From Phycisphaeraceae bacterium D3-23 (lineage in GTDB: Bacteria > Planctomycetota > Phycisphaerae > Phycisphaerales > Phycisphaeraceae): a stretch of 64,000 bases of DNA. Positions 1 to 64,000 of this stretch are shown one piece after another. The position numbers were made by a program, and so were the translations under genes. Where the stretch lies: contig CP114179.1 of NCBI GenBank assembly GCA_039555135.1, positions 1 to 64,000 of the forward strand, read 5' to 3'. The notes beneath the pieces are model-generated. The model made no database searches, was not told the origin of the DNA, and worked only from the letters and a program-made list of their open reading frames with translations. Each line of letters begins with the position of its first letter. The first letter of the stretch is position 1.

Positions 1-760
1 TGAGGAGGAACGCGACGATGCCGAGCACGAGGCCGAAAGAATGCCACCGCCGGCTTTGAGGGCGAAGAGCTCGACAGGCCCACTGGCTGCTTCAATGAGA
101 TAGCCCGTTGGATCAGAACCCCAGTCGTTGCTTTCATGATTCACCGACCGCCCGTGTTCATCGTGTGCATCCTCCCCATGCCCGCTCCCCAACCCTGCGA
201 TCCCCATCAGGGCGATGAACACGACGACCCCGACGCCATCATTGAAAAGCGACTCGCCCGCGATCTTGGTTTCGAGTGATTTGGGTGCGCCCAGCTTCTT
301 CACGATCGACAGCACCGCGATCGGGTCGGTGGGTGCGATGACGCTGCCGAAGATCAGGCAGTGGAGGAACTTGACTTCGATGCCGAGCAGCTGCGTGATG
401 CCGTAGGCGAACGAGCCGACGAGCGTGGTGGTGATGAGCACCCCGATGGTGGCGAGTAGGGCGATGACCCAGGTCTGGCTTTTGAGGTCGCTGAGGTTGA
501 CGTGCAGGGCCCCGGCGAAGAGGAGGTAGCCGAGCATGCCGTGCATGAGCGCGCGGTTGAAGTCGATGGAGCCGATGAGGTTTTGCCGCGGCCTCGATCG
601 CGGGCGGGTAGACCTGGCCGATGGCGAGCACCGCCACGGCGTTGAGCAACGCGAGCAGCATCAGCCCGACCGTGGTCGGGAGCTTGAAGAACTTGTGGTT
701 GATGTACGCCAGCGCGGCCGCCAACGCGACCAGGACGCCCATGATGTCGAGAATACCCAT
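1..760 (-). CDS. NhaP-type cation:proton antiporter, partial, frame broken
   Basis: N-terminal part of a CPA1/NhaP-family antiporter, an inner-membrane carrier exchanging Na+ or K+ for H+. It starts at ATG 760 with AAGGA just upstream and runs off the left edge. About 58 residues with two membrane helices are read before the frame breaks at the TTTT run 581-584; removing one base from that run restores a hydrophobic protein with the family motifs PTDPIAVL (about 340-316) and GESLFNDGVGVV (about 258-222). A His/Asp/Glu-rich loop follows (about 190-130). The family is clear from the motifs. Whether the break is real or a homopolymer error cannot be told from the sequence, but conservation on both sides favours an error. 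Confidence 0.8.
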
Positions 761-925
761 CGTGATCCTTTCCATGCCCGATAACACCCGGCCATCATGC
801 GGCGAGTCGGGTATCTGATCGTCCGGGCGGGCCGGATTACGCCGGGCCCGGGCGTCGTGCCGATAAGTCCAATGTCTCCCCGCAACGCGCGGGCGGGTAT
901 TGTGACCGATCGTGGAGCCCCTGTC

Positions 926-2253
926 GTGCCCGATGCCTTGCCTGCCCAAGTTTCCGACTCACGCCCCGACTCCACCGCCGCCTCGACCGAGGCGACCCGC
1001 GCGCTGGTGCGTGACCTCCACGCCGCCGCCGACCGCGCCCGCGACGAACGCCTGCGACTCGCCCAGGCTCAGAAACAACAACAAGCCCAGCTCGACACAC
1101 AAGGCGGCCCCGCGCCCGTCGACCAGATCGTCAAGCTCACCGACAAGATTAGGCAGCTCGACCGCGTCGTGCAGGACCGGCTCGACACCCTCGCCAAGAC
1201 CCAGCGCGAGATCGACATCCGCACCGAACGGGTCAACGCGATGCGGCATGTGATCCAGACCGCGACTGATGCGTTCGCCGCGCAGGTGGAGAGCGCCCAG
1301 CAGTTCAAGTGCGATATCGATGCGGCGAAGCGGGCCGTGCGCGACAGCGCGGGCGAGGTCGCCGACGAGGTCCGTCAGCAACTCGCACAGACCGAGGAGC
1401 CGATTGCGACCCGGCTCAAGCAGCTTGTCGAGATGGACCGCGCGATCGACAAGCGTGTCTCTCGCATGCAGCAGATGCACAAGCAGGCGGCCGAGTCGGT
1501 GGACAAGCACCTGGCCCGTGCGCTCAACGACGCGAAGGAGCAGGCCACGGAGTTGGCCGCACCGATCAAGCAGGAACTGGACAAGCACCTGCTTCGCCGG
1601 ACCCAAGCCATTGAAGAGGCGGTGCAGGCGAAGATCGCCGAGCTGGATGTGGATGTCGAAGATGCGCTTGCCGCCACTTTCGACGAAGTTCGACGCGATC
1701 GTTGCCGAGGCCAACGGCCGGGCAGATGCGCTCGCCGCGTCGCTGCCCGACCGGATCGATAACGCGCTGGAAACCTGCATCGCGGCCGGCCTCGCCGACC
1801 TCGACAAGCGGGCGCAGTCCCAGCTCACCGGGCTCGAGGCCGACGCCGCCAAGCGCGTCACCGCAATCACCCGTCTGGCACAGACTTCGGGCCAGTCCCT
1901 CGCTGCCGCGCTCGCGAAGCTCGCCGACGAGGGCGCGGACAAAGGCCGAGACGACCGAGCAGCACCTGCGCCGCCGCCGGATCATCGAGCTCCGCGACAG
2001 CGCAGCACATGGCCGACCTCAGCGTCAAGCAGGCGGGGCAGCAGCCACGCGACACGCGGTCAAGCCCCACTCGACGCACCGCTCCGTCACACACGCCAGC
2101 CCCGCGCTCGACCCACGATTCGCCTTCACCGTGGATACGACACCGCCCGTCACACCCGTGATCCATGGCCCGATCGTCGCCGAGTCGCTCGACGCGATCA
2201 GCCGACGTGCGGGACGGGCGCAGCAGGGCAGCGCGACGCCATACGCTGCGTAG
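926..2253 (+). CDS. coiled-coil protein of unknown function, several frame breaks
   Basis: A long Ala/Glu/Arg/Asp-rich protein that is almost entirely alpha-helical coiled coil. No family recognised. I prefer GTG 926 as start because GGAG (914-917) lies at good spacing; an ORF in the same frame extends up to 797. The frame shifts near 1690 (TTCGACGAAGTTCGAC, where the helical pattern continues as FDAIVAEANGRADALA) and again near 1945 (one extra G in AAAGGCC, continuing as AETTEQHLRRRRIIELRD). The last part, ending PYAA at 2253, may contain further shifts. There is no signal peptide or membrane segment. It is divergent from the antiporter and convergent with the zinc-ribbon gene. A structural or membrane-associated scaffold role is possible but unproven. 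Confidence 0.55.
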
Positions 2254-2267
2254 CCGTAGGCGTGCGA

Positions 2268-2744
2268 TCACTCTTCGCCTTCACCGTCGCCGGCCTCGGT
2301 GTCTTCGACACCCTCATCCTGCATCTCGTCGTCACCCGCATCGGCGTCCGTGTGCGTCTGGGATTGAATCGGCGGCGCCGTCGGTGCCGGCATCGTTTGC
2401 ATGCTCGACGAGCTGGAAACCGATGCGAACATGTAGCTGACCGCCCCAAACCCGCAGCACGACAGCAATAGCACGCCGCACACCGAGGTCAGCACGATCC
2501 CCGTGGTGCGTTTGCCTTTCGAGCCACCGCTATGAATCCCCACCGCCCGCAAGTCCGCGCCGCACTCGGGGCAGTTGAACTGCTCCAGCCCGCGCACCGA
2601 GTAGCCGCACCCGCCGCACGCCATCTCGCCGTCGGGGCGTGGTTTGCCTGCCGTCAGCCACAACACCAACCCGGTGATGAGCCCAGCCACCACAAGGGCT
2701 AAGACCAACATCATGATGAGCGAAACGGTCGCGGCTGCCGCCAT
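2268..2744 (-). CDS. small membrane protein with zinc ribbon
   Basis: 158-residue protein of unknown function. Start ATG 2744 has AAGGGG 6 nt upstream, and a TACAAT -10-like box lies at 2796-2791. Residues 7-31 form a membrane helix. A zinc ribbon follows with Cys43, Cys46, Cys58 and Cys61 (CGGCGYSVRGL...CPECG), then a second membrane helix (about 78-105), a Ser/Pro/Thr linker and a very acidic tail. The same CxxCGYxLRGL/CPECG ribbon is found in at least four other proteins of this window, so it looks like a lineage-specific module. The role of the ribbon is not known. Confidence 0.75.
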   Translation of the reverse strand: MAAAATVSLIMMLVLALVVAGLITGLVLWLTAGKPRPDGEMACGGCGYSVRGLEQFNCPECGADLRAVGIHSGGSKGKRTTGIVLTSVCGVLLLSCCGFGAVSYMFASVSSSSSMQTMPAPTAPPIQSQTHTDADAGDDEMQDEGVEDTEAGDGEGEE

Positions 2745-2916
2745 GGTGTACCCCTTGTTCGAAGAACGAATCCATCACAAAGACGCTCGCATTGTAGCCG
2801 TCCCGCGCCTTCCCACCCTCGGCACGCAAGCATACACCTCACGGCTACGCCGCGTGTGACGCGGCGGCTGTTGGTTTGCGCAGGACTGACAAACTCACAA
2901 AGATTACGATAACCCG

Positions 2917-4098
2917 ATGCGTATCCTCATCGCACCCGACAGCTTCAAAGACGCGCTGCCTGCGGTCGATGCCGCCAAGGCGATCGCCGACGGGATCGGC
3001 TACGTGCTCAACGAGAGTGAATACACCACCGACGCCCTCGCCATGTCCGACGGCGGCGAGGGGTTTGTCCACGCGATGTCCTACAGTCTCGGCGAGTCGT
3101 CTATGCACTTGGTCGAGACCACCGACCCGCTGGGCAGACCGATCCGGGGCCGCTATGCCCTTGCCCAAGCGACGCAAAGCCAGCCCTGCACCGCCGTGAT
3201 CGAACTCGCCGACGCGTCGGGGCTCGAACGCCTGCGCTGCATGAGCGCGACCCCACCCAGACCTCGACCTTCGGCACGGGCACGCTCATCCGCCATGCCC
3301 TCGACCGCGGCGGCACAGCGCATCCTCCTGGGTATCGGTGGCAGCGCCACCACCGACGCCGCGCTCGGCATCGCGCAGGCGCTCGGTATCGTTATCCAAG
3401 ACGAAGCCGGCCGGGTCATCAAGCGGCCCATCACCGGCAGCGACCTTGCGAACGTCGCGCGTGGCAACACCGACTGGCGTACGCACGACCCGCGCATCCA
3501 CCCGCGCGTCCGCCGACCGTCCCGCCACCCTCCAGATCGCCTGCGATGTCACCAACCCGCTGCACGGCCCCAACGGCGCGGCGCACATTTACGGCCCGCA
3601 AAAAGGCGCATCCCCCGCACAAGCCGCACAACTCGACGCAGGCCTGCGGCAAACTCGCGGCTGTGTGGCACAACGCCGGGCTGCCCGTCGTCGCCGACTT
3701 CCCCGGCGCAGGGCGCGGCCGGCGGCGTCGGCGGCGGGCTGGTCGCGATGCTCGGGGCCGAGCTCTCTCCCGGCGCAGAACTCGTGCTCGATGCCGTCGG
3801 TTTCGACGAGCGCCTCGCCCAAGCCGACCTCGTCATCACCGGCGAGGGCAGGCTCGACCGTCAATCACTCAACGGCAAGGCCGCAATGGCCGTCGCGAAA
3901 CGCGCCAAAGCCGCCGGCGTCCCCTGCATCGCGCTCGTCGGCTGCGTCGGCGACGGCGCGGAACACGCCCTCGAACAAGGCCTGACCGCCTACCACATCA
4001 TCGGCGAAGGCCTCCCCCCCGAACAATCCATCGCCCAGACCGCCAAGCTGCTGACCCAAACCACGGCAACAATCATCGAGCAGTACATCCCCCACTAA
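2917..4098 (+). CDS. glycerate kinase (GlxK/GarK type), multiple frame breaks
   Basis: Glycerate 2-kinase family, which phosphorylates D-glycerate with ATP in glyoxylate/serine metabolism. The N-terminus (MRILIAPDSFKDALPAVDA...), DGGEGF, GIGGSATTDAALG, VTNPLHGPNGAAHIYGPQKG and the C-terminal GGGLVAMLGAELSPGAELVLD, VITGEGRLDRQS and PCIALVG blocks are all present and in family order. They lie in different frames: the frame leaves near 3230, returns near 3310, leaves again near 3495, switches near 3655 and returns near 3715. Every conserved block survives, so the gene is probably intact in the organism and the breaks are sequence errors; a recent pseudogene is the alternative. No Shine-Dalgarno is seen; TACGAT at 2905-2910 sits 6 nt before the ATG, as in a leaderless gene. 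Confidence 0.8.
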   Translation: MRILIAPDSFKDALPAVDAAKAIADGIGYVLNESEYTTDALAMSDGGEGFVHAMSYSLGESSMHLVETTDPLGRPIRGRYALAQATQSQPCTAVIELADASGLERLRCMSATPPRPRPSARARSSAMPSTAAAQRILLGIGGSATTDAALGIAQALGIVIQDEAGRVIKRPITGSDLANVARGNTDWRTHDPRIHPRVRRPSRHPPDRLRCHQPAARPQRRGAHLRPAKRRIPRTSRTTRRRPAANSRLCGTTPGCPSSPTSPAQGAAGGVGGGLVAMLGAELSPGAELVLDAVGFDERLAQADLVITGEGRLDRQSLNGKAAMAVAKRAKAAGVPCIALVGCVGDGAEHALEQGLTAYHIIGEGLPPEQSIAQTAKLLTQTTATIIEQYIPH

Positions 4099-4114
4099 AT
4101 CACCACCCCCGAAG

Positions 4115-4135
4115 CCCACAGATTCTATCTGTGGG
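4115..4135. repeat. family-4 hairpin (CCCACAGAT / ATCTGTGGG)
   Basis: Perfect 9-bp inverted repeat with a 3-nt loop, preceded by GAAG, directly after the glycerate kinase stop. Related copies are at 7000-7014 (opposite orientation), 24113-24133 and, inside cstA, 47732-47752. It could work as a factor-dependent terminator but has no T-run. Confidence 0.8.
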
Positions 4136-4201
4136 TCTGTCTATTGATCTCTCCAAGCGCACCGCACAAGCCCCGCCCCCGCGCGATATCCTTAACCCAC
4201 C

Positions 4202-5842
4202 ATGCGCGACCACCTGCCCAAGATCATCATCGTCCTCCTCATGGTCGTCATCGTCGGCCTGCCTGTCCTGCTTCGGCCGGGCAAGGGCGAGGGTGCATCG
4301 CTCGCGTCCTCGACCGAGCCCGATGCGCCCCGGCTGGTCATCTTCACGCCGCACAACGAGCAGATCCGTTTCGAGCTGGGCCAGGCCTACAACCGCTGGC
4401 GTATTGCGCAGGGCCGACCCGCCGTGAAGTTCGACTGGCGCAGCCCCGGCGGCACGAGCGACATCCGCAAGAGCATCCTGAGCCAGTACCAGGCCATGAT
4501 CGACCGCGGGGCCGACCTCGACGAAGGCATCGGCGCCGACCTGTTCTTCGGCGGTGGCGAGTACGACCACGGCAAGATCGCCGGCGGTATCGACGCGACC
4601 AACGAAGAAGGCGTCGAAACGACGTACCGCATCATCGACGACCCGCTGATCGACGCCGCACTCTTCGACGCCGCGTTCCCCGAGCCGCGCATCGGCGGCG
4701 AACGGCTCTACCGACGCTACACGTTTGTTGAAGACGGCCAGGACGTCGAAGTCCTCGGCTGGACCGGCGTCACGCTCTCGAGCTTCGGCATCGTCTACAA
4801 CCGCGACGTCCTCAACAGCATCGGCGCCGAGGAACCCACCACCTGGTCCGACCTCGCGACGCCCGAGTACCTCGGCTGGGTCGCGCTGGCCGACCCCGGG
4901 CACAGCGGGTCGATCGCGTCGACCTTCAACACGCTCGTGAAACGCCAGGGCTGGACCCAGGGCTGGGCGACGCTCCGCCGGACGTTTGCCAACGCGCGTT
5001 ACTTCACGACGAGCTCGAGCACGGTGCCCAACGATGTCGCGCGCGGCGACGCCGCGGCCGGGATGTGCATCGACTTCTATGCACGCTACCAGGCCGGCAT
5101 CATCGGCGGCGAGCGCATGGGCTACGCCGACCCGATCGAGGACGGCAAGAGCACCACCGCGACGACCGCCGACCCGATCACCCTGCTGCGCGGCGCGCCT
5201 GAGCCCGAGCTTTCACGCGAGTTCATCGCCTGGCTGCTGGGCCCCGATGCGCAGGGTATCTGGCAACGCGCGATCGAGCCGGCACAAGACAGCGGTGGGG
5301 CGGTCGATGGGCTTGTCCGCCCAACGCAGTACGAGCTTCGCCGCAAGCCCATCCGAAGCGACATGTACCACGACGCCGAGCGCGCCGCCTGGGTCGACCG
5401 CGACATCGACCCGTTCCCCACGGCCGTGCCATTCCCGGACGGCACGCCCGACTACTTCGGCGCGATCGCCCCCATCACCCAGGCCATGGCCATCGACATC
5501 CACGACGACCTCACCACCGCGTGGGAGGCCCTGATCCGCGCCAGCGACCCGGGTCACGCACAGCACGGCCGATACGACGAGATGGCCGCGCTCTTCGACG
5601 CGATGCCCGAGGAACTCACGCTGACCTGGCCTGATGCCGAGTTGACCGAGCAGTGGCACGCGATACAGCTCGACCCCGGCCACCCGCGCTACAGCGAGGT
5701 CATCGACACGCTCAACGCCTTCGACGCCGAGTTGGGTGAGTTGCTCGACAACAAGCACCTCATCGAAGCCAAGCGCATCACCTGGCGAGCGTTCTTCCAG
5801 GACAACTATCAGGAAGTCGTCCGCCTCGAACGCGGCGGCTAA
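4202..5842 (+). CDS. extracellular solute-binding protein (ABC iron/spermidine-like)
   Basis: 546-residue protein with an N-terminal membrane anchor or uncleaved signal (residues 8-25, IIIVLLMVVIVGLPVLL), then a periplasmic-binding-protein fold. LVIFTPHNEQIRFELGQAY resembles the start of Fe3+-type (class II) solute-binding proteins, as do FGIVYNRDVL and the W-x-DLATPEYLGWVALADP block. The C-terminal 150 residues add a helical extension not usual in this family. No ABC permease or ATPase gene is adjacent, so the transported substrate cannot be inferred. No Shine-Dalgarno is visible; TATCCT (4187-4192) lies 9 nt before the ATG. The likely location is the periplasm, tethered to the inner membrane. 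Confidence 0.8.
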   Translation: MRDHLPKIIIVLLMVVIVGLPVLLRPGKGEGASLASSTEPDAPRLVIFTPHNEQIRFELGQAYNRWRIAQGRPAVKFDWRSPGGTSDIRKSILSQYQAMIDRGADLDEGIGADLFFGGGEYDHGKIAGGIDATNEEGVETTYRIIDDPLIDAALFDAAFPEPRIGGERLYRRYTFVEDGQDVEVLGWTGVTLSSFGIVYNRDVLNSIGAEEPTTWSDLATPEYLGWVALADPGHSGSIASTFNTLVKRQGWTQGWATLRRTFANARYFTTSSSTVPNDVARGDAAAGMCIDFYARYQAGIIGGERMGYADPIEDGKSTTATTADPITLLRGAPEPELSREFIAWLLGPDAQGIWQRAIEPAQDSGGAVDGLVRPTQYELRRKPIRSDMYHDAERAAWVDRDIDPFPTAVPFPDGTPDYFGAIAPITQAMAIDIHDDLTTAWEALIRASDPGHAQHGRYDEMAALFDAMPEELTLTWPDAELTEQWHAIQLDPGHPRYSEVIDTLNAFDAELGELLDNKHLIEAKRITWRAFFQDNYQEVVRLERGG

Positions 5843-5858
5843 AAGTAGTTGGAAGTCG

Positions 5859-5896
5859 GTAGGGTGGGTGGAGCGAGTCCACGAGCGATACCCACC
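5859..5896 (+). repeat. GGGTGGGTGGAGCGAGTCC-type intergenic repeat, copy 1
   Basis: Repeat with GGTGGGT/ACCCACC arms. A near-identical copy lies at 49449-49486, and an inverted copy at about 35284-35322 overlaps the trpC stop codon. Translated, it gives the GWVER...RYPP peptide often seen as spurious ORFs. Confidence 0.75.
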
Positions 5897-5919
5897 ACGC
5901 GCGGGCGGTACCCGGAGCT

Positions 5920-6050
5920 AGGGTCTGCCTGAAAACCAATCGGTGGGGCGGGCATCTTGCCCGCCATCACGGCGCAGCCGTGAAACAACATATTCAGGCC
6001 TACGGCCTGATGGCGGGCTGGAAGCTCGCCCCACTTTTCAGACAAACCCT
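5920..6050. repeat. long imperfect palindromic element with GGGGCGGGC core (family 2)
   Basis: Outer arms 5920-5935 and 6035-6050 are inverted copies of each other with two mismatches (AGGGTCTGCCTGAAAA against its partner). Inside are GGTGGGGCGGGCATCTTGCC and, inverted, a GGCGGGCTGGAAGCTCGCCC-like arm. Shorter relatives occur at 51679-51713 and 59161-59215. It fills the convergent gap between the solute-binding gene and psd. Confidence 0.7.
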
Positions 6051-6056
6051 AGCGGA

Positions 6057-6896
6057 CTACGCCTCGATCTCGGCCTCGACGGGCTGCTTGTCCGCGACAT
6101 CGGCATCGTTGTCGTGAACATCATCGCCGGCAGACTCGACCGAATCGTCCGCCGACTCCGCATCAGGTGTGTCTGCCGCCTCCGCTTCGCCACGCTCGGG
6201 CCTTGCGACGATGGCCGCGCCTTCCTTGGGCGTGATCTGCGCGAGGACGGTCATGCCGCCGACGACCTTCTGGCCCTGACGGACCTGGACCTGCGGCGCA
6301 AGGTCGTGGGCGATATAGAGCTCGGTGGTTGAGCCGAGTTTGATGAGGCCGATGCGTTGGCCGCGCTGGAGGACCTGGCCCTCGTGGATCGAGCAGACGA
6401 TCGTCCGCGCGAGCATCCCCGCGACCTGCCGGACCGCCGCCATCGGGTAGCCGCGCGTCGGGTGGACCAGGACGATCAGGTTCGACTCGTTGTCCTCGGC
6501 CGACTCGGGCTTGAGCGTGTTGAGATGCGCGCCGTCCTTGTGCGCGATGGATGTGACCTCGGAGTGGTAGGGGCTGTAGTTGATGTGGCCGTCGAACACG
6601 CTCATGAAGATGCGGACGCACGTCGCGGGGCCGTCGAGCGGGGCGTAGTGCTCGATCTCGTGGACGGAGCTGATCCGGCCGTCGGAGGGGGCGGTCATGA
6701 CACCGCGCTGGGTCGGCGTGCGGCGGTCGGTGTCGCGGAAAAACGCGAGCAGCGCGGCCGTGACGAGCACGATCACCGGGACCAGCCACCACCACCACAG
6801 CAGCAGCGCCGCGACCGAGAGCAGCACGCCGATGGCCGTGATCGTCATCGTTTCCTGTTTCGCAAGCGGGCTGAGCATGGTCGGCACGGGGTCCAC
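6057..6896 (-). CDS. psd: phosphatidylserine decarboxylase
   Basis: Pyruvoyl-dependent decarboxylase converting phosphatidylserine to phosphatidylethanolamine at the inner membrane. Residues about 17-50 form one or two membrane helices (LLLWWWWLVPVIVLV), followed by FFRDTDR, SPSDG-like TAPSDGRI, FMSVFDGHINYSPYHSEV and NESNLIVL, all typical. The self-cleavage site is LGST in GLIKLGSTTELYI, where Ser becomes the pyruvoyl group. After the alpha chain there is an unusual acidic tail of about 50 residues. In length and layout it is closer to the short Psd/archaetidylserine type than to the E. coli enzyme. TACAAT (6948-6943) upstream may be the -10 box. No phosphatidylserine synthase gene is adjacent. 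Confidence 0.9.
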   Translation of the reverse strand: MDPVPTMLSPLAKQETMTITAIGVLLSVAALLLWWWWLVPVIVLVTAALLAFFRDTDRRTPTQRGVMTAPSDGRISSVHEIEHYAPLDGPATCVRIFMSVFDGHINYSPYHSEVTSIAHKDGAHLNTLKPESAEDNESNLIVLVHPTRGYPMAAVRQVAGMLARTIVCSIHEGQVLQRGQRIGLIKLGSTTELYIAHDLAPQVQVRQGQKVVGGMTVLAQITPKEGAAIVARPERGEAEAADTPDAESADDSVESAGDDVHDNDADVADKQPVEAEIEA

Positions 6897-6999
6897 TGAG
6901 AGTCGTCAATGCTGCCGCGTAGTCACCCGCGGCCGGAGGTGTATTGTAGCCGGGCGGGCGCGGGGTGTGGATCGTGCCGGGCTTTCCACAAGCGGCCCG

Positions 7000-7014
7000 A
7001 CGGATGGAATCCGT
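7000..7014 (-). repeat. family-4 hairpin, reverse orientation
   Basis: ACGGAT-GGA-ATCCGT followed by GGGCTTC; it is the reverse complement of the GAAGCCCACGGATTCCATC consensus seen inside cstA (47728-47752). Confidence 0.6.
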
Positions 7015-7050
7015 GGGCTTCGCGTGAGGGTTTCCGGTGGTAATCAAAGT

Positions 7051-7080
7051 AAAAAAACAAGCCGGCCTGCTGGCCGACTT
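7051..7080 (-). terminator. intrinsic terminator of the HTH membrane-protein gene
   Basis: On the minus strand AAGTCGGCC-AGCA-GGCCGGCTT forms a 9-bp stem (one G-U pair) followed by G and seven T. It lies about 45 nt after the stop of the gene ending at 7127. Confidence 0.85.
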
Positions 7081-7126
7081 GCTGAGGTCTTTAGATCGCG
7101 TAACTGCGCCACTTGGGCATGTGCGC

Positions 7127-8023
7127 CTACTTGGAGGTGGCCTTGCCGACGACCATGCCGATGACGCCGAAGATGATGCTGACCAGCAGCAGGACGCCGG
7201 CGAGGATGTAGACGTTGTTGGGCTTGTTCATCGGGTCGATGGTGGCGAGCAGCTTGCTCTCGACGCCGCCAAGGATCGGGATGACGACGGCGATGCCGAT
7301 GACCATTGCGGCGACCACCCCGAAGAGCATGCCCGCCCCAAAGCCACTGCCGGCCGGGTCGTATTCTTCCACTTCGTAGCTGACGGGCGTCGCGCCTGCG
7401 GCGGCCGGGGCCGCGGCCGCTGCGGGGCCGGCGGACAGGTTCTCGAGCCCCGAGGGGCCCGACTGGCCGGTCTCCATGGAGATCGCGCCGTCGAACACGC
7501 CGGACGAGCCGACGGCCGAGTCCATCGCCATGCCCGTGCCGGTGCCCATCCCCGTGTCGCCGCCGCCGGGGTAGATCTCGTCGAGGAGTTCGGCCCCGAG
7601 CGAGGTGTCGTCCGACTCGCGCGTCAGGTCGAGCAGGCCCGAGCCCGAGCCGACCGATTCGAGGGCGAGGTCTTCGTCGTCGATGACCGGCTGGGTCACC
7701 TGCGTCTGGGCCATGGGGTCGGCCAGTTCGACTTCGTTCGCATCGAACACGCTCACGCCCGTGGCTTCACGGCTGTCTTCGAGCGGGTTCATGGTGTCGG
7801 CTTTGAGGTCGATCGCGTCGTTGACGGAAGAGTCCGCCAGCGGGATCGGGCCGTCAGACGCGCCGCCCGTGGACTTGGCATCGATCTGGTCACGTTTGAA
7901 CATGAGCTTGTCGCCGTCGCGGAACTGCTGGAGTTCGTTGCGGGAGGCCATGTCCTTGACGGTCTGCTCATCGACGCCGAGTTTGCTGGCGGCTTCTTCG
8001 AGCGTGTAAAACATCTTCGCCAT
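7127..8023 (-). CDS. membrane protein with N-terminal excisionase-like HTH
   Basis: 298-residue protein starting at ATG 8023 (AGGAG 8 nt upstream). Residues 1-50 are a helix-turn-helix of the excisionase/MerR-like HTH_17 type (FYTLEEAASKLGVDEQTVKD ... GDKLMFKRDQID). Then comes a long acidic, Gly/Ser/Asp-rich, probably disordered linker with an Ala/Pro stretch, and at the C-terminus two or three membrane helices (FGAGMLFGVVAAMVIGIAVV; NNVYILAGVLLLVSIIFGVI). A DNA-binding-type head tethered to the membrane by a flexible linker could be a membrane-bound regulator, or the HTH fold may serve another role. The gene stands alone, with its own terminator (7051-7080). Confidence 0.75.
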   Translation of the reverse strand: MAKMFYTLEEAASKLGVDEQTVKDMASRNELQQFRDGDKLMFKRDQIDAKSTGGASDGPIPLADSSVNDAIDLKADTMNPLEDSREATGVSVFDANEVELADPMAQTQVTQPVIDDEDLALESVGSGSGLLDLTRESDDTSLGAELLDEIYPGGGDTGMGTGTGMAMDSAVGSSGVFDGAISMETGQSGPSGLENLSAGPAAAAAPAAAGATPVSYEVEEYDPAGSGFGAGMLFGVVAAMVIGIAVVIPILGGVESKLLATIDPMNKPNNVYILAGVLLLVSIIFGVIGMVVGKATSK

Positions 8024-8186
8024 CGCGCAGGCTCCTGGCTGGAGGGGAGTAGGGTATCCAAGACCGCTCGGCGGGCGGTGGGGCGGCACAAACAGCCAAC
8101 CCGCACACGGCCCTGCGGTCCGCAACCCCTACAAGATAAAGACTTGCGGCAATCCTGGCAAGCAAAGCACCGCTATCATGCCCGCC

Positions 8187-9065
8187 ATGCCACTCGCCTA
8201 CGGCCTCACCGAATCCGTCGATGTCGGCCACCCCGCCATCCCCGCCACCTTTTCAGGCGGCTCACACGCCAAGAGGGCGGTTTCCGGCGGGGCGGGGCTC
8301 CGCGTCGCCCACCTCACCGACCTACATATCACCAAACCCACCTCTCGACTCAACCGCCTCATCTATCAGCTCAACAAGGTCCGCCTCGACCTCGGCCTGC
8401 TCACCGGCGACTACATGGTCCGCCACCGATCGCCCGACGCCGCCGTCCGCTACCTCAAAGAACTCACCAAAGCCGTCAAGCCCGCCCACGGCTGGTTCGG
8501 CGTGCTGGGCAACCACGACACCCCCGAGTTCATCGAACAGACCGCCGACCTGCCGATCCACTGGCTCGTCGACGAGGCCGTCGCGCTCGACGACCTGCCC
8601 ATCGACCTCATCGGGCTGGGCCGCGAGGGCCGTAAACGTCGGCCCGACGGCGCGAAGGCCGCCCTTGCCGTCGGCGAACTGCCCGACGACTACGACGCCG
8701 ACGAAAACACACCCGCCCGACTCCGCCTCGCGCTGACCCACCGCCCCGACGACCTCCCGCTCTGCGCGGACCTCGGTGCCCACCTCGCATTCGCCGGCCA
8801 CACCCACGGCGGGCAGGTCCGACTCCCCTGGATCGCTCGCCCGCTCTTCAACGCCACCGACCTCCCCGTCGCCCTCAATGCCGGCATGATCCGCCATCAG
8901 AACACCCTCATGCTCGTCCCCCGCGGCATCGGCTCCACCGATTTCTTCAAGCTCCCCATCTACCCCCGGCTCTTCTGCCCCCCACACGCCCCGATCTACA
9001 CCCTCCGACACGCCATCCTCCCCGGCGAATACACCAACGACATCGCCTCGCTCTGGAAGTGGTAA
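8187..9065 (+). CDS. metallophosphoesterase (YkuE/LpxG-like)
   Basis: Calcineurin-like phosphoesterase. The metal-binding motifs are in order: DLH (VAHLTDLH), GDYM, GNHD (VLGNHDTPE), a lone His in LALTHRPDD, and GHTHGGQVRLP. This arrangement, including GHTHGGQ, is typical of YkuE and LpxG-type enzymes that act on phospholipids or UDP-diacylglucosamine near the membrane. The substrate here is not shown. Two ATGs are possible, 8178 and 8187. TATCAT at 8174-8179 would place transcription start almost on ATG 8187, so I chose that; an earlier start adds three residues. There is no clear signal peptide; the first 30 residues are poorly conserved in appearance. Confidence 0.8.
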   Translation: MPLAYGLTESVDVGHPAIPATFSGGSHAKRAVSGGAGLRVAHLTDLHITKPTSRLNRLIYQLNKVRLDLGLLTGDYMVRHRSPDAAVRYLKELTKAVKPAHGWFGVLGNHDTPEFIEQTADLPIHWLVDEAVALDDLPIDLIGLGREGRKRRPDGAKAALAVGELPDDYDADENTPARLRLALTHRPDDLPLCADLGAHLAFAGHTHGGQVRLPWIARPLFNATDLPVALNAGMIRHQNTLMLVPRGIGSTDFFKLPIYPRLFCPPHAPIYTLRHAILPGEYTNDIASLWKW

Positions 9066-9374
9066 GCCGAAGCGATGCGACATGAAGCTATGCGACATCG
9101 CGCACAACGCCCGCATGACAGAGCTTTTTTAATTTCTAAAAATCTCGCTTCGCAAAATCACTAACGTCCACATTTGCGCGCGCAAACCCGTCACCCCGTA
9201 CGCGCGCCTCGGCGGCTGCGGATTCACACCGCGATCGCACGAATCCGCAAACACCCCATCCTCGCACCCACCCCGATCCCGAAGCTATCATGGCCGCGAG
9301 CCGCCCGGCCGCTCACCGTTGCCGGGGCCCGACCCATCGCACCCTCCAACCCTCCCGCAAGTTCCGGAGCCGCC
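9066..9374. other. gene-free stretch before the DUF4328-like gene
   Basis: Holds a short direct repeat (ATGCGACAT twice, 9075-9103), an AT-rich tract around 9121-9150, and GCTATCAT at 9284-9291, a -10-like sequence of the kind found before other genes here. No coding region or RNA gene is recognised. Confidence 0.4.
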
Positions 9375-10178
9375 ATGCAGTACACCTACCAGGACCGCAG
9401 CGTCATCCGCACCCTGCTCATCATCCTGCTCTGGCTGCAGCTCGCGCTCGGCCTCGCCTACGCGCTGGCCGTCATGGGCATCATGGCCACCGATCCCACC
9501 CCGCTTATCAACGACACCGCCGCCATCTCCGACCTCCAACTCTACGCGCTCTTCACTGTCTTCGGCCTCGCCGCCCTCGGCTTCCTGTGCTACATCCCCT
9601 CCGTCGTCTTCTTCTGTATGTGGATCCACCGCGCCAACCGCAACGCCCGCGCGCTGGGGGCGCACTCCATGACCATCACCCCCGGCTGGTCCGCCGGCTG
9701 GTTCTTCATCCCCTTCGCCAACTGGGTCATGCCCTACCGTGCGATGGCCGAGATCGCACGCGCCAGCGACCCCGACGCCCCCGGCGACCGCTGGCACCTG
9801 GGCGTGCTCCCCGGCATCGTCCCGATGTGGTGGGCCGCCTGGCTTATCAGCGGCTTCATGGCACAGATCAGCTGGCAGATCGACGGCACGCCCGAGGCAC
9901 TCACCGCCGCCATGTGGCTCGACGGGCTGGGCTCGCTCGTCGGCGTCGCCGCCGCCGGGCTCGCCATCGCCGTCATCCAGCGCATCACCAAAGACCAGCG
10001 CGAAAAAGCGCGACGCACCCCCGACGCCGGCGGCGGCGTCTGCCTCGCCTGCGCCTACGACCTCCGCGGCTCCGGCGGCACGCACTGCCCCGAGTGCGGC
10101 ACCCCCATCCCCGGCCGCGACGACTTCGTCGTCTACCCCGCCGACGACCAGCCGCAAAACCCCTACGCGAACTACTGA
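9375..10178 (+). CDS. DUF4328-like membrane protein with C-terminal zinc ribbon
   Basis: 267-residue membrane protein. ATG 9375 has CGGAG 7 nt upstream; an ORF upstream in the same frame lacks coding character. Four to five membrane helices are visible. The block from MWIHRANRNARALGA to TPGWSAGWFFIPFANWVMPY is the signature of the DUF4328 family, whose function is unknown. The last 50 residues carry a zinc ribbon (CLACAYDLRG...HCPECG), which is the recurring ribbon of this genome fused to the membrane domain. Its role is unknown. Confidence 0.8.
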   Translation: MQYTYQDRSVIRTLLIILLWLQLALGLAYALAVMGIMATDPTPLINDTAAISDLQLYALFTVFGLAALGFLCYIPSVVFFCMWIHRANRNARALGAHSMTITPGWSAGWFFIPFANWVMPYRAMAEIARASDPDAPGDRWHLGVLPGIVPMWWAAWLISGFMAQISWQIDGTPEALTAAMWLDGLGSLVGVAAAGLAIAVIQRITKDQREKARRTPDAGGGVCLACAYDLRGSGGTHCPECGTPIPGRDDFVVYPADDQPQNPYANY

Positions 10179-10188
10179 CTCACCACCT

Positions 10189-10235
10189 CGGGTGCCACAC
10201 AACTGGCCGGTCCGCCGGGCTGCTGTGTGCGGAGA
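10189..10235 (+). repeat. family-3 repeat (GGTGCCACACAACTG), single arm
   Basis: GGTGCCACACAACTGGCC...GGGCTGCTGTGTGC, matching one half of the perfect hairpin at 17729-17838. Confidence 0.7.
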
Positions 10236-10271
10236 CGCGTATCAGAACACGCCCAACGCGCCATGTCTTTG

Positions 10272-10346
10272 TTTAGCCCCCGCCCAACGGGCGCGGCGTC
10301 GGGTGACTGAACCTATACGCGTCGCCCGTTGGGCGATCGGCTCAAC
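10272..10346. repeat. family-1 palindromic repeat, copy A
   Basis: TTTAGCCCCCGCCCAACGGG arm and its inverted partner (CGCGTCGCCCGTTGGGCGA...) separated by about 20 nt. Better copies are at 27616, 31734 and 38348. Confidence 0.7.
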
Positions 10347-10382
10347 AAACATCACACACATTTTATGAACTCGCCCGTTCAT

Positions 10383-10511
10383 GCTCCCTCCCCCTCGGAG
10401 GGGGGCTGGGGTGGGGGTCGGCAGATCGACCCGATGCCACCTTTAAGCCAAGCGTCAATCGCAATGCAGACCCTCCCCCCAGCCCCCTCCCTCCGAGCAA
10501 GGAGGGGGAGC
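10383..10511. repeat. family-5 inverted repeat (CTCCCTCCCCCTCGGAGGGG)
   Basis: G-run-rich arm at 10383-10417 and its inverted partner at 10471-10511 (CCCTCCCCCCAGCCCCCTCC, then GGAGGGGGAGC), with about 50 nt between. It completes a block of three different repeat families in the 395-nt gap 10179-10573. Confidence 0.7.
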
Positions 10512-10573
10512 CGGAAGCGGAGAGCAACGATGCAAGCTTCACTAAACATGCATCACACAGATCCAACAAACAC

Positions 10574-11551
10574 CTACACACTAAACGCCGCGCGTAGCAT
10601 CGCCAACGACTTGGGCACCCCAGTCCGCACGTCCTCTTCCCCCTCAAACTCAAGCGAAATGTATCCGCGGTAGTCCACCTCGCGCAGCGTCTCAACAACC
10701 CGCGCGTAGTCGATGTCCAGCTCGTACCACACCCCGCCGCCGAAGTACGTCTTGGCCTGCACGAACACCGCCGCCGCGGCGAGCCGGCGGTACTGCTCGT
10801 ACTGGTCCTCTAAAAAGTTCCCCGTGTCCAGCGTCGCCTGCAGCCAGGGCGAATCCACCGCCTCGATCACCCGCAGCACGCCCTGGGCCGTGCGCCCAAG
10901 CCCCCAGTGGTTTTCGAGCCCCATCACGATGCCCAGCTTCTCCGCGACCCGCGCGAGCTCGCCGTACGCATCGATCACCCACTCGAAACCCTGGTCGTCC
11001 GTGTAGCCCTCCAGCGTCGGCTCGATGCCCTTGTTCTCCATCAGCTCGTCGAAGTCCCCGCTCGTCCCCCAACGCCCGGTGTTGACCCGGATCGTCGGGA
11101 TGCCCAGCGCGTAGGCGAGTTCGAGCGACGCCGTCGTCTTCGCCACATTCGCCCGCCGGTACGCGCGGTCCGGCGACACAAACCCCTGGTGCGTACTCAT
11201 CCCGCAAAGGTCGAGCCCGGCAATCATCGCCTCGCGCTTGAGCACATTGAGGTACGTCTTGTCCCGCCGCTGCATCTGCACCTCAAGCAGCTCGACGCCA
11301 TCAAACCCCATCTCCGACGCATGGTGGATGCATTCATCCATCATCAGCGGCACGTCGTCGGTGAAGTGCCAGAACGAGTAGGTCGAGACCGCGATCGGGT
11401 TCGAAACCCGCGCCCCGGAACCTGCGCCCGCCTGCTGCTTGCCGACCGGGCCCTCGGTCGATGGCGCTGCCGCGAGCGCAGCGGGCGCCCCCAGCGCAGC
11501 AGCGGCAGCGGCGGAACCGGTCAGGAACGAACGTCGGCTAACGGTAGACAT
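10574..11551 (-). CDS. Tat-exported sugar phosphate isomerase/epimerase-like protein
   Basis: 325-residue TIM-barrel protein of the xylose isomerase-like/AP-endonuclease-2 superfamily. The N-terminus is a Tat signal: SRRSFLTGSAAAAAAL followed by an Ala-rich hydrophobic region and a likely AAA/P cleavage. Family blocks include MGFDGVELLEVQ, IPTIRVNTGRWG, LGIVMGLENHWGLG and the C-terminal GYISLEFEGEEDVRTGV. Glu and His residues in these blocks are typical metal ligands. Such periplasmic proteins are numerous in Planctomycetota and probably act on sugars or inositols; the substrate is unknown. Confidence 0.85.
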   Translation of the reverse strand: MSTVSRRSFLTGSAAAAAALGAPAALAAAPSTEGPVGKQQAGAGSGARVSNPIAVSTYSFWHFTDDVPLMMDECIHHASEMGFDGVELLEVQMQRRDKTYLNVLKREAMIAGLDLCGMSTHQGFVSPDRAYRRANVAKTTASLELAYALGIPTIRVNTGRWGTSGDFDELMENKGIEPTLEGYTDDQGFEWVIDAYGELARVAEKLGIVMGLENHWGLGRTAQGVLRVIEAVDSPWLQATLDTGNFLEDQYEQYRRLAAAAVFVQAKTYFGGGVWYELDIDYARVVETLREVDYRGYISLEFEGEEDVRTGVPKSLAMLRAAFSV

Positions 11552-11595
11552 GGGGGTTTCCTGGTAGGGCGTGGGCGGGGTCGTCAGTGATCGAA

Positions 11596-12417
11596 TCAGT
11601 CAACGTAAAGTTCGAGGTCCGCGAACTGGACCCAGACATCTTCCCAGCCGGGCATACCGACCCGGGCGCGGAGCCCATCGGGCGACTCGAAGCCCCCGGC
11701 CTGGTAGCGCACACGGACCCGGTAGTTCTGGCCCGGCCAGGTCTGGTCGTACCACGCGATCGGCAAAACCTCGTCGACCGGCATCGGCTCTTCGTAGTGG
11801 TCGTCGATCCGCACATCGAAGATCGCGAGCATCCCGACCCAGCGCTCGCCCGGCCCGATCTCGACCAGCGGGTGGTCCGGGATCACGGGGATCTCCGTGT
11901 CGATGCTCAGGTACGACTCGTTGGGGTCGCGCGGCCGAACAAACTCGCACCACACCCGCAGGTTGGCGTAGGGGTCAAACGTCGGCTCCCAGTCGGTCAC
12001 GATTTCGTGACGGCGCACCGAGGGCTCGGGGTAGAAACGCTCCCAATAAATCGTCTGCTCCGTTGTGTTCTCGACAAACAGCAGCAGCCGAATCGGTCCG
12101 TCCGCAAGCGTCAACACCAACGGCGGGTCGTCGGCCTGACGCATCCCAAACCGCAGGCCGTTGATCGGCCCGATCCACTCGCCGTCGTACGGGATCAGCG
12201 GCTCGGGCACGGGGTCAATCACGGGCGTTTCGACCGGCTCGGGCTCGGGCACGACTTCGGGCGCGACGAGCGCGGGGATCGGCTCGGGCCCGCGCGCATC
12301 ATCCGGGGCCTGCGCGACCTGCGCATCGGGCACGGGCGCTTCATCCACTTCGCCGCCGCAGCCGGTCAGCAGAGCCGCAACCACCACGAGCCATCCAATG
12401 CGCGTCAGCAGATTCAT
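11596..12417 (-). CDS. hypothetical lipoprotein
   Basis: 273-residue protein of no recognised family. ATG 12417 is favoured by GAGGAG about 10 nt upstream and because it gives a clean lipoprotein signal: MNLLTRIGWLVVVAALLTGC, with the lipobox Cys at 20. A Pro/Glu/Val-rich linker (about 35-75) leads to a beta-rich domain (TLADGPIRLLLFVENTTEQTIYW...). It resembles immunoglobulin-like or intracellular-protease-inhibitor-like folds in character, but this is only an impression. Likely anchored in an envelope membrane. Confidence 0.7.
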   Translation of the reverse strand: MNLLTRIGWLVVVAALLTGCGGEVDEAPVPDAQVAQAPDDARGPEPIPALVAPEVVPEPEPVETPVIDPVPEPLIPYDGEWIGPINGLRFGMRQADDPPLVLTLADGPIRLLLFVENTTEQTIYWERFYPEPSVRRHEIVTDWEPTFDPYANLRVWCEFVRPRDPNESYLSIDTEIPVIPDHPLVEIGPGERWVGMLAIFDVRIDDHYEEPMPVDEVLPIAWYDQTWPGQNYRVRVRYQAGGFESPDGLRARVGMPGWEDVWVQFADLELYVD

Positions 12418-12514
12418 CGCACGTGTCTCCTCAAGGCAACAAGCAACGCAACAATGTCTCGCACAAGGTACCGCAATCTTCGTCGCATGAACGCGCACGA
12501 TTCTACCACCCGCG

Positions 12515-15500
12515 TCACACGTTGAAATACTTCGCCTGCGGGTGGTGGCAGATGATCGCGCTGGTCGATTGCTCGGGGTCGATCTGCCAGTTCTCTGTGA
12601 GCACGCAGCCGATGCGCTCGGGCTTCATCAGACGCCAGAGGATGTCTTGGTCCGACATCTCCGGGCAGGCGGGGTAGCCGAAGCTGTAGCGGCTGCCGCG
12701 GTATTTCTGGGTGAAGAGCTGTGTGATTTTCCCGGCGTCGTCCGTCGCGATGCCCAACTCCTGGCGGATGCGTTTGTGCCAGAGCTCGGCCAGGGCCTCG
12801 GCGCACTCGACGCCCATGCCGTGGACGTAAAGATACTCGCGGTAGTTGTTCTGCTTGAACAGCTCGCCCGCGACCTCACTGACCCGGCTGCCCATCGTCA
12901 CGCACTGCACGGGCAGCACGTCTTTCATGCCCGAGCCCAGCGGCGCGAAGTAGTCGCTGATGCACAGCTTCTTGCGGATGTCCTGCCGAGGGAAGGTGAA
13001 ACGCTCGATCTCTTTGTCGTGGTCGACGGGGTCGAAGACGATGAGGTCATTGGGGTTGTCGGGGTCGGAGTTGCAGGGGAAGTAGCCGTAGGTCACTTTT
13101 CCGTCGAGGACATCTTCGTCGCGGAGCTGCTGCTTGAGGCGGTCGAAGATCGGCGTAACTTCGTACTTGAGTTGTTCTTCGTAGGCCTTCGTGTCACGGT
13201 CGCCGCGCACGAACTGCCACTGGGTCTTGAACAGGGCGTTGGTGTTGATGTAGGCGTAGACGGCGTCGAGGTCGATGTCTTCGACGACGCGGTCGCCCCA
13301 GAAGGGCGGGGTGGGGATGTCGATGTCGGTCTTGACGCTTGTCGAGCGTACCGGGGGGGCGAGCAGGGCGACTGAAGTCGTATCTGCCGAAGCGCTATCG
13401 GATTTGGCTTTGAGGGCGTCGATCTTGACCTGCTTGGTTTCGCGTTCGACGTTGCGCGCGTCGATCTCGGTGTTGAGTTCGTCGGCGCGGCCCGTGGCGA
13501 TGTAGTCCATCAGGCGGAGGCCTTCGAACGCATCCTTGCCGTGGAACACGCTGCCGTCGTAGACGCTTCGCAGGTGGCCTTCGCAGTAGTTCTTGGCGAG
13601 CGCGGCACCGCCGAGCAGGACGGGCGGGAGCACGCCTTGCGTGTTCATCTCATTGAGGTTTTCCTCCATCACGTTGACGGACTTGACGAGCAGGCCGGAC
13701 ATGCCGATCGCGTCGGCTTTTGTTTCGTTCCACTTGTCGAGGATGGCGGTGATGGGCTGCTTGATGCCGAGGTTGTAGACCGTGTAGCCGTTGTTGGTGA
13801 GGATGATGTCGACGAGGTTCTTGCCGATATCGTGGACGTCGCCGCGCACGGTGGCGAGGACGATCGAGCCCTTGGTTGAGCCCTCGACCTTCTCCATGTG
13901 CGGTTCGAGGTGCGCGACCGCCATCTTCATCACCTCGGCCGACTGGAGCACGAACGGCAGCTGCATCTGCCCGCTGCCGAAGAGCTCGCCCACGACCTTC
14001 ATCCCCGCGAGCAGGTGGTCGTTGACGATCTCGAGCGGCTTGTACTTGGTGAGCGCTTCGTCGAGGGTGGTGTCGAGGGCCTTCTTCTCGCCGTCGATGA
14101 TGTGTTTTTGCAAACGCTCTTCGAGCGGCAGCTCAGCCAGGTCGACCTTCATCGTCTGCACCGAGGCGTCGTCGGGGAACAGGTTGATGAAGATCTGAAG
14201 CGGGTCGGTGGTCTGCGAGCCGTCGGACAGGGTGACGGCGGCGTCTTCGCTCCGGGGGCGGTCGTAGATCAGGTCCAGCGCCGCGTCCCACTGGGCGTCG
14301 GGGATGCGGGCCTTGGGCAGGATCTTGCTGACGTGCACGATCGCGCTGGTGAGCCCGGCCTGCTGCAGCTCGAACAGGAACACGGAGTTGAGCACCTGCC
14401 GCGCCGCGGGCTTGAGGCCGAAGCTGATGTTGCTCAGCCCGACGGTGGTCTGACACTCGGGCAGCTGGTCCGCGATGCGCCGCACACCCTCGATCGTTTC
14501 GAGGCCGGACCGCCGGTCCTTGTCCATGCCCGTCGAGATCGGCAGGACGAGCGGGTCAAACATGAGGTCCTGGGGCTTGAGGCCGTAGGTGTTGACCGCG
14601 AGGTCGTACATCCGCTTGGCGATCGCGATCTTGCGGTCGGCGGTGCGCGCCATCGCCTCCTCGGGGTCTTCGTCGATCGTGCCCAGCACGAGCCCGGCCT
14701 GGTAGCGACGCGCGAGCGCGCACATCTGCGCGAACTTCTCTTCGCCGTCTTCGAGGTTGCCCGAGTTGATCAGGCACTTGCCGCCCGCCGCGCGGAGGCC
14801 GGCTTCGATCGTTTTGGGTTGCGTGGAGTCGAGCATCAGCGGCGCGTCGACCTGGCGAACGAGACGCGAGACAACCTCGACCATGTCGCGTGCGTTGTCA
14901 CGCCCGGCGTAGTCCACGTTGACATCGAGCACGTGCGAGCCCTCGCGCATCTGCTCCCGGCCCAGCGACACGATCTCGTCCCAGTCCTCGGCTTCGAGCA
15001 GCCGTTTGAACTTGCGTGAGCCCGAGGAGTTGCAACGCTCGCCGACGTTCAGGAGCGACAGGTCCTGGCGGTATTCGGTCGGGGCGTAGAGCGAGGTGAC
15101 CGATGGGACAAGCGGTTTGGGGGTCTGCTTATCGGCCAATCGCTCGCCGACATGCTTGCGGACCGCGCCGATGTGCTCGGGGGTGGTGCCGCAGCAGCCG
15201 CCGACGATGGAGAGGCCGAAGCGGTCGACAAACTTCGTCATCGTCTTGGCAAACGGCTCGGGCTGGAGCGGGTACACCGTCTCGCCGGCGACGAGGGTGG
15301 GCAGCCCCGCGTTGGGCAGGATCGAGATGTGTTTGGGCCAGTGCTGCGCCAAGAACTTGATGTGCTCGGCCATGTCCTCGGGCCCGGTCGCGCAGTTCAT
15401 CCCGACCGACATGATCGGATACCCCGCCAGCGCGTGCGCAACGGCGGAGATCTCCGAGCCCGTCAGCGTCGTGCCGAAGTTCTCGATCGTCACCTGCACC

Positions 15501-16141
15501 ATGATCGGGATGCCGCCCGCCGCGTTCTCCGCGGCGGTCACAGCGGGCTTGACGCCCATCGCTTCCATCGCGTCAACCACCGCGTTGATCGCGCACTTGA
15601 TCATCAAGACGTCCTGGCAAGTCTCCATCAAGATCACGTCCGCGCCGCCCTCGATCAGCCCCTTGGCCTGCTCGTGGTACGAGGCGTAGAGCGTGTCCCA
15701 GTCGATCTGCCCCAGCGAAATGAGTTTGGTGCCCGGGCCCATCGACCCGACGACGAAGCGCGGGTTCTCGGGCGTCGCGTACTGGTCACACGCGGCGCGC
15801 GCGAGCTGGCAGGCCTTGACGTTGATCTCTCGGCATTGATCGACCAGATCAAACTCACACAGCACGTGCGGCATCGCGCCGAATGTATCGGTCTCGACGG
15901 CGTCGGCCCCGGCGGCGAGGTAGTCGGCGTGGATCTGCCGGATCGCGTCGGGCCGAGTGAGCACGAGCACCTCGGTGCAGTTTTCTTTGCCCAGGTAGTC
16001 GCGTTCGAGGTCGAGGTCGAGTTTGTGGATCGACGTGCCCATCGCGCCGTCGAGGAAGACGACGCGTTGTTCGAGCAGTTCGAGGAACGACGGGCCATTC
16101 CGGGGGCCGGGGCGGGAAGCAGCGGGGCGGGTCGCGGGCAT
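12515..16141 (-). CDS. metH: cobalamin-dependent methionine synthase
   Basis: Full-length MetH (1208 residues; the E. coli enzyme has 1227). It transfers a methyl group from methyltetrahydrofolate to homocysteine via cobalamin. Domains in order: homocysteine-binding with zinc ligands in GMNCATGP and GGCCGTTPEH; pterin-binding (GERCNSSGSRKFKRLL, DVNVDYAGRDN); the cobalamin cap; cobalamin-binding with DVHDIGKNLVDIIL, where His ligates cobalt; and the reactivation domain binding AdoMet (RGSRYSFGYPACPEMSDQ). It is a stand-alone gene with a strong promoter and an operator-like palindrome just upstream (16170-16221). There is no cobalamin riboswitch in the short leader. Confidence 0.97.
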   Translation of the reverse strand: MPATRPAASRPGPRNGPSFLELLEQRVVFLDGAMGTSIHKLDLDLERDYLGKENCTEVLVLTRPDAIRQIHADYLAAGADAVETDTFGAMPHVLCEFDLVDQCREINVKACQLARAACDQYATPENPRFVVGSMGPGTKLISLGQIDWDTLYASYHEQAKGLIEGGADVILMETCQDVLMIKCAINAVVDAMEAMGVKPAVTAAENAAGGIPIMVQVTIENFGTTLTGSEISAVAHALAGYPIMSVGMNCATGPEDMAEHIKFLAQHWPKHISILPNAGLPTLVAGETVYPLQPEPFAKTMTKFVDRFGLSIVGGCCGTTPEHIGAVRKHVGERLADKQTPKPLVPSVTSLYAPTEYRQDLSLLNVGERCNSSGSRKFKRLLEAEDWDEIVSLGREQMREGSHVLDVNVDYAGRDNARDMVEVVSRLVRQVDAPLMLDSTQPKTIEAGLRAAGGKCLINSGNLEDGEEKFAQMCALARRYQAGLVLGTIDEDPEEAMARTADRKIAIAKRMYDLAVNTYGLKPQDLMFDPLVLPISTGMDKDRRSGLETIEGVRRIADQLPECQTTVGLSNISFGLKPAARQVLNSVFLFELQQAGLTSAIVHVSKILPKARIPDAQWDAALDLIYDRPRSEDAAVTLSDGSQTTDPLQIFINLFPDDASVQTMKVDLAELPLEERLQKHIIDGEKKALDTTLDEALTKYKPLEIVNDHLLAGMKVVGELFGSGQMQLPFVLQSAEVMKMAVAHLEPHMEKVEGSTKGSIVLATVRGDVHDIGKNLVDIILTNNGYTVYNLGIKQPITAILDKWNETKADAIGMSGLLVKSVNVMEENLNEMNTQGVLPPVLLGGAALAKNYCEGHLRSVYDGSVFHGKDAFEGLRLMDYIATGRADELNTEIDARNVERETKQVKIDALKAKSDSASADTTSVALLAPPVRSTSVKTDIDIPTPPFWGDRVVEDIDLDAVYAYINTNALFKTQWQFVRGDRDTKAYEEQLKYEVTPIFDRLKQQLRDEDVLDGKVTYGYFPCNSDPDNPNDLIVFDPVDHDKEIERFTFPRQDIRKKLCISDYFAPLGSGMKDVLPVQCVTMGSRVSEVAGELFKQNNYREYLYVHGMGVECAEALAELWHKRIRQELGIATDDAGKITQLFTQKYRGSRYSFGYPACPEMSDQDILWRLMKPERIGCVLTENWQIDPEQSTSAIICHHPQAKYFNV

Positions 16142-16169
16142 GTTGGGGTTCCGTGGGGCGGGCCAGATT

Positions 16170-16221
16170 CATCCGTTTATCCGGATGATCGGATTATATC
16201 CGGTGCGGCCGCCTGCGGCAA
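16170..16221 (-). promoter_or_regulatory. metH promoter with overlapping operator-like palindrome
   Basis: Reading toward metH, TTGCCG (16221-16216), a 17-nt spacer and TATAAT (16198-16193) make a near-ideal housekeeping promoter. Immediately downstream, covering the expected transcription start, is CATCCG-N6-CGGATG (16187-16170), with an overlapping ATCCGGAT. Its position fits a repressor operator. The regulator is not identified; methionine/SAH-responsive ArsR-type repressors are known for metH genes in other bacteria. Confidence 0.75.
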
Positions 16222-16244
16222 TCCAGCGGAGTAGACTGCCCGGC

Positions 16245-16583
16245 ATGACCGATCCGCCCGACTGCCCCGAATGCCACTCGCCCCACACCTACGCCGACGG
16301 GGCGCTGCTGGTCTGCCCCGAGTGCGCCCATACGTGGCCCGCCGACACGGCAGACGTATCGGCCGATGCCACCATCGTGGTGGACGCCCACGGCAACGCG
16401 CTGGCCGACGGCGACACGGTCGCCGTCATCAAAGACCTCAAAGTCAAGGGCAGCTCGCAGGTCGTCAAGGTCGGCACCAAGGTCAAGCACATCCGCCTGG
16501 TCCAAGGCGACCACGATATCGACTGCAAGATCCCCGGCATCGGCGCGATGGGGCTGAAGTCGCAGTTCGTCCGCAAGGTGTAG
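16245..16583 (+). CDS. PhnA/YjdM-like zinc-ribbon protein
   Basis: 112-residue protein matching the YjdM (PhnA) family over its whole length: an N-terminal zinc ribbon (CPECHSPHTYADGALLVCPE, then C), a linker, and the compact C-terminal domain with DGDTVAVIKDLKVKGSS, VVKVGTKVKHIRLV and DHDIDCKIPGIGAMGLKSQF. The family was named from alkylphosphonate gene clusters but its biochemical role is unclear. It is divergent from metH; TAGACT (16232-16237) lies 7 nt before the ATG, so the message may be leaderless. Confidence 0.92.
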   Translation: MTDPPDCPECHSPHTYADGALLVCPECAHTWPADTADVSADATIVVDAHGNALADGDTVAVIKDLKVKGSSQVVKVGTKVKHIRLVQGDHDIDCKIPGIGAMGLKSQFVRKV

Positions 16584-16726
16584 GTGAGTACGCGGGGCAT
16601 GGCTTCCAGCCATCGGGAAAGGCCGCTGCCGTGAGGTGTGATCGGCCAGTTGGGTACACCGCGCGATCGGCTAGATTGCCTAACTTGCCATACTCCATTT
16701 CCGTGCAGAAAACACGCGATTCAGGT

Positions 16727-16754
16727 TTGCAATCGGCCTGCATTCAGATAGAAT
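16727..16754 (+). promoter_or_regulatory. sigma70-type promoter of PEP-CTERM gene
   Basis: TTGCAA (16727-16732), 16-nt spacer, TAGAAT (16749-16754), about 80 nt before the start codon at 16837. Confidence 0.55.
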
Positions 16755-16836
16755 TATCAGGTCGTAAATCCGGGCGCAGCCGATGTCGGCGCGTCATCTG
16801 ATTTCATCGCTAACTTGTCTTTACAGGAAGAGAAAC

Positions 16837-17580
16837 ATGGCCAATTCACTCAATCGGATCCACGCAGCAATGGCTGCCGCAGTCGTCGTCTCCGCGGGCT
16901 CCGCCGCAGCCGACACCATCGCGATCAACTTCCAGGGCGACGCCTACGGCAACGAGTTCGGCCGCGCCGTCTCGCAGACCGCCTTCGGCGTTGCGGCCGG
17001 CGACTGGGTTTCCGACGCGACCCACACCGCAGGGGTTGGCGACGGCGGCACATCCGGCCTGACGCACAGCGCCGTAACCTTCTCCTGGACGTTCAACAAC
17101 GACTGGGCCCAGGGCGCCGCATTCAACACCACCGGCGCGACCGGCGAAGACGAAGTCTACTTCGGCTACCTCGACGACGGCGGCAACGGCGCCGACATCA
17201 CGATCTCCGGCCTGACCACATGGCTCGCCGCCACCGGCGACGCGAGCTACGAAGTCACCCTCATCATGAGCACCGGCCAATCCACCGGCGCAGCCCTCCT
17301 CGACACGCCACTGCTTGACTCCGACGGCGGCAGCTCGCTGGGCACCTTCGTCATGGGCGGACTCGAGTCCGGCCACTCGCACGCAACGGGTGCCGGCCTC
17401 CAGGGCTTTGGCACGATCTCCGGCCTCACCGGCGACACGCTCTTTGTCGACGGCCAAGCCCGCGCCGGCAGCGCACGCGGCTCCATCGCCGGCATCATCG
17501 TCTCCTCCGTCCCCGAGCCCGGATCGCTCGCGCTCCTCGGCCTGGGCGGCCTCGCCGTCCTCCGCCGTCGTCGCGGCTAA
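16837..17580 (+). CDS. PEP-CTERM secreted protein
   Basis: 247-residue exported protein. ATG 16837 is preceded by AGGAAGAG. The N-terminal signal peptide (MAAAVVVSAGSAAADT) is followed by a beta-rich, Gly/Thr/Asp-rich domain of no recognised family. The C-terminus is VPEPGSLALLGLGGLAVLRR plus RRG, the PEP-CTERM sorting signal thought to be cut by an exosortase. The gene is monocistronic, with a promoter at 16727-16754 and a strong terminator at 17609-17642. No exosortase gene is in this window. Confidence 0.9.
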   Translation: MANSLNRIHAAMAAAVVVSAGSAAADTIAINFQGDAYGNEFGRAVSQTAFGVAAGDWVSDATHTAGVGDGGTSGLTHSAVTFSWTFNNDWAQGAAFNTTGATGEDEVYFGYLDDGGNGADITISGLTTWLAATGDASYEVTLIMSTGQSTGAALLDTPLLDSDGGSSLGTFVMGGLESGHSHATGAGLQGFGTISGLTGDTLFVDGQARAGSARGSIAGIIVSSVPEPGSLALLGLGGLAVLRRRRG

Positions 17581-17608
17581 ACCCGCCGGCATCACATCAC
17601 AACCTCGA

Positions 17609-17642
17609 CAGGCAGGCGGACTTTCCGCCTGCCTGTTTTTTT
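17609..17642 (+). terminator. intrinsic terminator
   Basis: CAGGCAGGCGG (17609-17619), loop ACTTT, CCGCCTGCCTG (17625-17635), then seven T. Perfect 11-bp stem, 29 nt after the PEP-CTERM stop codon. Confidence 0.95.
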
Positions 17643-17728
17643 GTGACCGGCAACAACGCCCCAACGCCACGCACGAACCGCACATGCCGCAACTGATACG
17701 CGGCCCAGTTGATTCGCGCGCGTATCTT

Positions 17729-17838
17729 CCGGGGTGCCACACAACTGCCCTTAGGGCTGCTGTGTGCGACAACCCGATGCCATTGATCATCTCGACACAC
17801 AGCAGGCCTGCGGACAGGCCAGTTGTGTGGCACCCCGG
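17729..17838. repeat. family-3 long hairpin
   Basis: Perfect 19-bp outer arms (CCGGGGTGCCACACAACTG at 17729-17747 and its complement at 17820-17838), with inner arms around GGGCTGCTGTGTGCG also inverted. A half copy is at 10189-10235. Confidence 0.85.
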
Positions 17839-17929
17839 AGCGCGTGTTCTTTCGGGGATGCGACTGACCCGCTGCACGGATCGGATCACTTCTTGCACCT
17901 GCGAGGCCTGCATCGTTGATGGCGACATG

Positions 17930-19471
17930 TCAGGCCGAGTACCCCCGCGCGGCGATGGCCTGCGAGTGTTCGGCGGTGAACTTCCCGAATACGTCCGCGT
18001 GCCGACGCCACCGCTCGACCGCCCGCGCATCGACGGGCCGGCGGACCTCGGCGTAGGTCGGCGAGTGGACCACCGCAGGCTCTTTGGATGCGTCGGCTCC
18101 CGCAGACGTTGCATTGCCCTGCCAACCCAGCTCGTTGAGGACGCGCGTGACCTCCGTGTCGGGCGTCTCCACGAGGGTTTCATACCGCACAACGACGGCC
18201 TGTGATGCATGCAGGCGCTCACGCACCGCGCCCCACAGTGACGCAGTATGCAGCACCGCCTCGAGCGCGCCATCAAGTGTCTGGCAGGCCCAGCCCAGCG
18301 GGGTTGCGCCCATGCGTTGGAAGTAGCAGCTCACCGCGACGTCGCGCGGGTCGCGTTCGAGGTAGACCCAGGCCGACCCGGGCAGCAGCCGGTTGAGCGC
18401 GGGCAGCGAGTTGCTCAGCCCGGGGTTCTTGTCGATCAGCCGGGCGTCGCTGACGTCCCCCGCTTCGGGGAGCTGCTGCGCGATGCGCTCGAGATACGTC
18501 TGTGTGAAACGCTCGGTCACCTCCGGGCCCAGCGACCCGAGATAGTCGGCGAAGCGCGCGCCGTCCTGCCCCTGATCCATCGCCAGCTTGCGGGCCAGCA
18601 CACTGAACGCCGGGCACTCGTCGACCCAGACCGCGTCCCCGGCTTGGCTGAGTCGGCGCCCCATCAACGAGGTTCCGCTGCGGGGGTGGCCCAGCACCAT
18701 GACGCGCTGCGCCCCGCGCACCGCCGGCCGCGAGGCGAACCAGTCGGCGGGTAACTCGCGGAGCGTCGCGCGGTCGCTTGCGCGGCGTGCGCTCAGATGC
18801 TGCTCCAGGGCCGCCGCCTGCATCTGCGTACGTTCGACCTGCTTGCACTGCTCGAGCACACCGCGTGCTTCGCGCGGCCGACCCATCCGGTCCCACAGCC
18901 GGGCCAGGCGGTAGCCGCATTCGAGCGTGAGCTCGGAGGGCGGCAGCTCGCGCCAGACCCGCGCCAGCCGGGCCGACGCCGTCTCGCGATCGCCTTCGCG
19001 TTCGTCCAAGACCGCCAGTGCCAGCGCGGCCGTCGGATCGGGCAGCCGTCTGCTCTTCAGATGCGGGTGCTGTGCGACCTCGGCCCGCGCCGCGTCCAGC
19101 CGATGCGTACGCTCCAGGAGCAGCACGGCCTCCAGCACCGCCTGCGGCTTGTGCAGATTGCCCCGCGGCACCGCGCGGTACAGCGCCAGCGCTTCCTCAA
19201 CCCCGCCCGCGCGCGTCCACAGCCGCGCCAACTCCAGCGCGACCTCGGCATCATCCTCCGACGCACCCGCATCCACCCCCATCGCCCGCAGCTGCGCGAT
19301 CGCTTCGTGACGCAGCCCCAGGTCAAGATTCGTCCGCGCGACCTCAAGCCGGATCCCGGGGTCGCCCGGCTCAAGTGCCAGCGCCTCTTCAAAACGCAAC
19401 AGCGCCTGCTCGGGCAGGTCGCGCTGCCGGGCCTGGAAACCTTCAATCAAGATGGCATCGATCGTACGCAT
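17930..19471 (-). CDS. TPR-repeat sulfotransferase
   Basis: 513-residue protein. The first about 250 residues are helical tandem repeats of TPR type (QALLRFEEALALEPGDPGIR and later units). The C-terminal half is a sulfotransferase: the 5'-phosphosulfate loop GHPRSGTSLM at about residue 260 and the 3'-phosphate motif YLERDPRDVAVSCYFQRM at about 370. It would transfer sulfate from PAPS; the acceptor (glycan, lipid or protein) is unknown. TPR-sulfotransferases are common in marine Planctomycetota and Proteobacteria. TATCAT (19491-19486) lies 14 nt before the ATG; the 19472-19749 gap otherwise shows nothing. Confidence 0.9.
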   Translation of the reverse strand: MRTIDAILIEGFQARQRDLPEQALLRFEEALALEPGDPGIRLEVARTNLDLGLRHEAIAQLRAMGVDAGASEDDAEVALELARLWTRAGGVEEALALYRAVPRGNLHKPQAVLEAVLLLERTHRLDAARAEVAQHPHLKSRRLPDPTAALALAVLDEREGDRETASARLARVWRELPPSELTLECGYRLARLWDRMGRPREARGVLEQCKQVERTQMQAAALEQHLSARRASDRATLRELPADWFASRPAVRGAQRVMVLGHPRSGTSLMGRRLSQAGDAVWVDECPAFSVLARKLAMDQGQDGARFADYLGSLGPEVTERFTQTYLERIAQQLPEAGDVSDARLIDKNPGLSNSLPALNRLLPGSAWVYLERDPRDVAVSCYFQRMGATPLGWACQTLDGALEAVLHTASLWGAVRERLHASQAVVVRYETLVETPDTEVTRVLNELGWQGNATSAGADASKEPAVVHSPTYAEVRRPVDARAVERWRRHADVFGKFTAEHSQAIAARGYSA

Positions 19472-19749
19472 AGACTCCGGAGGCGATGATAGCGTCGCGT
19501 CACACGGCCGCTATTCCTGTAGATGCCCGATCCGTTGGCGCGCAACCCATAGTTCATCGAACCCCGCGCGGTGGGCGGCGATGGAGGACATCGGGGGTTG
19601 GCCGGGTCGCGTTGCTTGGCCACAGAAGTCATACAGGCAGGATACCGCAAGCGCGCACGACAGAGCACGAGGCGTCGGCGCGCGATACGGCATGGCCGTG
19701 GATCACGTACCGACGCTTCGTGCTCCGACGAAGATGGCAGGCGTCTGCC

Positions 19750-20133
19750 TTAGGCCGCCTTGGGCCGCAGCGCGTCGTAGACGCTCGCGGCGAGGTACTT
19801 CATATCGACGGGCTTGTGGTAGACCTCGAACGCGCCCAGCTGGTAGGCCAGGTTGTCCAGGCGTTCGGAGCGGTCGCCCGTGAGGTAGATGACGGGGGTG
19901 TTCTCGAACCCGGGCGTCGAAGTCAGGCGTTCGTGGACGCTGAAGCCGTCACCGGCGGGCATGTTGATGTCGAGGATCAGCAGGTCTGGGCAAGTCTCCT
20001 GCGCCCGGGCCAGCGCGGTGTAGCCGTCCGTCGCGGTGATGATCTCGGCGTTGAGCTGCTCGAAGCGGATCTTCATAGCGGCGAGCAGCTGCTCGTCGTC
20101 GTCGGCGATCAGGATACGTGCTTTGCGTGTCAT
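19750..20133 (-). CDS. stand-alone response regulator receiver domain
   Basis: 127-residue CheY-like receiver with no output domain. ATG 20133 has GGAGAG upstream; a TTG five codons earlier is the alternative. The acidic pocket (ADDDE, residues 10-14), phosphoacceptor Asp55 (LLILDINMP), Thr85 and Lys107 are all present, so it should be phosphorylatable. It is the last gene of a same-strand cluster of four receivers and one receiver-histidine kinase (19750-22961). It probably passes phosphate onward or acts by protein contact. Confidence 0.92.
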   Translation of the reverse strand: MTRKARILIADDDEQLLAAMKIRFEQLNAEIITATDGYTALARAQETCPDLLILDINMPAGDGFSVHERLTSTPGFENTPVIYLTGDRSERLDNLAYQLGAFEVYHKPVDMKYLAASVYDALRPKAA

Positions 20134-20165
20134 CGGACTTCTCTCCAAGGGGTAACGTGGCTGGA

Positions 20166-20606
20166 TCAGGCGGCGTGGGTCGCCGGGTTGTTGCCGGATT
20201 CGTGGCCGTTATCGATGTCGGCGATGAACGCCAGGACCTGTTCGCCAGTAAACGGTTTACTCAGCACCGGCACATGCGGGTAGTCGCGTTGGCAGCGCTG
20301 CAGCGATTCGCCCGAGCCGGTGATGGCAAGCACGGGACACTTCTGGAACGAGAGCGCGAGCTCGATGATGCCGAAGCCGTCGACGTAGGGCATGTCGATG
20401 TCGGTGATGATGGCATCGATCGTGTGCTTAGACATCAGCGCCATCGCGTCGTGGCCATCGAGTGCCGTGACACACGCCCAGCCGACGGTCATCAGCCGGG
20501 TCGCGATCGCGGCGACGACGGCGGGGTTGTCGTCGACGACCAGCGCGTGGCGATAGCCGGCGGCCTTCTTTTCATCCTCGTACTGCTGGTGCTCCATACG
20601 ATCCAT
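20166..20606 (-). CDS. stand-alone response regulator receiver domain
   Basis: 146-residue receiver protein. ATG 20606 overlaps the stop of the upstream receiver gene (TGATG), so the two are probably translationally coupled; this decides the start among several. Residues 1-17 are a charged leader. The acidic pair (VVDDN), phosphoacceptor Asp69 (AIITDIDMP), Thr in LAITGSG and Lys in VLSKPF are present. It has no output domain. Part of the 19750-22961 signalling cluster. Confidence 0.92.
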   Translation of the reverse strand: MDRMEHQQYEDEKKAAGYRHALVVDDNPAVVAAIATRLMTVGWACVTALDGHDAMALMSKHTIDAIITDIDMPYVDGFGIIELALSFQKCPVLAITGSGESLQRCQRDYPHVPVLSKPFTGEQVLAFIADIDNGHESGNNPATHAA

Positions 20607-20995
20607 CAGGCCGCGCGGCGGCCAGTCCTTAGTAGTTCGAGTTCGGCCAGTTCCAGCAAGGCCGAGGCCTCGAAGGGTTTTTGAAGGACGGTTACATTCG
20701 GAGCGCGTTTGAGTCCTTGCGCGTAGGCGTCGGTAAAGCCGGAGACGACGATGATCGGCGTGTCGCCCACCAGCTGTAGCGACTGGATCAGGTCGATCCC
20801 CGTGCCGTTGGGCATATTGAGGTCGGTGACGACCAGCGACGTGTAGGCCGGGTTGAACGCGGCCAGGGCCTGCGCCCCGCTGTGCGCGGTCGTGCATCGG
20901 TAGCCCGCCTGCTCGAAACGCAGCCGCATCGCCTGAACAGCCATCTCGTCGTTGTCGACGATCAGGATCTCGGGTTCGTAAGGTGTCTCTTCCAT
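20606..20995 (-). CDS. stand-alone response regulator receiver domain
   Basis: 129-residue receiver. The phosphoacceptor is Asp58 (LVVTDLNMP), with Ser85 and Lys106 (VLQKPF) in the expected places and VDNDE at the acidic pocket, where one Asp is replaced by Asn. No output domain. Its stop codon overlaps the next gene's ATG (TGATG). Confidence 0.92.
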   Translation of the reverse strand: MEETPYEPEILIVDNDEMAVQAMRLRFEQAGYRCTTAHSGAQALAAFNPAYTSLVVTDLNMPNGTGIDLIQSLQLVGDTPIIVVSGFTDAYAQGLKRAPNVTVLQKPFEASALLELAELELLRTGRRAA

Positions 20996-21041
20996 TTCTT
21001 TTCTCGCAACTCAAACTCCGGCAACACTACAATCGTTCTGT

Positions 21042-21419
21042 TTACGGCCCGACTCCAGTCACGTCCGAGATTGCCGCGAGTAATTGTGCTGGCTCGTACG
21101 GTTTTTCCAGGAACAGATTGCCGCCCGTCTCGATCGCGGCCTCCCGGATCCGGGGACAGGTTTCGGCGGAGAGGAAGATCACCGGCGTCTTGTGACTACG
21201 CGTGTTCATACGCACCTGCCGGCAGACCTCGATCCCGTCGATGCCCGGCATACGGACGTCGAGGACGATCACGTCGGGCACGCGTGCTTTGACCTGCGCA
21301 ACGCCCTCCAGCCCGTTATAGCTCTGACGCACCGACAGCCCCGCGGCACACAGGCGGGCGGCCAATGCCGCCTGGATGCGGGCGTCGTCTTCGATGAGTA
21401 GTACATCAAGCACAGGCAC
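21042..21419 (-). CDS. stand-alone response regulator receiver domain
   Basis: 125-residue receiver. The start is GTG 21419, giving a 14-nt overlap with the end of the histidine kinase gene, so coupled translation with the kinase is likely. Acidic pocket IEDD, phosphoacceptor Asp54 (VIVLDVRMP), Ser in IFLSAE and Lys in LEKPYEP are present. As the first receiver after the kinase and overlapping it, it is the best candidate for the kinase's direct partner. Confidence 0.9.
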   Translation of the reverse strand: MPVLDVLLIEDDARIQAALAARLCAAGLSVRQSYNGLEGVAQVKARVPDVIVLDVRMPGIDGIEVCRQVRMNTRSHKTPVIFLSAETCPRIREAAIETGGNLFLEKPYEPAQLLAAISDVTGVGP

Positions 21420-22961
21420 GCACCTCGCGGTTATGTTCCAGTATCAGCGGCAGGGCGTTCTCGACGAACTGCTCCTGCGCCCAGGTCCCGACCCACATCA
21501 CGTTCAGCGGGTTGGGCTTGCCCTCGCGTTCGCCGGCCTCGGCCGCGGCGGCCTTAAGCCGATCGATCCAGCGGTCAGGCTCCTCCGTCGGGCCGATGGC
21601 GAAGAGGACTCGCCCGCCCTCACTGGGCATAAAAATATCCATGGAACGCGCGACGTTGCACAGCACCTCCTGAGTCTGCTCGATTCCGACTTCCGGATTG
21701 ATCGGCAGGATCTTCAGGATCGTCAGCGCATCGTCTTCGTCCGAATGCGAAAGCCGGTTCACGTATTGACGGATCACGTGCTCCGAGTCGGCCATCGGGA
21801 TGGTGAAGGAGAACGTGCTGCCCCGGCCCTGCTCGCTTTCGATCTGCATCTCGCCGAGGTTCAGCCAGATCAGGTCGCGGGCGATGTTGAGCCCGAGCCC
21901 AAACCCCTTGCCCACCGAGCGGCGCGGGTCGCCCAACTGCGTAAACCGCTCGCACAGGACCGGCAGCTGTTCGCTGCTGATCCCGACGCCCTGGTCGCTG
22001 ACCGACACCACCACATGACCGTTGCCATCGGCCTCGGCACGGACGCAGACCGTGCTGTTTTCCGGTGAGAACTTCACCGCGTTCACGACCAGGTTGATCG
22101 TCACACGCCCGATCTTCTCGGCGTCCACAAACACATCGGGCAGGCCGGGCTCGACCTCGTAGTCGATCATGACCGACTTCGCCGCACCCCGCGTCGCGAG
22201 CGTCGGCCGCACCGCAGAGAAGATCGACTCGATCGAGACCGCCTCGCGGTAGACCGGCAGCTGTTTGGCCTTGAGCTTGCTCGAATCGAGGAAATCATCG
22301 ACCATCCCGCTCAGGTCGCGGGCGCTGGCGTCGATGTAGTCCAGGAACTTGAGCTGCTCGGGCGTCACGTCGCCTCCGATCCCGTCGTGCAGGATCGACG
22401 CGAACTCGCGGATAACGGTCAACGGCGTACGGAACTCGTGTGCGACATCGTCCACGAAACGGTGGGCCGTGACCGTCATCTCGGTCAGCCGTTCGTTCTT
22501 AAGCTGCAGCTCGTGGTTGGTCTCGCGCAGGGCCTTGGCGTATTCCTTGTTGCGCTGCGACAGCTTGTACCGGCCAGCGCATCGGCGATCGCCAGGTGCA
22601 GCTGCCCGTCGGGACGCATGACATCGCCCTTGGTCAGGTAGTCCGACGCGCCCCCGCGGAACGCCTCGGCCGCCTCCTGCTCGCTGCCCGACGCCGTCAG
22701 CATCAGCACCGGCCCAACATCCATCCGGATCAGGTCGGTCAGCCAGTCCAATCCCGTCCCGTCAGGCATATCGATATCACACAGGATCGCGATCGGCCCA
22801 CTCCCCGGCATGTGCGCGAGCGCCTCCGACGCGTCGGTAAACGTGGACACCTGCCCAACCTTTAGCGACGCGTGCGGCTCGGCCAACTGCTTCTCGAGCA
22901 GACGGAGAATCATCTCGTCGTCGTCGATCGCAATGATGTTGACGGGTCTTCGGTTCGGCAT
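21406..22961 (-). CDS. receiver-histidine kinase hybrid, frame broken
   Basis: Reads as one protein if a single base is restored near 22573 (GCCGG for GCCCGG). Order: N-terminal receiver (residues 1-120, phosphoacceptor Asp62 in AILCDIDMP), a coiled-coil linker (YKLSQRNKEYAKALRETNHE), HisKA with the phospho-His in VDDVAHEFRTPLTV, then HATPase with N-box VNLVVNAVKFSP-like, DQGVGI and GKGFGLGL. About 115 residues follow the ATPase domain; they match no family I can name but have the rhythm of a degenerate GGDEF-like domain (SEGGRVLFAIGPTEE). There is no membrane segment, so it is a cytoplasmic kinase controlled through its own receiver. ATG 22961 has an AAGGGA-like ribosome site. Confidence 0.85.
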
Positions 22962-23253
22962 CGAATCATCCCTTCCGGGTCACCCCCCCTTATGGAGGCG
23001 CTGGACGGCAAACGACTTGGTCCAACAGAAAAATCGGACCAGACCGCACGACGCTTAAGCCCATCACATCCGCGCCGCGACAATCCGCTTCGCCCAGACC
23101 GCATATCCCGACCTAACCTCCTCAACACGGTGCAGCGAAGGACCGCAACCTCCGATACCTAACCTGCACCGCGCCCCGGGCCGATGCCCGATAAGCTGTG
23201 CAGCCCCGACGGCCCCGACCCACACAACACCGCATCACAACCGGATTTTTCTT

Positions 23254-24096
23254 ATGACCTGGTGGCAGGCCATCATCCTCGGCATCGTCGAAGGGCTCAC
23301 CGAGTACCTCCCGGTCAGCTCGACCGGCCACCTGATCCTCGCGTCCTGGGCGCTCGGGCTCAGCGACGGCAGCGCGTCTTCGGAGCGCGCGATCAACAGC
23401 TTCAACATCGTCATCCAGGCCGGCGCGATCGCCGCCGTCCTCGGGCTCTACCGCGCACGCGTCGTGCAGATGTGCCGCGGCATCCTCGGCAAAGACGCCG
23501 ACGGCCGACGGCTCGCCATCAACCTCGTCATCGCGTTCCTCCCCGCGGCCGTGCTCGGGCCGCTGCTCAACGACACGATCGAGCAGGCGCTCTTCAAGCC
23601 CTGGCCCGTCATCGGTGCGCTGTTCGTCGGTGCCTGGCTCATGCTCGCCGTCGCGTGGAACCAGAAGCTCCTGGAAGGGCGGTCCAACCTCGAGATCGAA
23701 GACATCAACTGGCGCATCGCGCTACTCATCGGCTTTGGACAGTGCATCGCGATGTGGCCCGGCACAAGCCGGAGCATGATGACCATCGTCGCCGCGCTCA
23801 TGCTCGGCCTACGCGCCAAGGCCGCCGCCGAATTCAGCTTCCTCCTCGGGCTCATCACCCTCAGCGCCGCCACCTGCTACTCCGGCGTCCGCGGGGGCAC
23901 CGAGATCATCGAGGAGATCGGCTGGATGCCGCTCTTCATCGGATTCCTCGCCGCAACCTTCTCCGCCGCGCTCGCTGTCAAATGGTTCGTCGGGTTCCTC
24001 ACCAAGCACGGCCTCGCGCCGTTCGGCTGGTACCGCCTCGCGCTCGCCGTCGGGCTCGGGCTCCTCATCTACACCGGCATCATGGAAATGAAATAG
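23254..24096 (+). CDS. uppP: undecaprenyl-diphosphatase
   Basis: 280-residue BacA/UppP membrane phosphatase that recycles undecaprenyl pyrophosphate to the monophosphate carrier for peptidoglycan and other surface polymers. The family motifs are EGLTEYLPVSSTGHLIL (active-site Glu and Ser near the N-terminus) and PGTSRSMMTIVAALMLGL in the second half; about eight membrane helices are visible and the length is normal. Resistance to bacitracin is a known side effect of its overexpression. No Shine-Dalgarno is evident. It is followed by a family-4 hairpin. Confidence 0.96.
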   Translation: MTWWQAIILGIVEGLTEYLPVSSTGHLILASWALGLSDGSASSERAINSFNIVIQAGAIAAVLGLYRARVVQMCRGILGKDADGRRLAINLVIAFLPAAVLGPLLNDTIEQALFKPWPVIGALFVGAWLMLAVAWNQKLLEGRSNLEIEDINWRIALLIGFGQCIAMWPGTSRSMMTIVAALMLGLRAKAAAEFSFLLGLITLSAATCYSGVRGGTEIIEEIGWMPLFIGFLAATFSAALAVKWFVGFLTKHGLAPFGWYRLALAVGLGLLIYTGIMEMK

Positions 24097-24112
24097 TTTC
24101 CCGAAAACGAAG

Positions 24113-24133
24113 CCCACAGGTCCCATCTGTGGG
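24113..24133. repeat. family-4 hairpin after uppP
   Basis: CCCACAGGT-CCC-ATCTGTGGG, one mismatch in the stem, preceded by GAAG. It lies in the convergent gap between uppP and the alcohol dehydrogenase gene and may serve both as a transcription stop. Confidence 0.75.
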
Positions 24134-24158
24134 TGCCCCCCGCGCGCAGCACCCACCC

Positions 24159-25148
24159 CTACACCTCCATCAAAACCGCCAACGCGCCCGGCTTCGCCGC
24201 GGCCTCCAACACCCCCGCGCCGTCCGCCAGCTTCATCCGCCTGCTGATCAAACTCACCACATCCACGTCCCCGGCCGACAACGCCTCCAGCGCCGCACCC
24301 ATCGGCCCGCAGCGGCTGCCCACCACGCTGACCTCGTCACGCACGATCGGCGATAAGTCAATCGAAACATCGGCAGCGGTGGGGCGGAGGGGCAGCGACT
24401 TGAGCACCACCGTCCCGCGCGGCCGAACCATCGCCATCGCCGTCGCCAAACCCGCCGCCTTCCCCGTGCAGTCGACCACGATGTCCTGGTCCTGACGCAA
24501 TCCAACATCCGCCAACGGCCGATGCTTCACACCCCATTTCTCGCACAGCGCGAGCTTTGCTTCGTGGTGCCCGATACACCGCACCGTCGCGTTCAGCCGG
24601 CTCAGCACCTGCGCACAAACCAGACCCAAAGGCCCATCGCCCAGCACCGTCAGGTATGGCCGACCCTGGATCGTCAGCTGCCGAAGGATCTGATACGCCG
24701 ACGCCACCAACCCTGCGAACACCGCGCCGTCGTCGTCCACGTTCTCCGGCACGGTGTGCAGATTGATCGCCGGCAGCGCAAACCGCTCCGCGAAACAGCC
24801 ATCCCGCCCAACGCGCCCCAGCACCGTCCGCCTGCGGCAGTGTTCCTTCAAGCCCGCCCGGCAAAGGTCGCACGCGCCGCAAACACAATTGATCTCGCCC
24901 ACGACGCGACGCCCGAGGTTGGCTTTGTCCACGCCCTTGCCCACCGCCTCAACGACGCCCACAAACGCGTGGCCCATCACGCCCGTAAACGCATCGCGCC
25001 CATCGGCCGCGTCCTGCACCAGCGCGACATCCGCCGCGCCGGCACACAGCCGCGTCGGCGCAATCAACACCTCGCCGGCGGGGGGGCTGGGGTCCGCGAA
25101 ACCCGGATCAAACGCGGCCCCGGCATCCTTCAACACAATCGCACGCAT
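24159..25148 (-). CDS. zinc-dependent alcohol dehydrogenase-like oxidoreductase
   Basis: 329-residue medium-chain dehydrogenase. ATG 25148 has AGGAG 7 nt upstream. It has a catalytic-zinc site (Cys in TRLCAGAADV, GHAFVGVVEAVGKGV) and a complete structural-zinc loop (CVCGACDLCRAGLKEHC). The nucleotide-binding Rossmann core is VLGDGPLGLVCAQVLSRL. Usual MDR enzymes have GxGxxG; here GDGPLG fits. It probably oxidises or reduces a small alcohol, polyol or threonine-like substrate with NAD(P); the substrate cannot be deduced. Confidence 0.9.
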   Translation of the reverse strand: MRAIVLKDAGAAFDPGFADPSPPAGEVLIAPTRLCAGAADVALVQDAADGRDAFTGVMGHAFVGVVEAVGKGVDKANLGRRVVGEINCVCGACDLCRAGLKEHCRRRTVLGRVGRDGCFAERFALPAINLHTVPENVDDDGAVFAGLVASAYQILRQLTIQGRPYLTVLGDGPLGLVCAQVLSRLNATVRCIGHHEAKLALCEKWGVKHRPLADVGLRQDQDIVVDCTGKAAGLATAMAMVRPRGTVVLKSLPLRPTAADVSIDLSPIVRDEVSVVGSRCGPMGAALEALSAGDVDVVSLISRRMKLADGAGVLEAAAKPGALAVLMEV

Positions 25149-25312
25149 ACAGCACTCCTGATGCAGCACACGCCGCACGCCAACATCATCGGCCAAACCC
25201 GCCGACCGCATCCGATTACAATCCCACACCCCGGAGATCGACCCCGACTTCGACATCAAGAACACCGGCGACGCACTAGAACATCCAACCTCAAGCACCC
25301 CGAGCCCGCACC

Positions 25313-25600
25313 ATGACCGAACACGACCCCGGCGACCACGACAACCCGCTCCAGGGCTACTTCGACTGGCAGGTCACCACCCTCATGCTCGCACGCGACC
25401 TCAGCGAACCCGTCTCCGCCACCGACGAAGCGGCGCAGCACCAACGCCGACACGACACCGAAAACCTCGTCCGCGAGCTCACCCTCGGCGTCCTCCCCGA
25501 GCAATACAAACACGACGCCAACCTCGCCTGGCCCCCCGAGCTCATGATGCAGATCACCCGCGAAACCCTGCGAAAAGCCACCAATCTCGCCGGCATCTAA
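25313..25600 (+). CDS. conserved-looking small protein of unknown function
   Basis: 95 residues, hydrophilic, largely helical, rich in His and Glu; no signal peptide or membrane segment. I do not recognise a family. TACAAT (25217-25222) lies about 90 nt upstream and could be its -10 box. A 22-bp perfect palindrome follows the stop codon. Confidence 0.55.
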   Translation: MTEHDPGDHDNPLQGYFDWQVTTLMLARDLSEPVSATDEAAQHQRRHDTENLVRELTLGVLPEQYKHDANLAWPPELMMQITRETLRKATNLAGI

Positions 25601-25602
25601 AG

Positions 25603-25624
25603 CCCGGCCGAGGCCTCGGCCGGG
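25603..25624. terminator. 22-bp perfect palindrome between convergent genes
   Basis: CCCGGCCGAGG and its exact complement abut with no loop, 2 nt after the stop codon at 25600 and just before the stop of the minus-strand gene ending at 25629. Probably a two-way terminator, though there is no T-run on either side. Confidence 0.5.
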
Positions 25625-25628
25625 TCTC

Positions 25629-26447
25629 TCAACTCGTCGTCCCACGCTTCAGATACAGCCGGATGCAGTGCCCCGCGACCTGCTTCTCGCAGATGCGCCC
25701 GACGACAAACAACACGACCCCGCCCAGCACCATCCCGACCCCCAGCGCGATCTCCACGATGTTGTTCCCGCTCGTCCCGCGACGCGTGTCCGACAGGAAG
25801 ATGAACGACGTCACCACGCCCGAGACGATGAAGATCAGCCCCGCCAGGTAGCCCACAAAGATCAAGTGCGCCAGCAGCGAAAACAGCACACCCACCACGC
25901 CGCCACACTTCGCATAGACCCACCACAGCATCCCCACCCAGCCCGCGAGCACAACCATCGACAGCGCCATCGTCACGAGCATCGTCGTCGTGCCGCTCCC
26001 GCCGACCGCCGCGATGAGCACGCCGAACGCGATCAGCGCGCCGATGATCCCGAACAACAAAAACGCCACCGGCGCCGTCATCAGATTGAACCCCGGGGCC
26101 TTGTACCACGGCTTATCCCAGCGCCGCTGCGCCAACTCACCGATATCACTCCGCACCCCGCACTCCGGGCAATCCACCAGCAGCGCCGAAGCAAGCCCCG
26201 GCTCGCCCGTCACAAACGGAAGCCCACGCAGGTTGTAACCACACTGCGGACACCCCATGTCCGTGTCCCACGCCCCGACCCCAGCCGCTACCTCCGGCAC
26301 CCCCGGAACCGCCGGCCCATCCGTCACAACCGGCACAACCGGCACAGCCCCAACCACCGGCACAACCGGACCCGGCGACACAACCGGCACAGACTCACGC
26401 CGAGGCGCATCCGTCCCCGCATCAGGTTCTCGCGGCTCATGCTCCAT
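25629..26447 (-). CDS. zinc-ribbon multi-pass membrane protein
   Basis: 272 residues. It has a low-complexity Pro/Val-rich N-terminus (PVVPVV-type repeats, residues 20-50), then a zinc ribbon (CPQCGYNLRGL...VDCPECG) with an insertion of about 20 residues between the Cys pairs, then four or five membrane helices and a conserved-looking end (GRICEKQVAGHCIRLYLKRG). The upstream ORF 26527-26932 is a shortened copy with the same ribbon and the same end. Function unknown. Confidence 0.75.
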   Translation of the reverse strand: MEHEPREPDAGTDAPRRESVPVVSPGPVVPVVGAVPVVPVVTDGPAVPGVPEVAAGVGAWDTDMGCPQCGYNLRGLPFVTGEPGLASALLVDCPECGVRSDIGELAQRRWDKPWYKAPGFNLMTAPVAFLLFGIIGALIAFGVLIAAVGGSGTTTMLVTMALSMVVLAGWVGMLWWVYAKCGGVVGVLFSLLAHLIFVGYLAGLIFIVSGVVTSFIFLSDTRRGTSGNNIVEIALGVGMVLGGVVLFVVGRICEKQVAGHCIRLYLKRGTTS

Positions 26448-26526
26448 ATCGGACCTTGCCTATCCAACACAACCTAGCCGATCGCAGCACATTGGGTGCT
26501 ACATCGTAGGCGCATCGCGATCCGCA

Positions 26527-26932
26527 TCATATCCCCGAAGCCCGGCGCTTCATCTCGATTCGCAGGCAGTATCCCGCGACTTTCTTCTCGCCAAACCTGG
26601 CGAGCGAGAAGAAAACCAAACCTACGGCGAATACCAGCACAGTCATAATCAGATCGGTACCAAGCCTGGAACTCTTTCCGCGCAGCTCCGTCAACATCGT
26701 CGCACAACTAAAACACCCGACGGCCATTGCGATGATGCCCACACTCCGGACAATCCACCCGCGTCCCAGGCCCCAACATCCCCGGGCCACCCCCAACCAA
26801 CGGCTCCGCCGACACATACGCCAACCCCCGAAGCGCATACCCACACCCCGGACAATCCACCGCCAAAATCACATGCGCCTCATCCATCAACCCACCCGTG
26901 AACGCCGATCCCACCCCAAACCCCGAATCCAT
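26527..26932 (-). pseudogene. decayed tandem copy of the zinc-ribbon membrane protein
   Basis: The 5' part (ATG 26932) encodes a ribbon like that of its neighbour (VDCPGCGYALRGLAYVSAEP ... RVDCPECG) and stops at 26708. In another frame the sequence continues as a membrane helix pair and ends VAGYCLRIEMKRRASGI, clearly related to VAGHCIRLYLKRG of the neighbouring gene. The middle membrane section of the paralogue is missing. So it has lost about 100 residues and its frame. If the frame break is an error, it would be a short two-helix version. Confidence 0.6.
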
Positions 26933-27065
26933 CTTCTCGAATCACTACGCAGGATCGAATTGAACATAACATGCATTATCGGGCCTTGGGTCTGCCTGGT
27001 TTGGATGCTCTTCATCGATCGAACTCACCATCGCATGGGTCGGTAAGGCGTCCATGGATCTTAGA

Positions 27066-27581
27066 TCAAGCCGACCATTCCCCCGCGTAGAGCGCATCGT
27101 AAGGCGAGCCGGCGGTTGTGCAGAGCTCGTAGCGGCGCTTCGTGATTTGGCGGAGGTGGAGCCAGTCGTGGGCGGCCCAGCTGGCGAAGAGGTCGGCGGC
27201 CTTGAGGTCGCCCAGCGGGTGCGGGTGGGTGGTTTCCCAGTCGATCGGGCGGATGGACGCCAGCCAGAGCATGTTGTCGGCCCGTGATTTCGTGAAGCGC
27301 GCGAGCGACTCCGCGGGGTCTTGCTCGTTGTGCTTGCGGAGCTGGGCCCAGTTGGCGGGGTCGATCTTGGGCCAGTCCTGGGTGGGGTCTTCGAGGGTCA
27401 GCCGGAGGCGCAGCGCGAAGTCTTCGACTTCTTCGTCGGCGAGGTGGCAGACGACTTCAAGGATCGAGTACGCGCCCGAGGCGGGCTTCCAGCGGAACTG
27501 CGCGTCACTCAATCCCGCGACGGCGGCGCTGAGCACGGCGGGGAAACCAGTTAGGTCCGACATCAGGGCGGCTTCGTTCAT
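27066..27581 (-). CDS. DinB-superfamily protein
   Basis: 171-residue DinB_2-like four-helix protein. ATG 27581 is preferred over a TTG five codons upstream. The three metal-binding His positions are visible: CHLADEE (His46) and the pair in AAHDWLHLRQI near residue 140. The W-x-P start (QFRWKPASGAYSILEVVCHL) is also typical. Members include thiol transferases and damage-inducible proteins; the role here is unknown. Confidence 0.88.
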   Translation of the reverse strand: MNEAALMSDLTGFPAVLSAAVAGLSDAQFRWKPASGAYSILEVVCHLADEEVEDFALRLRLTLEDPTQDWPKIDPANWAQLRKHNEQDPAESLARFTKSRADNMLWLASIRPIDWETTHPHPLGDLKAADLFASWAAHDWLHLRQITKRRYELCTTAGSPYDALYAGEWSA

Positions 27582-27615
27582 GGGGATGAGATGCAATAGA
27601 GATGAACGTGATGTT

Positions 27616-27693
27616 GTTTAGCCGACCTCCCAACGGGCGGCGCGTTGTGTTGTCGTGTGGACACGCTCCGCCCCGTTGGGCGGGAGGCAAAAC
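27616..27693. repeat. family-1 palindromic repeat, copy B
   Basis: GTTTAGCCGACCTCCCAACG arm, about 15 nt loop, then the inverted partner ending GGGAGGCAAAAC. Confidence 0.8.
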
Positions 27694-27726
27694 GGGACGG
27701 GTCGTCGCGCGAATCAGAAACTTGAT

Positions 27727-28887
27727 TTACTCGGCCGCGTCGTCTTCGCCTTCGTCGTCGGCGTCGCCCTCTTCTTCGCCGCCCTCTTCCTCGGTGTCGT
27801 CGGGCTCGTCGAGTTCGACTTCTTCGGCCAAGAGCGCCTGGATGGCCTCTTCGACGTTGTCGTGGTTCAGGTCGGCGATGCGGAGGTGGCCGTGCTTGTC
27901 GAGCAGGTAGTAGTCGGGGAAGCCGTTGGGGCCGTAGGCGCGGTTGGTACGGTTGTCGACATCGACGCAGGCGGGGAAGGCGATGTCGTATTCCTCGGCG
28001 ACGTTGGCGAGCGCGAAACCTTCGAGCGTGGCGCAGACGCCGATGACGACGAGGCCTTGGTCGCTGTAGGTTTCATGCAGGGCGTTGAGCTCTTCGATCG
28101 TGTTGAGCCAGGGGGCGGCCCAGGTCGCGCCGAAGGAGAGGAGGACGACTTTGCCTTCGAGGTCGTCGGGGGTGAGGCCTTCGTCGCCGGCGTTGACCCA
28201 CTGGTCGACTTCGAGGGCCGGGGGCGTGTCGGCGTTGTCTTCGAGCTTGCTCAGGCGGTCGCGTGAGTTCTCGTCGCCTTCGAGCCAGCCGCGCGGGATG
28301 CGGGCCCGGCCGGTGTTGTCGGCCTGTTCTTCGAGCAGCGCGTCGACAACCTGCTCGATAGCGTCGGGCTTGAGGCCGATCGCGCGGACGGTGCCGGTCG
28401 CGTCGACGACGGCGTAGGTCGGGAAGAAGGCGATGGGCCAGTCGGTGTTGACCTGGTCGCCGTCGACGAAGGCGGAGGGGTACTCGGCGCCGTGTTGTTC
28501 GAGGATGCCGGGCATCTGGCCCGGGTCGCCGCTGGCGCAGATGGCGACGAACCGGACGCCCTCTTCGGCGTAGGTGTGCATGACTTCGTTGTTGTGCGGG
28601 ATGGAGGCGATGCAGGGGCCGCACCAGGTCGCCCAGAAGTCGATGACGACGATGTGGCCTTCCATGTCTTCGCGCGTGAGTTCGCCGTTGACCCAGTCGG
28701 TGACGGTGAGCTCGGGCGCGGCGCTGCCCTCGAAGTTGGTGTGGTCGTTGGAGCGTTCGCCGTTGTTCTCGGTGAAGAACCACTCGTCGGGGAACTCGCC
28801 GGCGAAGGCGGGCGACGCGAGGAGCGCGGCGGCGACGAGTGTGCGGCAGGCGACGGCGAGCGTGGCTTTGAATGCTGGCTTTAGCAT
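27727..28887 (-). CDS. exported protein with two thioredoxin-like domains
   Basis: 386 residues, ATG 28887. The signal peptide (LVAAALLASPAFAGE) is followed by a TlpA/ResA-type thioredoxin domain with WCGPC (DFWATWCGPCIASIP). A second thioredoxin-like domain starts at about 220 (SFGATWAAPWLNTI) and has lost both Cys. The tail is strongly acidic (Asp/Glu-rich, last 35 residues). The first domain probably does thiol-disulfide exchange in the periplasm; the second may bind a partner. It is divergent from the metallo-hydrolase gene. Confidence 0.88.
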   Translation of the reverse strand: MLKPAFKATLAVACRTLVAAALLASPAFAGEFPDEWFFTENNGERSNDHTNFEGSAAPELTVTDWVNGELTREDMEGHIVVIDFWATWCGPCIASIPHNNEVMHTYAEEGVRFVAICASGDPGQMPGILEQHGAEYPSAFVDGDQVNTDWPIAFFPTYAVVDATGTVRAIGLKPDAIEQVVDALLEEQADNTGRARIPRGWLEGDENSRDRLSKLEDNADTPPALEVDQWVNAGDEGLTPDDLEGKVVLLSFGATWAAPWLNTIEELNALHETYSDQGLVVIGVCATLEGFALANVAEEYDIAFPACVDVDNRTNRAYGPNGFPDYYLLDKHGHLRIADLNHDNVEEAIQALLAEEVELDEPDDTEEEGGEEEGDADDEGEDDAAE

Positions 28888-29067
28888 CGGGGTTCCCTTG
28901 CAGATCGGGCGTAGTTTTCGGGCGATATCTATTGTACCCCGCGGGGGTGGGCGGGGTTCGTTTGGGGGTCTGCGAAGCGTATTTGGCATCTGGTAAGTGG
29001 GGTCACGCACCGATGCTAGATAGGGGATTGGGGAAGAATCAACACGACGGTGATAAGCGTCGATAGT

Positions 29068-30015
29068 ATGCTCGACATGTGTTTGGAACTGCTTTTTCTC
29101 GGGACGGGGACGAGCACGGGCGTGCCGATGATCGGCTGCCGGTGCGGGGTGTGTACGTCCGACGACCCGCGCGACACGCGGAGCCGGGCCAGCGTGCTGG
29201 TGCGCTACCCCCGCCCCGCCGACGCCCCCCCGCCCGACCGGCTGAGCGATGAGGGCCGACGCCTGCTCGGCACGGCCGGGTCCGCCTCGAGCAGCGCCGA
29301 CCCCGCGCACGGCCGCGACGGCCCGCCCGACCGGGTCAACATCCTCGTCGACGTCACGCCCGACATCCGCAGCCAATCCCTACGCGAAGCGTTGGACTGG
29401 CTCGACGCGGTGATGCTCACCCATGCGCACGCGGACCACACGATGGGGATCGACGACCTGCGTCGGTACAACGCGATCATGGATGCGCCGCTGGACATCT
29501 ATGCCGAGCCGGGCGTACACGAGCAGCTTGGCCAGGCGTTCGGCTACATCTTCAACCCGTCGCGCAACGGCAAAGAGTCGTTCATCGCGAACCTCTTGCC
29601 GTTTCCGGTCGCGGTGCATGACCCCATCGCGCTGCACGGCGCGGCGTGGACCCCGATCCGTTTGATGCACGGCCGACTGCCGATCGTCGGCTACCGTGTC
29701 GATTGGGACGGCCGATCGATCGCATACTGCACCGATGTCTCGACGATCCCGCCCGAGACCTGGCCGATGCTTGAGGGGCTTGACGTGTTTGTCGTTGATG
29801 GCTTGCGGTATCGCCACCACCCGACGCATATGACGATCGACCGGGCGATCGAGGTGTGTGAGCAGGTCGGCGCGACGCGAAGTTTCCTGACGCACATGTC
29901 GCACGATGTGAGCCACGCGGCGCAGCAAGCGACGATGCCCCAGGGCGTGGCGCTGGCGCATGACGGGCTATGCGTTTCGGTGGGCGCGGACCGCGCGGTG
30001 GCGGTTGCCCAATAG
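29068..30015 (+). CDS. MBL-fold metallo-hydrolase (PhnP-like)
   Basis: 315 residues from ATG 29068 (29077 is also possible). LFLGTGTSTGVPMIGCRCGV resembles the PhnP/cyclic phosphodiesterase group, which also carries the extra Cys cluster GCxCxVC. The metal site is LTHAHADHTMGIDDLR, with further ligands in RLMHGRLP and YCTDVSTIP. An insertion rich in Pro, Ser and Asp (about 48-85) follows the Cys cluster. It probably cleaves a cyclic phosphate or similar diester; the substrate is unknown. No phn genes are near. Confidence 0.85.
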   Translation: MLDMCLELLFLGTGTSTGVPMIGCRCGVCTSDDPRDTRSRASVLVRYPRPADAPPPDRLSDEGRRLLGTAGSASSSADPAHGRDGPPDRVNILVDVTPDIRSQSLREALDWLDAVMLTHAHADHTMGIDDLRRYNAIMDAPLDIYAEPGVHEQLGQAFGYIFNPSRNGKESFIANLLPFPVAVHDPIALHGAAWTPIRLMHGRLPIVGYRVDWDGRSIAYCTDVSTIPPETWPMLEGLDVFVVDGLRYRHHPTHMTIDRAIEVCEQVGATRSFLTHMSHDVSHAAQQATMPQGVALAHDGLCVSVGADRAVAVAQ

Positions 30016-30031
30016 CTCCATCCGAAAACAC

Positions 30032-31660
30032 CTACTCGTGGACCCCGTAAAACACCGGGTCCGCGTCGGAGACATCTTCGTGGGGCTGGCGCGTAACGAG
30101 GAAGCCCAGGCCGCGCAGCGCATCCGATGAGCCGAAGTACAGCCCGCCGTCGGGGCCGATCGCGGGGCTGGCCCAGTCGATCTGGCCGGCGACCTCATGG
30201 GACCACAGCACGTCGAACCGGCCGTCGCGCGGGACCAGCGCATACATCCGGCCGGGCGTTTCTTTCTTCACCAAGGTTTCCCACTGGCCCCGGACGCCGA
30301 CATAGACAATCCCGCTGGCATCGACCGTGACGTCCGTCAGCCCGCCGAGGCACGCGGGCTCGGCGTCGCTCGGGTCCCACGACACAAACGTCTCGCCGGT
30401 CTGCGGGTTGAGGCGGTGCAGCATCCCGCCGGGCGCGTTGACATCGCGCAGCGCGGTCGTGCTCACGTAGAGCATGCCGACCGTGCCCTGAGCTTCGAGC
30501 AGCGCGATGCCGCCCGCCCAGTGCGTCGCGGGCCGCTCGCCCTCGAGCATCGTCGGCCCCCACTTGACTTCGCCCCGGTCGCCGTGGTCGACCACCGCCG
30601 CGGCGATCGGCGTCGCCCCCCGCCGGCCCTCCAGCACCCCCGCGATGTAGACCACGCCGTCGATCCCCACCGCCAGGTCGATGCCGCCCCACCGCTCCAA
30701 TTCGAGTCGCCACTTGAGTTCGCCCGTCTCCGTGTTGAGCGCCAACAACTCACATGGCACTTCGCGCGACGGCAACGCGGTCACGGCGTAGCACGTCGCT
30801 TGATCCACCGACACCGCGACGGGCGCGCTGAAGACCTGTTCGAGCGTCCCCTCCTCCGGGTAGCGCCAGCGCATCTGCCCGCGCCGCCCCACCGCGTACA
30901 CCGCATTGGTTTCGTGACGCACGAGGCGCGGCGGGTCGGGGCGGTGCGGCGCGGCCCAGGTCGCAAAGAGGATGAGCCCGCTGTCGGTGATGAGCGGCCC
31001 GCCGACGATCTCGCCGCCGCCCTCGGGGTCGTCGGGCCGCGCGGGGTCAAGCGTCGTGAACACCCAGCGGTTCTCGCCGCGCCTGCGGTCGACGCAGTAG
31101 AGCTTGCCATCCCCCCGGCCGACGTACATCACGTTGCCTGTGGGGTCGAGGCACGGCGTGCCTTCGATCGTGCCGTTATAGAAACTCCAGTGCCGTCCTG
31201 CCCCGGCGGGCCGATCTTGCGGCCCGGGCTCGCGGCCGTCGAAGCGGTAGGCGTACGGATTGAAGCCCGGGTGCAGCGGGTCCCACAGCGGCAGGCCCGT
31301 TGCGGGGTCGAGACCGTAGATGCGGCCGTCGAACTTGTCCCACTTCTCGCGGTCTTGCCCCCGGCCGCGCATGACGCCCCACGTGCCGAAGTACACGCCG
31401 TGTTCATCGACGGCGGCCTCGATGTTGATGACGACGCCGTCGTTGGCGGTGTACGTCCAAACGTGGCCGACGGCGCGCGGGCCGTTGTTGCCCGATCGGC
31501 CGGTACGCCGCGCGTCATGGCTGCGCATCGGCCAGTTGTCGGCGACGGGCTCATCGCCTTGGGCGAATGCGGGCGCTGCGCTGAACAACATCAGAATTGT
31601 CAATACAACACCGAAGCGGTGTAAAAAAGAAAAACCGGCACAGGGGTGAGAGGTCCGCAT
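30032..31660 (-). CDS. secreted PQQ-like beta-propeller protein
   Basis: 542 residues. It has an N-terminal signal peptide (VVLTILMLFSAAPAFAQ) and then repeated beta-propeller blades of the PQQ/quinoprotein type (DGKLYCVDRRRGENRWVF; YAVGRRGQMRWRYPEEG; LLALNTETGELKWRLELERW). There is no heme-binding CxxCH and no obvious set of PQQ or calcium ligands, so it is more likely a binding or scaffold propeller than a dehydrogenase. It probably acts in the periplasm or on the surface. Confidence 0.85.
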   Translation of the reverse strand: MRTSHPCAGFSFLHRFGVVLTILMLFSAAPAFAQGDEPVADNWPMRSHDARRTGRSGNNGPRAVGHVWTYTANDGVVINIEAAVDEHGVYFGTWGVMRGRGQDREKWDKFDGRIYGLDPATGLPLWDPLHPGFNPYAYRFDGREPGPQDRPAGAGRHWSFYNGTIEGTPCLDPTGNVMYVGRGDGKLYCVDRRRGENRWVFTTLDPARPDDPEGGGEIVGGPLITDSGLILFATWAAPHRPDPPRLVRHETNAVYAVGRRGQMRWRYPEEGTLEQVFSAPVAVSVDQATCYAVTALPSREVPCELLALNTETGELKWRLELERWGGIDLAVGIDGVVYIAGVLEGRRGATPIAAAVVDHGDRGEVKWGPTMLEGERPATHWAGGIALLEAQGTVGMLYVSTTALRDVNAPGGMLHRLNPQTGETFVSWDPSDAEPACLGGLTDVTVDASGIVYVGVRGQWETLVKKETPGRMYALVPRDGRFDVLWSHEVAGQIDWASPAIGPDGGLYFGSSDALRGLGFLVTRQPHEDVSDADPVFYGVHE

Positions 31661-31733
31661 GGTAGCGCGTACCGCCGAGGCCCTTGGCCGGTTGCGTGGG
31701 TTGTGTGGATGGGTTGCGAATCGTGCCGTGATT

Positions 31734-31809
31734 GTTTAGCCGCCGCCCGGAGGGTAGCACGTCGAGGCTCGTTGATGAATACGCGCCGCCCGTTGGGCGG
31801 CGGCTAAAC
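31734..31809. repeat. family-1 palindromic repeat, copy C
   Basis: GTTTAGCCGCCGCCCGGAGG arm and inverted partner CGCCCGTTGGGCGGCGGCTA plus AAC, about 20 nt apart. Confidence 0.85.
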
Positions 31810-31827
31810 ATCGGTGCGCTTCACGAC

Positions 31828-32094
31828 TTAGTCACAGTAGTCGTAACCACCACCGTGCCCGTATCCGCCGCCATGCCCACCGCCGTGTCCGCCGTAGTTG
31901 TAGTCGTAGTGGTGCGACTGGTGGCTGTTGCGGTGGCGTCGGTGGTGATGGTCGTCGTGGTCATCGACGATCAGCGCGGTCGCGATGATCGCCCCGCCGA
32001 CGAGCAGCGCACCGGTGGTGCGGTCGCAGCCGGTAGACAGCGTGGCGAAGCCGATGAGGAGTGTTGCAAGGAGCAGGTTGCGTAAACGTCGCAT
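31828..32094 (-). CDS. small His/Gly/Tyr-rich lipoprotein
   Basis: 88 residues from ATG 32094 (AAAGGA upstream). Signal with lipobox ATLSTGC (Cys23), a short hydrophobic segment, then a His/Asp/Arg-rich stretch (DDHDDHHHRRHRNSHQSHHY) and a GGHGGG/YGHGGGY tail. It could bind metal at the envelope. No family recognised. Confidence 0.65.
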   Translation of the reverse strand: MRRLRNLLLATLLIGFATLSTGCDRTTGALLVGGAIIATALIVDDHDDHHHRRHRNSHQSHHYDYNYGGHGGGHGGGYGHGGGYDYCD

Positions 32095-32240
32095 GGTTTT
32101 TCCTTTCAAAACACGCGGGTACCCGGGGGCACCTATCAGGGTATCACGCCGACAAGCCGGCACAAAGACCTATGCGACCTAAAGACGCAAAAGGGGCCAT
32201 GTTTGTTTCGCATACCCAAGAAATGCACGAAAAAGTGCCA

Positions 32241-33197
32241 CTACGCACCGGCGGAGGGCGGTCTGCCGCCCGTGCCTTCTTCAGTCCCCGCATCAGCATC
32301 CTGGCCCACTTCCTCCCCCGGCTCAACCCCCACCGTCTCTGGCTTCTCCAGACTTACCCGCCCCAGTTTGCCCGCCCGCATCTCGCGCAGCAGCAGCTCG
32401 CCCGCGCGGTTCAGTTCGACCTCCCCCCCGCCGACCAGGCAGCCCCGCTTCCGCCCGATCGCTTCGAGCAGCGCGACCGGCTCGTCGGGCAGCGCGTCCA
32501 GCTTGTACCGCATCTTGAGCGCATCGGGGTACTGCGCCGCAAGCCAGCGCGCGGCAAAAACCGCCACGTCGTCGTAGTCGATCGCCGTGTCCTTGATCGC
32601 CCCACTCACCGCGAGCCGGTAGCCCACCAGTGGGTCCTCGAACTTGGGCCAGAGGATGCCCGGCGTATCGGTGAGCACGATCCCATTTTTCAGATCGATC
32701 TCCTGCCGCCCGCGCGTCACCGCCGGCTCGTCGCCCACGTTCGCAACCTTCTTCCCACGCAGCGCATTGATGATCGTGGACTTCCCCGCGTTCGGGATCC
32801 CCACCACCATCACACGCACCTTCTGCTCCTTCTTCACCCGCTGCTTCGCGAACCGGCGGATCATCTTGGGCAGGTCCTTCACCGCGCCCGGGTCCGTCGC
32901 GATCAGCGTCAGCGTCTTCACCCCCCGCTGCTGCTCGAACGCATCCCGCCACGCCCGCGTCACCACCGGGTCGGCCAGGTCGTGCTTGTTGAGCAGCGTG
33001 ATGCAGGGCACGGTCCCCGGCGTGCCGTTCTCGCCCTTGCCCTGCACGTTGCGGCGAAGCTCGTCGAGCAGCGGGTTACGCGACGAGTCGGGCAGCCGCG
33101 CATCGAGCACCTCGATGACGACGTCCGTCTTGGGCATCATCGCGGCCAGCTGCTGCCGCGTCTTGTGCATGTGGCCGGGGAACCAGTTGATTGCCAT
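32241..33197 (-). CDS. rbgA: ribosome biogenesis GTPase RbgA (YlqF)
   Basis: 318-residue circularly permuted GTPase needed for late 50S subunit assembly. The G4 motif NKHD comes before G1 (GIPNAGKSTIINALRG) and G3 (DTPG), the hallmark order. The N-terminus INWFPGHMHKTRQQL and the switch-region threonine (VTRGRQEI) fit RbgA. I chose ATG 33197: TACACT (33209-33204) is only 6 nt upstream, suggesting a leaderless message, and no Shine-Dalgarno exists for this or the ATG nine codons earlier. The C-terminal 30 residues are an extra acidic/Gly tail. Confidence 0.92.
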   Translation of the reverse strand: MAINWFPGHMHKTRQQLAAMMPKTDVVIEVLDARLPDSSRNPLLDELRRNVQGKGENGTPGTVPCITLLNKHDLADPVVTRAWRDAFEQQRGVKTLTLIATDPGAVKDLPKMIRRFAKQRVKKEQKVRVMVVGIPNAGKSTIINALRGKKVANVGDEPAVTRGRQEIDLKNGIVLTDTPGILWPKFEDPLVGYRLAVSGAIKDTAIDYDDVAVFAARWLAAQYPDALKMRYKLDALPDEPVALLEAIGRKRGCLVGGGEVELNRAGELLLREMRAGKLGRVSLEKPETVGVEPGEEVGQDADAGTEEGTGGRPPSAGA

Positions 33198-33285
33198 TGA
33201 AGGAGTGTAGCGTCTCGGCATCACCGGGGGCGCTGGTACAGTGACGGCACCGTGATCTAACACGAACTCCGCTTGAGGACACACG

Positions 33286-34680
33286 ATGTCATACCCACGA
33301 CTGATTGCGAGCGTGCTCTGCCTGTTCGTCGTTGTCTGCGCGGGGCCGTTGGCCTTTGCGGGTGAGCCCTGCCGCATCGAGGTCATCGATGCCGACAACG
33401 GCTGGCCCGTGCCCCTGGTCGAACTGCGCACCACGAACCATCAACGCTTCGTCACCGACAACGCCGGCGTCATCGCGCTCGACGCCCCCGAACTCATGGG
33501 ACGCGCAACCTTCTTCCACATCGAGGGCCACGGCTACTGCGTCCCCGCCGACGGCTTCGGCTACGCCGGCGTCCGCATCACCGCCGAGCCCGGCCAAACG
33601 ATCCGCATCGAGGTCAACCGCACCAACATCGCCAAGCGCCTGGGCCGACTCACCGGCACCGGGCTCTTCGCCGAGTCGCAGCAGCTCGGCGACGACCCCG
33701 ACTGGCAAGACGGCCCAACCGTCGGCCAAGACACCGTCCAACTCGCCCGCTACAACGACAAGCTCTTCTGGCTCTGGGGCGACACCACGCTGCTGGATTA
33801 CCCGCTGGGCGTGTTTGATTCGACGGCCGCGACGACCGACGCGCAGCCCTTCGCTTCGTTCGAGCCGCCCCTTCGGCCGGTGTTCGACTACTACATCGAC
33901 GACACGACCTCTCGCCCGCGCGGGGTGGCGGACCTCTCGGGCAGTGGGCCGACCTGGCTTGGTGGCATGATCGCGCTGCCCGGCGCCGACGGCCGCGAAC
34001 ACCTCGTCGCCACCTACGCCAAGATCCGCGGCTTCCTCCACGCCTACGAACGCGGGCTGTGCGAGTGGGACGACACCACCCAGTCGTTTGAGCGCGTCCG
34101 GGTCTTGTGGCACGAAGACGCGGGCGACCGACAGGAAATGCGCTGGCACAACGGCCACCCGTTCCGCTACACCGACGCCCAAGGCGAGCGGTGGGTCGCG
34201 GTCGGCAACCCGATGCCAACAATCCGATTCCCCGCAACCTATGAGGCCTGGCGCGACCCTTCGACATGGCTCGCGTGTGAGCCCGGCCCGCCGATCCAGG
34301 CCGCCGACGGCAGCGGCGAAGTCGTCCCGCACACCGGGTCGATCGCGTACAACGCATACCGCGACAAGTGGGTCGTCGTCTTCATGCAGAGATTCGGCAG
34401 CCCCTCCGCCTTCGGCGAGCTGTGGTACGCCGAGGCCGACGACCCGATGGGCGCGTGGGGCCCCGCCGTGAAAATCCTCTCCCACAACAACTACACCTTT
34501 TACAACCCCCGCATCCACCCAGAGCTGACAGGCGACGACGATTCGTTCATCGTCTTCGAAGGCACCTACACCGCGATGTTCGCGGATGACCCCGAGCCGA
34601 CCCCGCGCTACGACTACAACCAGATCCTCTATCGCCTCGACCTCGACGACCCGCAACTCGCCCCATCACGCGAGGAGTGA
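33286..34680 (+). CDS. secreted protein with propeller-like repeats
   Basis: 464 residues with a signal peptide (VLCLFVVVCAGPLAFAGE). An N-terminal carboxypeptidase-regulatory-like beta domain (IDADNGWPVPLVELRT...) precedes a domain with LWGDTT, DVHD-like spacing, NPRIHPEL and SFIVFEGTYTAMF, features shared with DUF4185/GH43-like five-bladed propellers. It could be a carbohydrate-active or binding protein; no catalytic set is certain. GAGGACAC precedes the ATG. Confidence 0.7.
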   Translation: MSYPRLIASVLCLFVVVCAGPLAFAGEPCRIEVIDADNGWPVPLVELRTTNHQRFVTDNAGVIALDAPELMGRATFFHIEGHGYCVPADGFGYAGVRITAEPGQTIRIEVNRTNIAKRLGRLTGTGLFAESQQLGDDPDWQDGPTVGQDTVQLARYNDKLFWLWGDTTLLDYPLGVFDSTAATTDAQPFASFEPPLRPVFDYYIDDTTSRPRGVADLSGSGPTWLGGMIALPGADGREHLVATYAKIRGFLHAYERGLCEWDDTTQSFERVRVLWHEDAGDRQEMRWHNGHPFRYTDAQGERWVAVGNPMPTIRFPATYEAWRDPSTWLACEPGPPIQAADGSGEVVPHTGSIAYNAYRDKWVVVFMQRFGSPSAFGELWYAEADDPMGAWGPAVKILSHNNYTFYNPRIHPELTGDDDSFIVFEGTYTAMFADDPEPTPRYDYNQILYRLDLDDPQLAPSREE

Positions 34681-34859
34681 CGTTTGAGCTATCGCCCGGC
34701 GTCTATGACGGATGAAAACACCCCGCGCACAAAAAGCGTGATCGCACATTCGAACCCGGTTGACATTGTTACTGTAGGCGAGTCGACTGCACACGCAAGC
34801 CACTGGCGACCGACTCATTGAAGCTAACCACTCACCACCATCTCAACTCGGAGTACCCC

Positions 34860-35246
34860 ATGAAACGAGTCACAGGCATCGGCGGCATCTTCATGAGCGC
34901 GAAAGACCCCAAGGCGATGCGCGCGTGGTACAAGAAACACCTCGGGATCGATGTGCAGGACTGGGGCGGGGCCGCGTTTACTTGGACGGATGACGAGGGC
35001 AAGCCGACCGCGGGGAGCACGATCTGGTCAGTCTGGCCGGCGGACGGCAAGCCCTTCGCCCCGAGCGAGTCGAGCTTTATGGTCAACTACCGCGTCGAAG
35101 ATTTGGAGGCGCTGTTGCAGGTGCTGCGCGACGAGGGCTGCGACGTCCTCGACAAGACCGACGACTCGGAGTTCGGTAAGTTCGGCTGGGTCATGGACCC
35201 CGAGGGCAACAAGGTCGAGCTCTGGCAGCCGCCGGAGGGGCAGTGA
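34860..35246 (+). CDS. VOC-family (glyoxalase-like) protein
   Basis: 128 residues from ATG 34860 with CGGAG 7 nt upstream. Typical vicinal-oxygen-chelate pattern: a beta-strand start (GIGGIFMSAKDPKAMRAWYK), the central FMVNYRVEDLEALLQVLRDE and the terminal DPEGNKVELWQPP. The Glu in VELW is the usual metal ligand. Members act on small molecules, for example as lyases or antibiotic-binding proteins; the substrate is unknown. Confidence 0.9.
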   Translation: MKRVTGIGGIFMSAKDPKAMRAWYKKHLGIDVQDWGGAAFTWTDDEGKPTAGSTIWSVWPADGKPFAPSESSFMVNYRVEDLEALLQVLRDEGCDVLDKTDDSEFGKFGWVMDPEGNKVELWQPPEGQ

Positions 35247-35283
35247 GGGGTGTCTCGGTGATGGCCGAGCACCAGCCGCATTG

Positions 35284-35322
35284 TGGTGGGTTGCGCTCGC
35301 GGACCCGCTCCACCCACCCTAC
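35284..35322 (-). repeat. GGGTGGGTGGAGCG-type repeat, inverted copy overlapping trpC stop
   Basis: Reverse complement starts GTAGGGTGGGTGGAGCGGGT, as in the copies at 5859 and 49449. The TAG of this repeat is the trpC stop codon. Confidence 0.75.
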
Positions 35323-36131
35323 GCGCCGATCAAATCGGCGAGCGCTTTGCCGGGGTCGGGCTGGCGCATCAGGTGTTCGCCGACGAGGACGCGGTGGACG
35401 CCGTGCTTGGCGAGCTGCTTGATATCGTCGCGGGTGCGGATGCCGGACTCGCTGACGAGGATCGACTTGTCGGGGACTTCGTGCAGCACCTGCGTTGTGT
35501 GGGCGAGGTCGGTGGTCATCGTCTTGAGGTTGCGGTTGTTGATCCCGAGCAGCGTGTACTGCGCTTTGGGGAAGCCGATGTGGTGGCGGACCTGGATGAG
35601 CGACTCAAGGTCGTGGACCTCGACGAGCGTCGTGAGTTTCAGTTCTGTCGCGAGGATGAGCAGGTCGATCAGCAGCGGCTCGGTCAAACACTCGGCGATG
35701 AGCAGCACGGCGTCGGCCCCGGCCGCGCGGGCCTCGTAGACCTGATAGGGATCAATGATGAAGTCCTTGCGAAGCACCGGCAAGCTCACGGCCGCCTTGA
35801 TCGCAGTCAGATAGTCGAGCGAGCCCTGAAAATACTTCTGATCGGTGAGGCAGGAGATCGCGGCTGCGCCGTTGTGCTCGTAGCCCAAAGCGATCGCGAC
35901 GGGGTCAAAGTCTTCGCGGATGACACCGGCGGAGGGGCTGGCCTTCTTCACCTCGGCGATGACGCGGAGCGTGTCCTTGGGCCTCGTCAGCGCGGTAAAG
36001 AAATTCCGCGGCGTCGGCGTGTCGAGCGCTCGTGACTTGAGCGATTCGACGGGCTCACGCTGCTGCGCCAGCGCGACCTCGCCCCGCTTGTGCTCGACGA
36101 TCTCGTGGAGGATAGTGCTCAAAACCGACAC
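35319..36131 (-). CDS. trpC: indole-3-glycerol phosphate synthase
   Basis: 270-residue TIM-barrel enzyme of tryptophan synthesis that closes the indole ring from CdRP. All active-site blocks are present: AEVKKASPSAG, LTDQKYFQGS, LRKDFIIDPYQVYEARAAGA, LVEVHD, LGINNRNL and LVSESGI. The start is GTG 36131; there is no clear Shine-Dalgarno. It stands alone, without other trp genes nearby, which is common in Planctomycetota. The stop codon lies within an intergenic repeat, so the last codons may have been trimmed or replaced by repeat insertion. Confidence 0.96.
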   Translation of the reverse strand: MSVLSTILHEIVEHKRGEVALAQQREPVESLKSRALDTPTPRNFFTALTRPKDTLRVIAEVKKASPSAGVIREDFDPVAIALGYEHNGAAAISCLTDQKYFQGSLDYLTAIKAAVSLPVLRKDFIIDPYQVYEARAAGADAVLLIAECLTEPLLIDLLILATELKLTTLVEVHDLESLIQVRHHIGFPKAQYTLLGINNRNLKTMTTDLAHTTQVLHEVPDKSILVSESGIRTRDDIKQLAKHGVHRVLVGEHLMRQPDPGKALADLIGA

Positions 36132-36227
36132 ACCGTGCTAAGCTTAGAAACGCGCGAATGAGCCGACGCCCGGCCCCGCCGCAGACGCGGAAGCATACCC
36201 CAAGACCCACCCGCAAGGAACCCGACC

Positions 36228-36761
36228 GTGACACGACTGGGCCTACTTTCCGACTCCCACGGCGACGCCGACATCACCCGGCGGGCCGTCGACCTGCTCC
36301 TCGCCGACCGCGCTGACCTGCTGATCCACCTGGGCGATGTCAACAGCGACTCGGTCCTCGACGCCCTGGCCGTACATTTTCCAGACGGCCACCCCGACGC
36401 CGGGGGCCGCGTGCCGGTCCACGTCGTGTTCGGCAATACGGACTACGACACCGCCGCCTTCGCGCGTTACGCCGCCGACCTCGGGCTCAGCGTCGATCAT
36501 CCCGCGGGCCGGCTGAGCTTCGACGGCAAACGCATCGCCTTCACCCACGGCCACCTCGACGACGCCATGCACGCCGCGATCGCCGACGGCTGCGACTACC
36601 TGCTCCACGGCCACACCCACCTCGCGGCCGACAACACGATCAACGACACCCGCGTTATCTGCCCCGGGGCGCTGACCCGTGCAAGCCCGCTCACCGCCGC
36701 AATCCTCGACCTGAGCGACGGCAAACTGGACCTCATCGAGATCCCCGGCGGGCGGGACTGA
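36228..36761 (+). CDS. YfcE/MJ0936-type phosphodiesterase
   Basis: 177-residue metallophosphoesterase starting at GTG 36228 (AAGGAA upstream). Motifs: SDSHGD, HLGDVN, FGNTDY (in place of GNHD), FTHGHL and LLHGHTH. This spacing and length match the YfcE group, which hydrolyses phosphodiesters with Mn2+. The natural substrate is unknown. Confidence 0.92.
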   Translation: MTRLGLLSDSHGDADITRRAVDLLLADRADLLIHLGDVNSDSVLDALAVHFPDGHPDAGGRVPVHVVFGNTDYDTAAFARYAADLGLSVDHPAGRLSFDGKRIAFTHGHLDDAMHAAIADGCDYLLHGHTHLAADNTINDTRVICPGALTRASPLTAAILDLSDGKLDLIEIPGGRD

Positions 36762-36859
36762 TCCATGTTAAAATAGATCGGCTCGATCGCGTTGCCTTGG
36801 AACAGGCCCCAAAACGCCCGCAACGAGCCCCAAATCCCTTTTCCGGGGAGAGCCCAGCG

Positions 36860-37402
36860 ATGTCCACCCAGCCCACCCCACCCGCCGACACCCCCGAAGG
36901 CCTCTGCGTCCGCTCCTACACGGAGAAGGATCAGGCCGATGTCGCCAAGCTCTACGACGCGGGGCTACTCGCCGGGCAGATCGCCCCCAACGACTCGGGT
37001 GCCGACCTCGACTACATCCAGCAGGCCTACTTCGACGACCCCCGCCACCACTTCTGGGTCGCTCAGCACGAGGACCAGATCCTCGGCATGATCGGCGTCG
37101 CCTCCGACGAAGAGCACACCGCCGAGATCCGCCGGCTGCGTGTCGACGCCAAGTTCCAGGGCACCGGCATCGCGGCCGTACTGCTCGAGACCGCGATCGC
37201 CCACTGCAAGCACCACAGCTACCTCAAGATCCGCCTCGATACCCGCTTCGAGAAGGACGCCGCCGTCGATCTCTTCGACCGTGTCGGATTCCAGCACACC
37301 CGCACCCGCCCGTCGCCCGGCAAAGAGACGCTCGAGTTCTACCTCGACCTCTACCGCAAGGAAGACGACGAAGACCCGGCCCACGCGGGCTCGGGGATCT
37401 AG
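36860..37402 (+). CDS. GNAT-family N-acetyltransferase
   Basis: 180 residues from ATG 36860 (GGGGAG upstream). The acetyl-CoA binding core is RRLRVDAKFQGTGIAAVLLE, preceded by IGVASDEEHTAEI and followed by the helix AIAHCKHHSYLKIRLDT and the DLFDRVGFQ motif. The substrate is unknown. TAAAAT (36769-36774) may be a -10 box. Confidence 0.9.
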   Translation: MSTQPTPPADTPEGLCVRSYTEKDQADVAKLYDAGLLAGQIAPNDSGADLDYIQQAYFDDPRHHFWVAQHEDQILGMIGVASDEEHTAEIRRLRVDAKFQGTGIAAVLLETAIAHCKHHSYLKIRLDTRFEKDAAVDLFDRVGFQHTRTRPSPGKETLEFYLDLYRKEDDEDPAHAGSGI

Positions 37403-37537
37403 CAATTCCGCCTGTTTTTGTGGACACCCGGCACTTGGTGGCGTAGCTTTGCCATACCCGACGCAGGCCGCACGATTCGTGATGGCCCGCCTGTGCGAGG
37501 GCGATCGCGATCTTTCCGCCTACCCGAGCCGTGACGC

Positions 37538-38313
37538 ATGAGCCTCCTGAGAAAAGCCGCCGAACGCCTCAGCCGAGGCCGTACCTTTCGGCGCAAGATC
37601 GTGGTCAACGGCAAGGCCTACCCGATCGTCGTCTCGCCCGACTCGCAACTGAAGTACCTCAAGCCCGGGTCGGGCGTGTTCGACCAAGACCTCGTGCGGA
37701 TCGCCGAGCAGCAGCTCGCGGCCGACAGCGTCGTGTGGGACATCGGCGCGAACGTCGGCGTGTTTACCTTTGCCGCCGCATCGGTCGCGCGCACCGGCAC
37801 CGTCGTCTCGGTCGAGGCAGACATCTGGCTGGCGAGCATCCTGCGCCGGACTGCGCGATTCGGTGCGCACGACGGGGTCGATGTGCGGATTGTCCCCGTC
37901 GCGGTGGCGGGCGACAACGCGGTGGCGGTGTTCACGGTCGCCCTGCGCGGCCGAGCGAGCAACGCCCTCGAGTCCGCGGGCGGGCGATCCCAGATGGGCG
38001 GCGTCCGCGAGAAGCAGTACGTCCCGACGACGACGCTGGACACCTGCTCGCCTCGTTCCCCGCGCCCGACTTCGTCAAGATCGATATCGAAGGCGCCGAG
38101 GTCATGGCCATCCGGGGCGGCGAGCGCCTGCTGCGAGACATCCGCCCGGTGTTCTACATCGAGGTCGGCCAGCACGTCTCGGATGAAATGCTCTCGATCT
38201 TCCGCGAGGCCCGCTACGCCGCCTTCGACCCCAAAGGCAAACCACTCACCGACACCTGCGCGAGCAACACGTTCTTCGTGCCCGATGAGAGGGTTGCCGG
38301 GTGGCAGGTGTGA
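37538..38313 (+). CDS. FkbM-family methyltransferase, one frame break
   Basis: SAM-dependent methyltransferase of the FkbM type. The SAM-binding motif is VVWDIGANVGVFTFAAASVA, followed by VVSVEAD and the VREKQYVPTTTLD block. The frame breaks near 38043, where GACACCTGC probably lacks one C; after it the protein continues in the next frame as PDFVKIDIEGAEVMAIRGGE and ends at 38313. The FVKIDIEGAE motif is the family hallmark. Such enzymes O-methylate sugars or other surface compounds. With the base restored the protein is about 258 residues, a normal length. Confidence 0.88.
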
Positions 38314-38347
38314 GCGGGCGTTTGGCAACGCAGCAATCCGCCCCCTC

Positions 38348-38427
38348 GTTTAGCCGTCGCCCAACGGGCGGCGCGTTGAACACCCTGGCACAGGCACCAC
38401 GCGCCGCCCGCTGGGCGACGGCTAAAC
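38348..38427. repeat. family-1 palindromic repeat, copy D
   Basis: GTTTAGCCGTCGCCCAACGG arm and its partner CGCCCGCTGGGCGACGGCTA plus AAC; arms of 28 nt with one mismatch, 24-nt loop. The best-preserved copy. Confidence 0.9.
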
Positions 38428-38513
38428 ACGGCCCCTCAAAGGCAAAGCAAACCGGCCAGCCCCTTCGCGGGGAATGGCCGGCTCACATGGGGTCCAGGTG
38501 ATTCGTTCAACAA

Positions 38514-39410
38514 TCAACGCCGACGCCGCAGCAGCGCCAACCCACCCAGCCCCAGCAGCGCCAGCGAGCCGGGCTCGGGGATCGTCGTGATCGTCACGGT
38601 CGCGATGCCGTTGGCGTAGAGGTCGGCGCGGTTGAAGTCGATCAGCGCCGCGTCGGGGTTGGTGTCCAGGTCGCTTGGCGAGTTGAGGAAGCCGGCGAAG
38701 GGGATGCCATCGACATTGGTGACGACGCCGTTCTCATCCGTGCCGATGTTGGGGCCGCCCTGCCCGGCTCCGAGGCCGAGCTGCGGGAACAGGCCGTTGG
38801 CGGCGGAGGTGGCGAAGTCGTTGACCTCGGTGCCCGCGTCGTTGACGCCCAGCCCGATGAAGAACGTGATGGAGGTGCCGACCGGCGCGCCGTCAAGCGC
38901 GGACAGGTCGTGCGCCAGCGGGTTGCCGTTGGCGATGAAGTAGTCGTTGCTGGGCAGCACCATCGACGCGTAAGAGAAAAACTGGTTGTCGCCCGCAAGG
39001 TCGACATTGAACGCCTGCGACACCGTCTCGCCCGGGGCGATCGGCGGCGGGCCCATCGGGCTGGCGATCGTGCCGTCGACCCGGCCGGCCGTCTGCGCGG
39101 TGGCGAAGACGCCGCTCACGCCGCCGTCGACGTACGTGTTGCCCGCCAGGAAGTCGTCGCTGATGAAGCTGGTCGTGCCGTCCTCGGCCAATCGTTCGAG
39201 GCCCTCCTGGGTACTCAGTCCGCCGCTGTAGCTGTCGAAACTGCCGTCGTGGAAGCCGACCCACAGCGGCGTGATGAACACACCGCCCGCCGGCCCGTTG
39301 TTGGTGACATCAACGCGCACGTCGGTCGCCTGCGCGGCGAAGCCAACGCCGCCGGCCAGCCCGGCGAGGGCGAGGGTCGTGAGGTTACGGGGGGAAAACA
39401 TGGAACGCAT
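38514..39410 (-). CDS. Spondin_N-domain PEP-CTERM protein
   Basis: 298 residues from ATG 39410 (CGGAG upstream; ATG 39401 also possible). Signal peptide (LTTLALAGLAGGVGFAAQA), then a spondin N-terminal-like domain (VRVDVTNNGPAGGVFITPLW, FHDGSFDSYSGG, GLERLAEDGTT) and the C-terminal sorting tail IPEPGSLALLGLGGLALLRR plus RR. It is probably exported and processed by an exosortase. A promoter-like pair of boxes (39501-39536), shared with the upstream ECF sigma gene, suggests that sigma factor controls it. Confidence 0.9.
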   Translation of the reverse strand: MRSMFSPRNLTTLALAGLAGGVGFAAQATDVRVDVTNNGPAGGVFITPLWVGFHDGSFDSYSGGLSTQEGLERLAEDGTTSFISDDFLAGNTYVDGGVSGVFATAQTAGRVDGTIASPMGPPPIAPGETVSQAFNVDLAGDNQFFSYASMVLPSNDYFIANGNPLAHDLSALDGAPVGTSITFFIGLGVNDAGTEVNDFATSAANGLFPQLGLGAGQGGPNIGTDENGVVTNVDGIPFAGFLNSPSDLDTNPDAALIDFNRADLYANGIATVTITTIPEPGSLALLGLGGLALLRRRR

Positions 39411-39500
39411 AAAGATCTGCTCCGGTGAGGGTGGGGCGCTGCCTGCGTCGTTCGACACCCGGACCAATACACATCGGCCTGGGGCGACAGCGGGGACCTC

Positions 39501-39536
39501 ACTGTGTCGCCCCGCCGTCGCATCCCTTACAACCCG
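39501..39536 (-). promoter_or_regulatory. ECF-type promoter of Spondin_N PEP-CTERM gene
   Basis: Reading left: CGGGTTGTAAGG (39536-39525), 15-nt spacer, CGACACAGT (39509-39501). Both boxes and the spacer length recur before the ECF sigma gene. The start codon at 39410 is about 90 nt downstream. Confidence 0.75.
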
Positions 39537-39548
39537 AACAGAAAATAT

Positions 39549-39830
39549 TTATGAAAGCCGTTCGATCATGCGTTCTTTCGCTTCGCGCGACAGGCGATGG
39601 CCCGGGCAGCAGGCCTCGCTTCGGCCGTGCTCGCGGAAGCGTTTGTTCGCGAGACGAACGGACGCGAGCTGCTTACGTACCCGCCGGCACCAGCGGCAGT
39701 TGACCAGGTGGACGCGCAGCGCCGCGCGCTGCGCCCAGGGCAACTCGCCCTCGTAGCTGTCCGACACGATGCGCGCGGACTCATCGCAGGTCAGCGTGAG
39801 GATCTTGATGAAGCGCTGAAGTCGAGACAT
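39549..39830 (-). CDS. zf-HC2-type putative anti-sigma factor
   Basis: 93-residue soluble protein with Cys15 and the HxxxCxxC motif His41-Cys45-Cys48 (HLVNCRWC), the zinc-binding anti-sigma signature. There is no membrane segment, so it would be a cytoplasmic anti-sigma factor, perhaps redox- or metal-sensing. It starts 18 nt after the stop of the ECF sigma gene, clearly in the same operon. Confidence 0.85.
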   Translation of the reverse strand: MSRLQRFIKILTLTCDESARIVSDSYEGELPWAQRAALRVHLVNCRWCRRVRKQLASVRLANKRFREHGRSEACCPGHRLSREAKERMIERLS

Positions 39831-39848
39831 GGCGAAGCTCCGTTGGCG

Positions 39849-40433
39849 CTACCGGCCGAACCAGTTGGATTCCAGGCATTCCCGCAGGAACAGACGTGCG
39901 CGGTGCAGCCGAACAGACAGGTTGGTCGCCGAGATGTCGAGGACCTTACAGATTTCTTGGGGCGCGAGGCCTTCGAGCTCGCGCAGGATGTACGCCTCGG
40001 CGTGGGTCGTGGGCAGGCGGTCGCGGCAGGCGTGATAGACCCGCCAAAACTCCTCGTTTTCGTAAAGCTCGGCCGGGTCGCCGCCCCAGTCGGCGGGCTT
40101 GGGCGACCACCGCCCACGCTTGGAGTACAGCCCCATCGTGCCGTGCGCATCGCCCACCTGCAGGTCCTGCGCCTCCCTGGTCCGGCGCGTTCGGCGGAAG
40201 TGGTCCAGCACCTTGTGCCGCAGGATCCCGACCAGCCAGGTCCGCTCGCTCGACCGCCCCTCAAACGTTTCGTGCGACTCCAGGGCCGCGACCAGCGCAT
40301 CCTGCACCAGGTCTTCCGCCACGTCCGGCCTGCGCACACGCGACAGCGCGTAGGCATACAAGGCGTCGCTGTGGTCATGAACCCACTGGGCCGGGTCCAT
40401 CAGCTTGAGGTCATACGTCGCCAACTCGCTCAC
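39849..40433 (-). CDS. ECF-type RNA polymerase sigma factor
   Basis: 194 residues from GTG 40433, which has GGAGGG well placed; an ATG at 40478 would add 15 residues. Region 2 (DALYAYALSRVRRPDVAEDL, QDALVAALE, RTWLVGILRHKVLDHFR) and region 4 (AEAYILRELEGLAPQEICKV, ISATNLSVRLHRARLFLREC) are both clear. A 45-residue insertion separates them. It forms an operon with the zf-HC2 anti-sigma gene, and its own upstream boxes match those of the Spondin_N gene, so autoregulation is likely. Confidence 0.93.
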   Translation of the reverse strand: MSELATYDLKLMDPAQWVHDHSDALYAYALSRVRRPDVAEDLVQDALVAALESHETFEGRSSERTWLVGILRHKVLDHFRRTRRTREAQDLQVGDAHGTMGLYSKRGRWSPKPADWGGDPAELYENEEFWRVYHACRDRLPTTHAEAYILRELEGLAPQEICKVLDISATNLSVRLHRARLFLRECLESNWFGR

Positions 40434-40488
40434 TTGCAGCCCTCCAGCACCCAAAGCGCCCGCTTTCACATATGACACGGGCGCTACG

Positions 40489-40524
40489 ACTGAGTCGCGG
40501 CAGATGCAGAGACCTTACAACCCG
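40489..40524 (-). promoter_or_regulatory. ECF-type autoregulatory promoter
   Basis: CGGGTTGTAAGG (40524-40513), 15-nt spacer, CGACTCAGT (40497-40489), about 55 nt before GTG 40433. Same boxes and spacing as 39501-39536; AT-rich sequence precedes both -35 boxes. Confidence 0.75.
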
Positions 40525-40580
40525 GCGTGGAAATATATTCCACGCGGCCTGTGAATCGTATGGCGGGTGTTTCGGGCGAC

Positions 40581-41273
40581 TCAGCCCCGGCGTTGGAGTT
40601 CGACGATCCACGCGGGGGTCTGGTCGAGGTAGGTGCAGATGTGTGAACGCCGGGTGAAGTAGTAGAGTGCGAGGAGGCCTTGGGTTAGCAGGCCTACGAC
40701 GAGGATGCTGCCATAGACCGCCAGCGCGGCGAGCCGCATCATCTCTTCGATGGGCTCGAGTGTCGGCGCGAGCTCAGGTGTCGTCGCGATCGCCTCGGCG
40801 TACGGGCTTGGGCCGGTGAGTGTATGGATGATCTGCCAGGTGGCGTAGACGGCGAGCAGGCCGCAGAGCAGGACCTGGTTCCACCCGAGGTGGCTCGCGG
40901 CTTCGGGGGCGAGCTGCTTGAGCTTGTGCCGGCCGGCAAACTCGCGGTAGGCGATGAACCCGAGCGCGATCCCGACGAGTCCGCTCTTGAGGTCGAACAA
41001 CGCGAACGGCAGTGACAGCGCGGCGAAGACCGCAAGCGTCCACGCGCTCATCCCGGCGGTGAAGAGCGCTCGGCCGATCTTCTTGCGGCGAACACGGGCG
41101 TCGTCGAGCTGCGCGAGGTGCGCCGGAGCCAGCGCGGGCTGGCCGGGCTGTACCAAGGGAGTTGGTGTCAGCGCCGCGGCGGGTTGTTCGAGATTTTGGA
41201 GAGTTGCGCTCGTCACCCCCCTACCATCGGTTATGCCCGCGTAGCGCAGGGTGAAAACTCCGGCATCGCACAA
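40581..41273 (-). CDS. membrane protein of unknown function
   Basis: Up to 230 residues; the start is uncertain (ATG 41273 or GTG near 41216). A hydrophilic N-terminus is followed by four membrane helices (TLAVFAALSLPFALF; VGIALGFIAYREF; LLCGLLAVYATWQII; VYGSILVVGLLTQGLLALYY) and a short C-terminal tail (RRSHICTYLDQTPAWIVELQ). No family recognised. Confidence 0.65.
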   Translation of the reverse strand: MCDAGVFTLRYAGITDGRGVTSATLQNLEQPAAALTPTPLVQPGQPALAPAHLAQLDDARVRRKKIGRALFTAGMSAWTLAVFAALSLPFALFDLKSGLVGIALGFIAYREFAGRHKLKQLAPEAASHLGWNQVLLCGLLAVYATWQIIHTLTGPSPYAEAIATTPELAPTLEPIEEMMRLAALAVYGSILVVGLLTQGLLALYYFTRRSHICTYLDQTPAWIVELQRRG

Positions 41274-41354
41274 AAACAGCCGAAAAAACGGGTAGCCGCG
41301 ACAGGTGTAGCGGTTGCGATGGCGGGTGCTGCGGATGCAAAGTGCGGGCCCCGC

Positions 41355-41360
41355 TACAAT
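41355..41360 (+). promoter_or_regulatory. -10-like box (GCTACAAT) before pepC
   Basis: TACAAT preceded by GC, about 50 nt before the start at 41411; same form as several other -10-like sites here. Confidence 0.35.
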
Positions 41361-41410
41361 CCAGGGCCATTCATCCGACTCAAGCCCCGACCCGCAATTG
41401 AGGAAACCCC

Positions 41411-42793
41411 ATGTCTGTCATCGAGTCCAACGCCCCCACCGCCGCGAACCCGCCCGCCGACGCTACGCTCAGCGCCGAGCGTTTGGCAGCCCTGCACGAC
41501 GGCTTCGCCGCCGACCCCCGCAACACGCTCGCGCAGAACGCGGTGACGCAGACGACGATCGACGACATCGCGCTCAACCGTGCGGTCGTGACATCGACCG
41601 ACCACACGTTCAGCCACCACCTCGACGACTGGGAGGTCACCAACCAGAAGGCCTCGGGCCGGTGCTGGCTGTTCGCCGGGCTCAACCTGATCCGCCAGGG
41701 CGCGATGCAGAAGATGAACCTCAAGAGTTTTGAGTTCAGCCAGAACTACGCGATGTTCTGGGACAAGCTCGAGCGGGCCAACTACTTCCTCGAGCAGATC
41801 ATCGCCACCGCCGGCCAGCCGGTCGGCGACCGTGTCGTCGCGCACCTGCTGGGCAGCCCGATCGACGACGGCGGGCAGTGGAACATGTTCGTCAACATCG
41901 TCAAGAAGCACGGGCTCGTGCCCAAGTCCGCGATGCCCGAGACGCAGAGCTCGTCGAGCACCCGCAAGATGAACACCGCGCTGCTCAACGTCCTGCGCGA
42001 AGGCGCGGCCGCGCTGCGCTCGCTCATCGAAGGCGGGGCAGGCCAGCCCGATGTCTCGGCGAAGAAGGACGACATCGTCGCCACCGCCCACCGCGTCTTG
42101 TGCATCCACCTCGGCACCCCGCCAACCGAGTTCGACTGGCAGTGGAAAGATAACGACAACGCGTTCCACCGCGACGGCACGATGACCCCGCAGCAGTTCG
42201 CCAAGAAGTACTGCACGATCAACCTGCAAGACTACGCCTGCCTCGTCCACGACCCGCGCGACACCAGCCCGTTTGGCAAGACGTTCACCGTCGCGCACCT
42301 GGGCAACGTCGTCGGCGGCGAGCCGGTGAAGTACCTCAACGTCCCCATCGACGTGATGAAGCAGGCGACGCAGCAGGCCATCGTCGGCGGCGAACCCGTG
42401 TGGATGGGCTGCGATGTGGGCAAGATGATGCGCCGGGACCTGGGCATCTGGGACGCGAAGCTCTTTGATTATGCCTCGGTGTATCAGGCCGAATTCGCCC
42501 ACGACAAGGCCGATCGCTTGCTCTACCACCAGACGCAGATGACCCACGCGATGCTGTTCACCGGCGTTGATGTCGCGGAGGACGGCAGCCCGCGGCGCTG
42601 GCGCGTCGAGAATAGCTGGGGCGAAAAGGGCGGCATCAAGGGCTTCTACGTGATGAACGACTCGTGGTTCGACGAGTACATGTTCGAGGTCGCGGTCCAC
42701 AAGGATCTGCTGCCCGCGCCGCTGCGCGAGGCGCTCGACAGCGAGCCGATCGTGCTTCCGGCGTGGGACCCGATGGGCGCGTTGGCGCGTTGA
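41411..42793 (+). CDS. pepC: aminopeptidase C / bleomycin hydrolase-type cysteine peptidase
   Basis: 460-residue C1B-family cytoplasmic aminopeptidase. The catalytic Cys85 is in NQKASGRCWLFAGLN, His in MTHAMLFTGV and Asn in VENSWGEKGG; the QNYAMFWDKLERANYFLE and DGGQWNMFVNIVKKHGLVPK blocks are typical. The expected oligomer is a hexameric self-compartmentalised peptidase. The C-terminal end, which trims its own active site in relatives, is extended here (PIVLPAWDPMGALAR, with LPAWDPMGALA resembling the usual). Confidence 0.96.
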   Translation: MSVIESNAPTAANPPADATLSAERLAALHDGFAADPRNTLAQNAVTQTTIDDIALNRAVVTSTDHTFSHHLDDWEVTNQKASGRCWLFAGLNLIRQGAMQKMNLKSFEFSQNYAMFWDKLERANYFLEQIIATAGQPVGDRVVAHLLGSPIDDGGQWNMFVNIVKKHGLVPKSAMPETQSSSSTRKMNTALLNVLREGAAALRSLIEGGAGQPDVSAKKDDIVATAHRVLCIHLGTPPTEFDWQWKDNDNAFHRDGTMTPQQFAKKYCTINLQDYACLVHDPRDTSPFGKTFTVAHLGNVVGGEPVKYLNVPIDVMKQATQQAIVGGEPVWMGCDVGKMMRRDLGIWDAKLFDYASVYQAEFAHDKADRLLYHQTQMTHAMLFTGVDVAEDGSPRRWRVENSWGEKGGIKGFYVMNDSWFDEYMFEVAVHKDLLPAPLREALDSEPIVLPAWDPMGALAR

Positions 42794-42806
42794 TGTGAGT
42801 GGGTGT

Positions 42807-42828
42807 ACTGCCCGCCGAAGCGGGCAGT
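42807..42828. terminator. hairpin between convergent pepC and hisA
   Basis: ACTGCCCGC-CGAA-GCGGGCAGT: perfect 9-bp stem with a 4-nt loop, lying between the two stop codons. There is no strong T-run; it probably works as a weak or factor-aided stop for either gene. Confidence 0.55.
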
Positions 42829-42838
42829 CCGGATCAAA

Positions 42839-43603
42839 TTAGCCGTCTCGCTCGTAGGCGTTTAGCGCTTCGTCGATCGTGAATCGGTTTTCATAAAGCG
42901 ACTTGCCGATGATCGTGCCCTGCAGCGGGAGCGGGCGCAACGCGCGCAGGTGGTCGAGCGTGCCCACCCCGCCCGACGCGACGACCGGGACATCGGTCGC
43001 CTCCGCCATGGCGCGGGTCGCCTCGACGTTGGGCCCGGTGAGCATACCGTCGACGGCGATGTCGGTGTACACGATCGCGGCCAGCGGCCAACCCGTAACA
43101 CGCCCGGCGATATCGACCGCCCGATCGTCGGAGGTCTGTTCCCATCCATCGCTCGCCGCCCGGCCCTCCTTCGCGTCCAGCCCGAGTACGACCTTGCCTT
43201 GGTAGCGCGCGTCGTGTACCAATGTCTCAAACCACGCCCAGTCCTTGAGCGCGGCCGTGCCGACCACGACACGCTCGACGCCCGCGCCCAAGAGCGCATC
43301 GACCACGGCCTCGCTGCGCACCCCGCCGCCGACCTCGACCCTGAGCTTCGTCTGTTCAGCGATCGACCGAATCACGGGCAGATGCGTGAGGGCCCCCGAC
43401 CGCGCGCCGTCGAGGTCCACCACATGCAGCCAGCTCGCCCCGGCCGACTCGAACGCGCGGGCCTGCGCGAGCGGGTCGTCGCCGTAGGTCGTCTGCTGGT
43501 CGTACTTACCTTGCGTCAGCCGGACAACCTTCCCATTGCGGAGGTCGATCGCGGGGAACAGGTACCGGCTGGGCGTCTTTTCGGGGGGGGGTGGCAAAGT
43601 CAT
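42839..43603 (-). CDS. hisA: phosphoribosyl-formimino-AICAR-phosphate isomerase
   Basis: 254-residue half-barrel-repeat TIM barrel of histidine synthesis. The catalytic Asp residues are in FPAIDLRNGKVVRLTQG and IVYTDIAVDGMLTGPN; the phosphate-binding loops are VEVGGGVRS and VVASGGVGTLDH. It is a lone his gene here. TACAAT (43617-43612) lies 8 nt before the ATG with no Shine-Dalgarno, so the message may be leaderless. Confidence 0.96.
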   Translation of the reverse strand: MTLPPPPEKTPSRYLFPAIDLRNGKVVRLTQGKYDQQTTYGDDPLAQARAFESAGASWLHVVDLDGARSGALTHLPVIRSIAEQTKLRVEVGGGVRSEAVVDALLGAGVERVVVGTAALKDWAWFETLVHDARYQGKVVLGLDAKEGRAASDGWEQTSDDRAVDIAGRVTGWPLAAIVYTDIAVDGMLTGPNVEATRAMAEATDVPVVASGGVGTLDHLRALRPLPLQGTIIGKSLYENRFTIDEALNAYERDG

Positions 43604-43687
43604 GGGCGGGGATTGTAGGGGCTGTGCGGATGCTAGGCCCCTTGATCCCTGGACCGTCTGCCTATTTTCCCAATCCCTTCTTCGTGC

Positions 43688-43715
43688 TTGACTTCAACCG
43701 GCACCGAGGAATAAT
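43688..43715 (+). promoter_or_regulatory. sigma70-type promoter of PEP-CTERM gene
   Basis: TTGACT (43688-43693), 16-nt spacer, AATAAT (43710-43715), about 50 nt before the start codon at 43765. Confidence 0.65.
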
Positions 43716-43764
43716 TAGGGACTACCCCAGCTTTCATCTGTACCCCATGCCCGAAGGACACTGT

Positions 43765-44487
43765 ATGTTGCATTCGAATCAAGCGCTGTTAGCCGTCGGC
43801 ACCCTCTCGCTCGCGGTCGGCGTTGCCGACAGCGCACTTGCCCACGGCGAAAACAGCGACCTCACCTACGAAACCGTCGGTAGCCAGATCCTCACGCATG
43901 ACACGACCACCTCACTGGTCCAGATCTTCGGCCCACACTTCGGCATCTCCCAGACCGGCGACGACCGCATGGTGGTCAACTCACCCTGGTTCGTGCCCGG
44001 CCCGACGGTCGATGACGGCGGCTCCTTCGCCGTCAACTTCGAGGCCCTGAGCGTCTGGAACGGCTCGGGCTTTGTCGACCCCGGCACCGAGTCCGTCAGC
44101 GTCACCCACGCCAACGGCGCACACGAGATCACCTCCACCGCCGGCGGCTCGTTCAACCTCGACCTGCTCGACCCCGAGCTCACCTGGCAGCTCAACGGCA
44201 ACAACGGCGGGGCCGACCCCGACCGCGGCGTCTACCTCGTGCAGTTCACCATCACCGACAACGACCCGCTGAGTAACTTCGACGACTCGCGCCCCGTGTT
44301 CTTCGCCTTCGACTTCGAGAGCGGCTACACCGCCGAGAACCCGAGCTACCTCAGCGACGACTACAACCACCACCACCACCACATGTCCCGCGGCTACATC
44401 GCCGACAACCTCATCAACGTCCCCGAGCCCGGCTCGCTTGCGCTGCTCGGCCTCGGCGGGCTGGCGCTGCTGCGCCGGCGTCGGTAA
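43765..44487 (+). CDS. PEP-CTERM secreted protein
   Basis: 240 residues. ATG 43765 is supported by AAGGA 6 nt upstream, better than ATG 43747. Signal peptide (LLAVGTLSLAVGVADSALAH), a beta-rich domain of no recognised family, a His run near the end (DDYNHHHHHMS), then VPEPGSLALLGLGGLALLRR plus RR. The gene has its own promoter (43688-43715) and terminator (44516-44550). The His cluster may bind metal. Confidence 0.9.
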   Translation: MLHSNQALLAVGTLSLAVGVADSALAHGENSDLTYETVGSQILTHDTTTSLVQIFGPHFGISQTGDDRMVVNSPWFVPGPTVDDGGSFAVNFEALSVWNGSGFVDPGTESVSVTHANGAHEITSTAGGSFNLDLLDPELTWQLNGNNGGADPDRGVYLVQFTITDNDPLSNFDDSRPVFFAFDFESGYTAENPSYLSDDYNHHHHHMSRGYIADNLINVPEPGSLALLGLGGLALLRRRR

Positions 44488-44515
44488 CGGCAACGCAACA
44501 TCAAGCAAACGTTGC

Positions 44516-44550
44516 ACAGCCGGCGATCCACCCAGTCGCCGGCTGTTTTT
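44516..44550 (+). terminator. intrinsic terminator
   Basis: ACAGCCGGCGA (44516-44526), 9-nt loop, TCGCCGGCTGT (44536-44546), then a T-run to 44550. Perfect 11-bp stem. Confidence 0.93.
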
Positions 44551-44601
44551 CTTCGCCAACACGCCGAGGGCTGAGTCCGCGAAGCCCCGGATCGCGGACT
44601 C

Positions 44602-46355
44602 TCAATCTGAGCCGGCCCCGACCGCCACGACCTCCGGCTCCGACACCCCGCGTTGCCAGCGGTCATGCACATGGAACGCGGACTCGGGCTCAGGAAAATC
44701 GATGCGGTAATGCGTGCCCCGGCTCTCGCGACGCCAGATCGCCGACTGGTTGATGAGCGCGCCGATCGTCAGCAGGTTCTGCACCTCCCAGCCCAGCCGG
44801 TCGTCGAAGATCTTGTCCAGCGTGTAGCGCGCCCAGAACTCAAACATCTCCTGCACCTCGGCCAAACGATCGCCCTCGCGCTCGATCCCGACGTGACGCC
44901 ACATCACACTCCGCAGGGATCGCCGAACATCCGCGAGGTCGAGCTCGCTCCGCTCCGACGGCCGGATATCTGACACGATCTTGTGAGGCCGCGCGGTCGG
45001 CGGCTCGGCCGATTCCCCGCCCGGCGCATCACCGTTCGCACGCAAACGCTCCAAACACACCCGCCCCGCGACCTCGCCGAAGACCAGCCCCTCCAGGAGC
45101 GAGTTGCTCGCCAGACGGTTCGCGCCGTGCAGCCCGGTGCATGACGCCTCGCCACAGGCATACAAGCCCGGCAGCGTTGAACGTGCTTCGGCGTCCGTCG
45201 CGACACCGCCGATCATGTAGTGCGCCGAGGGGTGCACGGGGATCGGCGTCGTCGCCGGGTCGATGCCGAACTGCTCGACGAGTTTGGCGATGCCCGGGAA
45301 GCGTTCGTTGAACTTGTCGATGCCGATCGGCCGGACGTCGAGGTAGACGTGGCTGTGGTCGGTCTTCGCCATCTGTGCGAGCATCCCGCGCGCGACGATG
45401 TCCCGCGGCGCAAGCTCCGCCCGCTCGTCGTACTCCGGCATAAAACGGTGCCCGGCCTTATCGACCAGCACCGCGCCCTCGCCCCGCACCGCCTCGGTAA
45501 TCAACGAACGCGAAGCCCCCGCGATGTACAGCGTCGTCGGGTGGAACTGCACAAACGCCATGTCCTGCAGCGCCGCACCCGCCCGGTACGCCATCGCGAT
45601 GCCGTCCCCCGTCGAGACCGCCGGGTTCGTCGACTCCCGGTACACCTGCCCACACCCGCCGGCCGCGAGGATCGTCGCCCGCGCCCAGATCACCTGCAAG
45701 CCGTACTTCGGATGATGCGTGATCGCGCCAACACACTCGCCCGCCCCGCCACCGGAAGAGTTGTCCACGCCCAGGCCACCGCTGCCGCTGCCGTTGCCAG
45801 ACGACGTGGTGATCAAATCGAGCACGAAGCAGTCTTCGTAGAGCCGGATGCGCTCGTGCGCGCGCGGAGCTGTTCGTTCAGCGTCGTCGCCAGCGACTTG
45901 CCCGTCGCGTCGCCGTCCGTATGCACGATGCGGAAGTGGCTGTGCCCGCCCTCGCGGCCGAACTTCAGCTCGCCCAGCTCGTCGCGGTCCAGCCGCATGC
46001 CCGACGTAATCAGTTCACGCACGCGGGCCGGGCCGTCCTCGACGACCGCCCGCACGATATCGTCGTCGCACAGCCCCGCCCCGGCCGTGAGCGTGTCCTC
46101 GATGTGCGACGCCGTCGAGTCCGCATCGTCCAAGACCGCCGCGATCCCGCCCTGGGCCCAGTACGTGTTGCTGTCCTGCACCTGCCCCTTGGCCGCGATG
46201 ATGACCTCGGCGTTCTCGTCGTGCCGCACCGCAGACAGCGCGGCGCACGCCCCCGCCACCCCCGCACCGACCACCAGCACATCCGTAAAGATCTGCGGCA
46301 GCAGTGTCGCGCGGAACGGGATCAGGTACCGGCGCTCATCAATAACGGCGTGCAT
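44602..46355 (-). CDS. nadB: L-aspartate oxidase, one frame break
   Basis: FAD enzyme making iminoaspartate for NAD synthesis. The FAD-binding motif is DVLVVGAGVAGACAALSAVR, followed by SNTYWAQGGIAA, REGGHSHFRIVHT and, after the break, TGDGIAMAYRAGAALQDM, FVQFHPTTLY, CGEASCTGLHGANRLASNSL and LEGLVFGE. The frame breaks near 45858 in a CGCGCGCG run (the reading resumes as HERIRLYEDCFVLDL), so one or two bases are probably misread. An unusual Ser/Gly insert (TSSGNGSGSGGLGVDNSSGG) follows the break. Expected length with the break fixed is about 584 residues, somewhat longer than E. coli NadB. No nadA or nadC gene is adjacent. Confidence 0.92.
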
Positions 46356-46430
46356 AGAAAACCAGGGAAGAAGATTAGAAGCGAAAAGAGAGAAGTCAGA
46401 AGCCGCACGGGCCTGTGCCCCCGCGATCTA

Positions 46431-46910
46431 CTACGGCGTGGGTTGCCCGATGCCTTGGCCCTGGATCACACCCGCACCCTCAAACGCCGTGCGCGGCAGC
46501 GGCACCCCGATGTCCGTAAACACCCGGCGAAGCTGACCCTCGGGCGCAAACACCACCGTCCCCCGCACCGTGTAACGCCGCCCCGTCAGCTCGCTCCCCA
46601 GCACCGCAGCCGGCAGCATCACCACCTGCTCGCCCCGGCCCGGCACCGTCGCGTAAGGCACATCCGTAAACGTAAAACGCCCCGCCCCATCGACATCCAG
46701 GTCGCACGTCACCCGCGGCATCGCAAGCTCCTTCACATTCGGGTTCACCACACGAAGCGTCACCGCCAGCGACGCCCCCCGTGCCGACTGCTCCACCACC
46801 CGCGCGTCCACGACCTCCACCGTCGGACGCTCGATCCCCTGCAACCCCGAACAGCCGGACAGGACCAATGCACATAACGCGGCCGCGACAACATGGAAGA
46901 GTTGGGTCAT
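46431..46910 (-). CDS. LEA14/WHy-domain lipoprotein
   Basis: 159 residues from ATG 46910. Signal with lipobox ALVLSGC (Cys20), then a single late-embryogenesis-abundant type-2 (WHy) domain: VEVVDARVVEQSARGASLAV, TLRVVNPNVKELAMPRVTCD and the YATVPGRGEQVVMLP strand. Anchored in the envelope; the role in bacteria is unclear, perhaps stress protection. A paralogue is at 51113-51664. Confidence 0.82.
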   Translation of the reverse strand: MTQLFHVVAAALCALVLSGCSGLQGIERPTVEVVDARVVEQSARGASLAVTLRVVNPNVKELAMPRVTCDLDVDGAGRFTFTDVPYATVPGRGEQVVMLPAAVLGSELTGRRYTVRGTVVFAPEGQLRRVFTDIGVPLPRTAFEGAGVIQGQGIGQPTP

Positions 46911-46945
46911 CCCAACATGATATCGCGTTTCAGGCAACCTGATCA

Positions 46946-47115
46946 CTACGCCAAGGCACGGAGACGCCAAGACGCCAAGAACATACCCATCAATCCATTG
47001 TTTACCCGCCGCCCAATGGGCGGTGTGTCCCGCGCCCCACAGATGCCTCCGCCCTGTTCCATACCCGGCCCTTTTCCCCTTGGCGTCTTGGCGTCTCCGC
47101 GCCTTGGCGTTAAGA
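46946..47115. repeat. nested inverted repeats: family 6 outside, family 1 (copy E) inside
   Basis: Outer arms 46946-46980 (CGCCAAGGCACGGAGACGCC...) and 47076-47115 (CTTGGCGTCTTGGCGTCTCC...) are inverted copies. Between them lies a degraded family-1 arm, TTTACCCGCCGCCCAATGGG (from 47000). It looks like one element inserted into another. Confidence 0.8.
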
Positions 47116-47137
47116 CGAATGACCCTCACGCTTCAAC

Positions 47138-49417
47138 TCAATCATCCTCCCCCTCCACCACCCCCCGCACCTTCGGAAACAGCAACGCCGCCTCCACGAT
47201 CATCCACGCCTCCAGCACCAGCGTCGCCACCGCGATCGCGATCAGCACCCAGTTCGGCGAATCCGAAAACGCCCAGCCAGGCCCGCTCCCGTCCGCCACA
47301 AAAATCAACCACACCATCGCCCACGCCGGCATCACCAGCATAAACACCAACGGCAGCGCCACGAACCACACCGCCTTCCCCCTTCGCCACAGATAAAACG
47401 TGATCACCATAAACGCCAACCCACCCAACAACTGATTCGTCGCCCCAAACATCGGCCAAAGGATCAGCCCCCCCTTCCCCGCATTCGCCCAGCCCCACGA
47501 CGTCCCGGGCGCAGGCATCCCCGCCATCGCCGCCGCCACCACCACCGCAAAGATCGTCGCCCCGTGCTTGTTCGCCAACCAACTCAGCGGGTTCCAAGCA
47601 CCCCCTAACGCACGGGGGTCGCCACCCCCGTGCGTTACCGCGCCATCTTCTATAACCCCCACCCCACACTCCGGACACACCCCACTCACCGTCCCGCGCA
47701 AGTCATACCCACACGCACGACACACCCGAAGCCCACGGATTCCATCCGTGGGTGCTAAAAAACACCGCGCCAACTCCTGCACCACATACCGCTGCAGCCG
47801 ACACGCCGTGTCCAGCGTCGTCCCCGCAAACGACGCCACCAACACCCCCATCAACGCAATCGCGATCCCCGCCGGGATCCCCATCGCCTTCAGGAAGTTC
47901 GCCGCCCCATCGACAAACGCCCCGACCTTCGCGCCTAGGCCGTTGGAAGCAGTCCAAGATTTATAGCGGGTGTTGTAAGCAGCCCCGCCGTAGATCGCCG
48001 CATCGTAATTTGCTATTCTCGAACCGCTGTCAAACTCAGCGCGACTGAGAATCAAGCCGGCTTGTTCAACGTCGGTAGGCCATACGGTTGCCCCGGAGTG
48101 CAATCTGACAATCTCTCCTACTTCATCGTGTTGAGGATGATCGGAATCAATAAGAATTTGTGAAACCTCAAACGCATTTGAATGGACGACCGATCCATCT
48201 AGATTCGTACTTTGTGGCGAGTTTAGAACTACCCAATGGTTTCCGTCTTCTCCTTCAAAGCTGGTGGACTTCGTAGTCCATGAGCCAGAGGTTTGAGATT
48301 GACTAGCGACACTCACCCCCAACCCCAACCCCGCACAACACGCCAGAATCACCAGCGTCGCCAGGAACCCTTCGGTCAGCATCGAGCCGAAGCCCACGAA
48401 CTGGGCATCGGTCTCGGTCTTGAGTTGTTTGCTGGACGTGCCCGAGCTGACCAGGCAGTGGAAGCCCGAGATCGCGCCGCAGGCGATGGTGATAAACAAA
48501 AACGGGAAGATCAGCGGCGCATCCGCCGGCTCCCACCGCACCATCGGCGCGACCAGCTCCAACGGCTGCCGCGCCGCCCCGGCCACCGGCGGCGCACCAC
48601 CCGCGAACGCCGCGACGCCCAGCCCCACCACAATCAACCCCAACGCCGAGATCAACTGCAACGAATTGATAAAGTCCCGCGGCTGCAACAGCGTCCACAC
48701 CGGCAGCACACTCGCCACATACGAGTACACCAGCAGAAAAATCACCCAAGCCATCACCGGCTGCCCCGCCGCCCAAGCGTTGAACTCGCCGATCAACCCG
48801 GCGTTGCCGTAGACCACCGACAGATACATCGCCGCCAGCGCGAGCAGCGACGGCACCAGCAGCTTCACGCCCTTGCGATGCAACCACACCCCGATCCCCA
48901 CCGCCAGCGGCACCTGCACCAGGCACGGGAAGATCGCCGCCGGGTACTGCTTGAACACCGCCGCGATCACCAGCCCGAAGATCGCCAGCACGATCGTCAG
49001 CGCCAAAAACAGCACAAACAAGAACAGCAGCCGGACCCGCTTGTTGACCACCCGCCCCGCGACCTCGCCGACGGTCTGGCCCTGGTTGCGCAGCGACACG
49101 ACCAGCGCCCCGAAGTCGTGTACCGCCCCAATAAAGATCGACCCGAACACCACCCACAAGAGCGCCGGCAGCCACCCCCACATCACCGCGATCGCCGGCC
49201 CCACAATCGGCCCGGTCCCCGCGATCGACGTGAAGTGGTGCCCGAACACCACCGACTTAGGCGTCGGCACATAGTCCTGCCCGTCTTCATGCGTCACCGA
49301 AGGACACACCGCCGACGCCGACAACCGAAACACCTTCATCCCCAGCCACCGCCCGTACGTGTGGTAAGCCACGATGAACGCAACCCCGGCAGCCAAAGCA
49401 ATCAGGAGGACCTGCAT
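47138..49417 (-). CDS. cstA: CstA-family carbon-starvation transporter with two in-frame insertions
   Basis: 759-residue inner-membrane transporter of the CstA family, known to import pyruvate or peptides. N-terminal and core motifs are canonical (VVFGHHFTSIAGTGPIVGPA; IFIGAVHDFGALVVSLRN; SGFHCLVSSGTSSKQLKTE; VGAFVDGAANFL; LVASFAGTTLDTACRLQRYV). Two segments are unusual. One (about residues 369-472, DNA 48310-48000) is hydrophilic and of clearly lower G+C. The other (about 550-605, DNA 47765-47600) contains a zinc ribbon (CRACGYDLRGTVSGVCPECG) flanked by two hairpin repeats. The rest reads through without a break, so the protein may be functional with extra loops. Confidence 0.93.
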   Translation of the reverse strand: MQVLLIALAAGVAFIVAYHTYGRWLGMKVFRLSASAVCPSVTHEDGQDYVPTPKSVVFGHHFTSIAGTGPIVGPAIAVMWGWLPALLWVVFGSIFIGAVHDFGALVVSLRNQGQTVGEVAGRVVNKRVRLLFLFVLFLALTIVLAIFGLVIAAVFKQYPAAIFPCLVQVPLAVGIGVWLHRKGVKLLVPSLLALAAMYLSVVYGNAGLIGEFNAWAAGQPVMAWVIFLLVYSYVASVLPVWTLLQPRDFINSLQLISALGLIVVGLGVAAFAGGAPPVAGAARQPLELVAPMVRWEPADAPLIFPFLFITIACGAISGFHCLVSSGTSSKQLKTETDAQFVGFGSMLTEGFLATLVILACCAGLGLGVSVASQSQTSGSWTTKSTSFEGEDGNHWVVLNSPQSTNLDGSVVHSNAFEVSQILIDSDHPQHDEVGEIVRLHSGATVWPTDVEQAGLILSRAEFDSGSRIANYDAAIYGGAAYNTRYKSWTASNGLGAKVGAFVDGAANFLKAMGIPAGIAIALMGVLVASFAGTTLDTACRLQRYVVQELARCFLAPTDGIRGLRVCRACGYDLRGTVSGVCPECGVGVIEDGAVTHGGGDPRALGGAWNPLSWLANKHGATIFAVVVAAAMAGMPAPGTSWGWANAGKGGLILWPMFGATNQLLGGLAFMVITFYLWRRGKAVWFVALPLVFMLVMPAWAMVWLIFVADGSGPGWAFSDSPNWVLIAIAVATLVLEAWMIVEAALLFPKVRGVVEGEDD
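47606..47637. repeat. perfect hairpin repeat inside cstA
   Basis: TAACGCACGGGGG (47606-47618), 6-nt loop, CCCCCGTGCGTTA (47625-47637): a 13-bp perfect inverted repeat of intergenic type, translated in frame as part of CstA (AVTHGGGDPRALG). Confidence 0.85.
47732..47752. repeat. family-4 hairpin inside cstA
   Basis: CCCACGGAT-TCC-ATCCGTGGG preceded by GAAG, matching the intergenic copies at 4115, 7000 and 24113. It is translated in frame (APTDGIRGLRV) just before the zinc ribbon. Confidence 0.85.
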
Positions 49418-49448
49418 GGGGTCAGTTTACGACAAAGACGCCCCGAAA

Positions 49449-49486
49449 GTAGGGTGGGTGGAGCGAGTCCCCGAGCGATACCCACC
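49449..49486 (+). repeat. GGGTGGGTGGAGCGAGTCC-type repeat, copy 2
   Basis: Differs from 5859-5896 by a single base. It lies 30 nt upstream of cstA, in the divergent gap. Confidence 0.8.
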
Positions 49487-49604
49487 GAGCGCTGCCAGCA
49501 CTGTGATTCGCGCACTTGCGGCGTACATCCAAGGATGGGGCGGACGGGATTCCATTCCCGTGTACGATTAGTACGCAAGACGAGTCCATTCCCTTGAATC
49601 AATC

Positions 49605-50030
49605 ATGAGTGTCCCGAAACATCTCTGGCGTTTTCCTACGGCAGACGCAATGGCAAGTCTCGCCAAGCGGCTGGATGTTCCGAACCTACCCTCTATGCAA
49701 GACTGGGAGTGGGAGATCGCCGACTCGACGCGTATTGACGAGTATCTCTCACTCTATCGTGACGTTGGCTTAAGCGACGACGAGCGATTCACCCTGATGG
49801 AGACGATCCTTCAAGCATTTGAAGAACTTCCAGCTGAACTTGCTTCGGACCCGCGCTGGAGTGATGTACTCAGTATTCTCGATCGCAACATCGACCTTCA
49901 CGCTTACTCGGTGTGGTATTGGGCGGACATTGATAACGAACTCGAAGAAGACTGCTGGCGCGTGACTCCCTACCTACGAAAACTAGTCGCCAAACATACG
50001 TCACGGCTCAATCCCCACGGTGACAAATGA
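49605..50030 (+). CDS. hypothetical protein in a lower-G+C patch
   Basis: 141 residues, acidic, Trp-rich, predicted soluble and helical (WRFPTADAMASLAKRLDVPN; ASDPRWSDVLSILDRNIDLH). No family recognised. Its base composition is visibly less G+C-rich than neighbours, like the genes at 56351 and 60122, suggesting later arrival. The style resembles small immunity proteins of polymorphic toxin systems, but no toxin is present. Confidence 0.6.
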   Translation: MSVPKHLWRFPTADAMASLAKRLDVPNLPSMQDWEWEIADSTRIDEYLSLYRDVGLSDDERFTLMETILQAFEELPAELASDPRWSDVLSILDRNIDLHAYSVWYWADIDNELEEDCWRVTPYLRKLVAKHTSRLNPHGDK

Positions 50031-50090
50031 TCGTGTGGTCACCAAGTTTGGAGCCAGAAACAGGTAAAACTACGATCGGTGCTAAAACAA

Positions 50091-50336
50091 ATGAGCGAAG
50101 AACACGGCCCATATCATCGTACTGGACAACCGGGAGGGCCCGGATGCTCGGTCGCAGCACTCCCCATCACACTCTGTGGCGATGATGGCGGTGAAGTTCC
50201 AGGACAACTGCTTGATGCCGGAACGGAAGCAACGGAACTCGAACTTCTCCGCACCATCGCTGCGGGCATAGGGATACGCTGGGGCGAGGATAGTCTTGGC
50301 TGGTGGGCGGCGGTGCCAGACTCGCCGAGCAAGTAA
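50091..50336 (+). CDS. possible small protein
   Basis: 81 residues (MSEEHGPYHRTGQPG...), ending GIRWGEDSLGWWAAVPDSPS plus K. No family and no ribosome site. It follows the hypothetical gene at 49605 on the same strand and shares its lower G+C. It could be a chance ORF. Confidence 0.3.
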   Translation: MSEEHGPYHRTGQPGGPGCSVAALPITLCGDDGGEVPGQLLDAGTEATELELLRTIAAGIGIRWGEDSLGWWAAVPDSPSK

Positions 50337-50360
50337 CTACCGTGCATCGTTGCATTCGGA

Positions 50361-50750
50361 ATGAGGACACTCCTGCCCACCCCACCCCCCACCACCATCC
50401 CCGCCTACATCGACGCCGCCCCGGCCGTCGGCCAACCCCACCTGCGCAAGCTCTACGCCCTCCTCCAACAGGCCGCGCCCAACGCCGAGGAAACCATCAA
50501 GTGGAACACCCCCTTCTTCGTCGAGCCCCGCTTCCTCTTCGCCTTCTCTGCCCACAAGCAACACCTCGGCTTCACCACGACTACGGAAACCCTCGCCCCC
50601 TTCAACGACGAACTCGCCGACTACGAAGTCACCAAGATGGGCATCCTGAAAATCCGCTACGACCAGCCCCTGCCCGAGAAGCTGATCCGCAGGATCGCCA
50701 AGGCCCGCATCAAAGCCGTCCGCGAACGCGACGACGACAGCTTCTGGTAG
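50361..50750 (+). CDS. DUF1801/YdhG-like protein
   Basis: 129 residues. TIPAYIDAAPAVGQPHLRKL, AEETIKWNTPFFV, KQHLGFTTTTETLAPFNDEL and a C-terminal KIRYDQPLPEKLIRRIAKAR match the DUF1801 fold (YdhG/YdeI; one member was described as an iron chaperone). Function here is unknown. Confidence 0.82.
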   Translation: MRTLLPTPPPTTIPAYIDAAPAVGQPHLRKLYALLQQAAPNAEETIKWNTPFFVEPRFLFAFSAHKQHLGFTTTTETLAPFNDELADYEVTKMGILKIRYDQPLPEKLIRRIAKARIKAVRERDDDSFW

Positions 50751-50777
50751 CGCCCACAAGTGCTCGAAACAACGAAC

Positions 50778-50861
50778 AACGAGCCGCGACCGTAAGGGAG
50801 CGGACCCTGGGATGGGTTAGACCAACGGTGTAGGTCCGCTCCCTCACGGTCGCGGCTCGTT
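50778..50861. repeat. family-7 long hairpin (GAGCCGCGACCGTAAGGGAG)
   Basis: 29-nt arms, 50778-50806 and 50833-50861, inverted with one mismatch and a 26-nt loop. Together with the next hairpin it fills most of the gene-free 50751-51112. Confidence 0.88.
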
Positions 50862-50929
50862 CACTTCCCCCGCCTTGCACGCCAACCCTCGCTGACGCTT
50901 CGTGCTCCGTCAAGACACAACCCCCCCAA

Positions 50930-51006
50930 TAGCCCGCAGCAAACTGCTGCGCGGCCCGACGCCACCCTTCCACCCAACCCCCGCGCAGCAAGTTTGCTGC
51001 GGGCTA
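50930..51006. repeat. family-8 long hairpin (TAGCCCGCAGCAAACTGCTG)
   Basis: Left arm 50930-50954 and right arm 50981-51006 are inverted copies (one extra base in the right arm), 26-nt loop. Confidence 0.88.
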
Positions 51007-51112
51007 ATGTTCAGCCGTCTCACGATCCCCACACCTTCCCGGTTAGACTATAGGTGTCCAAGATTCCGGGGCCGGGGCGTTCGATCACACCTCCCACCCA
51101 AGGACTTCCCCC

Positions 51113-51664
51113 ATGCGTCTGCTCCTCCTCACCCTCCTCTGCTCCCTCACCCTCGGCTGCAAGTCCCTCGAAGGCCTCGGCGTGAAAAACCCCACCGCCG
51201 TCGTCCACAACATGGACGTCCGCGACATCACCGCCGACGGCTTCACCATGGACTTCGACATCGAGGTCGACAACCCCAACGCGTTCGCCCTCCCGCTCAC
51301 CAACACCGACTACCAGGTCGCCGTCGCCGGCGTCGACGCGGTCAACGGCAACATCTCCCCCGCCGGCTCGATCCCCGCCAACGGCTCAGGCCGCGTCACC
51401 CTCCCCATCAACGTCACCTACCAACAACTCCTCGACCTCGGCAACGCCCTGGCCGACTCCGGCGGCGAAGTCCCCTACCGCTTCAACGCCGACCTCGGCG
51501 CCGATGCCGAGTCCCTCGGTGGCCTGATGAGCAACCTCAAAATCCCCCTCGAATACGAAGGCACCCTCGACCTCGCCAGTCTCTTGCGCGACCCCGACGC
51601 CCTCACCAGCCCCGCCGCCCGCGAACTCGCCCGCAAGGCCCTCGGCCGACTGCTGGGGTTCTAA
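51113..51664 (+). CDS. LEA14/WHy-domain lipoprotein
   Basis: 183 residues. Very short lipoprotein signal (MRLLLLTLLCSLTLGC, Cys16), then a WHy/LEA-2 domain: TAVVHNMDVRDITADGFTMD, DIEVDNPNAFALPLTNTDYQ, VNGNISPAGSIPANGSGRV. The pattern matches LEA14-like proteins better than the paralogue at 46431. The end is helical (ARELARKALGRLLGF). Probably anchored to an envelope membrane. Confidence 0.85.
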   Translation: MRLLLLTLLCSLTLGCKSLEGLGVKNPTAVVHNMDVRDITADGFTMDFDIEVDNPNAFALPLTNTDYQVAVAGVDAVNGNISPAGSIPANGSGRVTLPINVTYQQLLDLGNALADSGGEVPYRFNADLGADAESLGGLMSNLKIPLEYEGTLDLASLLRDPDALTSPAARELARKALGRLLGF

Positions 51665-51678
51665 CAACATGTACGAAA

Positions 51679-51713
51679 AGGTGGGGCGGGCGTCTCGCCC
51701 GCCGTTCGGGCGC
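51679..51713 (+). repeat. family-2 short copy (GGTGGGGCGGGCGTCTCGCC)
   Basis: Single arm of the element seen at 5920-6050. Confidence 0.6.
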
Positions 51714-51774
51714 AGCCAGTAACGCCACGCCAACTTCATCGACAGACACTTGTGGACCCCGAAAGCACACACCT

Positions 51775-52488
51775 ATGCGATCTTTAGCTGCCGCCCTGTC
51801 CGTGCTGCTCCTCCTCGCCGCCGTGTCCTGCACCGGCCACAACGAAACCACCCAATCCCCGGATCTATCCACGGAGCAACCCCCCGCCCAACGCGCCCTC
51901 ACCGGCCAAGTCCTGCTCCCCGCAGGCGAAGGCCCACGCGGCGTCGAGCTGTGGATCACCACCCAAACCCAAGACCAGCCCCCCGACGACCACTGGGTGC
52001 GCTTCGACGAAGCCGGCCGATTCGAACACCCGCTCCCGCCCGGCAGGCAACTCACAAACCTCACTCTCTCCGCGGCCGGCACCGATGTGTTCCTACTCGA
52101 AACAGACGCCTTCCCCGACGCCGACGACGCCGGCACAATCGGCCTCGGCACGATCGACCTGCGCGACCGCCTCATCCCCCACAAGCTCACCCTCCGCGCC
52201 GCCCAGGGCGCACCCCAAGGCGATATCCGCGCCGCCCTCTGGCCCGGCCCGCCCCCCACCGGCCCGCGCGGCGGGTCCGTCTCCCTCGGCTCCGCCCAGT
52301 TCCCCACCCTCACCCTCGGCGACGAAACCCAATGGCTCCTGCCCCCCAACGCCACCACCATCTACCTCCTCGTCGAACGCCCCGCCAACAACGCCCGAGG
52401 CCGCAACTGGCGCAGCGGATACCAACAACAATTCGGCCCCTACACCACCAACAACTTCCCCAACGAACTCCACATCGCCGGCGACTAA
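51775..52488 (+). CDS. hypothetical lipoprotein
   Basis: 237 residues. Lipoprotein signal MRSLAAALSVLLLLAAVSC (Cys19), then a Thr/Pro-rich linker and beta-rich carboxypeptidase-regulatory-like segments (LTGQVLLPAGEGPRGVELWI; RFEHPLPPGRQLTNLTLSA). No family certain. The gene-free 52489-52704 after it shows no clear feature. Confidence 0.7.
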   Translation: MRSLAAALSVLLLLAAVSCTGHNETTQSPDLSTEQPPAQRALTGQVLLPAGEGPRGVELWITTQTQDQPPDDHWVRFDEAGRFEHPLPPGRQLTNLTLSAAGTDVFLLETDAFPDADDAGTIGLGTIDLRDRLIPHKLTLRAAQGAPQGDIRAALWPGPPPTGPRGGSVSLGSAQFPTLTLGDETQWLLPPNATTIYLLVERPANNARGRNWRSGYQQQFGPYTTNNFPNELHIAGD

Positions 52489-52704
52489 TCCCCACCCCCG
52501 GAAGCCACTCCAACGCGCCTGAGCGCTACAAGAACAGGGTCGATCGCCCCAAAACGAAGGTAGAACGCGACACAATCTGGGTAGATCACCGCTTCCACGA
52601 GGGAGATCGCCGCAGTCACGGGGTCCAACGCAGCACAATCAGACAAACACGCCGCATTCCCATCCCGCCAATCCCGCGGCTTCGCAGACTCAGCCCCCGC
52701 CGCG

Positions 52705-55332
52705 CTACCGCCGACGGCGACGCGATGTGCAGAGCAGCAGGACGGCCAGCCCCGCAAATGTGCCCGGCTCGGGGACGTTGCCGCCGGGCGGTGTGCCGTT
52801 GCCCCAGTTCGCGAGGACGACGTTCAGGTCCGCCTCGTTGACCAGCCCATCGCCGGTCCAGTCGCCGGAAAGCAGATCGTAGTTGCTCACCGAATCACCC
52901 CAGTTGGCGAGCAGGATGTCAAGGTCGCTTACTCCAACGAATCCATCGCGGTCTAGGTCGCCTTCAATCAAGTCGAACAACGACGCGAAGTAAATGTCAG
53001 AGATCACGACTTCTGAATCTACTGTTGAGAAGGAGTCCAATCGAAACGCGAGTTCATACTCCCCTGCAGCAGTCGCTATAGGTAAGCCAAAGAAGTACTC
53101 GTAGCCGTCCTCAAACGCGATGCGCTCATCGACTGTTCCAAGCAACGTGCCATCCAGATACACCGATAGGAGGCCTTCTGCGCCCTCCAAGCTTGTAAAG
53201 TCTGTTGTAAAAAACAAGCTGTCAAAATTGCCATCCAAGGTTACGAGTGAGGTAATCCACACAGGGATATCACTTCGTGTCGAGGAATCTGTACGTAGCG
53301 TGGTGGTGGCCCCATCGAACTCGATCAGATCAGTGCTGGAAAGATAAGAAGGCAGTGACTCAAGACTCAGTGCTTGAGAGCTATTAAAACTGATCGGAGG
53401 GAGGGTAGGTCCGACATCGCCTACTAGGGCGACTGAACCACCTTGAACCAATTCGATCCCATCCACAAAAGTTCCGTACTCAGGCAATGAGCCAGTAATG
53501 ACGGATTGATTGAATCCCCAACTGCCACCCGGAGACGAGATAGTAGTTGCATACCATTTTACTGGCCAGTTATGGTTAGCATTCAACTGAGTTGGTGCCA
53601 AGATATGAGACCCGGGGCTTCCGTCTACATCAGTAACAACGACATTCATTGCATGTTCTAGTATTGATCCCGTTGTTTCGTAAACATACGAGCCAATTCC
53701 ATCCCGTAGTACAGTTTCGAAGTGTTGTCGCATCGGGTGATCTTCGGCCATGTCTAGTATAGCTTCGGCTAAGATCGGGTCAACAACATCTAAGCGGCCG
53801 ATATCTTCTGGGCTTCGATCTACATAGTGTTCAGCATAGTCAGCAGTATCGCCTAGCTCACCGATCAAAAATTGGGTGTTAAATGCGTCGAGAAATGTGA
53901 CCTGAACATCGATTTCCGGACGATTAGACTCGATGTAGTCTGCGGCGGCATCGATCAGCCATGCTCCTGCGCTGTGTGCCACCAGATGTACTGAGGTAAC
54001 ATCGCTATTCACAATGGAACATCCGAGACGGTGCCCTTCAGATATTGCACGAGATGCAGCTACACTGGGAACTACATAAGTTTGCTCAATGATAGGTAGA
54101 GGTAAAAGTTCTTCGCTCCCGTTGGAGGCCGTCCAGTCATAACCAATCACACTGGTGTCGGTTCCATCAAACTGACCATGCAGGTACAACTGCATCTCAT
54201 GCCAATCTGTATCATTCGAATCCGTATAGATAAAGTCTTCTTGCGGGGTCGCCCACCCGTGGGTGTAAACCACAGCGGATGTGCTATCACCAAAATCAAC
54301 AGATGAAGCATCACATGGGGGCTGTATTGTTCCAGGCGGCTGTGTGGGTGTGCTCCACGCAGACATAATCTCCACCGCATCGATATCGACACCTTCATGG
54401 CCCGAAGGCGCGTGCGGTGTGGTGTTGACAATCTGTACATATTGCGCCTGATTGATTCCGGCAGAAGCGAGATCGAATGAGGCGACTGTGCTGGCGTTTG
54501 CAGGATTGCCGCCGGAGTTCGCGCCGAGGTAGGTCCTGATCCCGTTGTTGATGACATAGACTTCGAAGTCTTCGCCTACGCTGTAATTGCCGTAGTGGAT
54601 GGCTATATCGTCGCCGGGGCGATCTACCGCGACACCGCCGAAACTCACCGTCACACGGCCGTACGGATGAGTGGGGTTGCTGGGGCTGTTCGATGTGAAA
54701 TCTGCGAGACCGGCACCGGTTGCAGCCACATGGTCCGGTAGACCAAGGATCAGGTTCGGGTTGTTGCCGGGGCCGACTTCCGTGGTGAGTGGTTCGTAGA
54801 TGTCATTCGCGAAGAGGGAGTTGCCGTTGCCTTCGGAGTACTCAATGATGTAGTGGTTGGAAGAAGTCCCGGGGACGTCGTTCCACATGCCGGGCGGTGC
54901 GTTGTTGTAGATGCCGTAGGGGTAGAATCTGGCTGTATCCTCCGCACCGTTCAAACCGTTTGAGGGGGAGCCCTCACGCCAATTCAGATAAGTTACCGGC
55001 TCACCAGTTACCCAAACATATCCCCCGTCGGGCTCCGGCGAGCCGGGGGGTTGATACAGGCCGATCCATGGATTCATCGTGGGGATCGGGTTAGGGTGGG
55101 TGTTGGTTACGACGCTATTGACAAATGCATTTTCCTCGGCGGAATGGATTGTAGCCAGGTGACCGCCTAGGCTCTCGGCGTAAGATTGCGCCTGCCAGAA
55201 GGTCAATGGGTTGGAATCCACCAGTTGATACCACGAGCCGTTGTAGTATTCCCAATCAGAATCGGCGTGGGCATTCCCCCCGACACCGGCAAGCAGGGCG
55301 ATGAGCAGAACGCGGGTGGGCAGGCGGGTCAT
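52705..55332 (-). CDS. lectin / lipase / dockerin-like PEP-CTERM protein
   Basis: 875-residue modular exported protein. ATG 55332 has AGGAG 8 nt upstream. Order: signal peptide (VLLIALLAGVGGNAHA); C-type lectin domain (SWYQLVDSNPLTFWQAQSYA, GGHLATIHSAEEN, WIGLYQPPG, NWREGSPSN); a linker domain; an alpha/beta-hydrolase with VYTHGWATP and the nucleophile motif VHLVAHSAGAWL (Ser near 450), TFLDAFNTQF and a later SPGSHILAP His; a beta domain; two dockerin-like calcium loops (GDLDRDGFVGVSDLDILLAN, GDWTGDGLVNEADLNVVLAN); and a PEP-CTERM tail (VPEPGTFAGLAVLLL plus RRRRR). The middle (about 52950-54600) is markedly less G+C-rich than its ends. Confidence 0.88.
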   Translation of the reverse strand: MTRLPTRVLLIALLAGVGGNAHADSDWEYYNGSWYQLVDSNPLTFWQAQSYAESLGGHLATIHSAEENAFVNSVVTNTHPNPIPTMNPWIGLYQPPGSPEPDGGYVWVTGEPVTYLNWREGSPSNGLNGAEDTARFYPYGIYNNAPPGMWNDVPGTSSNHYIIEYSEGNGNSLFANDIYEPLTTEVGPGNNPNLILGLPDHVAATGAGLADFTSNSPSNPTHPYGRVTVSFGGVAVDRPGDDIAIHYGNYSVGEDFEVYVINNGIRTYLGANSGGNPANASTVASFDLASAGINQAQYVQIVNTTPHAPSGHEGVDIDAVEIMSAWSTPTQPPGTIQPPCDASSVDFGDSTSAVVYTHGWATPQEDFIYTDSNDTDWHEMQLYLHGQFDGTDTSVIGYDWTASNGSEELLPLPIIEQTYVVPSVAASRAISEGHRLGCSIVNSDVTSVHLVAHSAGAWLIDAAADYIESNRPEIDVQVTFLDAFNTQFLIGELGDTADYAEHYVDRSPEDIGRLDVVDPILAEAILDMAEDHPMRQHFETVLRDGIGSYVYETTGSILEHAMNVVVTDVDGSPGSHILAPTQLNANHNWPVKWYATTISSPGGSWGFNQSVITGSLPEYGTFVDGIELVQGGSVALVGDVGPTLPPISFNSSQALSLESLPSYLSSTDLIEFDGATTTLRTDSSTRSDIPVWITSLVTLDGNFDSLFFTTDFTSLEGAEGLLSVYLDGTLLGTVDERIAFEDGYEYFFGLPIATAAGEYELAFRLDSFSTVDSEVVISDIYFASLFDLIEGDLDRDGFVGVSDLDILLANWGDSVSNYDLLSGDWTGDGLVNEADLNVVLANWGNGTPPGGNVPEPGTFAGLAVLLLCTSRRRRR

Positions 55333-55540
55333 GCTGGGGCTCCTGAGAAGATGGCGAATCGGTGTCAGCAATGCGGGTTCATACAGAGATTCGTAAACGG
55401 CGGCAGGATGCTGCGCAGGTTCTTGGGGATTTCTCTATTTTTCGCAGCACCCCCACACAGACGGGCTGAAACGGGCGATTCCCAAGACCGAGTCTACCCG
55501 AAAGGTGGGCAGAATCAAGGCCCGCTTTGTATCTACGGTT

Positions 55541-56221
55541 TCACGAGCCGTCCATCCGCTCCGCCAGTTCCAGCCGAAGGGCCTCCACGGTTTGTTGGAG
55601 GTGTTCGAGGGCTTGTTTGGGTTTTTGGTTGAGCAGGGTTTCGGCGGGGATGGGGGGGCCGTATTGGCAGGTGATGCGGCCGAAGGGTTTGGGGAGTTTT
55701 TTGGTGCGGGGCCAGCATTCGTAGGCGCCTTCGAGGGCGACGGGGATGATGGTGGGTTTGGCGCGTTTGATGATGAGCATGAGGCCGGGCTCGAAGGGCT
55801 CGGTCTGGCCGGTGAGGGTGCGTGCGCCTTCGGGGAAGATGAGCAGGGCGTGGTTTTGTTTGAGGATGTCGATGCAGCGTTTCATGGTGGAGGCGTCGGG
55901 CTTGTCCTGGTCGACGGGGATGGCGTTGAGCGAGTCCATGAGGAGGCCGAGGGTTTTGGAGTTCCACAGGGTCTTGCGGGCCATGGCGTAGAACTGCCGG
56001 TGGGAGGAGCCGATGCCGGCGATGATGGGGTCGAGCATGGACTGGTGGTTGCAGACGAAGAGGACGGGCCCGGTGCGAGGGATGTGGTGTTGGCCGAAGA
56101 ACCGGAAGCGGTAGCAGACGGCGAACCAGACGACGCAGAGGGCGTGGCAGCAATGCCACCAGAGGATGCGGGTGAGCGGGTGGCCGGGCTGGCGTTGTTG
56201 GAGGTGTTTGAGGAGGGGCAT
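55541..56221 (-). CDS. 1-acylglycerol-3-phosphate acyltransferase family (PlsC-like)
   Basis: 226-residue membrane-associated acyltransferase. The catalytic HxxxxD motif is NHQSMLD, followed by FPEGART (glycerol-phosphate binding) and IIPVALEGAYECWP. A hydrophobic N-terminal helix (LCVVWFAVCYRFRFF) anchors it. It probably acylates lysophosphatidate or a related lipid. A 40-bp repeat lies immediately upstream of the start codon. Confidence 0.92.
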   Translation of the reverse strand: MPLLKHLQQRQPGHPLTRILWWHCCHALCVVWFAVCYRFRFFGQHHIPRTGPVLFVCNHQSMLDPIIAGIGSSHRQFYAMARKTLWNSKTLGLLMDSLNAIPVDQDKPDASTMKRCIDILKQNHALLIFPEGARTLTGQTEPFEPGLMLIIKRAKPTIIPVALEGAYECWPRTKKLPKPFGRITCQYGPPIPAETLLNQKPKQALEHLQQTVEALRLELAERMDGS

Positions 56222-56231
56222 GGGTGTTGGG

Positions 56232-56271
56232 GGAATGCACGAATGTCGAATGCGCGAATGTCGAAGGAATG
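56232..56271 (+). repeat. 40-bp direct repeat, copy 1
   Basis: Begins GGAATGCACGAATGTCGAAT and is identical over 40 bp to 57664-57703, with CCAATG following both one base later. Internally it is built from CGAATG units. Confidence 0.95.
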
Positions 56272-56350
56272 TCCAATGACCAAGTCTAAATGACCCATGC
56301 GGGGAGTACCAGACGCTTCACGGACTCAGCGTCGGCGTGGGGCTTGTTGA

Positions 56351-56896
56351 CTATTGATCTTGTTGCGCAGCGTTGATTGTCTCGACGAATGCCTTGAAAT
56401 CATCGTGGTCTCGCCCGGCAGGAACAACAACCTCACTCCCAGTCGCTGGAATACTCACATCAAAGGTCTCGGTTACCCACTTCTGAAAATCTGGATTGAT
56501 TCCATCATCTTCATACGGCGGTGCGGACAGGTCCTCGAAACCGATTTCTTCGTAACCCACGGAAAGAAGTCTGATGAAGTCTTTCATGCTTCCTGCGAGA
56601 ACCCTCAGCGCGTCGCCCTCGGAACCCATGTGGACGATCGGTTCTCGGCCGTCTGGCTGCCTCCATATGCAATAGAGCGATCCGTCTGCACCGGCTCCAA
56701 ACTGAGCAAGTCGATCATCTGCGGCATGTGTGCCAAACCACCAGTAGATTGCTTCGCCATCGTCGGCACGCAGCTCGAAATAGCCGCTGATCGGGTAGCC
56801 GTTGTTTTCGCTCCACTCGCAGAGCAGCGCTAGCTCGGGCGGGAAACCAATCGTATCCGGAAAGCCCTTCTGAATAGCGTTTTTCAATTCACTCAT
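56351..56896 (-). CDS. SUKH/SMI1-KNR4-like protein
   Basis: 181 residues, acidic, less G+C-rich than neighbours. The pattern FPPELALLCEWSENNGYPIS, YWWFGTHAADDRLAQFGA and PIVHMGSEGDALRVLAGSMK with DFIRLLSVGYEEIG is typical of the SUKH superfamily, many members of which are immunity proteins against polymorphic toxins. No toxin or secretion gene lies nearby, so it may be an orphan immunity or regulatory protein. Confidence 0.75.
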   Translation of the reverse strand: MSELKNAIQKGFPDTIGFPPELALLCEWSENNGYPISGYFELRADDGEAIYWWFGTHAADDRLAQFGAGADGSLYCIWRQPDGREPIVHMGSEGDALRVLAGSMKDFIRLLSVGYEEIGFEDLSAPPYEDDGINPDFQKWVTETFDVSIPATGSEVVVPAGRDHDDFKAFVETINAAQQDQ

Positions 56897-56914
56897 TTTG
56901 CATCACGAAAGGTG

Positions 56915-57616
56915 TCACACCCCGACCTTGGCCTTCTCTTTGACGTGCCGGTGCAGCTCGGCGAGGACTTGGTCGAGCGTCATGTCGCTGGTGTCGATGT
57001 TGATGGCGTTGTCGGGGCAGATGAGGGGGCCGTCGGCTCGGGCGGCGTCTTTGTGGTCGCGTTCGAGGATGTTGCGGCGGATGGCGTCGACGTTGGCGGG
57101 CTTGCCCATCTGTCTGAGCTGGTCGGCGCGGCGGCGGGCGCGGACGGCGGGGTTGGCGTCCAAGTAGAACTTGACTTGTGCGTCGGGGAAGACGACGGAG
57201 CCCTGGTCGCGGCCTTCGGTGACGAGGCGGGGGTGTTCGCGGCCGATGCGGCGTTGGTTTTCGACGAGGACCTGTCGGACGCCGGCGAGCTTGGCGACGT
57301 CGGAGACGGCGTTGGAGACGTCCATGTCGCGGAGCCGGTCGGTCATGTCGGTATCGCGGACGTACAGCCGGGGCGGGTCGGTGGCCCAGTCGAAGTGGAG
57401 CGGGCAGTTTCTTGCGAGTTCGACGACGTAGTAGGGCTCTTCGGCGATGTCGATGCCGCGTTCGATGGCCTTGGCGGCGAGGCCGCGGTACATCGCGCCG
57501 GTATCGAGGAAGTCGACGCCGAGGAGTGCCGCGAGCTGCTGGGCGAGGGTGGACTTGCCCGAGCCGGCGGGGCCGTCGATGGTGACGATGAGTTGGTCGG
57601 GGGTGGCGGAGGTCAC
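56915..57616 (-). CDS. cmk: cytidylate kinase
   Basis: 233-residue (d)CMP kinase. P-loop IDGPAGSGKSTLAQQLA, the DTGAMYRGLA block, VTEGRDQGSVVFPDAQVKFY and RRADQLRQMG are diagnostic. The start is GTG 57616; TATCAT (57628-57623) is only 6 nt upstream and no Shine-Dalgarno is present, consistent with a leaderless message. RDQGSVVF replaces the usual RDIGTVVF. Confidence 0.95.
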   Translation of the reverse strand: MTSATPDQLIVTIDGPAGSGKSTLAQQLAALLGVDFLDTGAMYRGLAAKAIERGIDIAEEPYYVVELARNCPLHFDWATDPPRLYVRDTDMTDRLRDMDVSNAVSDVAKLAGVRQVLVENQRRIGREHPRLVTEGRDQGSVVFPDAQVKFYLDANPAVRARRRADQLRQMGKPANVDAIRRNILERDHKDAARADGPLICPDNAINIDTSDMTLDQVLAELHRHVKEKAKVGV

Positions 57617-57663
57617 GGTCGGATGATAGCGGATGCCGAGTGGTGGTTGGGAGGCAAACCTGT

Positions 57664-57866
57664 GGAATGCACGAATGTCGAATGCGCGAATGTCGAAGGA
57701 ATGACCAATGGCGAAATCCAAATGCGGAAGGTGAGGGTCGAGACTTTCCGGGGGGAGATCCGCACCTTCGCGTTGCTCAGGTACGGCTTGGGGAGCGGGG
57801 TGTTTTCATTGGGAATTGGGCATTGGGATTTCTTTCGGCATTCGTCCTTCGTGCATTGGGCATTTC
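57664..57866. repeat. 40-bp direct repeat copy 2 with inverted companion
   Basis: 57664-57703 equals 56232-56271. About 100 nt later CATTGGGAATTGGGCATTGG and GGCATTCGTCCTTCGTGCAT (57796-57866) read like degraded inverted versions of the same GAATG/CCAATG units. The whole fills the mltA-cmk gap. Confidence 0.7.
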
Positions 57867-59110
57867 TACCTCAGCCGGTTGTGCCAGCCCTGGACGAGTT
57901 CGCGTTTGAGGAAGAGGTAGTAGAGCCGGCCTTCGATAGCGAGGACGCCGGCCTGCTCCTCGGCGACGGGGCCGATGCCGAAGTAGAGGTCGGCGCGGCC
58001 CGGGGCGCGGATGGCGCCGCCGGTGTCCTGGTCGAGCATGAGCTGGTTGATGGGGCCGCCGTTGTTGGTGCGCTGGGTTCTTACGAGGACGACGGCACCG
58101 GGCGGATAGACCTCTTTGTCGGTGGCGAGGGAGCGCCGGCCCTCGACGCGGAAGCCCAGCGACCCGGCGGGCCAGTCGGTGGCGTCGTACTCTTTGAAGA
58201 AGATGAAGCGGTCGTTGCGTTGGATGTAGCGTTCGAGCTCGGCGGGGTTTTGCTGGAAGAAGCGTCGGATGGTGGGCATGGAGACGGTGTTGGCGTCGAG
58301 CTTTCCGTCGGCGACGAGCTGTCGGCCGATGGATGTGTAGTCGTAGCCGTTGTTGCCGTCGTAGCCGACGAGGAGCTCGGTGCCGTCGGTCATGTTGAGT
58401 TTGGCGCTGCCGTTGACCTCGATGGTGTAGGCGTCGAGTCGTGAGGGGAGGTAGACGAGTTCGCCGCCTTGGAGGAGGTTTTGTTGTTCGATCTGTGCGC
58501 GGGTGGGGTATGGGGTGACGGTGCCGTCGGGGTTTCGTCGGCCGAAGGTGAGGCCGGTGGTCGGGTCGGTGAGCAGGTCGTTGGGCCGGCGGTAGAGCGG
58601 GTATTGGTATTGGCCGGCGCGTTCGTAGGAGGCGGAGAAGACGGGGGAGTAGTAGCCGGTGAGGAGGACGCCGCCGTTGCCGTCCCAGCCGACGGAGGTG
58701 TAGACATCGAACTCGCGGTCGATTTGTTGGGCGGCTTGCCGCGGGTCGCCGGTGTTGGCGAGGATCCACTGGAGGGCCTGGGCGCTGGTACGGGCGTGGA
58801 TGTGGCTGATGCCGCTGATGGGGAAGGTGCGCTGGCTGGAGGGCAGCGCGTACCAGGCGACGCTTCGTGAGAGGGACTCGGCGAAGCCGGGGTCGGCGAA
58901 TTGTGCGGCGAGCTGGGTGAGGTCCGGGCGCTCGGTTGGGCTATTGACGAGGCGCAGCGCGGACTGGCCAGGGCGGAGCGCGCGGGCGTAGTCGGGCGGT
59001 GGCGGCGGCGGGCCGACGGGCCCGGGCGTGTTGCAGCCGACGAACAGTAAGGTCGAGAAGAGAAGCGCAATCCCTGCGGCGAGGCGCATCCCTGCGGTGC
59101 GGGCTATCAT
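57866..59110 (-). CDS. mltA: membrane-bound lytic transglycosylase A
   Basis: 414-residue lipoprotein (lipobox LLFVGC, Cys26, then a Pro-run). It cleaves the MurNAc-GlcNAc bond of peptidoglycan, forming anhydro ends. ATG 59110 has GGGAG 7 nt upstream. The MltA domain (GYYSPVFSASYERAGQYQYP; LYRRPNDL; EVNGSAKLNMTDGTELLVGY) and the 3D domain with its Asp set (LMLDQDTGGAIRAPGRADLY FG) are both present. Length and order match the family. Confidence 0.93.
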   Translation of the reverse strand: MIARTAGMRLAAGIALLFSTLLFVGCNTPGPVGPPPPPPDYARALRPGQSALRLVNSPTERPDLTQLAAQFADPGFAESLSRSVAWYALPSSQRTFPISGISHIHARTSAQALQWILANTGDPRQAAQQIDREFDVYTSVGWDGNGGVLLTGYYSPVFSASYERAGQYQYPLYRRPNDLLTDPTTGLTFGRRNPDGTVTPYPTRAQIEQQNLLQGGELVYLPSRLDAYTIEVNGSAKLNMTDGTELLVGYDGNNGYDYTSIGRQLVADGKLDANTVSMPTIRRFFQQNPAELERYIQRNDRFIFFKEYDATDWPAGSLGFRVEGRRSLATDKEVYPPGAVVLVRTQRTNNGGPINQLMLDQDTGGAIRAPGRADLYFGIGPVAEEQAGVLAIEGRLYYLFLKRELVQGWHNRLR

Positions 59111-59160
59111 GGTCGCTCCCTGATCGTGGTGGTCGAAACCGCTACTAGGATACCCGACCG

Positions 59161-59215
59161 ATGGGTGGGCATCTTGCCTATCTCTCCACAGGCCGGACGC
59201 CTGTGCCACTGGCCA
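59161..59215 (+). repeat. family-2-like repeat overlapping site-2 protease ORF start
   Basis: GTGGGCATCTTGCCTATCTC followed by GGCCGGACGCCTGTGCCACT resembles the 5920-6050 core. It is read in frame as GGHLAYLSTGRTPVP, a peptide typical of translated repeats. Confidence 0.55.
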
Positions 59216-59907
59216 CGGAGCACTCCCCCTTGGGCGACGGTTTCTTCATCCAGAAGCTCTTCAGCGATGACCCGGGCGAGCGGTTCTTCTTCCTCGCGGC
59301 GGTCCTCACGGTCCTCGTGAGCATCGTGCTCCACGAGCTCGCGCACGGGTGGATGGCGATCAAGCTGGGCGACAACACGCCCAACCGGCTTGGCCGAATG
59401 ACCGGCAACCCGCTGGTGCATATGGGCCCGTTCTCGATCTTCGCGCTGCTGCTGCTGGGGATCGCGTGGGGCCAGATGCCGATCGACCCGAGCCGGATGC
59501 GGGGCAAGTATGCCGAGGCGAAGGTGGCGTTCGCCGGGCCGGCGACGAACCTGTCGCTCGCGTTCCTGGCGCTGACCGCGCTGGGGCTGTGGAACCGGCT
59601 GGGCGGCGGGCCGACGAACGAGGAGATCCTGAAACTCACGAGTGTGGCCGGCAAGGGCTACATGCTGCTGAGGGTGTTTGGCCAGATGAACCTGCTGTTG
59701 TTCGTCTTTAACCTGCTGCCCGTGCCCCCGCTCGACGGCTCGCACATCCTGGCAAACTACCACAAGGGCTACGCCAACCTGCTGGGCGACCCGAGCAAGC
59801 AGGGCATCTTCCTCTTCGCGTTCATGTTCGCGTTCATGTTCGCGGGCGTGATCTTCGGGCCGGTGATGAAACTGGGCGGGAAGTATGTGTTGTTGGTGAG
59901 TGGGTGA
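59161..59907 (+). CDS. site-2 protease (M50) family membrane peptidase
   Basis: Intramembrane zinc metallopeptidase. HELAHGW gives the HExxH site in the first core helix; NLLPVPPLDG near the C-terminus supplies the third ligand (Asp). Four or five membrane helices. The first 23 residues of the longest ORF (ATG 59161) look repeat-derived, so the true start may be TTG 59230 (LGDGFFIQKLFSDD). Close relatives include short Rip-like proteases without PDZ domain; the substrate is unknown. Divergent from mltA. Confidence 0.88.
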   Translation: MGGHLAYLSTGRTPVPLATEHSPLGDGFFIQKLFSDDPGERFFFLAAVLTVLVSIVLHELAHGWMAIKLGDNTPNRLGRMTGNPLVHMGPFSIFALLLLGIAWGQMPIDPSRMRGKYAEAKVAFAGPATNLSLAFLALTALGLWNRLGGGPTNEEILKLTSVAGKGYMLLRVFGQMNLLLFVFNLLPVPPLDGSHILANYHKGYANLLGDPSKQGIFLFAFMFAFMFAGVIFGPVMKLGGKYVLLVSG

Positions 59908-59927
59908 ACGCTAAACGGAGTTATCTC

Positions 59928-60122
59928 ATGCTGAAACTTGCCGACTACAACAGACCGCCGGACTCGCGTACGGTGATAGTCCTCAAGGCAGCCGCACGCC
60001 GTGCGGCTTGGAACGCGGTGCATGGCCCGCCGCATCTGCGTGCGGGCCGCTTTCGGCCGGAGGATGATCCCGAATTGATGGAGAGAACGCGGAGGTGGTT
60101 TGCGGAGGAAAAGTGGGACTGA
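59928..60122 (+). CDS. small protein coupled to ankyrin gene
   Basis: 64 residues from ATG 59928 (CGGAG 8 nt upstream); basic middle (VLKAAARRAAWNAVHGPPHL) and acidic end. No family recognised. Its stop overlaps the next ATG (TGATG), so the two genes are translationally coupled. Confidence 0.5.
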   Translation: MLKLADYNRPPDSRTVIVLKAAARRAAWNAVHGPPHLRAGRFRPEDDPELMERTRRWFAEEKWD

Positions 60123-60757
60123 TGCAGACACTTGCCGACAAGCTAGTTGCGATCGCTGGAGCGGTTGAGCCAAGCGAGGGCTACTTCGGCTACCTCGACC
60201 TTGTTGATGCGCTGGAATCTGATCCGGGCGCAATGGCGATGTTCCGTGCCTTGCTCAAAGGGGCGAAACCAGAAGAACTTGATTCGCTTGACGAAGTCGA
60301 TGGCAAGTACGGGTGGATCGTCGGCGGTGCTGCTGACGCGCTTGACCTGTTGCCGGATGATCCGCGTAACTTCATGTCTGCGGAGCGAGCGAACCTGCTG
60401 GAAGACAGTGAGGTGCTTGGTGCGCTATGCGGGGCCTGCATTGTGAACGATGTCGAGACCGTCAAGCGGTTGGTCAAGCGGACCGATGTCAATCGCTTGG
60501 ATCACAACAACCAGCTACCGCTGATGTATGCCGCCGGGAACGATCACCCGGACTGTGTCCGCATTCTGCTGGATCACGGCGCGGACCCAAACAAAGTGCA
60601 GAACTGGGGCAATACGCCTATGCACAGTTGCAGATCGAAGGATGTATTGAAGATGATGCTTGAAGCCGGTGGCCGAACAGATATAAAGAACGACCGTGGA
60701 GAGACAGTCATTGACCAGCTAAGGCTTTACGGTTGGATCGATTGGCTGCAAGATTGA
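60122..60757 (+). CDS. ankyrin-repeat protein
   Basis: 211 residues. The N-terminal half is helical without a known family; the C-terminal half has ankyrin repeats (NNQLPLMYAAGNDHPDCVRI, LLDHGADPNKVQNWGNTPMH, KMMLEAGGRTDIKNDRGETV). Less G+C-rich than neighbours. Probably a protein-binding adaptor; the pairing with the small upstream gene resembles two-gene immunity-like units, but this is a guess. Confidence 0.82.
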   Translation: MQTLADKLVAIAGAVEPSEGYFGYLDLVDALESDPGAMAMFRALLKGAKPEELDSLDEVDGKYGWIVGGAADALDLLPDDPRNFMSAERANLLEDSEVLGALCGACIVNDVETVKRLVKRTDVNRLDHNNQLPLMYAAGNDHPDCVRILLDHGADPNKVQNWGNTPMHSCRSKDVLKMMLEAGGRTDIKNDRGETVIDQLRLYGWIDWLQD

Positions 60758-60760
60758 AAC

Positions 60761-62104
<1,344 letters not shown>

Positions 62105-62115
62105 GGTGGAGTGGC

Positions 62116-62307
62116 TAGGGGTTAGGGCCTAGGGCCTGGGTGGCTTGGTTCAAGCCGTGGATGTCATGGAAGAGGCGGAGTAAAGATAAGGTGACCGGGG
62201 ATTTTTTCCCGGGCGGAACGTCTGGATTGCGCGTCACGTGTTTCGTCGTGCCGGCGTCAAGCGTTGGCGTTCCAACCCAGGCCCTAGGCCCTAGCGCCTA
62301 ACCCCTA
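62116..62307. repeat. inverted repeat flanking the accB-accC gap, overlapping accB stop
   Basis: Arm 62116-62141 (TAGGGGTTAGGGCCTAGGGC...) and its inverted partner 62274-62307 (ACCCAGGCCCTAGGCCCTAG...). The TAG at the outer end of the right arm is the accB stop codon. The interior is unremarkable. Confidence 0.8.
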
Positions 62308-62775
62308 CGCAATCTCAAACAGCGGCTGGTCGAACTCGACGGCGTCGCCGTTGCTGAACAACACCTTGGTGATCGTGCCGGGCTGCTCGGCCTTGATCTC
62401 GTTGAAGACCTTCATGGCTTCGACGATGCAGACGACGGTGTCGGCCGAGACCTTGTCGCCGACCTTGACGAAGTCGTCGGCGTCGGGGCTGGGCGCGGTG
62501 TAGGCCGAGCCGACGATCGGGCTCTTGATGGTCTTGCCCGACGAAGGCGCAGGCGCGTCCCCCCCACCGCTTGCGGGTGCCGCGGCGGGTGCGGAAGTTG
62601 CCGGTGCCGCAGCGGGCGCCGGTGCGGCGGCAGGGCCCTGGACATATTGCACGGGCCCGCCCTCGCCGCCACGCTTGAGCGTGACCTGTTCTTTTTCGTC
62701 GGCCAGGTCGATGAGGTTCAGGTCGTTGTCGACCATGAGCCCGATGAGTTTCTCGAGTTTTTTTAGATCAATCAT
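62305..62775 (-). CDS. accB: acetyl-CoA carboxylase, biotin carboxyl carrier protein
   Basis: 156 residues. The N-terminal helix (LEKLIGLMVDNDLNLIDLAD), an Ala/Pro linker (45-80), and the biotinyl domain with the target Lys122 in VEAMKVFNEIKAE (usually EAMKMMN). SPIVGSAYTAPSPDADDF is the thumb region. It carries biotin between AccC and the carboxyltransferase. It lies directly after pepP (42-nt gap). Confidence 0.96.
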   Translation of the reverse strand: MIDLKKLEKLIGLMVDNDLNLIDLADEKEQVTLKRGGEGGPVQYVQGPAAAPAPAAAPATSAPAAAPASGGGDAPAPSSGKTIKSPIVGSAYTAPSPDADDFVKVGDKVSADTVVCIVEAMKVFNEIKAEQPGTITKVLFSNGDAVEFDQPLFEIA

Positions 62776-62817
62776 GGGGGTTCGCTCTTCGCAGGCAAGG
62801 GGCGGACAATCGTTGCG

Positions 62818-63954
62818 TCAAATGATCGACCATTCCAGCGAGGTCGGCAAGTCGCAGAGGTTGCGGTGGCCCTTGTCGGTCACGAGGATGTCGTCTTCGA
62901 GCCGGACCCCGCCCTTGGGGCCGAGGTAGATGCCCGGCTCGATGGTGATGACTTGGCCGGGCTCGAGGACGGTGTCGCTCTGCCCGATGCCGGGGGCTTC
63001 GTGGATGTTGAGCCCGATGCCGTGGCCCAGGCCGTGGTCGAGGGTGTAGCCGGCTTTCTTCAGGATGCCGCGTGAGCAGTCGTCGAGCTCGCGCAGCGCG
63101 ACGCCCGGCGCAACCATGTCGATCGCGGCGAGCATCGCCTCTTCAACAACCTTGTAGATCTCGGCGATGTGTTTCTTGGGCTTGCCGAGGTTGATGACGC
63201 GTGTCATGTCCGAGCGGTAGCCCGCGACACAGGCGCCCCAGTCGATGAGGATCGACGAGTTCTTCTTGACCTTCCGGCTGCCGGGGATCGCGTGGCTGTG
63301 GCTGGCGTGGTCGTCAAACGCGACGATCGTGTCGAAGCCCGGCCCGTCCGCGCCCAGCGCCCGCATCCGGTACTCGAGGTACGCGCAGACCTCGTTCTCC
63401 GTCATGCCGACCTCCAGGAACTCGCGCGTCTCGAGGAAGGCCTGCTGCTGGATCTTCACGGCCTTGCGCAGCAGCCGCACCTCGCGGTCGTCTTTGACCG
63501 AGCGCTGCTGCAGGAGGCCGTCGTCGTAGTCCTTGATGCGTTTCGCGCCCAGGGCTTTGGCGATCTGCTTGCGGGTCGGGACGAGCATGTACTGCGCCTG
63601 GAGCCCGACGCGCTGGACGGAGCGCGGCAGCATGCGTGCGGCCGCGTCGGCGAGGGACTCGCGCTTCTTGTTTTTCGTGCCGCGCATGACGACGCGGACG
63701 TGCGGGGCCTCCTCGGGGATGTGGGCCTTGAAGCGGAGGTCGGAGAGAACGACGACCTTGCCGCCGCCGGCGGAGACGTAGCACCAGGAGTCGTCGCCGA
63801 TGAACCCGGTGAGGTAGCGGATGTCGCGGGCGTTGGTGACGAGCATGCCGTCGAGCCCGTCGGCGCGGAGGCGCTGTCGCAGCAGCTTGACCCGTTGGGC
63901 CAGGTGCTCGGGAGTTTTCGGGGCGGCGGATTTACGCTTGGTCTTTGGGCTCAT
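62818..63954 (-). CDS. pepP: M24-family Xaa-Pro aminopeptidase
   Basis: 378 residues with a creatinase N-terminal domain (DGMLVTNARDIRYLTGFIGD) and the pita-bread catalytic domain. Metal ligands are visible in ILIDWGACVAGYRSDMTR (two Asp), LDHGLGHGIGLNIHE (His), TIEPGIYLGP (Glu) and GVRLEDDILVT (Glu). It removes N-terminal residues before proline. TACACT (63969-63964) lies 9 nt before the ATG without a Shine-Dalgarno. It is the first gene of the pepP-accB-accC cluster, an order known from other bacteria. Confidence 0.95.
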   Translation of the reverse strand: MSPKTKRKSAAPKTPEHLAQRVKLLRQRLRADGLDGMLVTNARDIRYLTGFIGDDSWCYVSAGGGKVVVLSDLRFKAHIPEEAPHVRVVMRGTKNKKRESLADAAARMLPRSVQRVGLQAQYMLVPTRKQIAKALGAKRIKDYDDGLLQQRSVKDDREVRLLRKAVKIQQQAFLETREFLEVGMTENEVCAYLEYRMRALGADGPGFDTIVAFDDHASHSHAIPGSRKVKKNSSILIDWGACVAGYRSDMTRVINLGKPKKHIAEIYKVVEEAMLAAIDMVAPGVALRELDDCSRGILKKAGYTLDHGLGHGIGLNIHEAPGIGQSDTVLEPGQVITIEPGIYLGPKGGVRLEDDILVTDKGHRNLCDLPTSLEWSII

Positions 63955-64000
63955 AGGCCGATGAGTGTAACGGCCCGTGCGACGCGCCGCCCGCCGATGC

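Follow-up and report, generated by a model that had tools for sequence, protein, structure and literature searches.

A planctomycete ECF sigma factor locus with three copies of a putative own promoter, one of them apparently kept by codon choice within the sigma factor gene

Described systems of the same type

The closest described systems are those of sigma-E (NMB2144) and MseR in Neisseria and of RpoE2 and HrsE in Haemophilus influenzae. According to the available parts of three accounts (PMC2893595, PMC3240639, PMC7907618), each comprises, like the locus reported here, an ECF sigma factor of the TIGR02943 type, a ZAS anti-sigma factor encoded directly downstream and a small regulon, and the neisserial operon is autoregulated. 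The neisserial sigma-E consensus consists of a -35 box GTMAGBWTT and a -10 box CGTCTAAH with 12-13 nt between them (PMC2893595, in the part available), and the ZAS motif is given as C/H-X23-26-H-X3-C-X2-C (PMC7907618, likewise in part). In reporter assays, H. influenzae msrAB was strongly RpoE2-dependent; a 284-bp region upstream of rpoE2 gave no RpoE2 response, and 865 bp gave a slight one, from 11 to 95 Miller units (PMC7907618, same part). The targets named in the available text are msrA/msrB, the rpoE operon and a dmt transporter gene, and not a spondin PEP-CTERM gene as here. An intragenic promoter is not reported for either system in the accessible portions of the same three accounts, and that of the meningococcal RNA-seq account does not mention an intragenic start.

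In Corynebacterium glutamicum, the promoter PrshA lies inside sigH and gives rise to a separate, SigH-dependent transcript of the anti-sigma gene rshA, the start of which was measured (PMC3489674, partial text). The SigH promoter type, GGAATA..YGTTGAA, is unlike the motif described below, and conservation of codon choice, which was seen in the present work, is no part of that account as far as the available text extends. The sigV promoter of Caulobacter is located within the upstream cabp gene, according to the part of the source at hand. EcfF/OsrA of Bradyrhizobium (ECF group 16) is also autoregulated, with the related motif GTAAC(g,a)-N14-15-(c,t)CG(t,a); its -35 box is GTAAC, whereas GTAAG was found here, and its anti-sigma factor OsrA requires cysteines 129 and 179, zinc being unmentioned in the main text, whereas the anti-sigma factor described here is of the zinc-type ZAS class (PMC3420878, seen in part).

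Genes and promoter-like sites of the locus

The window, i.e. the whole stretch of DNA that was analysed, comprised the first 64,000 nucleotides of contig CP114179.1 of Phycisphaeraceae bacterium D3-23. The ECF sigma factor gene (39849-40433, minus strand) encodes Sigma70_r2 and Sigma70_r4_2 domains and reached 167.8 bits with TIGR02943, above the curated cut-off of 162.2; the ECF relative from Haemophilus haemolyticus scored 211.6 with the same model. A GTG start at 40433, behind GGAGGG, was favoured by eye, GTG at 40478 also being possible. The anti-sigma gene (39549-39830, minus strand) codes for a zf-HC2 protein of 93 amino acids (26.9 bits, cut-off 22.2), in the translation of which the ZAS motif reads C15-X25-H41-X3-C45-X2-C48 and fits the published pattern; no hydrophobic membrane segment was recognised by eye. 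The spondin-domain PEP-CTERM gene (38514-39410, minus strand; start ATG 39410) gave 129.2 bits with NF038123 (cut-off 40) and 26.5 bits with PF07589 (cut-off 20.7, residues 276-298), and the N terminus of its product resembles a signal peptide by eye. The three genes had been named in this way in the original prediction. The ECF, zf-HC2 and PEP-CTERM calls hold above their cut-offs, and the name spondin is retained because of the NCBIfam match to NF038123, Pfam Spondin_N being absent at E<=0.1 in the Pfam search of the protein.

Three further features of the window were recorded. A second PEP-CTERM gene (43744-44484, plus strand; PF07589, 29.8 bits) is situated 4 kb away, with no two-box motif nearby. 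A 29-nt inverted repeat (38348-38427), the arms of which are 97% complementary and 22 nt apart, lies 3' of the spondin gene and is possibly a terminator or a dispersed repeat. On the plus strand, 37538-38313 gave a methyltransferase-like reading, presumably of the FkbM type, with an apparent frame switch at about 38000-38050, the N-terminal portion being in one frame and the DIEGAEVMAIRGGERLL part in another; either the gene is broken or the sequence contains an error.

Two two-box sites had been predicted on the minus strand, and both were recovered at exactly the predicted positions: at 40489-40524, 5' of the ECF gene (CGGGTTGTAAGG-N15-CGACTCAGT; -35 box TTGTAAGG, -10 box CGACTCA), and at 39501-39536, between the anti-sigma and spondin genes (CGGGTTGTAAGG-N15-CGACACAGT). 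The claim of an equal 15-nt spacing with unlike spacers was likewise borne out. The motif resembles the neisserial sigma-E promoter and has the same spacing: the -35 boxes agree with GTMAGBWTT at 8/9 positions (ECF site) and 7/9 positions (spondin site), with a spacing of 12, and the -10 boxes differ from CGTCTAA at two (CGACTCA) or three positions (CGACACA), opening with CGAC where the neisserial and Haemophilus systems have CGTC (PMC2893595, available part). A matrix was built from 21 intergenic sites, namely the two from the window and 19 others; the two window members scored 28.9 (upstream of the ECF gene) and 24.8 (before the spondin gene).

When CGGGTTGTAAGG-N15-CGACWCAGT was searched with up to three mismatches, two matches were obtained in the 64 kb window and none in 100 dinucleotide shuffles; across 4,619,879 bases the same two sites were the only matches, the backward control giving one. 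The core TTGTAAG-N16-CGACNMA matched the genome exactly at both intergenic sites and nowhere else (backward control 0). Four matches with one mismatch were found, one within the ECF gene (39922-39951, minus strand), two (47973 and 2028262) within long open frames of 762 and 383 codons, and the remaining one at 2930187. At up to two mismatches the count was at chance level (65 versus 58 in the backward control), which gives no indication of a larger regulon of comparable strength. The expectation that the query motif would uncover a whole regulon found no support in this genome, in which the whole-genome motif scan gave no further exact site and no strong site above chance beyond the locus. For the single MsrA gene (PF01625, 3092014-3092472), a scan of the 600 nt 5' of the GCFW motif gave no site (highest score -1.3, p 0.66), so that this target of the neisserial systems was not recovered here.

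The copy within the sigma factor gene

The third copy (39922-39951, minus strand), overlooked in the original prediction, reads CTGTAAGG-N15-CGACCAA and lies about 90 nt 5' of the anti-sigma start. Its codons specify E-I-C-K-V-L-D-I-S-A-T-N, which we take to be the first helix and the turn of the region 4.2 helix-turn-helix. As protein conservation alone could create such a match, synonymous choice was tested. The site of the window (score 25.3) ranks first among the 507 positions of its gene and has p 0.0125 on synonymous resampling. Codon usage was taken from each locus, with long open frames and not curated genes as the background.

Codon columns were compared in four sets of ECF genes; L198, L212, L215, L230, L233 and L236 were left out when the phylum and named-genome sets were compared. 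The class set (HMM E<=1e-53; 45 genes from 68 ORF hits; 174 codon columns) had its four most biased columns all within the site, with NCG in 38/45 genes (18.7 expected) and Cys encoded by TGT in 31/45 (14.0 expected); G as third base of Lys/Gln ranked sixth, and the column of rank 5 lies two codons past the site. The phylum set, from which class members were excluded (23 other genes; L280-L301 and L304), placed TGT first (18/23, 8.1 expected) and NCG second (15/23, 6.9 expected), and third-base G of Lys/Gln showed no outstanding bias among these 23 genes. Ranks 1-4 all fell in the site in the set from 35 named genomes, mostly of Pseudomonadota and Bacteroidota. A replication set, fetched once the hypothesis had been fixed, consisted of the best 30 matches from the order that includes Silvimonas, where 93 of 200 genomes matched, and gave TGT in 28/30 (9.8 expected), AAG/CAG in 30/30 (17.4) and NCG in 29/30 (11.7), at ranks 1, 3 and 2 of 169. 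Behind the inner -10 box, two columns of the class set, 12 and 14, showed further third-base biases (Leu with A in 12/42, 3.0 expected; Val/Thr with G in 32/43, 17.9 expected), which the motif as defined does not explain.

Resampling gave p<0.05 for 27/45 genes of the class, 8/23 of the phylum, 22/40 of the named and 25/30 of the replication set (82/138 in total), and the inner site was the best of its gene in 35/45, 15/23, 28/40 and 30/30, respectively (108/138). L212, a duplicate of L142 (G184:C3), is contained in the resampling, matrix-scan and control-cysteine counts. TGT was used at the site cysteine in 105/127 genes, versus 45/129 and 39/126 at two control cysteines (84/255 together). 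Changes between TGT and TGC on the protein tree numbered 17 at the site and 32 and 27 at the controls (127 genes for the second control), the lower number at the site being in part what the greater rarity of TGC there would lead one to expect. Fisher values across genes take no account of relatedness, and more reliance can be placed on the columns within each gene and on the control cysteines. Synonymous codons appear to keep the intragenic site in Planctomycetota, Pseudomonadota and Bacteroidota; Roseateles puraquae (L216) and Flavobacterium frigoris (L228) are among the relatives in which it is strong.

Among the class, phylum and named sets, an inner site scoring at least 10 was present in 69/99 ECFs with a downstream anti-sigma gene and in 0/9 without one, a group of just nine in which two rows have identical sites and L298, at 9.5, is close to the threshold. 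The anti-sigma gene was recognised by HMM in every case but one, which showed just an H-x3-C-x2-C frame. Inner sites below 10 were found in 30/99 anti-sigma-bearing ECFs, 25 of them listed below 5; these low-scoring ECFs include L063, L067 and L071 of genus g8, in which the ECF-anti-sigma-spondin layout is intact. An upstream site of at least 15 was detected in 4/138 ECFs (the window, L111, L198 and L222) when the 350 nt 5' of the aligned domain were scanned at a fixed 16-nt spacing, a procedure that misses other spacings, e.g. in L065. Upstream autoregulation was rejected as a family rule on this count; the intragenic copy is more conserved than the copy upstream of the ECF gene, and in the window the presence of the latter is unusual and that of the former typical. 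Autoregulation from the upstream promoter, as originally proposed, is plausible in the window and would be an exception in the family.

Two other explanations of the biased codons were weighed. It is unlikely, if conceivable, that they are conserved for translation pausing, for an mRNA element or for unproductive binding or pausing of sigma-RNAP: codon bias does not reveal the process that selects it, and intragenic sigma sites elsewhere are described as mostly transcriptionally inactive, or as pausing sites (PMC10771440, in the part available), but the biased bases fit the promoter matrix built on intergenic sites, at the equal 16-nt spacing, and the site score is low in the nine ECFs that have no adjacent anti-sigma gene. 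A little less credence is given to the model of the original prediction, under which only the two intergenic sites matter and the match within the gene arises incidentally from the conserved protein sequence C-K-x5-[AST]-T-N. The amino acids alone do score fairly, with a resampled mean of 14.5 for the window gene against the 25.3 observed; in four sets, nevertheless, synonymous choice favours the bases of the promoter, and the two control cysteines of the same genes are unbiased.

Sites in relatives and the proposed switch

The matrix was applied to 176 loci (1.35 Mb) and returned 116 sites of at least 18 bits, versus one in the reversed sequence; 69 were located in ECF coding sequences and 47 outside (27 new, 19 from the training set and one duplicate). 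The outside sites precede genes for spondin, VTT-domain, small CKG-rich secreted, DoxX, beta-propeller, MsrA or MsrAB proteins, as assigned from the longest downstream open frame, ten of the proteins being checked with Pfam. Among the new sites, one precedes MsrAB in H. haemolyticus (L227) and another precedes MsrA (L300); the former, taken together with the RpoE2-dependent msrAB of H. influenzae, serves as an outside check on the matrix. Class-wide, the exact core occurred 26 times in 22/198 genomes, versus 35 in the backward control, and 11 of the 26 sites were inside an ECF match or no more than 2 kb away from one; the signal, lacking any global excess, is thus one of location. In ten named genomes the corresponding counts were 23 and 20.

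At L286, L289, L072, L090 and L107, small secreted proteins with CKGxxxCKGKGGC-like repeats adjoin the ECF gene behind the same promoter motif. The best match of the two that were tested was to DUF7640, below its cut-off; such proteins may belong with the bufferin-like metal-binding peptides.

Matches to the ECF query were found in 60, and the spondin family in 25, of the 198 genomes of the class, and an ECF relative adjoins 14/31 spondin genes (the window counted). The motif TTGTAAGG-N15-CGACYMA is present upstream of many spondin-domain genes of the class. When the 500 nt 5' of the spondin domain were compared with 200 composition shuffles, a site at p<=0.02 was obtained for 20/31 genes, nine of these 20 belonging to the training set of the matrix; out of sample, the figure was 11/22. 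Five site-bearing spondin genes (L112, L113, L126, L128 and L132) and their ECF are on separate contigs, which argues that the site is more than a neighbourhood hitch-hiker; these are draft genomes, and L113 and its ECF are both close to contig ends. In the four class genomes that have a spondin gene and no ECF match (L095, L096, L097 and L141), the site reached p<=0.02 in one. Recent local duplication or chance is a most improbable origin of the two intergenic boxes of the window, for although they are near each other and just two in number, their spacers are unlike, the shuffled window gave no match, and the same motif was looked for and found before spondin genes in other families.

TTGTAAG as a feature of all ECF-spondin pairs was rejected, as the family f2 loci L063, L067, L071 and L124 carry GCAAGG-N15-CGAC[AC]CA 5' of the spondin gene, by eye directly after the anti-sigma stop. 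In the three from genus g8 (L063, L067 and L071), GCAAGG replaces TGTAAGG before the spondin gene, and the inner site and the C, K, T and N residues of region 4.2 are lost; L124 retains C, T and N, and L118, also of family f2, retains all four. Since L124 and L118 combine the GCAAGG form with most of the residues, the -35 change and the loss of residues are not strictly coupled. The g8 relatives offer a natural experiment on -35 recognition. Of the original proposal of an autoregulated ECF factor and its target, there stand a motif that acts like a promoter for ECF factors of this type and a spondin gene that is a conserved candidate target.

The reading preferred here, to which a probability of roughly three in four is assigned, is that of a zinc-anti-sigma ECF switch of the neisserial sigma-E/Haemophilus RpoE2 type whose own promoter is present three times within 1 kb, the inner copy providing feedback through the anti-sigma factor. 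Free sigma factor would read the copy upstream of its own gene, the copy within that gene, yielding a transcript that carries the anti-sigma gene, and the copy 5' of the spondin PEP-CTERM gene. If transcription starts six bases past the -10 box, as the rule is in Neisseria, the inner transcript would begin about 85 nt 5' of the anti-sigma ATG. Inactivation of the anti-sigma factor, which homology suggests to occur when the zinc site is oxidised, would let the sigma factor raise itself and the surface protein, and the intragenic promoter would then supply extra anti-sigma factor and shut the response down. The sequence basis of this proposal consists of the three sites, their match to the sites of candidate targets, the biased codons and the weak or absent inner site in the nine ECFs that have no anti-sigma gene; from it we infer transcription from each site, the sign of the feedback, the redox signal and any role of the spondin protein. 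The likeness to SigH/RshA lies in a sigma-type promoter within the sigma coding sequence before the anti-sigma gene, here at 39922-39951 with a start that is predicted only, and by this analogy the arrangement would be a known type of wiring, with PrshA as its experimental precedent (PMC3489674, available part).

The open-licence literature, in the partial coverage available, yielded no report joining an ECF sigma factor with spondin or a spondin domain with PEP-CTERM, no description of a spondin PEP-CTERM target of an ECF, and none of a codon-embedded promoter kept in an ECF helix-turn-helix over several phyla; for TIGR02943 it yielded a paper on phages.

It is likely, though put a shade less firmly than the switch itself, that this is an ancient multi-phylum ECF family in which the DNA of the helix-turn-helix is the factor's own promoter, kept by codon choice and driving the anti-sigma brake, and that Planctomycetota have rewired it to a spondin surface protein. 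If so, one stretch is read both as protein and as regulatory DNA, and the codons of a regulator's DNA-binding domain would be under a second, regulatory constraint that is visible from sequence across phyla. This would offer a testable reason why few ECFs of this family have an upstream autoregulatory promoter, feedback control still being possible. The motif would tie a planctomycete surface-protein gene to the oxidative-stress switches of Neisseria and Haemophilus, and may hint at how planctomycetes control a surface protein that is sorted by an exosortase.
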